In this document: positions 1 to 38,065 of the stretch, in pieces | Layout: each line of letters begins with the position of its first letter | Position numbering within the stretch: the first letter of the stretch is position 1 | NCBI GenBank assembly: GCA_012728725.1 | Contig: JAAYEM010000035.1 | Coordinates: 1-38,065 of the forward strand | DNA: 38,065 bases | DNA from: Tissierellia bacterium | Lineage (GTDB): Bacteria; Bacillota; Clostridia; Tissierellales; Tepidimicrobiaceae | Direction: 5' to 3' | The notes under the pieces: generated by a model | What the model saw: the letters and a program-made list of their open reading frames with translations, nothing else | What the model was told of the DNA's origin: nothing | The model's database searches: none | Made by a program: the position numbers and the translations under genes

Positions 1-896
1 ATATATCTAAGAATGCCAATGAAACCTCTATATCAGTAGAAGAGGTGGCAAAGGCAGTAGAGGAATTGGCCAATGGAGCCTATGAACAGGCCAAGGAATC
101 CAGCAAGGGCTATGAAAGTGTAAGCCAGTTGGCAGAAAAATTTGAAGAGGCCATGAAGGGTGCCAATATATTGGAAGGCTATGCAGAGGAAACCTCCAAA
201 ATAAATAGGGATAATGTGGAAGTAGTAAAAGAGTTGAAGGCAAGCATAGCCCGAAACAATGAAGAGATATCAAATATATCCACTAAAATATTAGCCTTAT
301 CCGACAAATCCAATTCCATTAGGGAGATAGTAGCCACTGTAAATGGGATAGCAGAACAAACCAATCTATTAGCCTTAAATGCAGCCATAGAAGCAGCCAG
401 GGCAGGAGATGCAGGAAGGGGATTTGGGGTAGTAGCTGATGAGATAAGGAAATTAGCAGAAGAGACCCATGAAGCCACCATAATGGTAGAAAAGATAATA
501 GATGAGATAGGGGAAGAGATAGAGACAACAAAGGCTGAAATGGATGTAGCCAATTCTACCCTAGAAAAATCCAATGAGGTAGTAGAAAATGTCCTTAAAT
601 CCTTTGATGTAATCCAAGAGGCAGTAGAAAATACCTTAAATCAAATAAACAGTTTAGTAGAAAGCATAAATACGGTAGAAGAGATGAAGGGGGAAGTGGT
701 GGCAGCCATAGAGCATATTACATCTATAGCCCAGGAATCCTCTGCCTCTACAGAAGAGGTGTCTGCATCGGTAGAAGAACAGTCGGCAACTATTGAAGAG
801 ATATCCAATATGACCATAAAATTAAAGGAAATGGCTGGTGAGCTTGAGGCCATAATTGATAAGTTTAAAATAGACCAGACTAAAAAATCTTCCTAG
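1..896 (+). CDS. Methyl-accepting chemotaxis protein, C-terminal part (5' truncated)
   Basis: This is the cytoplasmic signalling half of a chemoreceptor; the open frame runs in from the window edge (first full codon at base 3), so the sensor domain and membrane segments lie outside. The diagnostic hairpin tip is visible as [20 protein letters not shown] followed by [21 protein letters not shown], flanked by long heptad-rich helices. The C-terminus carries the usual [22 protein letters not shown] stretch. In the family this tip contacts CheA and CheW and the flanking helices carry methylation sites. The stop codon is embedded in the terminator hairpin. No chemotaxis partners are nearby, and ligand specificity cannot be read from this part. 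Confidence 0.95.
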
Positions 897-918
897 CTAG
901 CTAGGAAGATTTTTTAGT
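879..918 (+). terminator. Rho-independent terminator of the chemoreceptor gene
   Basis: A perfect 40-bp palindrome whose arms contain AAAAAATCTTCCTAG and CTAGGAAGATTTTTT, with a T-run on the 3' arm. The gene's TAG stop codon (894-896) lies inside the stem, so translation and termination overlap. Because the palindrome is perfect, it could also terminate minus-strand transcripts. Confidence 0.9.
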
Positions 919-1016
919 CATATATATTATCCAATAAAGTAGATATCTATAAGCTAATAAATATGTAGTATAATATATATGAAACTAATATATTATTATC
1001 GATAAGTTAACAATAT

Positions 1017-1045
1017 TTGAGTTTGATTATCAATTATGCTATAAT
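1017..1045 (+). promoter_or_regulatory. Candidate promoter of the activase-like gene
   Basis: TTGAGT (1017-1022), a 17-bp spacer and a perfect TATAAT (1040-1045) fit a housekeeping sigma factor. This would leave a leader of about 78 nt before the ATG at 1130. Confidence 0.6.
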
Positions 1046-1129
1046 TCATTTAAATATCCAATTGTTAGGAGTAAATAAAAGTTAGAATATAGTATATTAT
1101 AAGGGGGCAGAGCAGTTAGCTGCGAATAT

Positions 1130-4100
1130 ATGATGAAAATACTTCTAGGTTTAGATGTAGGTTCCACTACTGTTAAGTTGGTGGCCTTAAATTCTTCCTA
1201 TCAACTGATATACAGCATATATAAAAGGCATTATTCTGATGTTAAAAACAGTGTAAAGGAAGTAATTTTAGATGCCTATAAAAGGTTGAAAAATGAAATA
1301 GTAACTATAATGGTTACCGGTTCTGGAGGACTGGCTGTGCATAAATGGCTCCATATTCCCTTTATACAGGAAGTAGTAGCTTCTACAACAGGAATTAGAA
1401 AGTTTATACCAGAAACTGATGTGGCTATAGAATTGGGGGGGGAAGATGCAAAGATTACATATCTTGATGGAAATATAGAACAGAGAATGAACAGCATCTG
1501 CGCAGGGGGAACTGGTGCCTTTATAGATCAAATGGCCTCCTTATTAGAAACCGATGCAGAAGGATTAAATGAACTGGCCAAAAAACATAAAACCATATAT
1601 TCTATTGCCTCCAGATGTGGAGTATTTGCCAAAACTGATGTCCAAGCCTTGATCAACCAAGGGGTATCCAAGGAGGACATAGCAGCTTCTGTATTTCAAT
1701 CGGTGGTAAATCAGACTATATCTAACCTTGCCTGTGGTAGGCCTATCAAGGGAAGGGTAGCCTTTCTAGGAGGGCCACTCCACTTTTTATCTGAGTTGAG
1801 AAAGAGGTATATAGAAACCTTAGATCTATCACCTGAGGAAGTAATATTTCCAGACAACTCCCAGCTATTTGTGGCCATAGGAGCAGCTTTAGCCTCCCAG
1901 AAGGAAAAGGCCATAAGTTTTGAGGAGTTAAAAAATGCAGTTTTAGATTCTAATGTTAAATTAGATTCAGAAATTAGAAAATTAAGACCCTTATTTAAAG
2001 ATGAAGAGGAATTAAGGGAGTTTAAAGAAGAACATGTTACCCACAAGATGAAGTATAAGGACATTAAAACCCATAGGGGCAATTCTTATCTGGGCATTGA
2101 TGCTGGCTCTACTACCACAAAAGCCATTCTTATCGATGATGACAATAATATTTTATACTCCTATTACGGTAATAACAAAGGAAAACCTTTAGACCAGACA
2201 GTGAAAATCCTTAAAGACATATATGCCCAACTTCCAGAAGGAGAGAAAATAACATATTCTGCCGTTACCGGTTATGGGGAGGAATTTATTAAAGCTGCAT
2301 TGGGAATAGACATAGGTGAAGTAGAAACCATGGCCCATTATAAGGCAGCTCTCTTTTTCCAGCCTAAGGTAGATTTTATCCTGGACATTGGTGGCCAGGA
2401 TATGAAATGTATGAAAATAAAGGATGGGGTAATAGATAGCATCCTTTTAAATGAAGCCTGTTCCTCTGGGTGTGGATCCTTTTTAGAAACCTTCGCCCAT
2501 TCGGTAAATATGTCGGTAGAAGAATTTTTAAATGAGGGACTCTTGGCTGAAAATCCAGTGGATCTAGGTTCCCGCTGTACAGTATTTATGAACTCCAAGG
2601 TAAAGCAGGCCCAGAAGGAAGGGGCTACCGTAGGAGATATTGCAGCTGGTCTTTCCTATTCGGTAATTAAAAATGCAATACAAAAGGTAATCAAGATAAG
2701 GGACCCCAAGGAATTAGGTGAAAATATAGTGGTACAAGGGGGCACCTTCTATGGGGATGCAATCCTTAGAAGTTTTGAGCTGGTGTCTGGTAGAAAGGTA
2801 ATAAGGCCAGATATTCCAGGCCTTATGGGGGCTTTGGGAGCAGCCTTAATAGCCAAGGAAAGGTATGAGGAAGGAAGGGAGTCCACCATACTTTTGAAGG
2901 ATGATTTGGACAAATTTTCCTACAAGACTAAAACAGCTAATTGTGGAAGGTGTGGCAACAACTGTGCTCTAACCATAAACATATTCCCTGATGGAAGTAG
3001 ATATATTACGGGAAATAGGTGTGAAAAGGGGGCAGGGGTAGAAAAGGGCAGCAAAAATATCCCCAACTTATTTGAATATAAATACAAGAGGACTTTTGAC
3101 TATAAGCCTTTACCAAAGGAGAAGGCAAAACGGGGTCTAGTAGGTATTCCTAGAGTTTTAAATATGTATGAAAATTATCCCTTCTGGCACACCTTTTTCA
3201 CCGATTTAGGGTTTAGGGTAGAGCTATCCACCCACTCCACTAGGGAAGTATATGAAAAGGGGATAAGTTCCATACCAAGTGAAACCGCTTGTTATCCTGC
3301 TAAGATAAGCCATGGCCATATAATGGATTTAATTGAGAAGGGTGTAGATTTTATATTCTATCCAGCAGTCTTTTATGAACAAAAGGAAGATACGGAAGTG
3401 GACAATCATTTAAATTGTCCAGTAGTAATAGGATATTCAGAGGTTATAAAGCATAATGTGGAGGAATTAAAGGAAAAGGATATACTCTTTTTAAACCCCT
3501 TCATATCCTTGGATAGCAAATCAGGCCTTAAGAAAAGGTTAAGGGATGCACTGAAGGATTTTCATATACCCTATAATGAGATAAAAAGGGCGGTAGACAG
3601 GGCCTGGGATGAATTGATGTCCTATAAAAGGGATATAGAGAAAAAGGGTGAAGAAACCTTAAAGTTATTAAAAGAGGAAGGAATAAAGGGAATAGTATTG
3701 GCGGGCAGGCCCTACCATATAGACCCAGAGATCAATCATGGCATACCAGAACTTATTACTTCCTTAGGAATGGCCGTTCTAACAGAGGATTCCATAGCCC
3801 ATCTAGCTAAAACGGAGAGGCCATTGAGGGTATTAGACCAGTGGGTTTACCATGCTAGATTATATAGGGCGGCAACTTTTGTTGGTACCCAGGAAAATTT
3901 AGAACTGGTCCAATTGAACTCCTTTGGCTGTGGATTAGATGCTGTTACAACGGATCAGGTGGAGGAAATACTCCATGGTTATGGGAAGATATATACAGTT
4001 TTAAAAATAGATGAGGTTAGCAATTTAGGGGCGGCTAAGATAAGGATAAGGTCCCTAAATGCAGCCTTGGAAGAAAGGAAAAAGAGGAAGTTTAAAGCAA

Positions 4101-5398
4101 GGGGCAAATATAAGCCTATAGAAAAGATACCCTTTACCAAGAAAATGAGGGAGAAACACACCATACTGGTACCCCAGATGGCTCCTATACATTTTAAAAT
4201 ACTACAGGCGGCTTTGAATTCCTGTGGTTACAATATGGAGTTTTTGCCTACCATGGACTATAAGGCCATCGATGAGGGATTAAAATATGTTAACAATGAT
4301 GCCTGCTATCCCTCTATAATAACTGTAGGCCAGTTTATAAATGCATTGAAATCCGGCAAGTATGATACCAATAATGTATCCCTATTGATGAGCCAGACTG
4401 GTGGGGTATGCAGGGCTTCCAACTATGTGGGCTTTATAAGGAAGGCATTAAAGGATGCTGGTTTTGGCCATGTTCCAGTCATTGCTGTATCCGCCCAAAG
4501 GATTGAAAGCAATCCAGGCTTTACCTACTCATTAGAGATGGCCAGAAAGGGCGTAATGGCCATACTATATGGAGACCTTATAATGAGACTACTATACAGG
4601 GTAAGGCCTTATGAGAAGATAAAGGGCTCTGCTAATTTACTGGCAGAATATTGGATAGAAAAATGCTCAAAGGATGTAACAAGAGGAGATAGGGTTGAGT
4701 ATATAAGAAATGTTTATCAAATGGTAAAGGATTTTGATGAACTGGAAATTGATGAGAACCTAACAAAACCAAAGGTAGGTATAGTAGGAGAAATATTAGT
4801 AAAATACCATCCAATGGCTAATAACAATTTAGTGGATTTACTTGAATCTGAAGGAGCAGAAGTAGTAGTACCAGACCTAACGGATTTCTTACTCTATTCC
4901 AGTTATAATACCACCTACAAATATAAATATTTGTCAAAAGGATTATTGCCCAAGATTGGCAGTGATGTAGCCATAAAATATGTTGAACATTTTAGAAAGC
5001 ATGTAAGGAAAGCCTTGAGGAGGTCTAAAAGATTTTATCCCCCTTTGACGGTAGAGGAACTGGCAAAAGAAGCGGAAAGGTTGGTTTCCATAGGCAACCA
5101 ATATGGGGAAGGCTGGCTCCTTACAGCTGAGATGTTGGAATTGATCCAGACAGGAGCAAACAATATAGTATGTACTCAGCCCTTTGGCTGTTTACCAAAC
5201 CACATTACTGGCAAAGGGGTCATAAAGGCAATTAGGAACCTATACCCTCAAGCTAATATAGTAGCTATAGACTATGATCCAGGGGCCAGTGAGGTGAACC
5301 AGTTAAATAGGATTAAACTAATGCTTTCAGCAGCCCATGATGATATAGGGGAAAAGAGAGAATCTTTAATGGAAGAATACAAACAAATGAATATATAG
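1130..5398 (+). CDS. 2-hydroxyacyl-CoA dehydratase activase-like multidomain protein
   Basis: A 1422-residue protein of the large acyl-CoA dehydratase activase-related family found in anaerobes. Two BadF/BadG/BcrA/BcrD-type ATPase domains come first: residues about 1-270, with [30 protein letters not shown] and [10 protein letters not shown]; and about 315-590, with [27 protein letters not shown] and SRCTVF. A cysteine-rich segment ([12 protein letters not shown]) and a DUF2229-like region around [16 protein letters not shown] follow. The C-terminal half resembles dehydratase subunits, with conserved cysteines in [18 protein letters not shown] and [10 protein letters not shown]. Related activases couple ATP hydrolysis to Fe-S electron transfer; the substrate of this fused form is not known to me. 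The length is normal for the family. The gene stands alone between its own promoter and a hairpin. The AAGGGGG ribosome site lies unusually far upstream of the ATG, with a small hairpin between. Confidence 0.88.
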
Positions 5399-5406
5399 AT
5401 TTAAAA

Positions 5407-5456
5407 AAGACTCTTCGCTAAGGTCCACATATTGATCTAACAATGCGAAGAGTCTT
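5407..5456. terminator. 12-bp stem-loop after the activase gene, T-run on the minus-strand side
   Basis: Arms AAGACTCTTCGC (5407-5418) and GCGAAGAGTCTT (5445-5456) pair perfectly around a 26-nt loop. The A-run precedes the stem on the plus strand, so the canonical U-tract (TCTTTTTTAA) is on a minus-strand transcript. On the plus strand only TTAAGTTT follows. Confidence 0.6.
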
Positions 5457-5542
5457 AAGTTTAGACCTTATCGAAGTTTCCCATCTGTAACTCAATTGTA
5501 ACGACTTTTGACCCACCAATTGTTATATTAATTATAGGAAGT

Positions 5543-5571
5543 TGTAAAAAATAAAGCTGATAGGTTATAAT
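5543..5571 (+). promoter_or_regulatory. Candidate promoter of the lipoprotein gene
   Basis: TTGTAA (5543-5548), 17 bp, then TATAAT (5566-5571), about 37 bp before the start codon. Confidence 0.55.
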
Positions 5572-5608
5572 ACTAGGGGATAGATAAAATAATGAAAGAG
5601 GTAATGAT

Positions 5609-6616
5609 ATGGTAAAAAGATGGATATATTTAGTGTCAATTATATCTTTGCTATTGATAGTACTCGTTGTGGGATGTAAGGATGAAAATATAGTAATGGA
5701 TGCAGAAAAATCCATTGGAATATTGAAAGCTGAAACCACTAATTTAGAGGAAGAGGAAGAGGAGAATATAATAAAGGATTTTAGGAATATTGTAAAGAGC
5801 AATAATGAACCCTTTGCATTGGTCAACTTTATAGATCAAAATATAGATAAGGTAAATGAGGAATATAGGGTGGAGATGATTAGGGAATTGGAGGAGGTTC
5901 AGGAGAAATATATAGAAAAGTATACAGAGCAGCTGTTTATAGAGGATTATCAGATGGAGTTGTTAAGCCTATCAGGCCTCCTTCAGTCCACAGAGGATGA
6001 GGCAGAAAGGGATTTTTCTAGTTTCTTATTCTTTGATGAATCTAAGCTGGAGGAAATCAAAAATGTTAATTTAAAGGAACTAGTGGATAAAATATTTAAG
6101 GGTAAATACAGATTGATCAATATGGAAGGAGCCTTTTATCCCATTATAGATTATGAAAAATTAAAGGATTATAGTAAATACCTTCCAGATTATATAAAGG
6201 ACTGTATAGAGCTTAAATCCATGGAATCCAATATGCCTACCATATTGGATGGGGGGTTAGTCATCTCCTTTGATGAATTAAGCCAGCGTCTTATTGCAGC
6301 TGAATCCTATATATTGAAATATCCAGAAAGTATAAAGCATGAAGAGGTTTTAAGGCTTTATGGCTGGTACCTAAGGTTTTATCTAGAAGGCTCCATCAAT
6401 ACCTTTATATATGATTATGCAAGTAAAGAGATAAAGGAAGAGGTACTGTCCAGCTACTATGAAGTTAGGGATATGGATGAGACTATAACAGCTGAAATAG
6501 TTGCCAAATATATAGATATTATAGAAGCCAATGACAAAATTATAGATGAAAGTGTCCTGTCAAAGGTGACAGAACTACACAGTGAAGCCATAGCTAGATT
6601 GGAAAGTGAAAGGTAA
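5609..6616 (+). CDS. Predicted lipoprotein of unknown function
   Basis: A 335-residue secreted lipoprotein. The N-terminus MVKRWIYLVSIISLLLIVLV is a lipoprotein signal peptide, and the lipobox VVGC gives cleavage before the cysteine at about residue 22, so the mature protein should be anchored to the outer face of the cell membrane. The rest is acidic and predicted mostly helical, with an acidic run (LEEEEEEN) soon after the anchor. I recognise no catalytic motif or named domain. A ribosome site (AGAGGT) precedes the ATG. The gene is monocistronic, with its own promoter and a downstream terminator. Function unknown; a cell-surface structural or binding role is only a guess. Confidence 0.8.
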   Translation: MVKRWIYLVSIISLLLIVLVVGCKDENIVMDAEKSIGILKAETTNLEEEEEENIIKDFRNIVKSNNEPFALVNFIDQNIDKVNEEYRVEMIRELEEVQEKYIEKYTEQLFIEDYQMELLSLSGLLQSTEDEAERDFSSFLFFDESKLEEIKNVNLKELVDKIFKGKYRLINMEGAFYPIIDYEKLKDYSKYLPDYIKDCIELKSMESNMPTILDGGLVISFDELSQRLIAAESYILKYPESIKHEEVLRLYGWYLRFYLEGSINTFIYDYASKEIKEEVLSSYYEVRDMDETITAEIVAKYIDIIEANDKIIDESVLSKVTELHSEAIARLESER

Positions 6617-6620
6617 GACT

Positions 6621-6668
6621 AGGCATAGTTCTATCCCTGCAAGGGAAAGGCTATGCCTTATATTTTGC
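6621..6668 (+). terminator. Terminator of the lipoprotein gene
   Basis: Arms AGGCATAG (6621-6628) and CTATGCCT (6651-6658) with an inner CCCT/AGGG pairing, then TATATTTT. Confidence 0.65.
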
Positions 6669-6749
6669 CAGGATAGGTGTGGACTTATGTTTTTATATTT
6701 TATTCTATTGGTATATAATATATATAAGTAAATTGTAAGGAGGGGTTAT

Positions 6750-7325
6750 GTGAAGAAGGTATTATTGCTGTTGGCAGAAGGCTTTGAAGAGGTAGAAGCT
6801 TTTACCACAGTGGATTATTTGCGGAGAATGGACATAATAGTAGATACCTGCTCTATTAACGGTGAAAAGAGGGTAACTGGAGCCCATAGGATAACTGTAG
6901 AAGCAGACAAAGACCTAAATGAAATCCATAGCATAAAAAATTATGATGGGATGGTTATACCTGGAGGCCTGCCAGGGGCAACCAATCTTAGGGACAATGG
7001 CAGGGTAATAGAGCTGGTACAGGACTTCAATAAGGAAGGGAAATTATTGGCAGCCATTTGTGCAGGGCCTATAGTGCTGCAGAGGGCAGGCATAATAAAG
7101 GGCAAAAAGGTTACTTCCTATCCTGGATTTGATAATGATTTAAAAGAAGGTATTTATACTGATGAACTGGTAGTCCAGGATGGAAATATTATAACTGCCA
7201 GAGGACCAGCAGTAGCCGTCTACTTTGCTATAAAGATAGTGGAAAATCTAGTAGGCAAAGAAAAGGGAGAGGAATTAGGGAAGGATATACTATTAGATAT
7301 GGTGGAGGCTAATATTTCAAAATAA
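6750..7325 (+). CDS. DJ-1/PfpI family protein (YajL/ThiJ-like)
   Basis: A 191-residue member of the DJ-1/PfpI class I glutamine amidotransferase-like fold. The motif GFEEVEAFT near the N-terminus supplies the conserved glutamate. The nucleophile elbow AAICAGP (Cys about 104) is followed by the DJ-1-type GIIKGKKVTSYPG. Members act in stress defence as chaperone, deglycase or peptidase-like proteins; which activity applies here cannot be told. The start is GTG at 6750, behind the strong ribosome site AAGGAGGGG; the overlapping ATG at 6748 runs straight into TGA. The next gene (DNA glycosylase) is also a damage-response function, but a small hairpin separates them, so cotranscription is uncertain. 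Confidence 0.9.
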   Translation: MKKVLLLLAEGFEEVEAFTTVDYLRRMDIIVDTCSINGEKRVTGAHRITVEADKDLNEIHSIKNYDGMVIPGGLPGATNLRDNGRVIELVQDFNKEGKLLAAICAGPIVLQRAGIIKGKKVTSYPGFDNDLKEGIYTDELVVQDGNIITARGPAVAVYFAIKIVENLVGKEKGEELGKDILLDMVEANISK

Positions 7326-7330
7326 TCCAT

Positions 7331-7347
7331 GGGGCATGGCCCCTTTT
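7331..7347 (+). terminator. Short terminator after the DJ-1/PfpI gene
   Basis: Arms GGGGC and GCCCC with a 3-nt loop, then TTTT. It is short, so read-through is likely. A TATAAT at 7357-7362, without a good -35, could restart transcription for the glycosylase gene. Confidence 0.5.
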
Positions 7348-7400
7348 CCTTATTGGTATAATATTTAGTGTGGACAGATTAGTTGTTTAGGGGTGAATAT

Positions 7401-8009
7401 ATGAAATTAGATAGGGAATTCTACAGCAGGGATACCATAACCGTAGCAAAGGAACTATTAGGGAAAATACTGGTCCACAAGGTAGATGGCCACATATTAA
7501 AGGGAAGGATTGTGGAAACGGAGGCCTATTTAGGTGTAGAGGATAAGGCAGCTCATTCTTATGGTGGAAGAAGGACCAAAGGGGTGGAGACCATGTATGG
7601 ACCAGCTGGAAGGGCCTATGTTTACATAATATATGGCATGTATCATTGTTTAAATATGATTACGGAAAAAGAGGGGGTTCCTGAAGGGGTGCTTATAAGG
7701 GGGGTGGAGCCTTTAGAAGGCTTAGATCAAATGGCCCTATATAGATATGGAAGGGCCTATGGTGAATTGAACAATTATCAAAGGAAGAATCTGACCAATG
7801 GGCCGGGAAAACTCTGCATGGCTTTTAATATCGATAGGAGTTTAGATAAAGAAGACCTATGCGGGGATAGGCTATTTGTAGAAGAAGATGGATTTGATAA
7901 GTTTAATATAGTGGAAACCACCAGGATAGGGATAGATTATGCAGAGGAGGCAATATTTTATCCCTATAGGTTTTATATAGAGGGCAACCCCTATGTATCC
8001 AAATTGTAA
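7401..8009 (+). CDS. mpg: DNA-3-methyladenine glycosylase (AAG/Mpg family)
   Basis: A 202-residue member of the alkyladenine DNA glycosylase family, which flips out alkylated purines and cuts the N-glycosidic bond to start base-excision repair. Family motifs seen are AKELLGKILVH near the N-terminus, the active-site segment GRIVETEAYLG, then SYGGRRTKGVETMYGPAGRAYVYIIYGMYHCLN and PEGVLIRGVEPLEG, and TNGPGKLCMAFNID further on. The length is normal. The ATG at 7401 is preferred to an upstream TTG in the same frame because AGGGGTGA sits at the right distance before it. No operon partner is certain. Confidence 0.93.
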   Translation: MKLDREFYSRDTITVAKELLGKILVHKVDGHILKGRIVETEAYLGVEDKAAHSYGGRRTKGVETMYGPAGRAYVYIIYGMYHCLNMITEKEGVPEGVLIRGVEPLEGLDQMALYRYGRAYGELNNYQRKNLTNGPGKLCMAFNIDRSLDKEDLCGDRLFVEEDGFDKFNIVETTRIGIDYAEEAIFYPYRFYIEGNPYVSKL

Positions 8010-8020
8010 CCTTATTTTTG

Positions 8021-8049
8021 TTGCAAAACCTTCCCGCATCTAGTATTAT
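8021..8049 (+). promoter_or_regulatory. Candidate promoter of the LCP/idi operon
   Basis: TTGCAA (8021-8026), 17 bp, then TATTAT (8044-8049), about 34 bp before the LCP start codon. Confidence 0.55.
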
Positions 8050-8082
8050 TTTAGATATAGTCGGGCTCATATGGGAGGGTAT

Positions 8083-9063
8083 ATGATGAAAAAGAAATTT
8101 TGGACTACATTTTTGATATCCTTAATATTATTTTCCATATTATTTGCCGGAGCAGGTTATTATATATCTAGTAGGAATTCCTTAGCAGCAGTAGATATGG
8201 AAGATTAGGATGATGATTCAAGGGCTAAGGAAATATTAAAGGAAAAAGGGGAAATATTGTTTTTATTGATGGGTATAGATGACCAGGATGGCACAGGAGG
8301 CATAGAGGTGGTTAAGGCAAAAAAAATAGAAGGAGAAAATAGGCATAATCCCACAGGAAAAAGAACGGATACCATGATACTTTGTAAATTTAATTTTGAT
8401 ACTGGGGATATAACCATGGTGTCCATTCCCAGGGATACAAGGGTACATATAAGGGGTAGAAATGGCCAGGAAAAGATAGCCCATGCCCATGCCTATGGTG
8501 GGCCCTATTTGGCCATTAAAACCGTAAGGGACCTTTTGGGAATTGATTTAAACTATTATGTAACCGTAGATTATAAGGCGGTAAAGACTATAGTGGATGC
8601 TATTGGCGGAGTGGAAATAGATGTACCCAGAAGGATGTACTATAGGGACCCTCTTGCAAAGCCACCCTTGGTAATAGACTTACAGCCAGGCCTGCAGGTA
8701 TTGGACGGGGACAAATCTTTGCAATACTTAAGATTTAGAAGCTATCCAGAGGGAGATGTAGGCAGGGTGGAGGCCCAGCAGGTATTCATGAAAGAGTTTA
8801 TAAAACAGGCTCTACAGCTGAAAAACATAAGCAAAATACCAACAATGATAAAAACTTATTTCGATTATATAGACACCAATATCCCCATATCAGTGGCTTT
8901 AAAGGCAGTAAGTGTAGCCAATAAGATAGATATGGAAAACATAAAGACTGGAAGGATTCCAGGGGAAGGGAAATATATAGGATCTATTTCCTATTATATC
9001 CACGATGAAATTGGGACAAAATCCATGATAGAAGAACTATTTCCAGAATTTATAATTAAATAG
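8083..9063 (+). pseudogene. LytR-CpsA-Psr (LCP) family glycopolymer transferase, interrupted by in-frame TAG
   Basis: LCP proteins are membrane-anchored enzymes that move wall teichoic acid or other glycopolymers from a lipid carrier onto peptidoglycan. Translation from ATG 8083 (ribosome site GGGAGGG) gives the expected short cytoplasmic start and one membrane helix (FLISLILFSILFAGAGYYI). Codon 42 (8206-8208) is TAG. The same frame then continues with DDDSRAKEILKEKGEILFLLMGIDDQD and the whole catalytic domain: TDTMILCKFN, VSIPRDTRVHI, DYKAVKTIVDAIGGVEIDVP, and LRFRSYPEGDVGRVEAQQ. The stop lies in the linker between helix and domain. Restarting downstream (for example TTG 8257) would give a domain without its membrane anchor, so the gene is probably inactive unless the TAG is suppressed or is a sequencing error. 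It ends 12 bp before the isomerase gene. Confidence 0.85.
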
Positions 9064-9075
9064 AAAGAGGATCAT

Positions 9076-10104
9076 ATGAAAGGGAATGATATAAGAAGGG
9101 ATAGGAAAAAAGAGCATATAGAATATTTTCTGAAATCAAGCTATAAGAATAGGACCTTATTTGAAGACATATACATTGAACACAATTCATTACCAGAATT
9201 GGATTTAGATGAGATAGATACTAAAACTGAATTTTTAGGGAAGAGAGTAGATTTTCCTATTATGATAAATGCCATGACTGGGGGAAGTGAAATTTCCTGG
9301 GAAATAAATAGATATTTGTCGCAAATAGGTAGGAAGTATGGGATACCTATGGCCCTAGGTTCCCAGACTATTGCTTTAAGGGATAAGACTAGCCAGGCTT
9401 CCTTTAAAATAGTCAGGGATATAATAGGGGAGGATGGGGTTGTAATAGCCAATTTAAGCGGCCATGCCTCCCCAGAAGAGGCAAAATACGCTATAGACAT
9501 GGTTAATGCAGATGGGATCCAAATCCATTTGAATCCAGCCCAGGAACTGGTAATGGAAGAAGGGGATAGGAATTTTAAGGGCATATTGAAAAATATTGAA
9601 AAAATTGTTACCTCCATAGAAAAGCCCCTTATAGTTAAGGAGGTAGGCTTTGGGATATCCAAGGCAGTGGCAGAAAAATTATACAATGTAGGAGTAAGAT
9701 ACATAGATGTATCCGGCCAAGGAGGTACCAATTTTATAGAGATAGAGGACAGGCGGAATAATAAAAGGGATTATAGGGACCTATATTCTTGGGGCATCCC
9801 AACGGCCCTTAGTTTGATCCAATGTACAAGTATCGGTGGGGATTTAAAATTGATATCCAGTGGTGGTATAAAAAATAGTTTAGATATATTAAAGTCCCTA
9901 GTAATTGGGGCCCATATGGTAGGCATAAGCGGAATGCTGTTGAGGAAACTGATGGAAGAGGGTTATGAAGCAGCAGACAAATACATGGGAGAGTTAACCT
10001 TAAAGCTTAAGATACTCATGTTGTTGACAGGAAGCAGAAGGGTTGAGGAATTAAAAAGGCTCCCCTATAAGGTAAAAGGGGAATTAAAAGACCTATTAGA
10101 ATAA
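9076..10104 (+). CDS. fni: Type 2 isopentenyl-diphosphate delta-isomerase
   Basis: A 342-residue FMN- and NAD(P)H-dependent isomerase that interconverts isopentenyl and dimethylallyl diphosphate for isoprenoid and lipid-carrier synthesis. The TIM-barrel motifs are clear: FPIMINAMTGGS, the alanine/glycine-rich LGSQ strand, VVIANLSG, IQIHLNPAQELVMEEGDR with the substrate-site acidic and glutamine residues, IVKEVGFGIS, and the phosphate/flavin loop VSGQGGTNF. The length is typical. The ribosome site AAAGAGG precedes the ATG, which is 12 bp after the LCP gene, so the two are probably one transcript. Undecaprenyl carriers link isoprenoids to LCP-type wall assembly, a sensible but unproven reason for the pairing. 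Confidence 0.95.
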   Translation: MKGNDIRRDRKKEHIEYFLKSSYKNRTLFEDIYIEHNSLPELDLDEIDTKTEFLGKRVDFPIMINAMTGGSEISWEINRYLSQIGRKYGIPMALGSQTIALRDKTSQASFKIVRDIIGEDGVVIANLSGHASPEEAKYAIDMVNADGIQIHLNPAQELVMEEGDRNFKGILKNIEKIVTSIEKPLIVKEVGFGISKAVAEKLYNVGVRYIDVSGQGGTNFIEIEDRRNNKRDYRDLYSWGIPTALSLIQCTSIGGDLKLISSGGIKNSLDILKSLVIGAHMVGISGMLLRKLMEEGYEAADKYMGELTLKLKILMLLTGSRRVEELKRLPYKVKGELKDLLE

Positions 10105-10106
10105 AA

Positions 10107-10149
10107 GACCCTTACTAGAGCTTTTATTATGGAAGCTTTAGTAAGGGTC
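10107..10149 (-). terminator. Terminator of the DUF2207 gene, between convergent genes
   Basis: Arms GACCCTTACTAGAGCTT and AAGCTTTAGTAAGGGTC form a 17-nt stem with one mismatch. The U-tract (TTTTATTC) follows the stem on the minus strand, so it mainly serves the minus gene, while still forming a 3' hairpin for the isomerase mRNA. Confidence 0.75.
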
Positions 10150-10163
10150 AAAATTATATCCTG

Positions 10164-11942
10164 TTAAAATCCTCCAGTGCCACCTCCGCCAGCACCCCCA
10201 CCTCCGCCAGAGGAGAATCCACCCCCAGACCCGGCGGATACGCTGCCAGCTGAGAAGGACCTGTTTAAGCTTTCTTGAAAGGAGTTTTGGCCTTTAGGGC
10301 CAGTGGCAAAATACCAATAAGCCCAGTGGCTAGCCATGGCACTTTCAGGTATTAGATCCTTAAATCCATATAGGTATTTGGTATTTATCCCTAATGCCAG
10401 ACCGTATATGAGGGCTGTATCCAATGAGAAGGTTAAATCCCTAATATCCTGACTATCCCCTCTTAGCTTTAATTCCTTTTTAAAATCCTGCCATTTTTTG
10501 TACTGGATATATCCATGGTCAGATCTTCTAAACAAGAGGGCTATTCCGTATATAAAAGCAAAAATTGAAATAAATAGGAGGATCAAAGCATAAAAAGCTT
10601 CATAAACCAATGAAATTATTGAAATAACAAAGGCAATAGCGGAGAAAACTATTAATATAGCTCCTGGGATATTACCTTTATCGTCAAAATAGCCCTTGTT
10701 TTTGGCTTCCTCTTTGACCTTTTTCTGCCAGCTGCTAAAGGATTTATAAAAGGAGCTACTGTGTCTTTTTCCGTATTTTTCTATATCTTGTGTGGTTACA
10801 ATACTCCCATCTCCTATTTCATCAAACAGCCATTCCAGTAGGAAATTTTCATGGTCTAATAGGGAGGCTGTTGGCTTATCCAGCCTTTCTAACTTAAAAT
10901 TATTTATTTTCCTCTTATACTCCCCTTTGTCCTCAATAGCCAAATACCCTTTCCTGGCTAGGTCGTATATGGTAGCCAAAAGGGCGGTGGAATCTACAAC
11001 GCTTCTTACCAGATAGGATGCTACAGCAGGGGTACAGTCTTCAGGGTATAGACTCTTATCCATATCATATATATCTATAGATCGCCTTAATTTGGAAAAT
11101 ATAAAATAGATGGCAATAATCCCTATACCAGCTAGTAGGATGGATAGATTATTGAATAGGACCTTATTCCTTTCCCTTCTGATTTGTTTTCTCTCAATCT
11201 CCTGTATATAGGATAGCTCTTCTTCCATAATGCTATGGAATTTATATTCATCTACTATATTATTGGAATTGGGAATGAAATCTACAGGGAATAAGATCCT
11301 GGCCTCAACAAAGGTTTCTGCAGGTACATCTTCCACTTCCAGCCTTACTAAAGTATCATCTACAAAATCTATCCTACCATTGGTGGGACCGTGGGCAAAT
11401 ATCTTAACCTTATCATTTCTACTTTTAGGCAGCTTAATATTTACCTGAAAAAAGTCTATGGGAGTGCTATTCTCCTTTCCCAAAAACTTATAATACAGCT
11501 CCCCTGTATCCTTGTAACTTACAGCTACATTCTTAATGGTATAATTAAGGCGGAAGGTTTTTATTTCATCTTCTGCTGGGGAAAATATTTTAATATTGAT
11601 CCGGTCCTTATCTTCCTCAAGGGAAAATATATTGCTATCTCCCTTTCTTCCCCTTTCAACCCTTTGGTAGCCAATCTCATTTCCCTTAACCATCTCTGCT
11701 ACTTGTATATCCTCTATACCGGATGAGCCTTCTAGGACTATCTCCCTAAATATCCCATTAAATTTATCCTCAAAGGTATAGGTAATATCTTCACTTATCT
11801 TCAAATCTCCATTATCCATTATTTCAGCATCAACTAGCCATCTATTTACATAAAGGGAGTCCTTGGCATGTACGTATAGGGGAAGATTAAAGGATATGAG
11901 TAGAATCAGTAAAATAATTATACTTATTTTTGGTGCCTTTAT
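10164..11942 (-). CDS. DUF2207 family membrane protein, apparent non-ATG start
   Basis: A predicted membrane protein of the DUF2207 family, function unknown. After an N-terminal secretion signal comes an extracellular beta-rich region (EDITYTFEDKFNGIFREI), one membrane helix (LSILLAGIGIIAIYFIF), and a cytoplasmic segment with LYPEDCTPAVASYLVRSVVD and ATIYDLARKGYLAIED, typical of the family. A membrane helix pair follows, then a glycine-rich tail (SSGGGGGAGGGGTGG). The first in-frame ATG (11819) would omit the signal peptide. Reading on upstream gives KAPKISIIILLILLISFN, a good signal, behind the strong ribosome site GAGGAGGG (11949-11956). However, the codon at the right spacing is ATA (11940-11942), preceded by two ATT codons. 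I therefore place the start there; the total would be 592 residues. Confidence 0.75.
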   Translation of the reverse strand: MKAPKISIIILLILLISFNLPLYVHAKDSLYVNRWLVDAEIMDNGDLKISEDITYTFEDKFNGIFREIVLEGSSGIEDIQVAEMVKGNEIGYQRVERGRKGDSNIFSLEEDKDRINIKIFSPAEDEIKTFRLNYTIKNVAVSYKDTGELYYKFLGKENSTPIDFFQVNIKLPKSRNDKVKIFAHGPTNGRIDFVDDTLVRLEVEDVPAETFVEARILFPVDFIPNSNNIVDEYKFHSIMEEELSYIQEIERKQIRRERNKVLFNNLSILLAGIGIIAIYFIFSKLRRSIDIYDMDKSLYPEDCTPAVASYLVRSVVDSTALLATIYDLARKGYLAIEDKGEYKRKINNFKLERLDKPTASLLDHENFLLEWLFDEIGDGSIVTTQDIEKYGKRHSSSFYKSFSSWQKKVKEEAKNKGYFDDKGNIPGAILIVFSAIAFVISIISLVYEAFYALILLFISIFAFIYGIALLFRRSDHGYIQYKKWQDFKKELKLRGDSQDIRDLTFSLDTALIYGLALGINTKYLYGFKDLIPESAMASHWAYWYFATGPKGQNSFQESLNRSFSAGSVSAGSGGGFSSGGGGGAGGGGTGGF

Positions 11943-12092
11943 AATAATCCCTCCTCTTAAAAGGACAAAAAAGTTTGCCTATTTATAAATCCTAAGGTTA
12001 TATTATTATTGTACCCTTGTTTATGTCAATGGAAATATAAAATATATAAAGGGAAAATATTTTTTTAGAATAAAATTTCAGGATGTGATAGT

Positions 12093-13076
12093 GTGAAGGG
12101 AGAAATTATAAGATTATTAAAGGAGAATATTGGCCAGTTCATATCGGGTGAAAAAATCAGCCAGAAATTAGGGGTAAGCCGTACAGCCGTATGGAAGTAT
12201 ATAAATACCCTAAAAAAAGAGGGTTATCAATTAGAATCCCTTCCAAGGAAGGGCTACAGATTGATCTCCTCACCTGATCTACTGACCTATGAGGAAGTGG
12301 AGGCATATCTAAATACGGATTTTATTGGAAGAAGGATCTATTACTATGACAGCCTAGAATCAACCAATATTAAGGCAAGGGACATTGCATTGGAGGAAGA
12401 AGAGGGAACTGTAATAATAGCAGAAGAGCAGACTGGGGGCAAGGGAAGGCTGGGGAGAAACTGGATCTCCCCCAAGGGGAAGGGAATCTGGATGAGCATA
12501 ATATTAAAGCCTAATCTTGACCCTAGCAAGGTGGCCAAGATTACCCTAATAGGGGCAGCAGCAGTCAACCAGGGATTAAAGGATTTGGGAATTAAATCCC
12601 AAATAAAATGGCCTAATGATGTAGTAATAGGCCATAAAAAGGTCTGTGGTATACTAACGGAGATGAGCTGTGAATTAAATATGATCAATTATGTAATAAT
12701 GGGAATGGGAATAAATGTAAATTTAGATGAGGGAGATTTCCCTAAAGAACTAGCTCATAAGGCCACATCTTTAAAGGAAGTTGTAGGGAAAGAGATAGAT
12801 AGAAAGAAATTATTAGCCAATATACTAAACCATTTTGAAAAGCTATATATTCCCTTTAAGGAAAGGGAGGATATATCCAAAACCATTGAAATATGTAGAG
12901 GGGAATCGGCATTATTGGGCCAGGAAGTCCGCATAATAAGGGGAGGTATTGAAAGGACAGGCAAGGCATTAGATATAGATGATGAAGGACAGTTAATAGT
13001 TGAATATGGGAATGGAGAAAGGGAGGCAATATTCTCCGGGGAAGTATCCATTAGGGGTATGGAAGGATATATATAG
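12093..13076 (+). CDS. birA: Bifunctional biotin-[acetyl-CoA-carboxylase] ligase / biotin repressor
   Basis: A 327-residue group II BirA. Residues about 1-62 form a winged helix (SGEKISQKLGVSRTAVWKYINTLKKEGYQLESLPRKGYRL). The ligase domain has the biotinyl-AMP loop GGKGRLGRNW (about 113-122) and the catalytic segment KWPNDVVIGHKKVCGIL (about 172-188). A C-terminal SH3-like domain carries VRIIRGGIERTGKALDIDDEGQLIV. The protein attaches biotin to carboxylases and, when biotinyl-AMP accumulates, represses biotin uptake or synthesis genes. The start is GTG at 12093 with a modest GGATGTGA ribosome site. It converges on bioY, whose upstream region carries a matching inverted repeat, so the two form a biotin homeostasis unit. 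Confidence 0.95.
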   Translation: MKGEIIRLLKENIGQFISGEKISQKLGVSRTAVWKYINTLKKEGYQLESLPRKGYRLISSPDLLTYEEVEAYLNTDFIGRRIYYYDSLESTNIKARDIALEEEEGTVIIAEEQTGGKGRLGRNWISPKGKGIWMSIILKPNLDPSKVAKITLIGAAAVNQGLKDLGIKSQIKWPNDVVIGHKKVCGILTEMSCELNMINYVIMGMGINVNLDEGDFPKELAHKATSLKEVVGKEIDRKKLLANILNHFEKLYIPFKEREDISKTIEICRGESALLGQEVRIIRGGIERTGKALDIDDEGQLIVEYGNGEREAIFSGEVSIRGMEGYI

Positions 13077-13081
13077 AAAGG

Positions 13082-13120
13082 GTAGGCCTATTTAATTTAT
13101 GGATAGGCCTACTCTTTTTA
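13082..13120 (+). terminator. Terminator between birA and bioY
   Basis: Arms GTAGGCCTAT (13082-13091) and ATAGGCCTAC (13103-13112), then TCTTTTTA. It overlaps the last codons of the convergent bioY gene, so it mainly ends birA transcription. Confidence 0.8.
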
Positions 13121-13655
13121 GTAGTGGGATAATCTTAGTAGCTATCAAGGAAGTAAATATCCATTTAAGGGTATCTCCAGGGAGGAATAGTATACAGCCC
13201 ATATTCAATACGGCAGTAAAGGACAGATTCTTTGCCATTATCAGATTTAAAATATAGTACATATAGGGTATTCCAAATAGATAAATGACCAAAGTGCCCA
13301 TTAGGGAACCAATCCAGATTTTTATTGCAGATACTTCACCTTCTGAGTGGGCAATTTTACCTGTTACATAGGCTGCAAATATGAATCCCATGAGAAAGCC
13401 AAAGCTAGGCTTCACAATATATTGAAAACCTCCAGAAAGGTTTGCAAATATGGGAACTCCAATTAAACCAAGTACTATATACAGTATTTGGGACAGGGCC
13501 CCTAGTTTAGGACCTAATATAAGGCCGGATAATAAGACAAACAGGCTCTGTAAGGTAATAGGCACCTCCCCTATGGGAATGGTGATAAAGGCCCCTAGGG
13601 CTGTTAAGGCGGTGAATAGAGCCACTAGTGGTATTTCCTTTGCAGATACTTTCAT
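13092..13655 (-). CDS. bioY: Biotin transporter BioY (ECF S component)
   Basis: A 187-residue hydrophobic protein with about six membrane helices. It has BioY features: the N-terminal IPLVALFTALTALGAFITIPIGEVPITLQSLFVLLSGLILG, and GGFQYIVKPSFGFLMGFIFAAY in the middle, which contains the substrate-binding region of the family. BioY binds biotin and works with the shared ECF ATPases and EcfT, which are not in this window, or alone at low efficiency. The ATG at 13655 is chosen over an upstream TTG because GGGAGGT lies 5 nt before it and the upstream part would overlap the operator. Promoter and BirA operator are directly upstream, so biotin repression is expected. Confidence 0.93.
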   Translation of the reverse strand: MKVSAKEIPLVALFTALTALGAFITIPIGEVPITLQSLFVLLSGLILGPKLGALSQILYIVLGLIGVPIFANLSGGFQYIVKPSFGFLMGFIFAAYVTGKIAHSEGEVSAIKIWIGSLMGTLVIYLFGIPYMYYILNLIMAKNLSFTAVLNMGCILFLPGDTLKWIFTSLIATKIIPLLKRVGLSIN

Positions 13656-13670
13656 AGTATACCTCCCATA

Positions 13671-13699
13671 TGTCAACCCAATATTAAACAAGGTTGACA
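13671..13699 (-). promoter_or_regulatory. Candidate BirA operator in the bioY leader
   Basis: A perfect inverted repeat, TGTCAACC, 13 bp, GGTTGACA, lies between the predicted transcription start and the bioY ribosome site. Known BirA sites are two such half sites around a spacer of this order. birA itself is the adjacent gene. Confidence 0.75.
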
Positions 13700-13710
13700 A
13701 TTATATTTAT

Positions 13711-13739
13711 ATTCTAGATAATATCCAAGCTTTTGTCAA
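13711..13739 (-). promoter_or_regulatory. bioY promoter
   Basis: On the minus strand: TTGACA (13739-13734), 17 bp, TAGAAT (13716-13711). The predicted start point at about 13704 is a few bases from the operator, which would block initiation or early elongation. Confidence 0.7.
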
Positions 13740-13778
13740 CAAAATTTAGGACTGATATTGGTTTTTATAAATTTCCTA

Positions 13779-13807
13779 TTGACAGATTAAAAAAGACATT
13801 TTATACT
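13779..13807 (+). promoter_or_regulatory. Promoter of the GntR/ABC operon
   Basis: TTGACA (13779-13784), 17 bp, TATACT (13802-13807). The -10 overlaps the inverted repeats, as expected for an autorepressed operon. Confidence 0.75.
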
Positions 13808-13831
13808 GTATATAAACAGTATAAACAGTAT
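13803..13831 (+). promoter_or_regulatory. Candidate GntR (YtrA-type) operator
   Basis: ATACTGT (13803-13809) faces ACAGTAT (13816-13822) across 6 bp, and a second ACAGTAT follows at 13825-13831, giving overlapping dyads and a 9-bp direct repeat on top of the -10 box. Confidence 0.6.
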
Positions 13832-13878
13832 ATACATAATAAACACTGAAATCATATATCTATATTAGGAGGATTGTT

Positions 13879-14253
13879 ATGAAGATTATAATATCTAATT
13901 CCTCAAATGAGCCCATATATGAACAGATATCCAGCCAAATAAAGGAGCTTATATTAAAGGGAGAGCTTAAGGAAGGGGAGCTCTTACCATCTATTAGGGG
14001 ATTGGCCAAGGAGCTTCAAATATCTGTTATTACCACCAAAAGGGCTTATGATGAATTGGAAAAGGAAGGATTTATAGAGACGGTGCAGGGGAAGGGCTCC
14101 TATGTAGCAGCCCAAAATAAGGAGCTTATGCGGGAGAAAAAGTTAAAAATAATAGAGGAGAAACTATCAGAGCTAGTTAAGGAAAGCAAGATATTGGGCT
14201 TAAGGTATGAGGAAATAGAAGAAATGCTTAAAATCTTATTTCAGGAGGTATAG
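13879..14253 (+). CDS. GntR family regulator, YtrA subfamily
   Basis: A 124-residue regulator with an N-terminal GntR winged helix: EPIYEQISSQIKELILKGELKEGELLPSIRGLAKELQISVITTKRAYDELEKEGFIETVQGKGSYV. Only a short helical tail of about 45 residues follows instead of a ligand domain, which is the YtrA pattern. Such proteins usually repress an ABC exporter operon and respond to cell-envelope stress or antibiotics. It has a strong AGGAGG ribosome site, begins a four-gene operon (2 bp to the ATPase gene), and its promoter carries a dyad it probably binds. Confidence 0.92.
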   Translation: MKIIISNSSNEPIYEQISSQIKELILKGELKEGELLPSIRGLAKELQISVITTKRAYDELEKEGFIETVQGKGSYVAAQNKELMREKKLKIIEEKLSELVKESKILGLRYEEIEEMLKILFQEV

Positions 14254-14255
14254 CC

Positions 14256-15110
14256 ATGAAATATATTCTAGAGGTAAATGAATTGAGAAAGGAATTTAAA
14301 GATTTCACATTGGATAATATAAGTTTTAATTTAGAGCCGGGATACATTATGGGATTTATAGGCCCTAATGGAGCAGGAAAAAGTACCACCATAAAGCTTA
14401 TAATGAACCTGCTTAAGAAGAATAGCGGAGAGATAAAAGTATTTGGAAAGGACCACATAAAATACGAAAAGGAGATAAAGGATAGGATAGGATTTGTATA
14501 CGACCAAAATTATTATTATGAGGATCTGACTATAAATCAGATGAAAAGTATAGTGGCCTCCTTCTATTCTAGGTGGGATGATGCTCAGTTTAACTACTAT
14601 CTAAAGGAATTCAATTTAAATCCAAAATCCAAGATAAAGACCTTATCCAAGGGGATGAAGATGAAGTTTTCATTGGCAGTTGCCCTATCCCACCATGCAG
14701 ACCTTATAATAATGGATGAACCTACATCGGGATTGGATCCCGTATTTAGAAGGGAAGTACTAGATATATTATATGACATAATCCAAGACGAAAATAAGAG
14801 CATATTCTTCTCAACCCACATAACCACCGATTTGGAAAAGATAGCTGACTATATAACCTTTATCAATAATGGGAAAATAGTATTTTCAAAATCTAAGGAT
14901 GAAATTATGGAAAGCTATGCCATAGTCAAGGGGGGCTTGGAGCTTTTAGATGGGGACACAAGGAATAAATTTATAGGACTTAGGGAAGGAAAATTCGGAT
15001 TTGAAGGCCTAACCGATGATATTGCTGGACTAAAAAATACCTTTGGGGATAAGATTCTAATCGAAAGGGCCAGCCTGGAAGATATAATGGTATACAGTGT
15101 AAGGGGGTAA
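14256..15110 (+). CDS. ABC transporter ATP-binding protein (YtrB/BcrA-like)
   Basis: A 284-residue ABC ATPase of the ABC-2 exporter type. Walker A is GPNGAGKST (residues 36-43), the signature is LSKGM (130-134, a variant of LSGGQ), Walker B is LIIMDEP (150-156), followed by TSGLDP and an H-loop histidine in STHIT (about 188). It powers the two membrane proteins that follow. It starts 2 bp after the GntR gene and ends 4 bp before the next, indicating translational coupling. The substrate is unknown; the YtrA context suggests export or removal of a wall-active compound. Confidence 0.93.
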   Translation: MKYILEVNELRKEFKDFTLDNISFNLEPGYIMGFIGPNGAGKSTTIKLIMNLLKKNSGEIKVFGKDHIKYEKEIKDRIGFVYDQNYYYEDLTINQMKSIVASFYSRWDDAQFNYYLKEFNLNPKSKIKTLSKGMKMKFSLAVALSHHADLIIMDEPTSGLDPVFRREVLDILYDIIQDENKSIFFSTHITTDLEKIADYITFINNGKIVFSKSKDEIMESYAIVKGGLELLDGDTRNKFIGLREGKFGFEGLTDDIAGLKNTFGDKILIERASLEDIMVYSVRG

Positions 15111-15114
15111 GTGG

Positions 15115-15747
15115 ATGTTAGCCATATTAAAAAAGGATTTAATTTTACTTTTTACAAATAAGCGGGATATATTATTCATGATATTCTATATACCCTTTTT
15201 AATATTTATAATAGACTCCTATGAACCAAAATGGTTGTATCTTGCTATAATAGTATCCTATACCTACATCACATCCTTATCATCCTTTTATCATGATATT
15301 GATGGTAAGAGTAAATATATATTAAACTCCCTCCCTATGACTAGGGATAGGATAGTTTTATATAAATATATAAGCATATTTGTATACTTTTTTGTAACCC
15401 TTGTGTATGTAGGGGCCTATTTGTGGATAATTAACGCCACTGGATTAAAAATTGTGGATTATTTCAATTTGGAAATGGCCCTTAAAGCAATTCCCATAAT
15501 AATGATATTTACATCTATAGTATTTCCTTCCTATTTATTGTTTGAACCTAGGATTGCACAGATAATCCATATGGTAATCTTTTTAAGCTTCTTTATAGGC
15601 ATGGTGAATTTAGGAAGCTTGGGAGATAAATCTTTTATAAAAATGATAGGGATATTCCAGGGAAACAGGATGCTAATTTTAGCCATAATATTGTATTTAG
15701 CCTCCTTAATAATATCCATAAAACTATATAGGAAAAAGGATCTGTAA
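15115..15747 (+). CDS. ABC-2 type transporter permease, first subunit
   Basis: A 210-residue integral membrane protein with about six helices and few charged loops, starting MLAILKKDLILLFTNKRD, typical of ABC-2 permeases (cytoplasmic amphipathic start, then membrane spans). The segment ILNSLPMTRDRIVLYKYI is a hallmark of this permease family (NSLPxxRxxIVxxKY). It is paired with the upstream ATPase and a second permease of the same type, and probably forms a heterodimeric channel with it. Substrate unknown. Confidence 0.85.
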   Translation: MLAILKKDLILLFTNKRDILFMIFYIPFLIFIIDSYEPKWLYLAIIVSYTYITSLSSFYHDIDGKSKYILNSLPMTRDRIVLYKYISIFVYFFVTLVYVGAYLWIINATGLKIVDYFNLEMALKAIPIIMIFTSIVFPSYLLFEPRIAQIIHMVIFLSFFIGMVNLGSLGDKSFIKMIGIFQGNRMLILAIILYLASLIISIKLYRKKDL

Positions 15748-15758
15748 GGGGTGAGGGT

Positions 15759-16415
15759 ATGCTTAATTTGGTAATAAAGGATTTGAAATTATCGAAAAAG
15801 ATAAATATATTTGGCCTATTATATGCCTTATTTATAGCTGCCATGGGACTTACCATGCCGAATCAAATGGTAGCCAATCTATTGTATATATTGGGAATGA
15901 TTATACTGATTTTTATACTAGTAATCTATACCAATGGCTATGACGACAAAAATAAAAGTGAAATTATATTAAACAGCTTTCCCATAGACAGGGCAGATAT
16001 AGTTAGGGGTAAGTATATAACCTTGTTACTTTTTATAATATTTGGAACGGGGATGGTATACCTATTTACAAATATTGTTTCAACCTTATATAAGAATAAT
16101 GGTGAAGGTGCTAGTCTATGGAATATAATACTTGTATCCAATCTATCCTTAATATTTTATTCCCTATACTATCCTATATATTTTAAGGTTGGAGAGGGAA
16201 TAAAGATTTTCAATGCAGTATTATGGATTTTGATGGTGATAGGACCAAGGATTATAGCTAAATTTGCTGAAAAGATGGCTAAAACAGGCCATTTAGAAAG
16301 GATACTAGCTATAGATATAAATAGGCTGAACCTATATCTATTAATATTTTCCTTAATTATATTTTATATATCCTTACAGATCTCTAAAAGGATTTACCTG
16401 AATAGGGAATTTTAA
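15759..16415 (+). CDS. ABC-2 type transporter permease, second subunit
   Basis: A 218-residue paralogue of the preceding permease, beginning MLNLVIKDLKLSKKINIFG and carrying the same motif as ILNSFPIDRADIVRGKYI. About six membrane helices are visible. It starts 11 bp after the first permease behind AAGGGGTGAGGG and ends the operon. The presence of two different permeases suggests a heterodimer. Confidence 0.85.
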   Translation: MLNLVIKDLKLSKKINIFGLLYALFIAAMGLTMPNQMVANLLYILGMIILIFILVIYTNGYDDKNKSEIILNSFPIDRADIVRGKYITLLLFIIFGTGMVYLFTNIVSTLYKNNGEGASLWNIILVSNLSLIFYSLYYPIYFKVGEGIKIFNAVLWILMVIGPRIIAKFAEKMAKTGHLERILAIDINRLNLYLLIFSLIIFYISLQISKRIYLNREF

Positions 16416-16422
16416 TGAGATA

Positions 16423-16453
16423 AGAAAGGGAGTTAGCCCATATCTCCCTTTCT
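16423..16453. terminator. Hairpin between the ABC operon and the convergent DsrE gene
   Basis: Arms AGAAAGGGAG and CTCCCTTTCT. No strong T-run follows on either strand, so it may be a weak terminator or mRNA 3' stabiliser for both convergent units. Confidence 0.5.
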
Positions 16454-16467
16454 CTATGCCATGATAA

Positions 16468-16944
16468 TTAGATAAAAAGCTGGATATCCGACTCCATTGC
16501 ATCCTTTAAATAATCATAGGCAGTTACTATTTTTACTTCTTCTATTAACTCCTCTTCTGAAAAGCCCATTACTTCACAGGATAGTTTACAGGCCTGCATA
16601 TTTACTCCTTTTTTTATGGCACCCATTAAAAAATCCTCTAGTTTAGGGGTACGGTTTTCCTCCATCATCTCAGTAAGCATTTTTTTCCCTATGCCTGCAA
16701 AGTTCATCTTAGATATGGGCAGCTCCTCTATATATTTAGGTGTCATATTGGCAAATATCCTTTCATAGGTGGATTTATCTTCTTTAGACATCTTATTGGG
16801 ATCCCTTACTAAAAGGAGGCCCCAAAAGGCAAAAAACATGGTCACATCAATATCCATTTCCCTAGCTGAATTGGCTAGGATCAGGGCTGCCAATGCCTTA
16901 TCATAATCGCCGCTGAACATGAGTATATTCATCTTTTTGTTCAC
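16468..16944 (-). CDS. DsrE/DsrF-like family protein
   Basis: A 158-residue protein of the DsrE/F/H-like sulfur-relay fold (DsrE2-type). It starts MNKKMNILMFSGDYDKALAALILANSA, the usual strand then long helix, followed by VTMFFAFWGLLLVRD. Cysteines at 119 (MQACKLSC) and 123 sit where the family carries a persulfide-bearing cysteine. The start is GTG behind GGAGGG. The gene lies 18 bp downstream of a cysteine desulfurase-like gene in the same direction, so a persulfide hand-over from that enzyme is plausible (inference). The acceptor is not evident here. Confidence 0.85.
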   Translation of the reverse strand: MNKKMNILMFSGDYDKALAALILANSAREMDIDVTMFFAFWGLLLVRDPNKMSKEDKSTYERIFANMTPKYIEELPISKMNFAGIGKKMLTEMMEENRTPKLEDFLMGAIKKGVNMQACKLSCEVMGFSEEELIEEVKIVTAYDYLKDAMESDIQLFI

Positions 16945-16962
16945 AAAAAACCCTCCTTTCTA

Positions 16963-18282
16963 CTATTGTGAGTAGATAGGAGGCTTTCTATACTTTAAAT
17001 TATAATAGTCTATATTCTTTCCTATCTCCTTCAACAATTCCAGCATAATATTTATTTCCCTATAATCGTTATAAAGGCCATAGCTGATCCTAACGGTCCC
17101 CGGCCTAAAGGAATTTTTATCCTCCTTGTATTCTTCTATTTGCCCTTCTGATACTTGCAGTAGCTTTTGAATATAGGGCTGGGCACAGAAACAGCCATTT
17201 CTTACGGCAATTCCTCCTTCTAAAGAAAGGGCTGTAGCTACCGTTCCATGGTATAAGCCCCGGATATTGAAGGAGATTATTGATACTTTATTTTTCACAT
17301 CTCCATCATCGTATAATACTATATTTGGTATGGATTTTAACCTTTCGAGGGTATATTTGGTCAACTGCCTTTCATAATCAGCAACCTTTTTCATATTTAG
17401 TCTATTTAATGTCTTTATACTTTCAACTAAAGCTACCACTCCTAAAAGATTAGGAGTTCCTGCCTCTTCCTTTTCAGGGGGAGATGCCCATATAACCTCC
17501 CTTGGTGTAACCAAGTCTACTGTGCCCCCGCCTATATGGTCAGAATGGCCTTTTTCAAATATTTTTTTAGGGGAAATCAGTACACCTACACCAAAGGGAG
17601 CATACATTTTGTGGGCTGAAAAGGCAATATAATCTATATGGGCAGGATCTCCTACAGGTCTCATATCCACTGGATGGTGGGGGACTAGCTGGGCACCATC
17701 CACAAATATTTTGCTTCCATATTTATGGGCAAGTTCTGCTATTTTACGTATTGGGTTTATGTATCCTGTAACATTGGAAGCACCAGTTACAGCAACTAGC
17801 TTTACCTTCCCCTTATATTTTTTCAGCAGGTATTCTAAATGATCTAAGGATAGCCTTCCCTTTTCATCTATGTTTACATAATCTACATTATATTTATATC
17901 TCCAGGGCAGGTCATTGGAATGATGCTCCATATAGGTTGAAAGGACTATCCCATCCCCTATTTCATCCTTAAGCCTATAGGAAAGCTTGTTGATGGCTTC
18001 CGTTGTATTTTTCACAAAAATTACTGTATGATAACTAGGATCCCCTTTTACAAAATCTAATACAATATTCCTAGCCTTATCATAGAACTGGGTAGATATG
18101 ATGGATTTATAACCGGTTCCCCTGTGGACGGATGAATAATAGGGGGCAAAATTATTGACTGCCGCCATAACAGAGGAGAAGGGAGGGGTGGTGGCAGCGT
18201 TATCAAAATTTATACAGGGAACTTTTTTACCGTTAAGTAGGGGAACTAAAGTATTGATTCCATATACCAAATTTTTATACAT
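16963..18282 (-). CDS. Class V aminotransferase, cysteine desulfurase-like
   Basis: A 439-residue PLP enzyme of the SufS/CsdA-like branch. It has INFDNAATTPP at the start, HHSNDLPWR (His about 121), the PLP-stacking VDGAQ (Asp about 195), and SAHKMYAPFG with the Schiff-base lysine at about 225. NGCFCAQPY near residues 363-370 supplies a candidate catalytic cysteine and follows the conserved arginine. Desulfurases take sulfur from cysteine as an enzyme persulfide. The family also contains selenocysteine lyases and other lyases, so the substrate is not certain. The extra N-terminal 20 residues before the catalytic core are longer than usual. It is followed by the DsrE-like gene, suggesting a sulfur-transfer pair; no Suf or Isc scaffold is present. 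Confidence 0.88.
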   Translation of the reverse strand: MYKNLVYGINTLVPLLNGKKVPCINFDNAATTPPFSSVMAAVNNFAPYYSSVHRGTGYKSIISTQFYDKARNIVLDFVKGDPSYHTVIFVKNTTEAINKLSYRLKDEIGDGIVLSTYMEHHSNDLPWRYKYNVDYVNIDEKGRLSLDHLEYLLKKYKGKVKLVAVTGASNVTGYINPIRKIAELAHKYGSKIFVDGAQLVPHHPVDMRPVGDPAHIDYIAFSAHKMYAPFGVGVLISPKKIFEKGHSDHIGGGTVDLVTPREVIWASPPEKEEAGTPNLLGVVALVESIKTLNRLNMKKVADYERQLTKYTLERLKSIPNIVLYDDGDVKNKVSIISFNIRGLYHGTVATALSLEGGIAVRNGCFCAQPYIQKLLQVSEGQIEEYKEDKNSFRPGTVRISYGLYNDYREINIMLELLKEIGKNIDYYNLKYRKPPIYSQ

Positions 18283-18423
18283 AGAATCACCTATATTATT
18301 ATTGATAATACCATTATATTTTGATTGAATGGAAAGGTTACTGATTATAAATACATAATGGATGGTAAATTTATAAAAAAGGATATATAATGGAGTAAGG
18401 ATAATAAGAATAGGAGGAAATAT

Positions 18424-19308
18424 ATGGATAAGAGACGAGCTTTATACGCAGACCTTTCACTATTAATGGTAGCCGCCATATGGGGAAGTGGCTTTGTAGT
18501 TACTAAGAATTCATTGGAACACATAACCCCCTTTTATTTGTTATCATACCGATTTTTAATCTCTTTTTTATTGATGGGAGTAGTATTTTTTAAAAGATTG
18601 AAAAAGGCAAAATTGAGAGACTGGAAGGCAGGCTTTTTAATAGGAATATTTTTATTTGGAGGCTTTGCCACTCAAACTGTAGGACTAAACTATACCACAG
18701 CAGGCAAGCAGGCCTTTATTACAGCTACCAATGTGGTTATGGTACCCTTTATATATTGGGCCATTAGCAAGAAGAGGCCAGATATATATGAAGTGGTGGC
18801 AGTTATACTCTGCTTTATTGGAATAGGAGTACTGAGTTATGAGAGCAATTTAGGATTTGGCTATGGGGAGTTTTTAACCTTTATATGTGCTATATTTTTT
18901 GCCCTGCATATATCATCAATTGGATATTTTTCCAAGGAACACGATCCAGTAGTGCTGTCGGTGATACAAATACTGGTTGCAGGTATATTCTCCACATTTT
19001 GTGCCCTATTCTTTGAACCTAAATTGGCCAGCATGCCCAGGGAAACCATGTTTTCCGTACTGTATTTAGCCTTGTTTAGCACTTTGATTGCTTTTTTGGT
19101 CCAAAATGTGGCTCAAAAATATACTTCCTCTACCCATGCTGCCATAATACTTAGTTTGGAGGCAGTATTTGGTGGCTTATTTTCCCTAATATTTTTGAAG
19201 GAAAGGTTTACAATTAGATTTTTAATAGGATGCCTTTCCATATTCATATCCATTATAACTACTGAAACTAAGTGGAGTTTTTTGAAGAAGGGAAGCTCCA
19301 TTAAATAA
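18424..19308 (+). CDS. EamA family (DMT superfamily) transporter
   Basis: A 294-residue protein with ten predicted membrane helices in two EamA repeats. The first begins LSLLMVAAIWGSGFVVTKNSLEHITPFYLLSYRF and the second GYGEFLTFICAIFFALHISSIGYF. The motif FSTLIAFLVQNVAQKYTSSTHAAIILSLEAVFGGLFS is typical of these exporters. They carry amino acids, nucleobases or other metabolites; the substrate cannot be predicted. A good ribosome site (AGGAGG) and a TATAAT at 18386 precede it. It is transcribed divergently from the desulfurase gene. Confidence 0.92.
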   Translation: MDKRRALYADLSLLMVAAIWGSGFVVTKNSLEHITPFYLLSYRFLISFLLMGVVFFKRLKKAKLRDWKAGFLIGIFLFGGFATQTVGLNYTTAGKQAFITATNVVMVPFIYWAISKKRPDIYEVVAVILCFIGIGVLSYESNLGFGYGEFLTFICAIFFALHISSIGYFSKEHDPVVLSVIQILVAGIFSTFCALFFEPKLASMPRETMFSVLYLALFSTLIAFLVQNVAQKYTSSTHAAIILSLEAVFGGLFSLIFLKERFTIRFLIGCLSIFISIITTETKWSFLKKGSSIK

Positions 19309-19330
19309 AGCCCAAATACGGGCTTTATTT
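19303..19330. terminator. Bidirectional terminator between eamA-type gene and TIM-barrel gene
   Basis: Arms AAATAAAGCCC and GGGCTTTATTT with a 6-nt loop, overlapping the ends of both convergent genes, with T-rich flanks for both strands. Confidence 0.8.
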
Positions 19331-20002
19331 GTTTCTGCTCTGTTTCCTATATTGTTCCATAACCTCAGCAAATATATCTGCAGTACAGGGGGGAGTATAG
19401 GTAATGGCATTTGCACCAGCCTCTATGGTTTTGAGAATGGATACATCCGTGGGGCCTCCAGTTGCAATAATGGGCAGTTCTTTTCCAAATTCTTCCCTAA
19501 TCTTTCTTACCAGTTCTGGGGTTTTGGCTCCCCCTGATATGTTTAAAATCCGAGCCCCTGCATCCAATTTTCCCTTATAATCATCATATTCAGTTACAAC
19601 AGTTGCAATTATGGGGATATCAATCCTATTATACATTTTACTTATAACCTCATTGGAGGTAGGTGCATTAACTACCACCCCATAGGCACCTAATAGTTCA
19701 GCATGGAGGGCAATATCTACGGCCCTTTTACCAGTAGTCAAGCCCCCACCTACTCCTACAAATACTGGAACGGGAGCCACCTCCAATATGGCTTGGGTAA
19801 TGGATAATTGAGGGGTAAAAGGGTATACGGCAATAATGGAGTGGGCGTTTGTGTTTTTTATTATTGCCACATCTGTAGAAAAGAGTAATGATTTAATCCT
19901 AGTACCTAGTATCTTAATACCTGTAGCCCTATATATTACTTCAGGGACAGATATAATTCTAGACCTTAATTGGGATTTTATTTCGGGAATATATCTTTCC
20001 AT
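19325..20002 (-). CDS. TIM-barrel protein of unknown function (ribulose-phosphate-binding-barrel-like)
   Basis: A 225-residue soluble protein. Regular strand and helix alternation and the C-terminal phosphate-loop pair (LPIIATGGPTDVSILKTIEAGANAITYTPP) point to a phosphate-binding TIM barrel, as in ribulose-phosphate epimerases, KDPG aldolases or NanE. Other visible strands are SLLFSTDVAIIKNTNAHSIIAVYPFTP, VFVGVGGG, GAYGVVVNAPTSNEV and IPIIATVVTEYDDY. I recognise a conserved clostridial protein but cannot name its reaction, and I see no clear catalytic lysine or metal site typical of a named enzyme. It has a strong ribosome site (AGGAGGTG) and is monocistronic. Confidence 0.7.
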   Translation of the reverse strand: MERYIPEIKSQLRSRIISVPEVIYRATGIKILGTRIKSLLFSTDVAIIKNTNAHSIIAVYPFTPQLSITQAILEVAPVPVFVGVGGGLTTGKRAVDIALHAELLGAYGVVVNAPTSNEVISKMYNRIDIPIIATVVTEYDDYKGKLDAGARILNISGGAKTPELVRKIREEFGKELPIIATGGPTDVSILKTIEAGANAITYTPPCTADIFAEVMEQYRKQSRNK

Positions 20003-20144
20003 CTTAACACCTCCTAATCATTTGAGACTTTGGACAGGTTAGCACTTATATATACCCGCCATATCATATTGTAAACAGCTATCTTATTTATTATAGAAAA
20101 AATTAATATATATACATAAAACTGGTGACAATACCCGGACATCT

Positions 20145-20173
20145 TTGAATTATATTTTTAAATGTAGTATAAT
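20145..20173 (+). promoter_or_regulatory. Promoter of the DUF1538/P-II operon
   Basis: TTGAAT (20145-20150), 17 bp, TATAAT (20168-20173), about 35 bp before the start codon. Confidence 0.7.
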
Positions 20174-20208
20174 GGTTATATCATTATGCCAAAGAGGAGG
20201 ATAGGAAT

Positions 20209-20910
20209 ATGCGAGTATTTGGGGCATTAAATGCACTTTGGGAAACTTTTAGAAGTATTTTCCCACTAACGGCCGCATTAGTAGTTATACAATTGGTGGT
20301 ATTGAGAAGACCAATAGAAAACATAAAGGAATTTGTAATAGGGTTTTTATTTAGCGTATTAGGATTACATTTCTTTTTACAAGGAGTTTCCATGAGCCTC
20401 TTACCTATAGGGGATTCGGTAGGCAGCAATCTGGTAATTTTAGAAAGAAAATGGATCATAGTTATTATAGGTTTTGTTATAGGCTATTTTGCAACTTTAG
20501 TAGAGCCTGCCTTAAAAGCGTTGGCTTTAGAAGTTGAAGAAATATCCATAGGGGCTATTCCCAATAAGGTATTGATACATGCCGTTGCAATTGGATTTGG
20601 CTCTGGAATGGCTATAGGACTATTTAGGATTTTAAATGGGATTTCTTATCTAAAGATAGTAATTCCTCTACTTTTCCTAGTCATAATACTTGCCTTCTTT
20701 GCTCCAGAGCAATTTGTATCCATTGCAATGGATTCAGCTAGTGCTACTACTGGACCGGTAAATATTCCAATAAATATGGCTTTGGCCATAGGATTGGCCA
20801 AGGTTATTGAAGGTGTAGATCCACTCCTAGCTGGTTTTGGTGTTGTTGGACTCACATCTGTAGGTGCAATAATATCTGTATTAGCACTAGGTATATTAAC
20901 CAGGATATAG
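20209..20910 (+). CDS. DUF1538 family membrane protein
   Basis: A 233-residue integral membrane protein with about seven helices. The family signature is seen in LWETFRSIFPLTAALVVIQL, LGLHFFLQGVSMSLLPIGDSVGSNL, and the C-terminal SATTGPVNIPINMALAIGLA. DUF1538 proteins are thought to be transporters, but the substrate is not established. The next gene, 12 bp on, encodes a P-II protein. P-II proteins commonly gate partner transporters (GlnK with AmtB is the known case), so this is probably a P-II-controlled transporter (inference). Full-length homologues can carry two such units; here there is one. Confidence 0.88.
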   Translation: MRVFGALNALWETFRSIFPLTAALVVIQLVVLRRPIENIKEFVIGFLFSVLGLHFFLQGVSMSLLPIGDSVGSNLVILERKWIIVIIGFVIGYFATLVEPALKALALEVEEISIGAIPNKVLIHAVAIGFGSGMAIGLFRILNGISYLKIVIPLLFLVIILAFFAPEQFVSIAMDSASATTGPVNIPINMALAIGLAKVIEGVDPLLAGFGVVGLTSVGAIISVLALGILTRI

Positions 20911-20922
20911 GGAGGGATATTG

Positions 20923-21249
20923 GTGGAAGATGTCAAATGTATAATGGCCATTGTAGAAAGAGGAAGAGCAGATAAGATAATAGAAAAGGCAAAAAAAGCG
21001 GGAGCCAAAGGTGCCACCATTATGTATGGAAGAGGTACCGGAGAAACGGAAGCAAAAAGGTTTTTAAATATCCATGTAGAATCTTCTAAAGAAATTATTA
21101 TTATATTAGCTGAGAAAGAGAAATACAAACCAATATTTGATGCTATAGTAGAAGCGGGAGAGTTGAAAAAGCCTGGAACAGGTATTGTATTTACTCTGGC
21201 AATAGATGAGCTAGTTGGATTACGCCACAGAAAAGAGTTTGAAAAGTAA
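20923..21249 (+). CDS. P-II family nitrogen regulator-like protein
   Basis: A 108-residue P-II fold protein: KCIMAIVERGRADKIIEKAKKAGAKGATIMYGRG for the first half, a short T-loop region (GTGETEAKRFLN), then KEIIIILAEKEKYKPIFDAIVEAGELKKPGTGIVFTLAIDELVGL with the B- and C-loop elements. The T-loop is shorter than in GlnB/GlnK and lacks the uridylylated tyrosine context, so this belongs to a divergent P-II group. P-II trimers bind ATP/ADP and effectors and control a partner protein. GTG at 20923 fits the GGAGGG ribosome site (6 nt) better than the TTG codon just before it. It is cotranscribed with the DUF1538 gene, its likely target. Confidence 0.88.
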   Translation: MEDVKCIMAIVERGRADKIIEKAKKAGAKGATIMYGRGTGETEAKRFLNIHVESSKEIIIILAEKEKYKPIFDAIVEAGELKKPGTGIVFTLAIDELVGLRHRKEFEK

Positions 21250-21280
21250 AAAACCTAGATTTTTCTAGGTTTTTTTCTTT
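21248..21280 (+). terminator. Terminator of the DUF1538/P-II operon
   Basis: Arms AAAAAACCTAGA and TCTAGGTTTTTT with a 4-nt loop and a long T-run, overlapping the stop codon. Confidence 0.92.
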
Positions 21281-21344
21281 AATATTAATTAATTGCTCAA
21301 AGTGTGATAAAATTATACAAAATAAATCTAGGGGAGGTATCCAC

Positions 21345-21758
21345 ATGTTCAAATGGAAGGATGAATTTAGTGTTAATATAAAAAGCGTAGATGAGCAGCA
21401 TAAGGAAATATTTAGGATTGGAAATGATCTTTATGATATTATATCCATAAGGGATGGGGTAGATAGGTATGATGAAATAATGGATGCCCTAAATAGATTA
21501 AGGGATTATGCTGTTTATCATTTTGATTATGAGGAGAAACTGATGGAGGAAAATGGATACCCTAAATTAGAGCAGCATAAGAGGCAGCATGAGGCATTTA
21601 TAGCTAAGGTTAATGCCATTGATCAGGAAGCAGTAGATGAAAGCCAAAGGAAGGTGGGAATGGATTTAATAGTATTTGTAGCCAACTGGATAGAAAACCA
21701 TATATTGAAAACGGATATGGAATACAAGGAGTTTTTAAATAAAAAAGGCATATACTAA
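21345..21758 (+). CDS. Bacteriohemerythrin
   Basis: A 137-residue four-helix-bundle oxygen-binding protein. All seven di-iron ligands are present at normal spacing: His19 (VDEQHKEIF), His59 and Glu63 (YHFDYEEKLM), His78 and His82 (EQHKRQHEAF), His119 and Asp124 (ENHILKTDMEY). The family binds O2 reversibly and in anaerobes is thought to scavenge, deliver or sense it. It is a stand-alone single-domain form, not fused to a chemoreceptor. A ribosome site GGGGAGG precedes the ATG. No obvious operon partner. Confidence 0.95.
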   Translation: MFKWKDEFSVNIKSVDEQHKEIFRIGNDLYDIISIRDGVDRYDEIMDALNRLRDYAVYHFDYEEKLMEENGYPKLEQHKRQHEAFIAKVNAIDQEAVDESQRKVGMDLIVFVANWIENHILKTDMEYKEFLNKKGIY

Positions 21759-21787
21759 GTAAAAGCTTATAAAGGAGGCGAAAAAAG

Positions 21788-21857
21788 GAATAGCTCATAT
21801 GTTGTGGCGGATGAAAATAGTTTACAACTCATCAAATAATAATGGGCTATTCTTTTT
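21788..21857 (+). terminator. Long-loop hairpin with T-run downstream of bacteriohemerythrin
   Basis: Arms GAATAGCTCAT (21788-21798) and ATGGGCTATTC (21842-21852) pair with one G-U, followed by TTTTT. The 43-nt loop has further pairing (GTTGT with ACAAC, or GATGA with TCATC). The rest of the gap to the LysR gene (21858-22078) is AT-rich and I see nothing else in it. Confidence 0.6.
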
Positions 21858-22078
21858 ATTTCATTAGATAAAAAATTTTAAAAGGATTGAATAATATATA
21901 AAAATATGGTAAATTATGATTTTAAATAGAAAGTTAGTTTACTATTTAATGAATGTGAGTATTAATATGCAAATGATTAGGTTCTGCTTCTTTGGGATAT
22001 TTGTCTAGTTATTGATGATGGAATGATGATTACCTGTACTTGATACAAAGGGATCGATTATTAGGAAGGATGGTTATT

Positions 22079-22951
22079 TTGTTAATTGAACGACTAAAAT
22101 ATTTTATGGAGTTATATAATAGTAGAAGTTTTACCATTGCGGCAGACAGAATGTTTGTATCCCAAAGTACATCTTCAAAGCAAATTAAAGCTTTAGAATC
22201 AGAGCTAGGTGTAGTTCTATATGATAGAGAAAATAGAGAATTAACAGGAGCCGGAAAGGAATTTTTAAAATTTTGCAACAATGTTCTAAAGGAGTATGAA
22301 ATATTAGATGACCGTTTAAATCAATATAGGTATATTCCCAGACAAAAAATATCAGTAGGGGTTATTCCTATTTTAGGTGAATTTGAGATATCAAAGACTA
22401 TATCAAAATTTCAAATTACACATGAAAATGTTTCTGTTAAGATATATGAACATGATCAGGAATACATTGAAGACCTGTTTATTAAAGATAAGTTGGATTT
22501 AGTTATAATAAGGTCTGATTTTATGGATCTAAGTAAATTTGAAACGGTACTAATTGGTACTGATGAGTTGGTTTTTGTATGTAACAAGGAGCATAGATTG
22601 TCTAAAAGAAAAGTATTAGAGTTGAGGGAATTGGAAGATGAAGGTATGGTTTTATATGATTCAACTTCTGTAATAAATAAACTGATTGTACAAGAATGTC
22701 AAAACTATGGTTTTACACCTAATGTTATGCATACCAGTTCCCGGCTTGAAGTTATCGATGCTATGATTTCCGATGGTTTTGGTGTATCTATATTGCCCAA
22801 AAATGATGTCCAAAATATGAATGATACAGATATTGTTTCAATCAAGTTAAGTCAACCAATAATTTCAGAAGTTAGATTAGTGAAAAAGATCGGTGATAAT
22901 AGTGCTCCTATTGAAAAAATGTTTAGTTTCTTTAAAGAAAGATATATGTAA
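22079..22951 (+). CDS. LysR family transcriptional regulator
   Basis: A LysR-type regulator of about 290 residues. The winged helix is at the N-terminus (LKYFMELYNSRSFTIAADRMFVSQSTSSKQIKALESELGVVLYDRENRELTGAGKEFL). A linker helix and a periplasmic-binding-like effector domain (KISVGVIPILGEFEISKTISKFQ..., LDLVIIRSD, SDGFGVSILPKNDV) follow. Homologues normally begin a few residues before ERLKYF, so I take TTG 22079, 9 nt after AGGAAGG; an ATG at 22070 abuts that site and a TTG at 22040 is also in frame. The neighbouring permease and hydrolase genes are its likely targets. A LysR-type dyad lies between the two permease genes. Confidence 0.88.
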   Translation: MLIERLKYFMELYNSRSFTIAADRMFVSQSTSSKQIKALESELGVVLYDRENRELTGAGKEFLKFCNNVLKEYEILDDRLNQYRYIPRQKISVGVIPILGEFEISKTISKFQITHENVSVKIYEHDQEYIEDLFIKDKLDLVIIRSDFMDLSKFETVLIGTDELVFVCNKEHRLSKRKVLELRELEDEGMVLYDSTSVINKLIVQECQNYGFTPNVMHTSSRLEVIDAMISDGFGVSILPKNDVQNMNDTDIVSIKLSQPIISEVRLVKKIGDNSAPIEKMFSFFKERYM

Positions 22952-23021
22952 TCAGTAATCCAAATTAGGTAAGTCAGATAAATAAATATCAACTATATAG
23001 ATATAATAAATCTAATATAAT

Positions 23022-23050
23022 AAGGAACCCAATATTACAATGGGTTCCTT
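23022..23050. terminator. Bidirectional hairpin between LysR and permease genes
   Basis: Arms AAGGAACCCA and TGGGTTCCTT with a 9-nt loop, between convergent genes. T-runs are short on both sides. Confidence 0.6.
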
Positions 23051-23090
23051 ATATTTGTCCTATTTATTAATATAATTGTAAAACTGTACA

Positions 23091-23945
23091 TTATACAATA
23101 GGAGCTTCTACACTAATATCTTCGTTTAGATTTTTGATTTCTTTTCTGATAAACAGAATAGAGAATATTGCTTGAATAATGAAACTAGTAATCAGACTAT
23201 TGATAGCAGATAGTCCAAAGTTTAAGAAAAAGTTTGAAAGTATTCCACCTGCAACTGAAATATAACTTAACCAGATATATTTTGGAAGTTTGACTGAATT
23301 TATTGAATAATATCCTTCCTTATAGGTAAAGAAGTAGTCAGCAATGATAACTCCTCCTACTGCTGGGAAAATTGAAGCTAAGAAGGATAGCCAGTCTCCA
23401 AAATATCTATATATACCAAGGAGTCCCATAATAGTTCCCAATCCTCCAAAAATGATTACTAGTCTTTCTCTAGGAATCTTAGTAAAGATACTAGATAAAT
23501 TTAGGGAGCTTGAATAAACATTACCTTGAGCTGTTGACCAAACATTTACAACTAGAGCAAACCATGCAGGAGCAATCAATCCTTGTGCCTTAAGTATATA
23601 AGCAATGTCCGATTCTCCATAAACCATCATACCAACCATTCCAATAATGATCATAAATGGAGCACAAATACCGATTGCAACGGTCATAACAGCTACAGCT
23701 GACCCTAATACCACAAGGAATAAAAAGGCTATTCCAACTGCCTTTAATGCTTGAGTTATATTAGCTGATCCAAGGGCAATATTGCCACCAGCTGTCATTA
23801 TGGTAACGGTAAACACATAACCAATCCAGACAAATACCAGTTGGCCAAAATTTTTTCGTTGGCTTTTTGGCACTGCAGAGTCAGTATATTCCTTAGTTTC
23901 TGAAACATCAGTTTCTGCAACTCTATTTTTATATACGTCTTGCAT
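23091..23945 (-). pseudogene. NCS1-type cytosine/purine permease with internal deletion
   Basis: A 284-residue relative of the codB-like permease encoded at 24333, but about 130 residues shorter. The N-terminal part aligns (EYTDSAVPKSQRKNF against EYTQQAVPKEERQSF) through the second membrane helix. It then jumps directly to the region matching the neighbour's residues from about 230 on (YILKAQGLIAPAWFALVVNVWSTAQG against YVLAAQGLIAPAWLIMVVNNWSAAQG), and continues to a normal C-terminus with GGVIIADYFFTYKEGYY. So helices of roughly TM3 to TM6, which line the substrate site in this family, are missing while the frame is kept. It is probably non-functional as a transporter. Divergent from the second permease. 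Confidence 0.75.
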
Positions 23946-24332
23946 TGCTATACCAGTCCTTTCTATATATTTTTATATATTTGGTTTATGAATTCTAATC
24001 TAATCATATGGGATACAATATCTGATTACAATTCTGAATAGGAAAGCATGTATTCCATTAGGGAATAGGGTTAGGAAAAAGGCTAGAAAATGGCTAAATT
24101 TAAGTGTAGGCACGAATAAGAATGATAATTATTTTCAGAAGATCAAGAAGTATGATAAAATGGAATGAGCCTATTCGGTTTGGGAATTGTCAAGACAATA
24201 ACGTAAATATATTATTAAGATAAGAGAATTTAGTATACTAGATTCTGGGTCTCTATATATTAAGGTAGTTCTTTTCTTAAAGGAAAGAAAGCCAAGCTAT
24301 AATAAAAAATAATAATATTCAGGAGGTCTGAT
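23946..24332. other. 387-bp gap between divergent permease genes
   Basis: No gene. It holds a perfect dyad TATTCC-N5-GGAATA (24051-24067), a TATAAT (24298-24303) with only a weak -35 about 17 bp upstream, and the AGGAGG ribosome site of the second permease. A weak -35 fits activation by a regulator such as the nearby LysR protein. Confidence 0.6.
24051..24067 (+). promoter_or_regulatory. Candidate LysR-type operator (T-N11-A dyad)
   Basis: TATTCC and GGAATA form a perfect inverted repeat around 5 bp and satisfy the T-N11-A rule (T24053, A24065). It lies between two permease genes and close to a lysR gene. Confidence 0.5.
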
Positions 24333-25577
24333 ATGGCAGAGAACACAATGAAAATTAGCAAAACTGCTGATTTAGAGTATACTCAACAAGCTGTTCCTAA
24401 AGAGGAAAGACAGAGTTTCTTCCAGGTTTCCTCAGTAATTTTAGGTTATGAATTTATAGTTACAAGTATACAAGTTGGTAGTACAATGGGCCAAATGGCA
24501 GATCTAAAGACCATATTACTTGCAATTTTAGCGGGGAGCGCATTCTTGATGGTTTTAGGAGGATTCATCGCTTTTATTGCTTCAAGAAATGGTATTACAT
24601 TTGGTCAATTATCAGAATTTTCATTTGGTGAAAAAGGTAGCAAATTTATTAGTACACTGATAGCACTATCTCTAGTAGGATGGTTCTCAGTTGATATATA
24701 TTTAGTTGGCCAAGCAACTAATGCTTTGTTTCCAAGTGTTCCCATTATACCCGTTGTTATTATAGCCGGTGTATTGATGACATTCACAGCAATATTCGGA
24801 ATGAAGTTGATGAGTAAGCTAGGTAGTGTTTCTGTACCATTGATTTTAATCTTTGGAGTTTATTCCATGATCAGGGCTATTTCTGATTTTGGAGGATTCG
24901 ACAATCTATTTGCTGCTAATGTAGGTCAGACGGTTTCTTTTGTATCACTAGTTTCATTGGCTATTGGTTCATGGGTGGCAAGTGCTGTTACATTATTACC
25001 TGACATTATTAGATATGCCAAAAATGAAAAACAGGCTCTAATCATAGCTGCAATCGCAATTCTGTTTGGAAATGCTTTAATGATGATAATCGGAGCCATA
25101 GGTACTATTACCACTGGCCAAGGAGAGCTATCTTATGTTTTAGCTGCACAAGGCTTAATCGCTCCAGCCTGGTTAATAATGGTAGTTAATAACTGGTCAG
25201 CTGCACAAGGATGTGCATATTCAGGTGCTCTAACTATGGGTTCAGTTACTGGAAAACCACATAAACCATTAACAATAGCAATAGGTGCAATTGGTATATT
25301 GATGGCAGCATTTGGTTTCTATGATAGTTTTGGTTCATTTATAATCTTTTTATCATCAACTGTGCCTGTTTTATGAGGAATATTTATTGCAGATTTCCTT
25401 ACAAAATACAAAAAAGGATACAACCGAAAGGATATTGTCCAAATTGATTGGAGTGGAATTATTGCATTAGTAATTGGTGTTGCTTTATCTCGTATACCTT
25501 TTGGAATTTCTGCAGTTAATGCATTAGTAGGTTCAATTATAGCTAGAGTTATTTTAATTAAAATTTCAAATAAATAA
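24333..25577 (+). pseudogene. NCS1-type cytosine/purine permease (codB-like), interrupted by in-frame TGA
   Basis: The intact reading would be a 414-residue nucleobase:cation symporter-1 with about twelve membrane helices. The N-terminus EYTQQAVPKEERQSF, SVDIYLVGQATNALFPS, GSWVASAVTLLPDIIRYAKNEKQA and NNWSAAQGCAYSGAL are typical of the codB branch (cytosine, allantoin and related compounds). Codon 348 (25374-25376) is TGA after VPVL; the same frame continues GIFIADFLTKYKKGYN to a TAA at 25575. The homologous site in the neighbouring permease reads PAVGGVIIADYF. TGG to TGA by one base change is the simplest explanation. The truncated product would lack the last two or three helices. It lies 25 bp before the hydrolase gene, in one probable operon. 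Confidence 0.82.
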
Positions 25578-25602
25578 TAATATAAAAGGAATGAACTAAA
25601 CT

Positions 25603-26253
25603 ATGAAAAGAATAGAAGAATACAATTCTGTAAAAGAATTTTATGAAGAATATACTAAGGGACAATTAACAGACCAAATGGATGTTGAATTGTCTGTTGA
25701 TAATGCTGCGTTGCTAATCGTAGACATGCTTAACGATTTCTGTACTCCTGGAGGAGTAATGGTAATGGATACAGCAAAAGACATATATGCACCTCTTAGG
25801 AATTTAATTGACAAGGCAAGAGAAAATGATGTAACTATCATTTATGTAAATGATTGTCACCGTGCTGGTCAATATGATGCAGAATTTGATAAAAGACCAG
25901 TTCACTGTATAGAAGGTACTTGGGGACAAGAAGTAGTAGATGAATTAAAGCCTAATGAAGGTGATTTAATTGTAAATAAACGTAGATACAGTTCCTTCTA
26001 TCAAACAGATTTAGAATTAATCCTCAGAGAACGTGGAATTGATACAGTAATTATTACAGGAGTTATGACAAATATCTGTGTACGTTCAACAGCCCACGAT
26101 GCATTCTTTAAAGGTTTCAATGTAATCGTACCAAGTGATTGTTGTGCAGCTAGCTGTCAAAGAGAGCAAGAATCAAGCTTGGTAGATATAAATACTTGCT
26201 ATGGTCTTGTAGTAGAGTCTAACGATATTATTGAATTAATGGAGAAAAAATAA
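25603..26253 (+). CDS. Cysteine hydrolase, isochorismatase/nicotinamidase superfamily
   Basis: A 216-residue amidohydrolase. The catalytic triad is visible: Asp41 (LLIVDMLNDFC), Lys126 (VNKRRYSSF) and Cys159 (GVMTNICVRST), plus the cis-peptide VMT. The pattern DMLNDFCTPGG and the C-terminal PSDCCAAS are typical of the ureidoacrylate, N-carbamoyl or biuret amidase-like branches. Linked to a codB-like permease, it probably degrades an imported nucleobase-derived amide or ureide (inference); nicotinamidase activity is also possible. Codon use differs from the surrounding chromosome (several CGT arginines, more ATT/ATC), suggesting recent transfer of this block. Confidence 0.88.
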   Translation: MKRIEEYNSVKEFYEEYTKGQLTDQMDVELSVDNAALLIVDMLNDFCTPGGVMVMDTAKDIYAPLRNLIDKARENDVTIIYVNDCHRAGQYDAEFDKRPVHCIEGTWGQEVVDELKPNEGDLIVNKRRYSSFYQTDLELILRERGIDTVIITGVMTNICVRSTAHDAFFKGFNVIVPSDCCAASCQREQESSLVDINTCYGLVVESNDIIELMEKK

Positions 26254-26287
26254 CAATGATTAAATTGGACAAAGGTTTGCTGTAATA

Positions 26288-26333
26288 AAATAGAGTCATT
26301 TCAAAGTCAGTTCTTTGAAGTGGCTCTATTTTT
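26288..26333 (+). terminator. Terminator after the hydrolase gene
   Basis: A 19-bp stem with two G-U pairs (arms 26288-26306 and 26313-26331, 6-nt loop) ending in TTTTT. Confidence 0.88.
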
Positions 26334-26354
26334 AATAGAATAAATTAGATAGAT

Positions 26355-26400
26355 AATCTAGACTTTAAACTCGTTAAGGGTTGAAGTCTAGATTTTTTTT
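26355..26400 (+). terminator. Second, tandem terminator upstream of the ECF S-component gene
   Basis: Arms AATCTAGACTT and AAGTCTAGATT followed by TTTTTTTT. Being 100 bp before the next gene it might be the expression platform of a leader attenuator, but I could not fold a known riboswitch in front of it. Confidence 0.75.
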
Positions 26401-26513
26401 GCCATAAAGGTATTGAATAAGAGGCATAAAAGTGTTATTATAAAAATAGATACAGTTCCCCGCATACTTAAAACTGTACCCATACATATAATAGTGGTTA
26501 GGAGGTGTTATAG

Positions 26514-27005
26514 GTGCAAAATCATAAATTGAAACTATTGGTTAGGTATGCAGTTTTAATAGCCATGACAACGGTAATGACCATGGTAATACAAATACCC
26601 ACCGTAGGAACAGAAGGGTACTTGAATCTAGGAGATATGGTTGTATTCATAGCTGCATTTGTCCTAGGCAAAAAAGGTGGCTTTATAGTAGGAGGATTTG
26701 GATCCTCTTTGGCAGACCTACTAACAGGTTATACCCATTATGTCCCTATTACCTTAATAGTCAAAGGATTGGAAGGATATATAGCAGGCAGTTTATTGGA
26801 AACTAAAATAGGAAGGCAAAAACCTATAATTGCTACATCCATAGCTGGAATATTTATGGCCTTTGGATACTTTATACCGGAAACATTTATGTACGGCAAG
26901 GCAGCTGTAGCATCTATTCCAGGTAATATTATGCAAGGGCTGTTTGGGGCTGTCACTTCCGTTCTACTATATACAGCCCTTAAAAGATCCAATGTATTCA
27001 ATTAA
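26514..27005 (+). CDS. ECF transporter S component, substrate unknown
   Basis: A 163-residue membrane protein with about five helices. KLLVRYAVLIAMTTVMTMVIQIPTVGTEGYLNLGDMVVFIAAFVLGKKGGFIVGGFGSSLADLLTGYTHYVPITLIVKGLEGYIAG shows the S-component pattern of an AxxxA-type first helix, then LGD and GxGSxxxDL motifs, as in the riboflavin/thiamine/pantothenate-like group (ECF S, PF07155-type). S components bind the vitamin and dock with the common EcfA-A'-T module, absent here. The start is GTG with a perfect AGGAGGTG. No riboswitch that would reveal the vitamin was found. Confidence 0.85.
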   Translation: MQNHKLKLLVRYAVLIAMTTVMTMVIQIPTVGTEGYLNLGDMVVFIAAFVLGKKGGFIVGGFGSSLADLLTGYTHYVPITLIVKGLEGYIAGSLLETKIGRQKPIIATSIAGIFMAFGYFIPETFMYGKAAVASIPGNIMQGLFGAVTSVLLYTALKRSNVFN

Positions 27006-27032
27006 AACTAGCAGAAGGACTCTGCTAGTTTT
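27004..27032. terminator. Bidirectional terminator between ECF S gene and M29 peptidase gene
   Basis: Arms AAAACTAGCAGA and TCTGCTAGTTTT with a 5-nt loop, between convergent genes, T-runs on both strands. Confidence 0.88.
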
Positions 27033-27038
27033 AATTAT

Positions 27039-28279
27039 TTAAAAGGCCCAATTGCCATCCTTAAATATTTGGATTCTTTCTCCATCTTTAGTTTCTCCTA
27101 CAATACTTAAATCCTCCGATCCAATCATAAAGTCCACATGGGTTAAGGAATCGTTTACTCCTGCCTTTTCCAACTCTTCCTCTGTCATATCCTTTCCACC
27201 CTCTATATTGGTAGGATAGGCTTTACCAAAGGCAAAATGGCAGGAGGCATTTTCATCAAATAGGGTATTAAAAAAAATTATGTTTAACTTAGATATGGGA
27301 GAATCATAGGGTACTAGGGCCACCTCTCCTAAATATTTTGCCCCTTCGTCTATATTTAACAAATCCTTTAATACCTGGTATCCTTGCTCTGCTTCAAAGT
27401 CTACTACCCTTCCATTTTTAAAGGTAAGTTTAAAATTATCTATTAGATTACCTCCATAATTTAGAGGTTTAGTGTTATAAACTACCCCATTAACTCCAGT
27501 TTTTAATGGCATGGTGAAAACTTCTTCAGTAGGCATATTGGCTACAAAGGTCACACCATTAGAAGAGCTTTTGCCACCGCCACCAGCCCATATATGGCCT
27601 TCTGGTAATTCTACTTCTAAATCGGTACCATTGGAGGATTTATAGTGTAGTTTTTTGAATTTCTTTTCATTTAAGAAATCTACCTTTTTCTTTATGTTTT
27701 GGATGTGGTCTTCCCAGGCCTTGATTGGGTCTTCTGTATCCATACGGGTGGCTTTAAATATGGCCTCCCACAGCTTTTCCATGGCTTTATCTTTTGAAAG
27801 TTCAGGGAACACCCTTTTGGCCCATCCTTTAGTGGGAATGGATACAACACACCAAGGGTTATGTCGTTCATAGTGTACTTCCTATATTCCTTTAATGCCA
27901 TAGATGAAGATTTTTTATAGGCTGCGATCTTTTTTGGGTCTACATCCTTTAAAAGCTCTGGATCCTCAGAATAGATGGATATAAAGCCTGCCCCATCCTT
28001 TGCAAACTCCTCTAAACCATCAGCATACCATTTGGGGAATTTTTCAAATACTTCCATAGGCGCATTTTCATATTTCATTTTGGTTAGGGCCTCATCATTC
28101 CAGTTAACATGGACCTGCTTTGCTCCTAGTGCATAAGCATGCTTGGCTAATAGCCTAACAAATTCTGCCCCTTCCACAGGAGCTGTAATTACCAATGGTT
28201 CACCTTTCTGTTGATTAATACCTACTTTAACTATTAAGTTTGCATATTTATCCAACAATTCCTTGAATTTTTCCACCAT
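27039..28279 (-). pseudogene. M29 family aminopeptidase (AmpS-like), one-base frameshift
   Basis: Metal-dependent leucyl aminopeptidases of family M29 are about 410 residues. Here the N-terminal half (from ATG 28279, MVEKFKELLDKYANLIVKVGINQQKGEPL..., EYRKYTMNDITLG) and the C-terminal half (VFPELSKDKAMEKLWEAIFKATR..., GHIWAGGGGKSSSNGVTFVANMPTEEVFTMPLK..., THVDFMIGSEDLSIVGETKDG, ending FKDGNWAF) are in different frames. They join near 27841-27850: reading GVL in one frame and VSIPTKGWAKRVFPE in the other reconstructs the family sequence. The span is 1241 bases, one short of 414 codons, consistent with a single-base deletion. The metal ligands lie in the C-terminal half. Inactive unless the shift is a sequencing error. 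Confidence 0.88.
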
Positions 28280-28515
28280 ATCACCTCGCTATATATAATT
28301 ATGCTCCTCAAATATATATTATATGATTTGGAAAGGGATGTAAATTAAATTTATGCAGGGTCAAAGTATTTATACTAAATATTGACATAAAACGAGGAGA
28401 TATAAAAGAAATTGAAATTATTGTGGGAATATTCTGGAAACAGGGAGGAATTTTGGGTGAATGTGTAGAAATAGTATAAAAAGACTCAATCCTATTATAC
28501 TATAATAAGCCAAGA

Positions 28516-28603
28516 ATCCACATCCCTTATAGGTAATCTAAATTTTAAATTTCTAGTAAATCAATAAAAATAAGTTTCAATCCCTTATAGGTATCCTAAC
28601 TTT
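28516..28603 (-). ncRNA. Degenerate mini-CRISPR, probable crRNA-like regulatory RNA (CreR type)
   Basis: Read on the minus strand, the first pseudo-repeat (28603-28574) matches the array repeat at 24 of 30 positions and keeps the core TACCTATAAGG and the complete 8-nt handle ATTGAAAC. A 28-nt pseudo-spacer (28573-28546) begins TTATTTTTATTGATTTACT. The second pseudo-repeat (28545-28516) matches at 20 of 30; its core TTAGATTACCTATAAGGGAT is intact, but everything after the Cas6 cut position has decayed. Both share AAGGGAT where the array has AAGGAAT. Processing by Cas6 would yield a normal-looking crRNA with a short guide. Array spacers are 36-38 nt, so the pseudo-spacer is distinctly short. 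Such degenerate mini-arrays (CreA, CreR) are known to guide Cascade to repress toxin or cas promoters. A decayed leftover array is the alternative. Confidence 0.8.
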
Positions 28604-28628
28604 ATTAAATAATATCTGATACAAATTA

Positions 28629-28657
28629 ATAATAAACAAAGAATTGTGAAAAATCAA
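28629..28657 (-). promoter_or_regulatory. Candidate promoter of the crRNA-like RNA
   Basis: On the minus strand: TTGATT (28657-28652), 17 bp, TATTAT (28634-28629). The predicted start at about 28621 lies some 18 nt before the first pseudo-repeat. It is divergent from the cas promoter, the two -35 boxes being 10 bp apart. Confidence 0.6.
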
Positions 28658-28667
28658 GCAAAATATA

Positions 28668-28696
28668 TTGACAAATATTTCAGAAGATTATATATT
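28668..28696 (+). promoter_or_regulatory. Promoter of the cas operon
   Basis: TTGACA (28668-28673), 17 bp, TATATT (28691-28696): a near-consensus housekeeping promoter, the strongest in the window. Predicted start at about 28703 and a leader of about 49 nt. A promoter this strong would need an external brake. Confidence 0.8.
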
Positions 28697-28713
28697 ATAT
28701 ATAGGTAAATATG

Positions 28714-28735
28714 ATTAAATAAATAATAATAATAA
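28714..28735 (-). promoter_or_regulatory. Predicted Cascade target of the crRNA-like RNA in the cas8b leader
   Basis: On the minus strand, 28732-28714 reads TTATTATTATTTATTTAAT against the pseudo-spacer TTATTTTTATTGATTTACT: identical at 1-5, 7-11, 13-17 and 19, different only at 6, 12 and 18. The three bases 5' of it (28735-28733) are TTA, a candidate PAM distinct from the repeat end AAC. Binding would cover the transcription start and abut the ribosome site. Confidence 0.7.
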
Positions 28736-28751
28736 AAGGAGGTGAAGTTTT

Positions 28752-30659
28752 ATGATAGAAGCAGTCAGAAAAATTGGTGTTCCACTGGGAAGGTTGGACA
28801 TTGAAGAGCAATCAAATATACTAGTTGAAACAATAAATTATGAAGAGGAAGATAGAATTGTAATATTAGATCTAGATATAAATAATAATTGTATTAATAT
28901 TAGCATTAAGCCAATACAAGATGATACAATGAAAGATTATTTTTACATTGGAACTGCTGATGGACCAGCATCTCCCCAATGGATGCTAACAGGAAATAAA
29001 CCAGATTATATTATTTCTCAGTCTATACCGTCCTTACTTAAAATAATTGAGGAAGGAAATATAAAAGAACTTTTAAAACAAGCTTTGGATATATTTTATT
29101 TTGACTATGGAAAACAGGGTGGTAGTAAGGAACGCTATAGGCGTATTTTGAATGTAGAAAAGTTCTTAAACCTGGATCAAATGAAAAAGTATTATGATGA
29201 TTCGAAAAAAGATATTAAAAAAACAGTATCAAGTGTAGCAAAAGCATTATCTAATTATATATCGACTGAATATGAAGTTAAGACAAAAAACTTAAAATTA
29301 TGGGCTTTAACAATTAACGGTAAAATTGTTCAACAAAGACAAGAATATAAAAAGTTAGCTTGGCAGCTTAAAGAAGCCCATTTTGAAAAGGCTAAAGAGG
29401 GGACATGCTCTGTTTGTGGAACAATTACCAAAGTTTCTTCTGATACAGGCAAACTTAAATTAACCTACTATATAACTCAAAAGAAGAACTTTGCAAGTGA
29501 TTTAAGGAATTTTGATAAAAATTTAAGATTATGCCAACAGTGCCACAAAGAATTAATATTGGGTGAAATATATGCTATAAGAAAACTAAGGGCTTATATT
29601 GGGAAATTAAACTTTCTTCTAATTCCAGAACCATTATTTGGTGAAAATTTAAATGCTGAATCAGAAAGTTTTGAGAATGCATACAAAAATGCAAATTCTA
29701 TAATACGCTTTGACGATGTCACAAATATTGAAAGAGAAGCAATGATTAGAATAAAAAGGGAAAATTATACTAATCAGTTTATATTTCATTTTCTATTTTA
29801 TATGAAACAACAACAAGAGTTTAGGGTGCTTCAACTTATAAAAGATGTAACTCCAAGTAGAATATATGAAATCAATTTAGCAATATTTGAGCAGAATGAA
29901 TTTGCCAGAAGATGGTTTAACTGGCCAGATAGTAACGATAGGTGGCTAATTACATTTGAGCAAATTTTCTACCTTTTCCCAATCCATCAAGATGAAAGAT
30001 TTGTAACGGAACACAAAAGACTATTAATTTTGTATGATGCTATATTAACTAGAAAAAAGATAGACAGGAAGATTGTAATAGAAAAGCTAAATCAACTAGC
30101 TAAGACCTATTACTATGAGAAAACTGATTCTTACCAGCTTTCTAAACCACCAAATAAAGATATTGCAATGATATATGGTATTTTAAAAGGCATGCTTCTA
30201 TTATGCTATTTAGAAAAACTATCTGTAATTTCAGGGGGTGAGGGTATGGATACGAGTAATTTAATTGTAAGTAATAACTTTAAAAAATTTATTGAAGAGT
30301 TAGGCTATAACGAACAACAAACATCTCTTGTATTGCTTGGTAAATTAATATATGAAGTTGGAAGAGCACAAGAAAGAAACAAACTTACTTCAAAACCTAT
30401 TTTAGAAAAAATTAATTATCAAGGGATGAGCTTAAGTAAAATACAAAAATTAAGCAATGAAATATTTGAGAAGTTAAAGCAATATAAGATAATAACAGAG
30501 GGAAGTAGTAAGTATTTCATACAAAATATTTATAGTGACCACAAAATATTGCTTGATAAAAATATAAACAATTGGAAATTAAGCAATCAAGAGAATGTAT
30601 TTTATCTATTGTCAGGGTATGCTATTGGAAGTAGACCAATAGATAAAAAAAGAGGATAA
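28752..30659 (+). CDS. cas8b: Type I-B Cascade large subunit Cas8b (TM1802/Csh1-like)
   Basis: A 635-residue protein at the head of the cas operon. In type I-B the large subunit recognises the PAM and holds the target open at the base of Cascade. The zinc-binding pairs are visible at about residues 219-222 (CSVCG) and 261-264 (CQQCH), as in the TM1802/Csh1 group. There is little other recognisable sequence, which is normal for this fast-evolving subunit, so the assignment rests on the zinc fingers, size and position directly before cas7 and cas5. It has a perfect ribosome site (AGGAGGTGA). Expression is probably controlled by Cascade itself through the crRNA-like RNA encoded upstream. Confidence 0.88.
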   Translation: MIEAVRKIGVPLGRLDIEEQSNILVETINYEEEDRIVILDLDINNNCINISIKPIQDDTMKDYFYIGTADGPASPQWMLTGNKPDYIISQSIPSLLKIIEEGNIKELLKQALDIFYFDYGKQGGSKERYRRILNVEKFLNLDQMKKYYDDSKKDIKKTVSSVAKALSNYISTEYEVKTKNLKLWALTINGKIVQQRQEYKKLAWQLKEAHFEKAKEGTCSVCGTITKVSSDTGKLKLTYYITQKKNFASDLRNFDKNLRLCQQCHKELILGEIYAIRKLRAYIGKLNFLLIPEPLFGENLNAESESFENAYKNANSIIRFDDVTNIEREAMIRIKRENYTNQFIFHFLFYMKQQQEFRVLQLIKDVTPSRIYEINLAIFEQNEFARRWFNWPDSNDRWLITFEQIFYLFPIHQDERFVTEHKRLLILYDAILTRKKIDRKIVIEKLNQLAKTYYYEKTDSYQLSKPPNKDIAMIYGILKGMLLLCYLEKLSVISGGEGMDTSNLIVSNNFKKFIEELGYNEQQTSLVLLGKLIYEVGRAQERNKLTSKPILEKINYQGMSLSKIQKLSNEIFEKLKQYKIITEGSSKYFIQNIYSDHKILLDKNINNWKLSNQENVFYLLSGYAIGSRPIDKKRG

Positions 30660-30673
30660 GGGGGAGGAGTTAG

Positions 30674-31615
30674 ATGTTGAATAATAGTGATGTTTTATTC
30701 ATTTATGATGCTAAGCTTACGAACCCAAATGGAGATGCGGATGATGAAAACAAGCCTCGTATGGATTATGAGACATCTACTAATCTTGTAAGTGATGTTC
30801 GCTTAAAAAGATATATAAGGGATTATCTTGCGGAAAAGGGTTATGAAGTATTTGTTGCTCAACCAGAGGGCAAGGCAGTAACAGCTACTCAAAGAATAGA
30901 GGGTATTTTCGAAAAGTTTGATGGTAAGGTAAATATAAATAAATTAACAGATGATCAAATTGAATGGCTTCTTAATCAGCTTATAGATGTAAGACTATTT
31001 GGTGCTACTATGCCAATAAAAAGTGCTGATAGCAAAGGGAGCTCAATAACTTTTACAGGTCCTGTTCAATTCTCCTGGGGTTATTCTTTAAATCATGTTA
31101 CTTTAGTTGAGTCTAATACTATTACATCAAGATTTAGTTCGGAAGCAGATAAGGCTACAACCATGGGAAAAGATTATAGATTATATTATTCTTTGATAGC
31201 ATTCTCTGGAGTAATTAGTGGCAATAGGGCTAAACATACAAAAATGAATGATAAAGATTTGAAACTATTAGAGGAGGCACTAATTAAAGCAATTCCTCTG
31301 ATGGCAACAAGAAGTAAGATTGGACAATATCCAAGATTGTATCTAAGGGTACAATACAATTCAAATGAATTCTTAATAGGAGATTTAAGGGATTATATAC
31401 CCAAAATTGAAGATGTAAATGTGCGTAATATTACTGATTATACACTAGATTTAGAACAATTAAAATTAGTATTAGAAAAACATATAGATAAGATAAATAG
31501 TATAAGTTATTGGCATCATGATCAATTACAGATAAAAACTGATTTAGGAAGTGGAACCTTAGAAAATATTTTGGGGGACAAATTATCTTCAAAGCTAAAG
31601 AAGTTGCCTCTATAG
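30674..31615 (+). CDS. cas7: Type I-B Cascade backbone protein Cas7 (Csh2 family)
   Basis: A 313-residue RAMP protein that polymerises along the crRNA spacer to form the Cascade backbone; its thumb kinks every sixth guide base. The Csh2 signature is clear at the start: VLFIYDAKLTNPNGDADDENKPRMDYET, then VSDVRLKRYIRDYL, and VRLFGATMPIK with FTGPVQFSWGYSLN in the middle. The length is normal. It begins 14 bp after cas8b behind GGGGGAGGAG and is followed closely by cas5, in one operon. Confidence 0.95.
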   Translation: MLNNSDVLFIYDAKLTNPNGDADDENKPRMDYETSTNLVSDVRLKRYIRDYLAEKGYEVFVAQPEGKAVTATQRIEGIFEKFDGKVNINKLTDDQIEWLLNQLIDVRLFGATMPIKSADSKGSSITFTGPVQFSWGYSLNHVTLVESNTITSRFSSEADKATTMGKDYRLYYSLIAFSGVISGNRAKHTKMNDKDLKLLEEALIKAIPLMATRSKIGQYPRLYLRVQYNSNEFLIGDLRDYIPKIEDVNVRNITDYTLDLEQLKLVLEKHIDKINSISYWHHDQLQIKTDLGSGTLENILGDKLSSKLKKLPL

Positions 31616-31627
31616 GAGGTGCTGATC

Positions 31628-32437
31628 TTGGGCAAATCAAGTATACTTATATGTGACTTAGAAGGAACATTTGCGCATTTTAGGAAATACTATACAAATT
31701 CATCTTCCCTTTCATATGCCTTTCCTCCACCAACAGCAATTGCTGGATTAATTGCTGGCATTTTAGGACTAGAAAGGGATAGCTATTATGATATGTTTTC
31801 TAGCAATAATTTTTACAGTGCCATAGAGATATTAACACCAGTTCGAAAGCTAATTCAAACAGTAAATTATATCTACGTAATATCCTCAAGTGATGTAAAC
31901 AAGGTTAAAGGTTCTACCCAAGTTCCATTTGAAATAGTTGTAAGTAAATATTCTAATAAAGATAAATATAGCAAGTTAAAATATAGGCTATATCTTACTC
32001 ATAAAGATAAGGATATATATGAGGAGATAAAAAACAGGTTGATTAACGAAGAATTTGTATATCCACCTTATCTTGGAGTATCTGAATGCTTGGGGAAATT
32101 AAAGTTTGTAGATGAGGTAAATGGAGATGATGTAAAAATTATACCTTCTGGAGAAAAGGTTAAGGTTGATACTGTGTGTAGTATTGATAGTATAGAAAAA
32201 AATTCTCTTGAGTTGAGGCTAGATTCAGGATTAAGGTATGTAAAAGAGATAATGCCAGTTGAGTTTGATAGTGAGAGATATTTAACATCCTCTAAATCTT
32301 ATTTGTATGAACAAGAGGGCAATGGAATTTATGCAGTTTTCAATGTGCCAGTATTAAGCATCAAGATAAAAGATCAAACAAAAAACATAGTATGGCTTCA
32401 GGAGGTATCCTCAGATGACTGTTTATTCTCATATTAA
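31628..32437 (+). CDS. cas5: Type I-B Cascade protein Cas5 (Cas5h/Cas5b)
   Basis: A 269-residue RAMP protein that caps the 5' handle of the crRNA in Cascade. The N-terminal ILICDLEGTFAHFRKYYTNSSSLSYAFPPPTAIAGLIAGILGLERDSYY is characteristic of Cas5, with the glycine-rich turn typical of the fold. The start I choose is TTG 31628, because AGGAGGT ends 7 nt upstream; a GTG at 31619 overlaps the ribosome site and is less likely. The 3' end overlaps cas3 by 23 bp, so the two are translationally coupled. Confidence 0.93.
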   Translation: MGKSSILICDLEGTFAHFRKYYTNSSSLSYAFPPPTAIAGLIAGILGLERDSYYDMFSSNNFYSAIEILTPVRKLIQTVNYIYVISSSDVNKVKGSTQVPFEIVVSKYSNKDKYSKLKYRLYLTHKDKDIYEEIKNRLINEEFVYPPYLGVSECLGKLKFVDEVNGDDVKIIPSGEKVKVDTVCSIDSIEKNSLELRLDSGLRYVKEIMPVEFDSERYLTSSKSYLYEQEGNGIYAVFNVPVLSIKIKDQTKNIVWLQEVSSDDCLFSY

Positions 32438-34919
32438 AAAAGATGATTTTGGTAATATAATTTATAAGAAGGATCTTCAGCTGCATTTAAGGGAAGTAGC
32501 GGAAGGGGTTGGTTTTTGTCCTCCCCTTCCAAATGAAAATGATGATTTTTGGCTTAGAAATACTAGTAGGATTATCGGATATTGCCATGACTTTGGAAAA
32601 TATACATCATATTTTCAGAAATATTTATTAGAAGAAAAAAGACGTCCTCCATACCATTATCATTCATATATTTCATCCCTGTGGACCTATTATATATTGG
32701 AAAAAGAAAAAGCAAATATTTTAAATAACAGTGTAATGAACTCTGATTGGGCTAGATTCAGTTCTCTTCTTGGACATCTTGTTGTATTTTTCCATCATGA
32801 TGAATTAGGTTCACTAGATGTTGTTATAAGTGAAGATATATTTGATGAATTTTTGAAGTTTACTTTTAGTACCACTGATTGGCTAGATAAGATAAAAATG
32901 GTTAAAGTGCAATCTAAAGATATGTTAAATGTTAAAGATGAAATTAATGCTTTTTATACAGAAGTACTGGGACATAAAGTGGATATAAAAGATTTTTATA
33001 ATAATATAGAAGATATAATAATAAGCTTAAGTAGATTGAAGGATGAATTTCTTAATGAAGAAAGTAATGTTAGGTTAAAATGCTGCTTTTTTTTACAGCT
33101 GCTATTTTCAATATTAATAGATGCAGATAAGCGTAGTGCAGCAAATGTAAGTTTCATTCAAAGAAAAGATATACCAGAAGATATAGTTGAAAAATATGTA
33201 AATAAGAAATTTAAAGGTGAAGCAATTACTTTTCTTGATTACGTAAGAAAGGATTTTTTTAAAATTGCTAATGAAAGAATAGATGATTTTAACATAGACC
33301 AAAGAATATATACTATAACTTCTCCAACTGGTTCTGGCAAAACTTTAACATCTTTATCTGTTGCTTTAAAAATGAGAGAACGAATAAAGAAAAATAAAAA
33401 TTACATTCCAAGAATTATATATAGTTTACCTTATACAAGTATAATAGATCAAAATTATCAAGTATATGAAGATGTACTACTTATGCAATTAGATGAATTT
33501 AAAGATTCTCAAAGTGCCTATTTGTTAAAACATCATCATTTAGCAGAAATTAAATATAAGAATGATGGAATAGATAGGCCTATTGATGAGTCTGTACTTT
33601 TAACAGAGAGTTGGGAATCAGAAATTATTGTAACAACTTTCTATCAATTATTACATACAATTATAGGATTTAAAAATCAATACTTAAAAAAATATCATCA
33701 AATTGTAGGCAGTATTATCATACTTGATGAAGTACAAAATGTTCCAGGTGAGTATTGGCCTTTAATAGAAGAAGTTTTTACTAGGATTAGTGAATATTTT
33801 GGCTGTTATATTATATTATTAACTGCTACTAAACCATTGATTTTCACAAAGAATCAGGCAAAAGAGTGGATGCCAAAGGAAAAAATCAAAGAATACTATA
33901 CAAATTTGAATCGAACGAAAATTGTAAGGCATTACCCTAATAATGAAAATGGTATATATTTTTCCATAGATGAGTTGATAACACTGTTTAGGTCAATTTA
34001 TGATGAAAGAAAGTCTTACATGCTACTTTTTAATACCATAGATACTTCCATAAAAATATATAACAAATTATTGGAAGATAAAACATTTGATACTGTTAAA
34101 AAATTTTACTTATCAACTAATATAACTCCCTTTGAGAGGCTAGAACGTATAAAAAAGATAGATAGAATACTAAATAATAAGGAACCAGTTATTTTAGTTA
34201 CTACCCAGGTAGTAGAAGCAGGAGTGGATTTAGATTTTGACGAAATTTTTAGAGATCTAGCACCCATAGATAGTATTGTACAAGCTGCAGGAAGAGGAAA
34301 TAGAAAAGGTGAAAAAGAAATAGCAACTGTACATATAACTCCCATCACTAGAGGAGAATTAAGTGATTGTACATTAGTATATGGTAATATACACACTAAT
34401 ATTGCAAAGGAGATGGTTGTAGGTATTATAGAAGAAAAGAATTATTATAGTTGGATTGAGGATTATTTTGAAGAGAAATATAAAGCCATTAATAAAGATA
34501 TATCTAGAAAACTATTGGATGCATTTAGAGATTTGATGTTTCATAGTGAAAATAAAGAAAATAACCAAGTATATATATCGGACTTTCGCTTAATTAAACA
34601 AAGGCCGGATATGTGTGAAGTATTTATAGAACTTGATATAGAAGATGAACAGGGTATGACGGCCTCAGATTATTGGAACATATATATTGAAAAGGTCGTC
34701 CAGGAAAAAGATTTTATCAAAAGAAGAGAAGCTTTTAATAAAATTAGAAGGAATTTTTTATCTTATATTATTTCAGTACCTATTAGAAGGGCTATTAGTT
34801 TAAACCCAAATCCCCAAGGAAATATTATTAAACCAGAGCAATCCTTGGAATATTATTATTTAAAAGATGATACAGGCTTTATTAGGAAAATAGAAGATGC
34901 GGATACTTGGTTAATTTAG
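32415..34919 (+). CDS. cas3: CRISPR-associated nuclease-helicase Cas3
   Basis: An 834-residue fusion of HD nuclease and superfamily 2 helicase that degrades DNA recruited by Cascade. The HD domain shows GYCHDFGK (His58-Asp59), then HYHSY, FFHHDE and DADKRSA. The helicase has Walker A SPTGSGKT at about residue 301, motif II ILDEVQN at about 435 (Q in place of the usual H), motif III LLTATKP, and motif VI QAAGRGNRKG at about 623, preceded by TTQVVEAGVDLDFD. Both activities look intact, so interference should be possible. It starts inside the cas5 gene behind AGGAGGT and is followed 15 bp later by cas6. Confidence 0.95.
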   Translation: MTVYSHIKKDDFGNIIYKKDLQLHLREVAEGVGFCPPLPNENDDFWLRNTSRIIGYCHDFGKYTSYFQKYLLEEKRRPPYHYHSYISSLWTYYILEKEKANILNNSVMNSDWARFSSLLGHLVVFFHHDELGSLDVVISEDIFDEFLKFTFSTTDWLDKIKMVKVQSKDMLNVKDEINAFYTEVLGHKVDIKDFYNNIEDIIISLSRLKDEFLNEESNVRLKCCFFLQLLFSILIDADKRSAANVSFIQRKDIPEDIVEKYVNKKFKGEAITFLDYVRKDFFKIANERIDDFNIDQRIYTITSPTGSGKTLTSLSVALKMRERIKKNKNYIPRIIYSLPYTSIIDQNYQVYEDVLLMQLDEFKDSQSAYLLKHHHLAEIKYKNDGIDRPIDESVLLTESWESEIIVTTFYQLLHTIIGFKNQYLKKYHQIVGSIIILDEVQNVPGEYWPLIEEVFTRISEYFGCYIILLTATKPLIFTKNQAKEWMPKEKIKEYYTNLNRTKIVRHYPNNENGIYFSIDELITLFRSIYDERKSYMLLFNTIDTSIKIYNKLLEDKTFDTVKKFYLSTNITPFERLERIKKIDRILNNKEPVILVTTQVVEAGVDLDFDEIFRDLAPIDSIVQAAGRGNRKGEKEIATVHITPITRGELSDCTLVYGNIHTNIAKEMVVGIIEEKNYYSWIEDYFEEKYKAINKDISRKLLDAFRDLMFHSENKENNQVYISDFRLIKQRPDMCEVFIELDIEDEQGMTASDYWNIYIEKVVQEKDFIKRREAFNKIRRNFLSYIISVPIRRAISLNPNPQGNIIKPEQSLEYYYLKDDTGFIRKIEDADTWLI

Positions 34920-34934
34920 ATATGGAGGAATATT

Positions 34935-35675
34935 ATGTATTTAAAAATAACATTCTTGTCAATAGATGAAAAAGGAGTTAGGCTGCCTATACAATATAAT
35001 TACTATGTTCAAAGCATGATTTATAAGTTGTTAGATGAAAAAATGGCCAATTTTTTGCATGAAAGAGGATTTGAACTCAGAAAGAGGCAGTTTAAAATGT
35101 TTTGTTTTTCTCAGCTTATTGGAAATTATAAAATACTTAAGGAAACTAAAGAAATTGTATTTACTGATCAAATTGATCTATATATATCATCCCCAATGAT
35201 GGAATTTTTGACACAATTAAGCAATTCTCTACTTCTAAATGACTATGTTGTCTTAAGTGATGAGAAGCTTATTGTGAAAAGTGTAGAGATTAAAAAAGAA
35301 TCAGTAAAAGGTAATAAAGTAATGGTACGCGTATTATCACCAGTAACAGTTTATAGCACCTTATATAGGCCAGAAGGAGGAAAATACACTTGTTATTATG
35401 CTCCAAAAGATAAAGAGTTTACTAAGCTTATTTCAGAAAATATGATAAAAAAATATATAGCATATTATAAAAAAGAGCCATCTAATAAAGAGTTTAATAT
35501 TAAACCAATAGGTAAAAATAGACTGCATGTTTTAAGCTATAAAGGAACATTGGTAAAAGGCTATTCAGGGAGATTTATCTTGGAAGGAGGCCAAAGCTTA
35601 ATTGAGCTTGCTCTATCTTCAGGCTTAGGTAGTAAGAACTCTCAAGGATTTTGTTATATAAAGTTAATGGATTAA
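34935..35675 (+). CDS. cas6: CRISPR RNA endoribonuclease Cas6
   Basis: A 246-residue RAMP endonuclease that cuts pre-crRNA 8 nt before each repeat end, giving the ATTGAAAC 5' handle. It has two ferredoxin-like halves: the N-terminal LPIQYNYYVQSMIYKLLDEKMANFLHERGF and the C-terminal glycine-rich loop LSSGLGSKNSQGFCYIKL typical of Cas6. It should also process the degenerate repeats upstream of cas8b, since their core and cut site are kept. It follows cas3 by 15 bp with a GGAGG site. Confidence 0.93.
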   Translation: MYLKITFLSIDEKGVRLPIQYNYYVQSMIYKLLDEKMANFLHERGFELRKRQFKMFCFSQLIGNYKILKETKEIVFTDQIDLYISSPMMEFLTQLSNSLLLNDYVVLSDEKLIVKSVEIKKESVKGNKVMVRVLSPVTVYSTLYRPEGGKYTCYYAPKDKEFTKLISENMIKKYIAYYKKEPSNKEFNIKPIGKNRLHVLSYKGTLVKGYSGRFILEGGQSLIELALSSGLGSKNSQGFCYIKLMD

Positions 35676-35705
35676 TATATGTATGCTTATATGGTGGTGA
35701 AGTTA

Positions 35706-36206
35706 ATGGAAGAGATAAGGGTTACTGGTACAATGATTTGGTACTACTATATATGCAAGCGAGAAGTATGGTTATTAGCACATGGGATAGAGGCTAATCA
35801 AGATAATCCATTTATTGATATTGGAAGATTTCTTCAAGAAAACACATATAGAAGAGAAAAGAAGGAAATATCGTTGGGAAATATTAAAATAGATATTATA
35901 AAGAGAAAAGATGGACAAGTAATTATAGGAGAGGTAAAAAAGAGTTCTAAATTTAAGGAAAGTGCAAGAATGCAGTTAGCCTATTATCTATATGAACTTG
36001 AGGAAAAAGGGATTAAAGCATCCGGTTATTTGATGTTTCCTAAAGAGAGAAGGAGAGAAGAAATAGTATTAACAGATTCTTTAAAAAGAGAACTAGATGT
36101 AGTATCGGAGGACATAATAAGGATAATTAATAGTGATAAGCCAGAACCTGTTCAGAAAAAAACTTATTGTACAAACTGTGCGTATAATGAGTTTTGTTGG
36201 GCTTAA
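35706..36206 (+). CDS. cas4: CRISPR-associated exonuclease Cas4
   Basis: A 166-residue RecB-type nuclease that trims prespacers and selects PAMs for Cas1-Cas2. It has VTGTMIWYYYICKREVWL with the first Fe-S cysteine (Cys17), the RecB metal site KIDII and GEVKKS (Glu76, Lys78), QLAYYLYELEEKG, and the C-terminal cluster cysteines in YCTNCAYNEFCWA (155, 158, 164). All four [4Fe-4S] ligands are present. I prefer ATG 35706, behind GGTGGTGA, to an upstream ATG at 35679, because homologues start just before the ITGT-like motif. It lies between cas6 and cas1. Confidence 0.93.
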   Translation: MEEIRVTGTMIWYYYICKREVWLLAHGIEANQDNPFIDIGRFLQENTYRREKKEISLGNIKIDIIKRKDGQVIIGEVKKSSKFKESARMQLAYYLYELEEKGIKASGYLMFPKERRREEIVLTDSLKRELDVVSEDIIRIINSDKPEPVQKKTYCTNCAYNEFCWA

Positions 36207-36217
36207 AGGGGGATAAA

Positions 36218-37210
36218 ATGAAAAAGAATATTTATATTTTTACGGATGGTACTTTAAAGAGAAAAGATAATACTGTGGCTTTTGAAAGTGAATTAGGAAG
36301 GAAGATACTACCTATTGAAGATATTAGCGAAATTTTTATATTTGGGCAAGTAGATTTAAATAAGGCCTTTTTAGATTTCATGTCTCAGAAGGAAATTATA
36401 TTACATTTCTTTAACTACTATGGATATTACTCTGGTTCTTTCTATCCAAGGAAACATTTAAATTCTGGATATATGATACTTAAACAAGCAGAACATTATT
36501 TGGATGAGGAGAAGAGACTAGCCATTGCATTGAGAATTGCAGAGGGTGGGAGCAAGAATATATTAAGTATAATTAAGTATTACATGACAAGGGGTAAAGA
36601 ACTAGACCAAATTCATGATAATATTAATATATTAATTGACAGGTTAAAAGAATGCAAAACAACTAATGAGATAATGGCAATTGAAGGGAATATACGTGAA
36701 ATATACTACAAGGCCTTTAACATAATAATTGATAATAAAGATTTTAGGTTTGTTCAAAGAACAAAAAGACCTCCTAAAAATCATTTAAATGCACTGATTA
36801 GTTTTGGAAATTCAATGTTATATACTTTAGTTTTAGCCGAAATTTATAAGACCCATCTTGATCCACGTATTGGTTTTTTACATACAACAAATTTTAGAAG
36901 ATTTACTTTGAATCTAGATATTGCAGAAATTTTTAAACCTATAATTGTGGACAGGATTATATTTACATTGTTGAATAAAAAAATTATACGGAAGGATGAC
37001 TTTGAAAAAGATTTGGGTGGAATATTACTTAAAGAAAATGCTAGGAAACGATTTGTAGAAGAGTTTGACAAAAGGTTAACTACAACAATAATGCATAGAA
37101 AGTTAGGGCGACATGTATCTTACAGAAGATTAATTAGAATGGAATTGTACAAGTTGGAAAAACACTTAATCGGTGAAGAGGAATATGTACCTTTTGTTTC
37201 TAGATGGTGA
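36218..37210 (+). CDS. cas1: CRISPR adaptation endonuclease Cas1 (type I-B)
   Basis: A 330-residue integrase that inserts new spacers with Cas2. The catalytic residues are visible: Glu156 (MAIEGNIREIYY), His222 (DPRIGFLHTTN) and Glu237 within LNLDIAEIFKPIIVDR. The N-terminal beta domain begins MKKNIYIFTDGTLKRKDNTVAFES. ATG 36218 is chosen because AAAGGGGG lies just before it; an in-frame TTG upstream falls within cas4. It overlaps no neighbour and precedes cas2 by 9 bp. All catalytic residues are intact, so adaptation should work. Confidence 0.95.
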   Translation: MKKNIYIFTDGTLKRKDNTVAFESELGRKILPIEDISEIFIFGQVDLNKAFLDFMSQKEIILHFFNYYGYYSGSFYPRKHLNSGYMILKQAEHYLDEEKRLAIALRIAEGGSKNILSIIKYYMTRGKELDQIHDNINILIDRLKECKTTNEIMAIEGNIREIYYKAFNIIIDNKDFRFVQRTKRPPKNHLNALISFGNSMLYTLVLAEIYKTHLDPRIGFLHTTNFRRFTLNLDIAEIFKPIIVDRIIFTLLNKKIIRKDDFEKDLGGILLKENARKRFVEEFDKRLTTTIMHRKLGRHVSYRRLIRMELYKLEKHLIGEEEYVPFVSRW

Positions 37211-37219
37211 GGGATATAT

Positions 37220-37483
37220 ATGTTTGTAATATTGGTATATGATGTTGGACAGAAACGTGTGGCAAAGGCATTAAAAACATGTAGAAAATATTTATATTGG
37301 GTTCAAAATTCTGTTTTTGAAGGAAATATTACTGAAGCAAATTTAACAAAACTTAAAATGGAATTACTTAATGTAATAGATACGGAGAAGGATTCTGTGG
37401 TTATATATAAATTTAGGAGCACTAAGTACTCAGCTATTGAAACATTAGGAATTAAGAAAGGTGGAGAAGAGAATATTTTATAA
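37220..37483 (+). CDS. cas2: CRISPR adaptation protein Cas2
   Basis: An 87-residue ferredoxin-fold dimer that scaffolds two Cas1 dimers. VILVYDVGQKRVAKALKTCRKYLYWVQNSVFEGNITEANLTKLK is the full Cas2 signature, including the conserved aspartate in YDV (Asp8). It is the last gene of the operon; the leader and array follow directly. Confidence 0.95.
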   Translation: MFVILVYDVGQKRVAKALKTCRKYLYWVQNSVFEGNITEANLTKLKMELLNVIDTEKDSVVIYKFRSTKYSAIETLGIKKGGEENIL

Positions 37484-37784
37484 TATATATAATACATTTA
37501 AAATTAGATATACCTATTATGAAGATTGAACTGCCTCATAACCATATTGGATGATTATCATAATTTTGTTGTAATATTACGAAAATTAGTTGAAAAATAA
37601 GCTGTTTTATGTAACAATATACATAAATAATAATGTCGTCGACCTCCAGTAGTGCAAAAACCCCTGGAGATCGACGACAAAGCTAGCCACATCAAACACC
37701 TAATTTTAGCTATTTGTATTTTTTGAAACTTTAATATAAAAAACTTTCAATATAAGGAATGGCTATTTGTGGCCATTTGAATGG
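37484..37784 (+). other. CRISPR leader, about 300 bp, with inverted and direct repeats
   Basis: AT-rich and gene-free. It contains a long GC-rich inverted repeat (37635-37678), a tandem pair AAACTTTAATATAA and AAACTTTCAATATAA (37726-37739, 37741-37755), and an inverted repeat AATGGC-N8-GCCATT (37758-37777) ending 7 bp before the first repeat. The array promoter should lie here, but I could not choose one with confidence. New spacers should enter at its 3' edge. Confidence 0.75.
37635..37678. repeat. Long inverted repeat in the CRISPR leader
   Basis: Arms GTCGTCGACCTCCAG (37635-37649) and CTGGAGATCGACGAC (37664-37678), a 15-bp stem with one mismatch, loop 14 nt. It is strikingly GC-rich for this region. 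Read on the minus strand the mismatch becomes a G-U pair. No T-run follows, so it is not a standard terminator. Confidence 0.85.
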
Positions 37785-38065
37785 GATCTTAGACTACCTA
37801 TAAGGAATTGAAACAAAAGAAGGATTGACAAGCTAGAAAAGGCAGCAGGAAAGATCTTAGACTACCTATAAGGAATTGAAACTATCATCCTCCTTTTTTA
37901 TAATGAATTGCAAGGGGACGATCTTAGACTACCTATAAGGAATTGAAACTACTAAAGTGGCTTAGCCCGTATAAAAGGTTGAGGAGATCTTAGACTACCT
38001 ATAAGGAATTGAAACCAAAAACTACCTGTAAGACAGGCTTTGGAGTTAAGAGATCTTAGACTACC
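37785..38065 (+). CRISPR. Type I-B CRISPR array (truncated by window end)
   Basis: Four identical 30-bp repeats (37785-37814, 37853-37882, 37920-37949, 37986-38015) and the first 14 bp of a fifth (38052-38065). The repeat starts GATCTTAGACTACC and ends AAGGAATTGAAAC, giving the 8-nt handle ATTGAAAC. Spacers are 38, 37, 36 and 36 bp, all different. The array is read on the plus strand, the same direction as the cas genes, with the leader at its left. These leader-end spacers would be the most recently acquired. I could not match any spacer to the rest of the window. Identical repeats and intact cas genes indicate an active locus. Confidence 0.98.

Follow-up and report, generated by a model that had tools for sequence, protein, structure and literature searches.

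The window, i.e., the whole stretch of 38,065 nucleotides that was analysed, carries a type I-B cas operon followed by a leader and a CRISPR array that runs off the end of the contig (Table 1). A conserved element is present in the leader. It begins 150 bp past cas2 and ends 105 bp ahead of the first CRISPR repeat, and further copies are found in the same genome, on contigs C77 and C88. Upstream of the operon, an M29 peptidase is encoded on the minus strand (27039-28279) in two overlapping reading frames, owing to a frameshift in either the gene or the assembly.

Table 1. Coordinates of the cas operon, the leader element with its parts, and the array in the window.
Feature	Position	Strand	Basis or remark
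Type I-B cas operon	28752-37483	+	NCBIfam
cas8b	28752-30659	+	NCBIfam
cas7	30674-31615	+	NCBIfam
cas5	31619-32437	+	NCBIfam
cas3	32415-34919	+	NCBIfam
cas6	34935-35675	+	NCBIfam
cas4	35679-36206	+	NCBIfam
cas1	36194-37210	+	NCBIfam
cas2	37220-37483	+	NCBIfam
Conserved leader element, 46 bp (two inverted half-sites, asymmetric conserved centre)	37634-37679	+	Inverted repeat, model matches
Left half-site TGTCGTCGA (long form)	37634-37642	+	Near-invariant columns
Inner stem and centre TAGTGCAAAAACCC	37643-37670	+	Stem 37643-37649/37664-37670; A5 tract 37656-37660
Right half-site TCGACGACA	37671-37679	+	32 bp from left half-site, TCGA to TCGA
Leader body, little conserved across lineages	37680-37784	+	Ends AATGG (37780-37784), the commonest junction
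First CRISPR repeat	37785-37814	+	146 bp from anchor
Later repeats	37853-38065 (starts 37853, 37920, 37986, 38052)	+	Last one cut by contig end

The element forms an inverted repeat with arms of 16 nt each (37634-37649 and 37664-37679), of which 15 of the 16 positions are paired (94%), with 14 nt between them. The sole mismatch in the stem, C37643 against A37670, reads as C-A on the plus strand and as G-U on the minus strand. The initial annotation had described a GC-rich 15-bp dyad (37635-37678) around a 14-nt loop, placed in AT-rich surroundings, without a terminator T-run and with better pairing as a minus-strand RNA. This description holds for the window's copy: the dyad has the same arms minus the outermost pair, the G+C content is 0.54 in the element vs. 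0.20 upstream and 0.29 downstream, and no T-run follows in the sequence. The predicted fold is indeed stronger on the minus strand (-31.5 kcal/mol, z -7.62) than on the plus strand (-26.9 kcal/mol, z -9.70), and on either strand, none of 200 shuffles was as good. Inverted repeats of equal quality (14 of 15 pairs, loop of 3-30) were absent from 16 of 20 dinucleotide shuffles of the window, with a maximum of four placements, vs. 19 placements in the real window. This count is not specific to the element because other hairpins are among the 19. That the inverted repeat is real is settled by its conservation in other genomes.

A search near other arrays had also been proposed, with absence there counting against the element; on the contrary, the element recurs before arrays. 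A pattern search allowing up to three mismatches identified it in 21 of the 249 genomes of the order, and a reversed control pattern gave no hit in the order genomes among the matches listed. With a covariance model built on 50 copies of the element, and a cut-off of E 0.001 for each genome, matches were obtained in 46 of these 249 genomes and in 120 of 398 taken from the phylum. Furthermore, an exact-pattern scan of species genomes yielded 106 stretches. The 80 titles listed for these are mostly Bacillota or Clostridia, along with two of Caldatribacterium and one of a bin named Chloroflexota. Clostridium ljungdahlii (L056) is also a carrier. Two bins whose isolate names contain JPNG, one named Chloroflexota (L037) and the other Bacillota (L063), have similar leaders that fall in one BLAST cluster, which may reflect mis-binning or transfer.

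The pattern matches in the window's own genome, the order genomes and the species genomes were pooled into 121 distinct copies. An array of at least two repeats lies within 300 nt downstream in 83 of them, and its first repeat has the element's orientation in 82 of these 83. An array within 300 nt on the opposite side was encountered only once (L135), where it is a neighbour's array. Among the 38 copies without an array, the sequence stops within 260 nt in 19. The other 19 have room: by eye, a single or worn repeat is visible in 14 (two of them masked further on) and not in the remaining five (L005, L014, L023, L099 and L118). The loci of the later search also include copies without a visible repeat, some of which stand beside cas genes. 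At six loci (L009, L012, L022, L075, L110 and L132), the element is accompanied by one repeat or by worn repeats even though the sequence continues; these are apparently empty or decaying arrays. The repeats are mostly of the 30-nt ...CTACCTATRAGGRATTGAAAC kind, with exceptions at L034, L054 and L065. Situated in the leader, ahead of the first repeat and in a fixed orientation, the element is a conserved part of type I-B CRISPR leaders.

Across lineages, the most conserved parts of the leader are the element and the junction A-A-Y-G-G before the repeat. The remaining leader has a low column information, except for promoter-like positions kept in a subset. The length of this stretch is nevertheless not arbitrary. 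With the TCGA of the left half-site (37639-37642 in the window) as the anchor for all distances, the distances from element to first repeat cluster near 124, 137, 148, 160, 172 and 185 bp. In the first set of 99 leaders, of which the 96 below 205 bp were used, the best period is 12.0 bp. A held-out set of 88 loci, 29 of them new from the phylum search and 59 hand-picked for spread among its listed matches, was chosen before any of their distances had been seen. After removal of 19 repeats of earlier loci and of 16 in which no repeat was found, the 53 remaining distances gave R 0.63 at period 12, with a phase of 4.9 vs. 4.6 in the first set. All 149 leaders together have a best period of 12.1 bp, and the medians of 57 BLAST clusters peak at 12.2 bp (Z of 18.96 at 12 bp vs. 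2.8 at 10.5 bp). The bootstrap interval of the period is 11.8-12.6 bp, and a jitter null did as well in 0 of 5000 trials. For the 29 clusters with held-out members only, which are not joined to the first set by BLAST but may still share ancestry with it, a V-test at the phase fixed beforehand gave p 3.9e-6.

With a phase fitted on the same data, 133 of the 149 leaders fall within 3 bp of a tooth of this comb, vs. 74.5 expected. The 16 others are more than 3 bp off, at 140, 154-157, 164-169, 176, 181 and 201 bp; the window's own distance, 146 bp, is about 2.5 bp short of its tooth. The element thus keeps a phase with respect to the first repeat. For the looping lac repressor in living E. coli, passages of PMC1762422 give fits at 11.08 and 11.60 bp per turn, and a passage of PMC8501960 gives a helical repeat of about 11 bp in E. 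coli loops. Among known causes, a face-of-the-helix rule acting in supercoiled DNA therefore comes closest to explaining the comb, although the interval found here sits just above these 11.0-11.6 bp.

The element also follows the Cas1 phylogeny. Among the order genomes, a model match is present in 35 of the 67 whose type I-B Cas1 exceeds the family cut-off vs. 11 of the 182 others (Fisher 5e-15); 11 of the 46 element genomes have no Cas1 above the cut-off, and 32 of the 67 Cas1 genomes have no model match. A Cas1 tree of 61 rows (60 fetched genes and the window) represents 58 of these 67, nine being left out. On this tree, 19 of the 23 rows with the element just downstream fall in one 20-row clade (support 100/99). 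The element label changes five times, vs. 18.8 when shuffled, with labels set by hand from listed coordinates and several rows labelled N or E later found to have a diverged dyad.

The DNA downstream of all 61 cas1 genes was also scored for the dyad, defined as two half-sites 32 bp apart. It was found in 20 of 20 rows of clade A, which is that of the window, in 26 of 33 rows of the sister clade B and in none of the eight rows of outgroup C, each with an array in the DNA that was read. Compared with 1000 shuffles per row, 19 rows of A and 22 of B score at p<0.01, a further one and four, respectively, at p<0.05 only, and none of C does; dyad scores of 11 (maximum 14) are near what shuffles reach. 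Four of the seven clade-B misses by score make up one supported subclade. For two more, G065 and G127, the DNA read contains no array, and in L302, a dyad is seen by eye with a spacing 1 bp shorter. The form of the half-site also differs between the clades: the long form TGTCGTCGA occurs in 14 of 20 rows of clade A vs. one of 26 in B (Fisher 2e-6), and the short form TTGTCGA in 25 of the 26 dyad rows of B. Through these clades and the tree, the element is coupled to the adaptation genes.

Twenty diverged leaders, 19 of sister clade B and one of the window's clade (G164), with L302 one base out of register, indicate which part of the element is kept. The columns of the half-sites (TGTC-A and T-GACA) hardly vary, while the inner positions pair about as often as shuffled columns do. 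In the sister clade, the outer half-sites TTGTCGA/TCGACAA are kept at their spacing, and the mean plus-strand fold drops from -22.4 to -9.9 kcal/mol in the diverged leaders. These copies still out-fold shuffles (mean z -2.8 and -2.4, the plus strand being -2.8), and the model of the window's clade scores 16 of the 20 at E 0.01 or better. In two related rows, G083 (L447) and G114 (L442), such half-sites stand at the 32-bp spacing around a wholly different interior; the dyad of G083 and G114 lies 116 bp from the repeat, off the 12-bp comb. Moreover, 16 of the 20 diverged leaders (L288-L307 minus L289, L298, L299 and L306), vs. 0.18 when shuffled, have a third half-site, TNGACA, which has the orientation of the right one and begins 51-53 bp ahead of the repeat. 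As a general feature of the window's own Cas1 clade, this third half-site was not found.

Because the half-sites and their spacing persist while the inner pairing is at chance, the element is best read as a double-stranded DNA site and not as an RNA hairpin, a cruciform or a terminator. Judged from sequence, it is probably (at about 0.6) a protein-binding site at the far end of the leader, which would dock spacer acquisition via a phased DNA loop. A dimeric protein would recognise both inverted half-sites, which are separated by about three helical turns, across the A-tract. Folding back of the intervening 75-160 bp would bring the bound protein to the first repeat, where new spacers would then be inserted. 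The stepwise distances of about 12 bases to the array suggest such a docking place for the memory-adding machinery. The Cas1 lineage is the remaining regularity, which makes the adaptation module, or a partner travelling with it, the likeliest reader: this could be the Cas1-Cas2(-Cas4) integrase of the lineage or a partner encoded elsewhere.

The same dyad could instead be an operator: a regulator bound there would act from upstream on the array promoter or on the cas operon, and the helical phasing would be relative to the promoter. Loop-forming regulators, too, typically use a dyad that has an A-tract and lies at a phased distance. In addition, 29 of the 149 leaders carry a TNGACA whose first base lies 43-44 bp ahead of the repeat, with TAATAT behind it by eye. 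In this one subset of leaders, the motif is likely the array promoter. The comb, however, is measured to the repeat, and promoter-like sequence is seen by eye at varying places, or is unrecognisable, between leaders. In the window, no promoter was found by the scan between the element and the array; a single weak match lies upstream of the element, and matches are fewer than in shuffles. As the element also tracks the Cas1 clades, an operator is considered unlikely.

The half-site TTGTCGA resembles the Spo0A box, TGTCGAA, and this likeness suggested Spo0A as a reader. Spo0A is present in 59 of 64 chosen element genomes. It was rejected because genomes without Spo0A keep the dyad: G068, G078, G130, G234 and G232 (99-100% complete) and, less surely, the weaker G064 and G112. 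The absence of this regulator from dyad-keeping genomes also speaks against an operator.

A role as RNA would account for the strong fold on both strands; the element could then be transcribed from either strand as a small RNA, form a hairpin at the 5' end of the pre-crRNA or terminate transcription behind cas2. In the alignment of 50 copies, eight of the 16 stem pairs are changed on both sides, and 29 cells covary vs. 17.3 when shuffled. Such covariation is hairpin-like, but it is equally compatible with an RNA hairpin and with a dimer site because a dyad read by a dimer covaries too. Wobbles in the stem are of both polarities; the minus type outnumbers the plus type (142 vs. 99 cells) and lies mostly in two pairs. 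At least five T within 20 nt follow 50 of 119 window-type copies but none of the 18 scorable diverged copies. With the window's own copy also lacking one, T-runs are inconstant, and an intrinsic terminator was rejected. Against Rfam 15, no family reached the gathering score on the window's leader, and at the loci of six relatives, only CRISPR direct repeats did. A match to IS128 over the leader (31.6 bits vs. a threshold of 80) was taken as chance. Given the two polarities of the wobbles and the chance-level inner pairs of the diverged leaders, an RNA role is improbable.

Recognition by shape, as a cruciform or a folded single strand, has a precedent in type I-A, where, according to a passage of PMC9456107, the Sulfolobus Cas1 binds stem-loop DNA. 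The diverged leaders, however, lose the stem beyond the half-sites, G083 and G114 carry them around an unrelated interior, and the centre is asymmetric yet conserved, which makes this reading very improbable. Among the three ideas of the initial annotation, the protein-binding site is therefore the one that stands, favoured by position, spacing and the Cas1 linkage, whereas the small RNA and the cruciform are disfavoured by the wobbles and the diverged leaders.

That the element is a repeat or an end of a mobile element lying by arrays by chance is hardly credible and is largely refuted by position and phase: several copies occur per genome (up to 20 matches in G003, both strands counted) and IS-like sequence follows some of them (L002, L014, L158), but 83 of the 121 copies precede arrays, 14 of the 19 roomy arrayless copies have a single or worn repeat by eye, and the distances form a comb. 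Phage-borne copies were rejected, as the exact pattern had no match in viral contigs, which also speaks against a mobile element. Among the matches listed, one of 89 upstreams of C. difficile-type arrays in viral contigs fits a loose dyad pattern, with an unrelated sequence; this comparison is weak because some of these upstreams are array interiors. The IS-like stretch itself (TGTAAAATAATTGTAGGAAAAA or close, then a reading frame) is seen by eye about 80-90 bp downstream of the element in L002 (on the own contig C77), L014 and L030 (G205) and L158 (G504), as if one IS family preferred such leaders in these three genomes.

Within the preferred reading of a protein-binding site that docks spacer acquisition, a narrower version can be put forward tentatively. 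The type I-B integrase lineage (Cas1-Cas2, perhaps Cas4) might itself read the bipartite leader-distal dyad, 116-201 bp from the insertion site, with the intervening DNA looped or wrapped at about 12 bp per turn, independent of IHF. The form of the half-site and the Cas1 clade would then have co-evolved, and the sister clade would have gained a further half-site close to the repeat.

According to a passage of PMC9456107, it is an open question by what means integrases locate the leader end where no IHF-type helper is known, as is the case in many bacteria. A site that follows the Cas1 phylogeny at a phased distance would provide a direct handle on this question. The element would, furthermore, show where the leader of a type I-B array ends and which way the array reads, even when the array is empty or worn. 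The stretches shown in PMC6519985, a paper that came up for the half-site TTGTCGA, are oligonucleotides. No mention of the element was found in the excerpts of the CRISPR leader-motif literature covered by the search, dedicated leader-motif catalogues lying outside it. Two works, Santiago-Frangos 2021 and Buyukyoruk 2025, are said by their titles to be studies of CRISPR leader motifs and may include the element.

In the type I-E and I-F systems, a phased upstream leader motif and IHF dock Cas1-Cas2 by folding the leader. The element resembles these systems in that a leader site lies away from the repeat and phase matters. It differs from them in sequence and subtype, and by its dyad with a spacing of 32 bp, its distances of 116-201 bp and its 12-bp comb. 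The IHF site and the upstream leader motif of types I-E and I-F are touched on in passages of PMC12259127 and PMC9456107. In the type I-A system of Sulfolobus islandicus, according to a passage of PMC9456107, Csa3a binds a site in the distal leader that acts jointly with Cas1 at the leader-repeat junction. The site described here is likewise leader-distal. That system, on the contrary, is archaeal and of another subtype, and its stem-loop is proximal, while here, the dyad is distal and the stem is lost in the sister clade; this likeness is one of arrangement. With the precedents of Csa3a in type I-A and IHF in types I-E and I-F, the kind of mechanism is already known. What appears to be new, unless the 2025 leader-motif catalogue already lists the element, is the site, the subtype, the comb and the coupling to Cas1.
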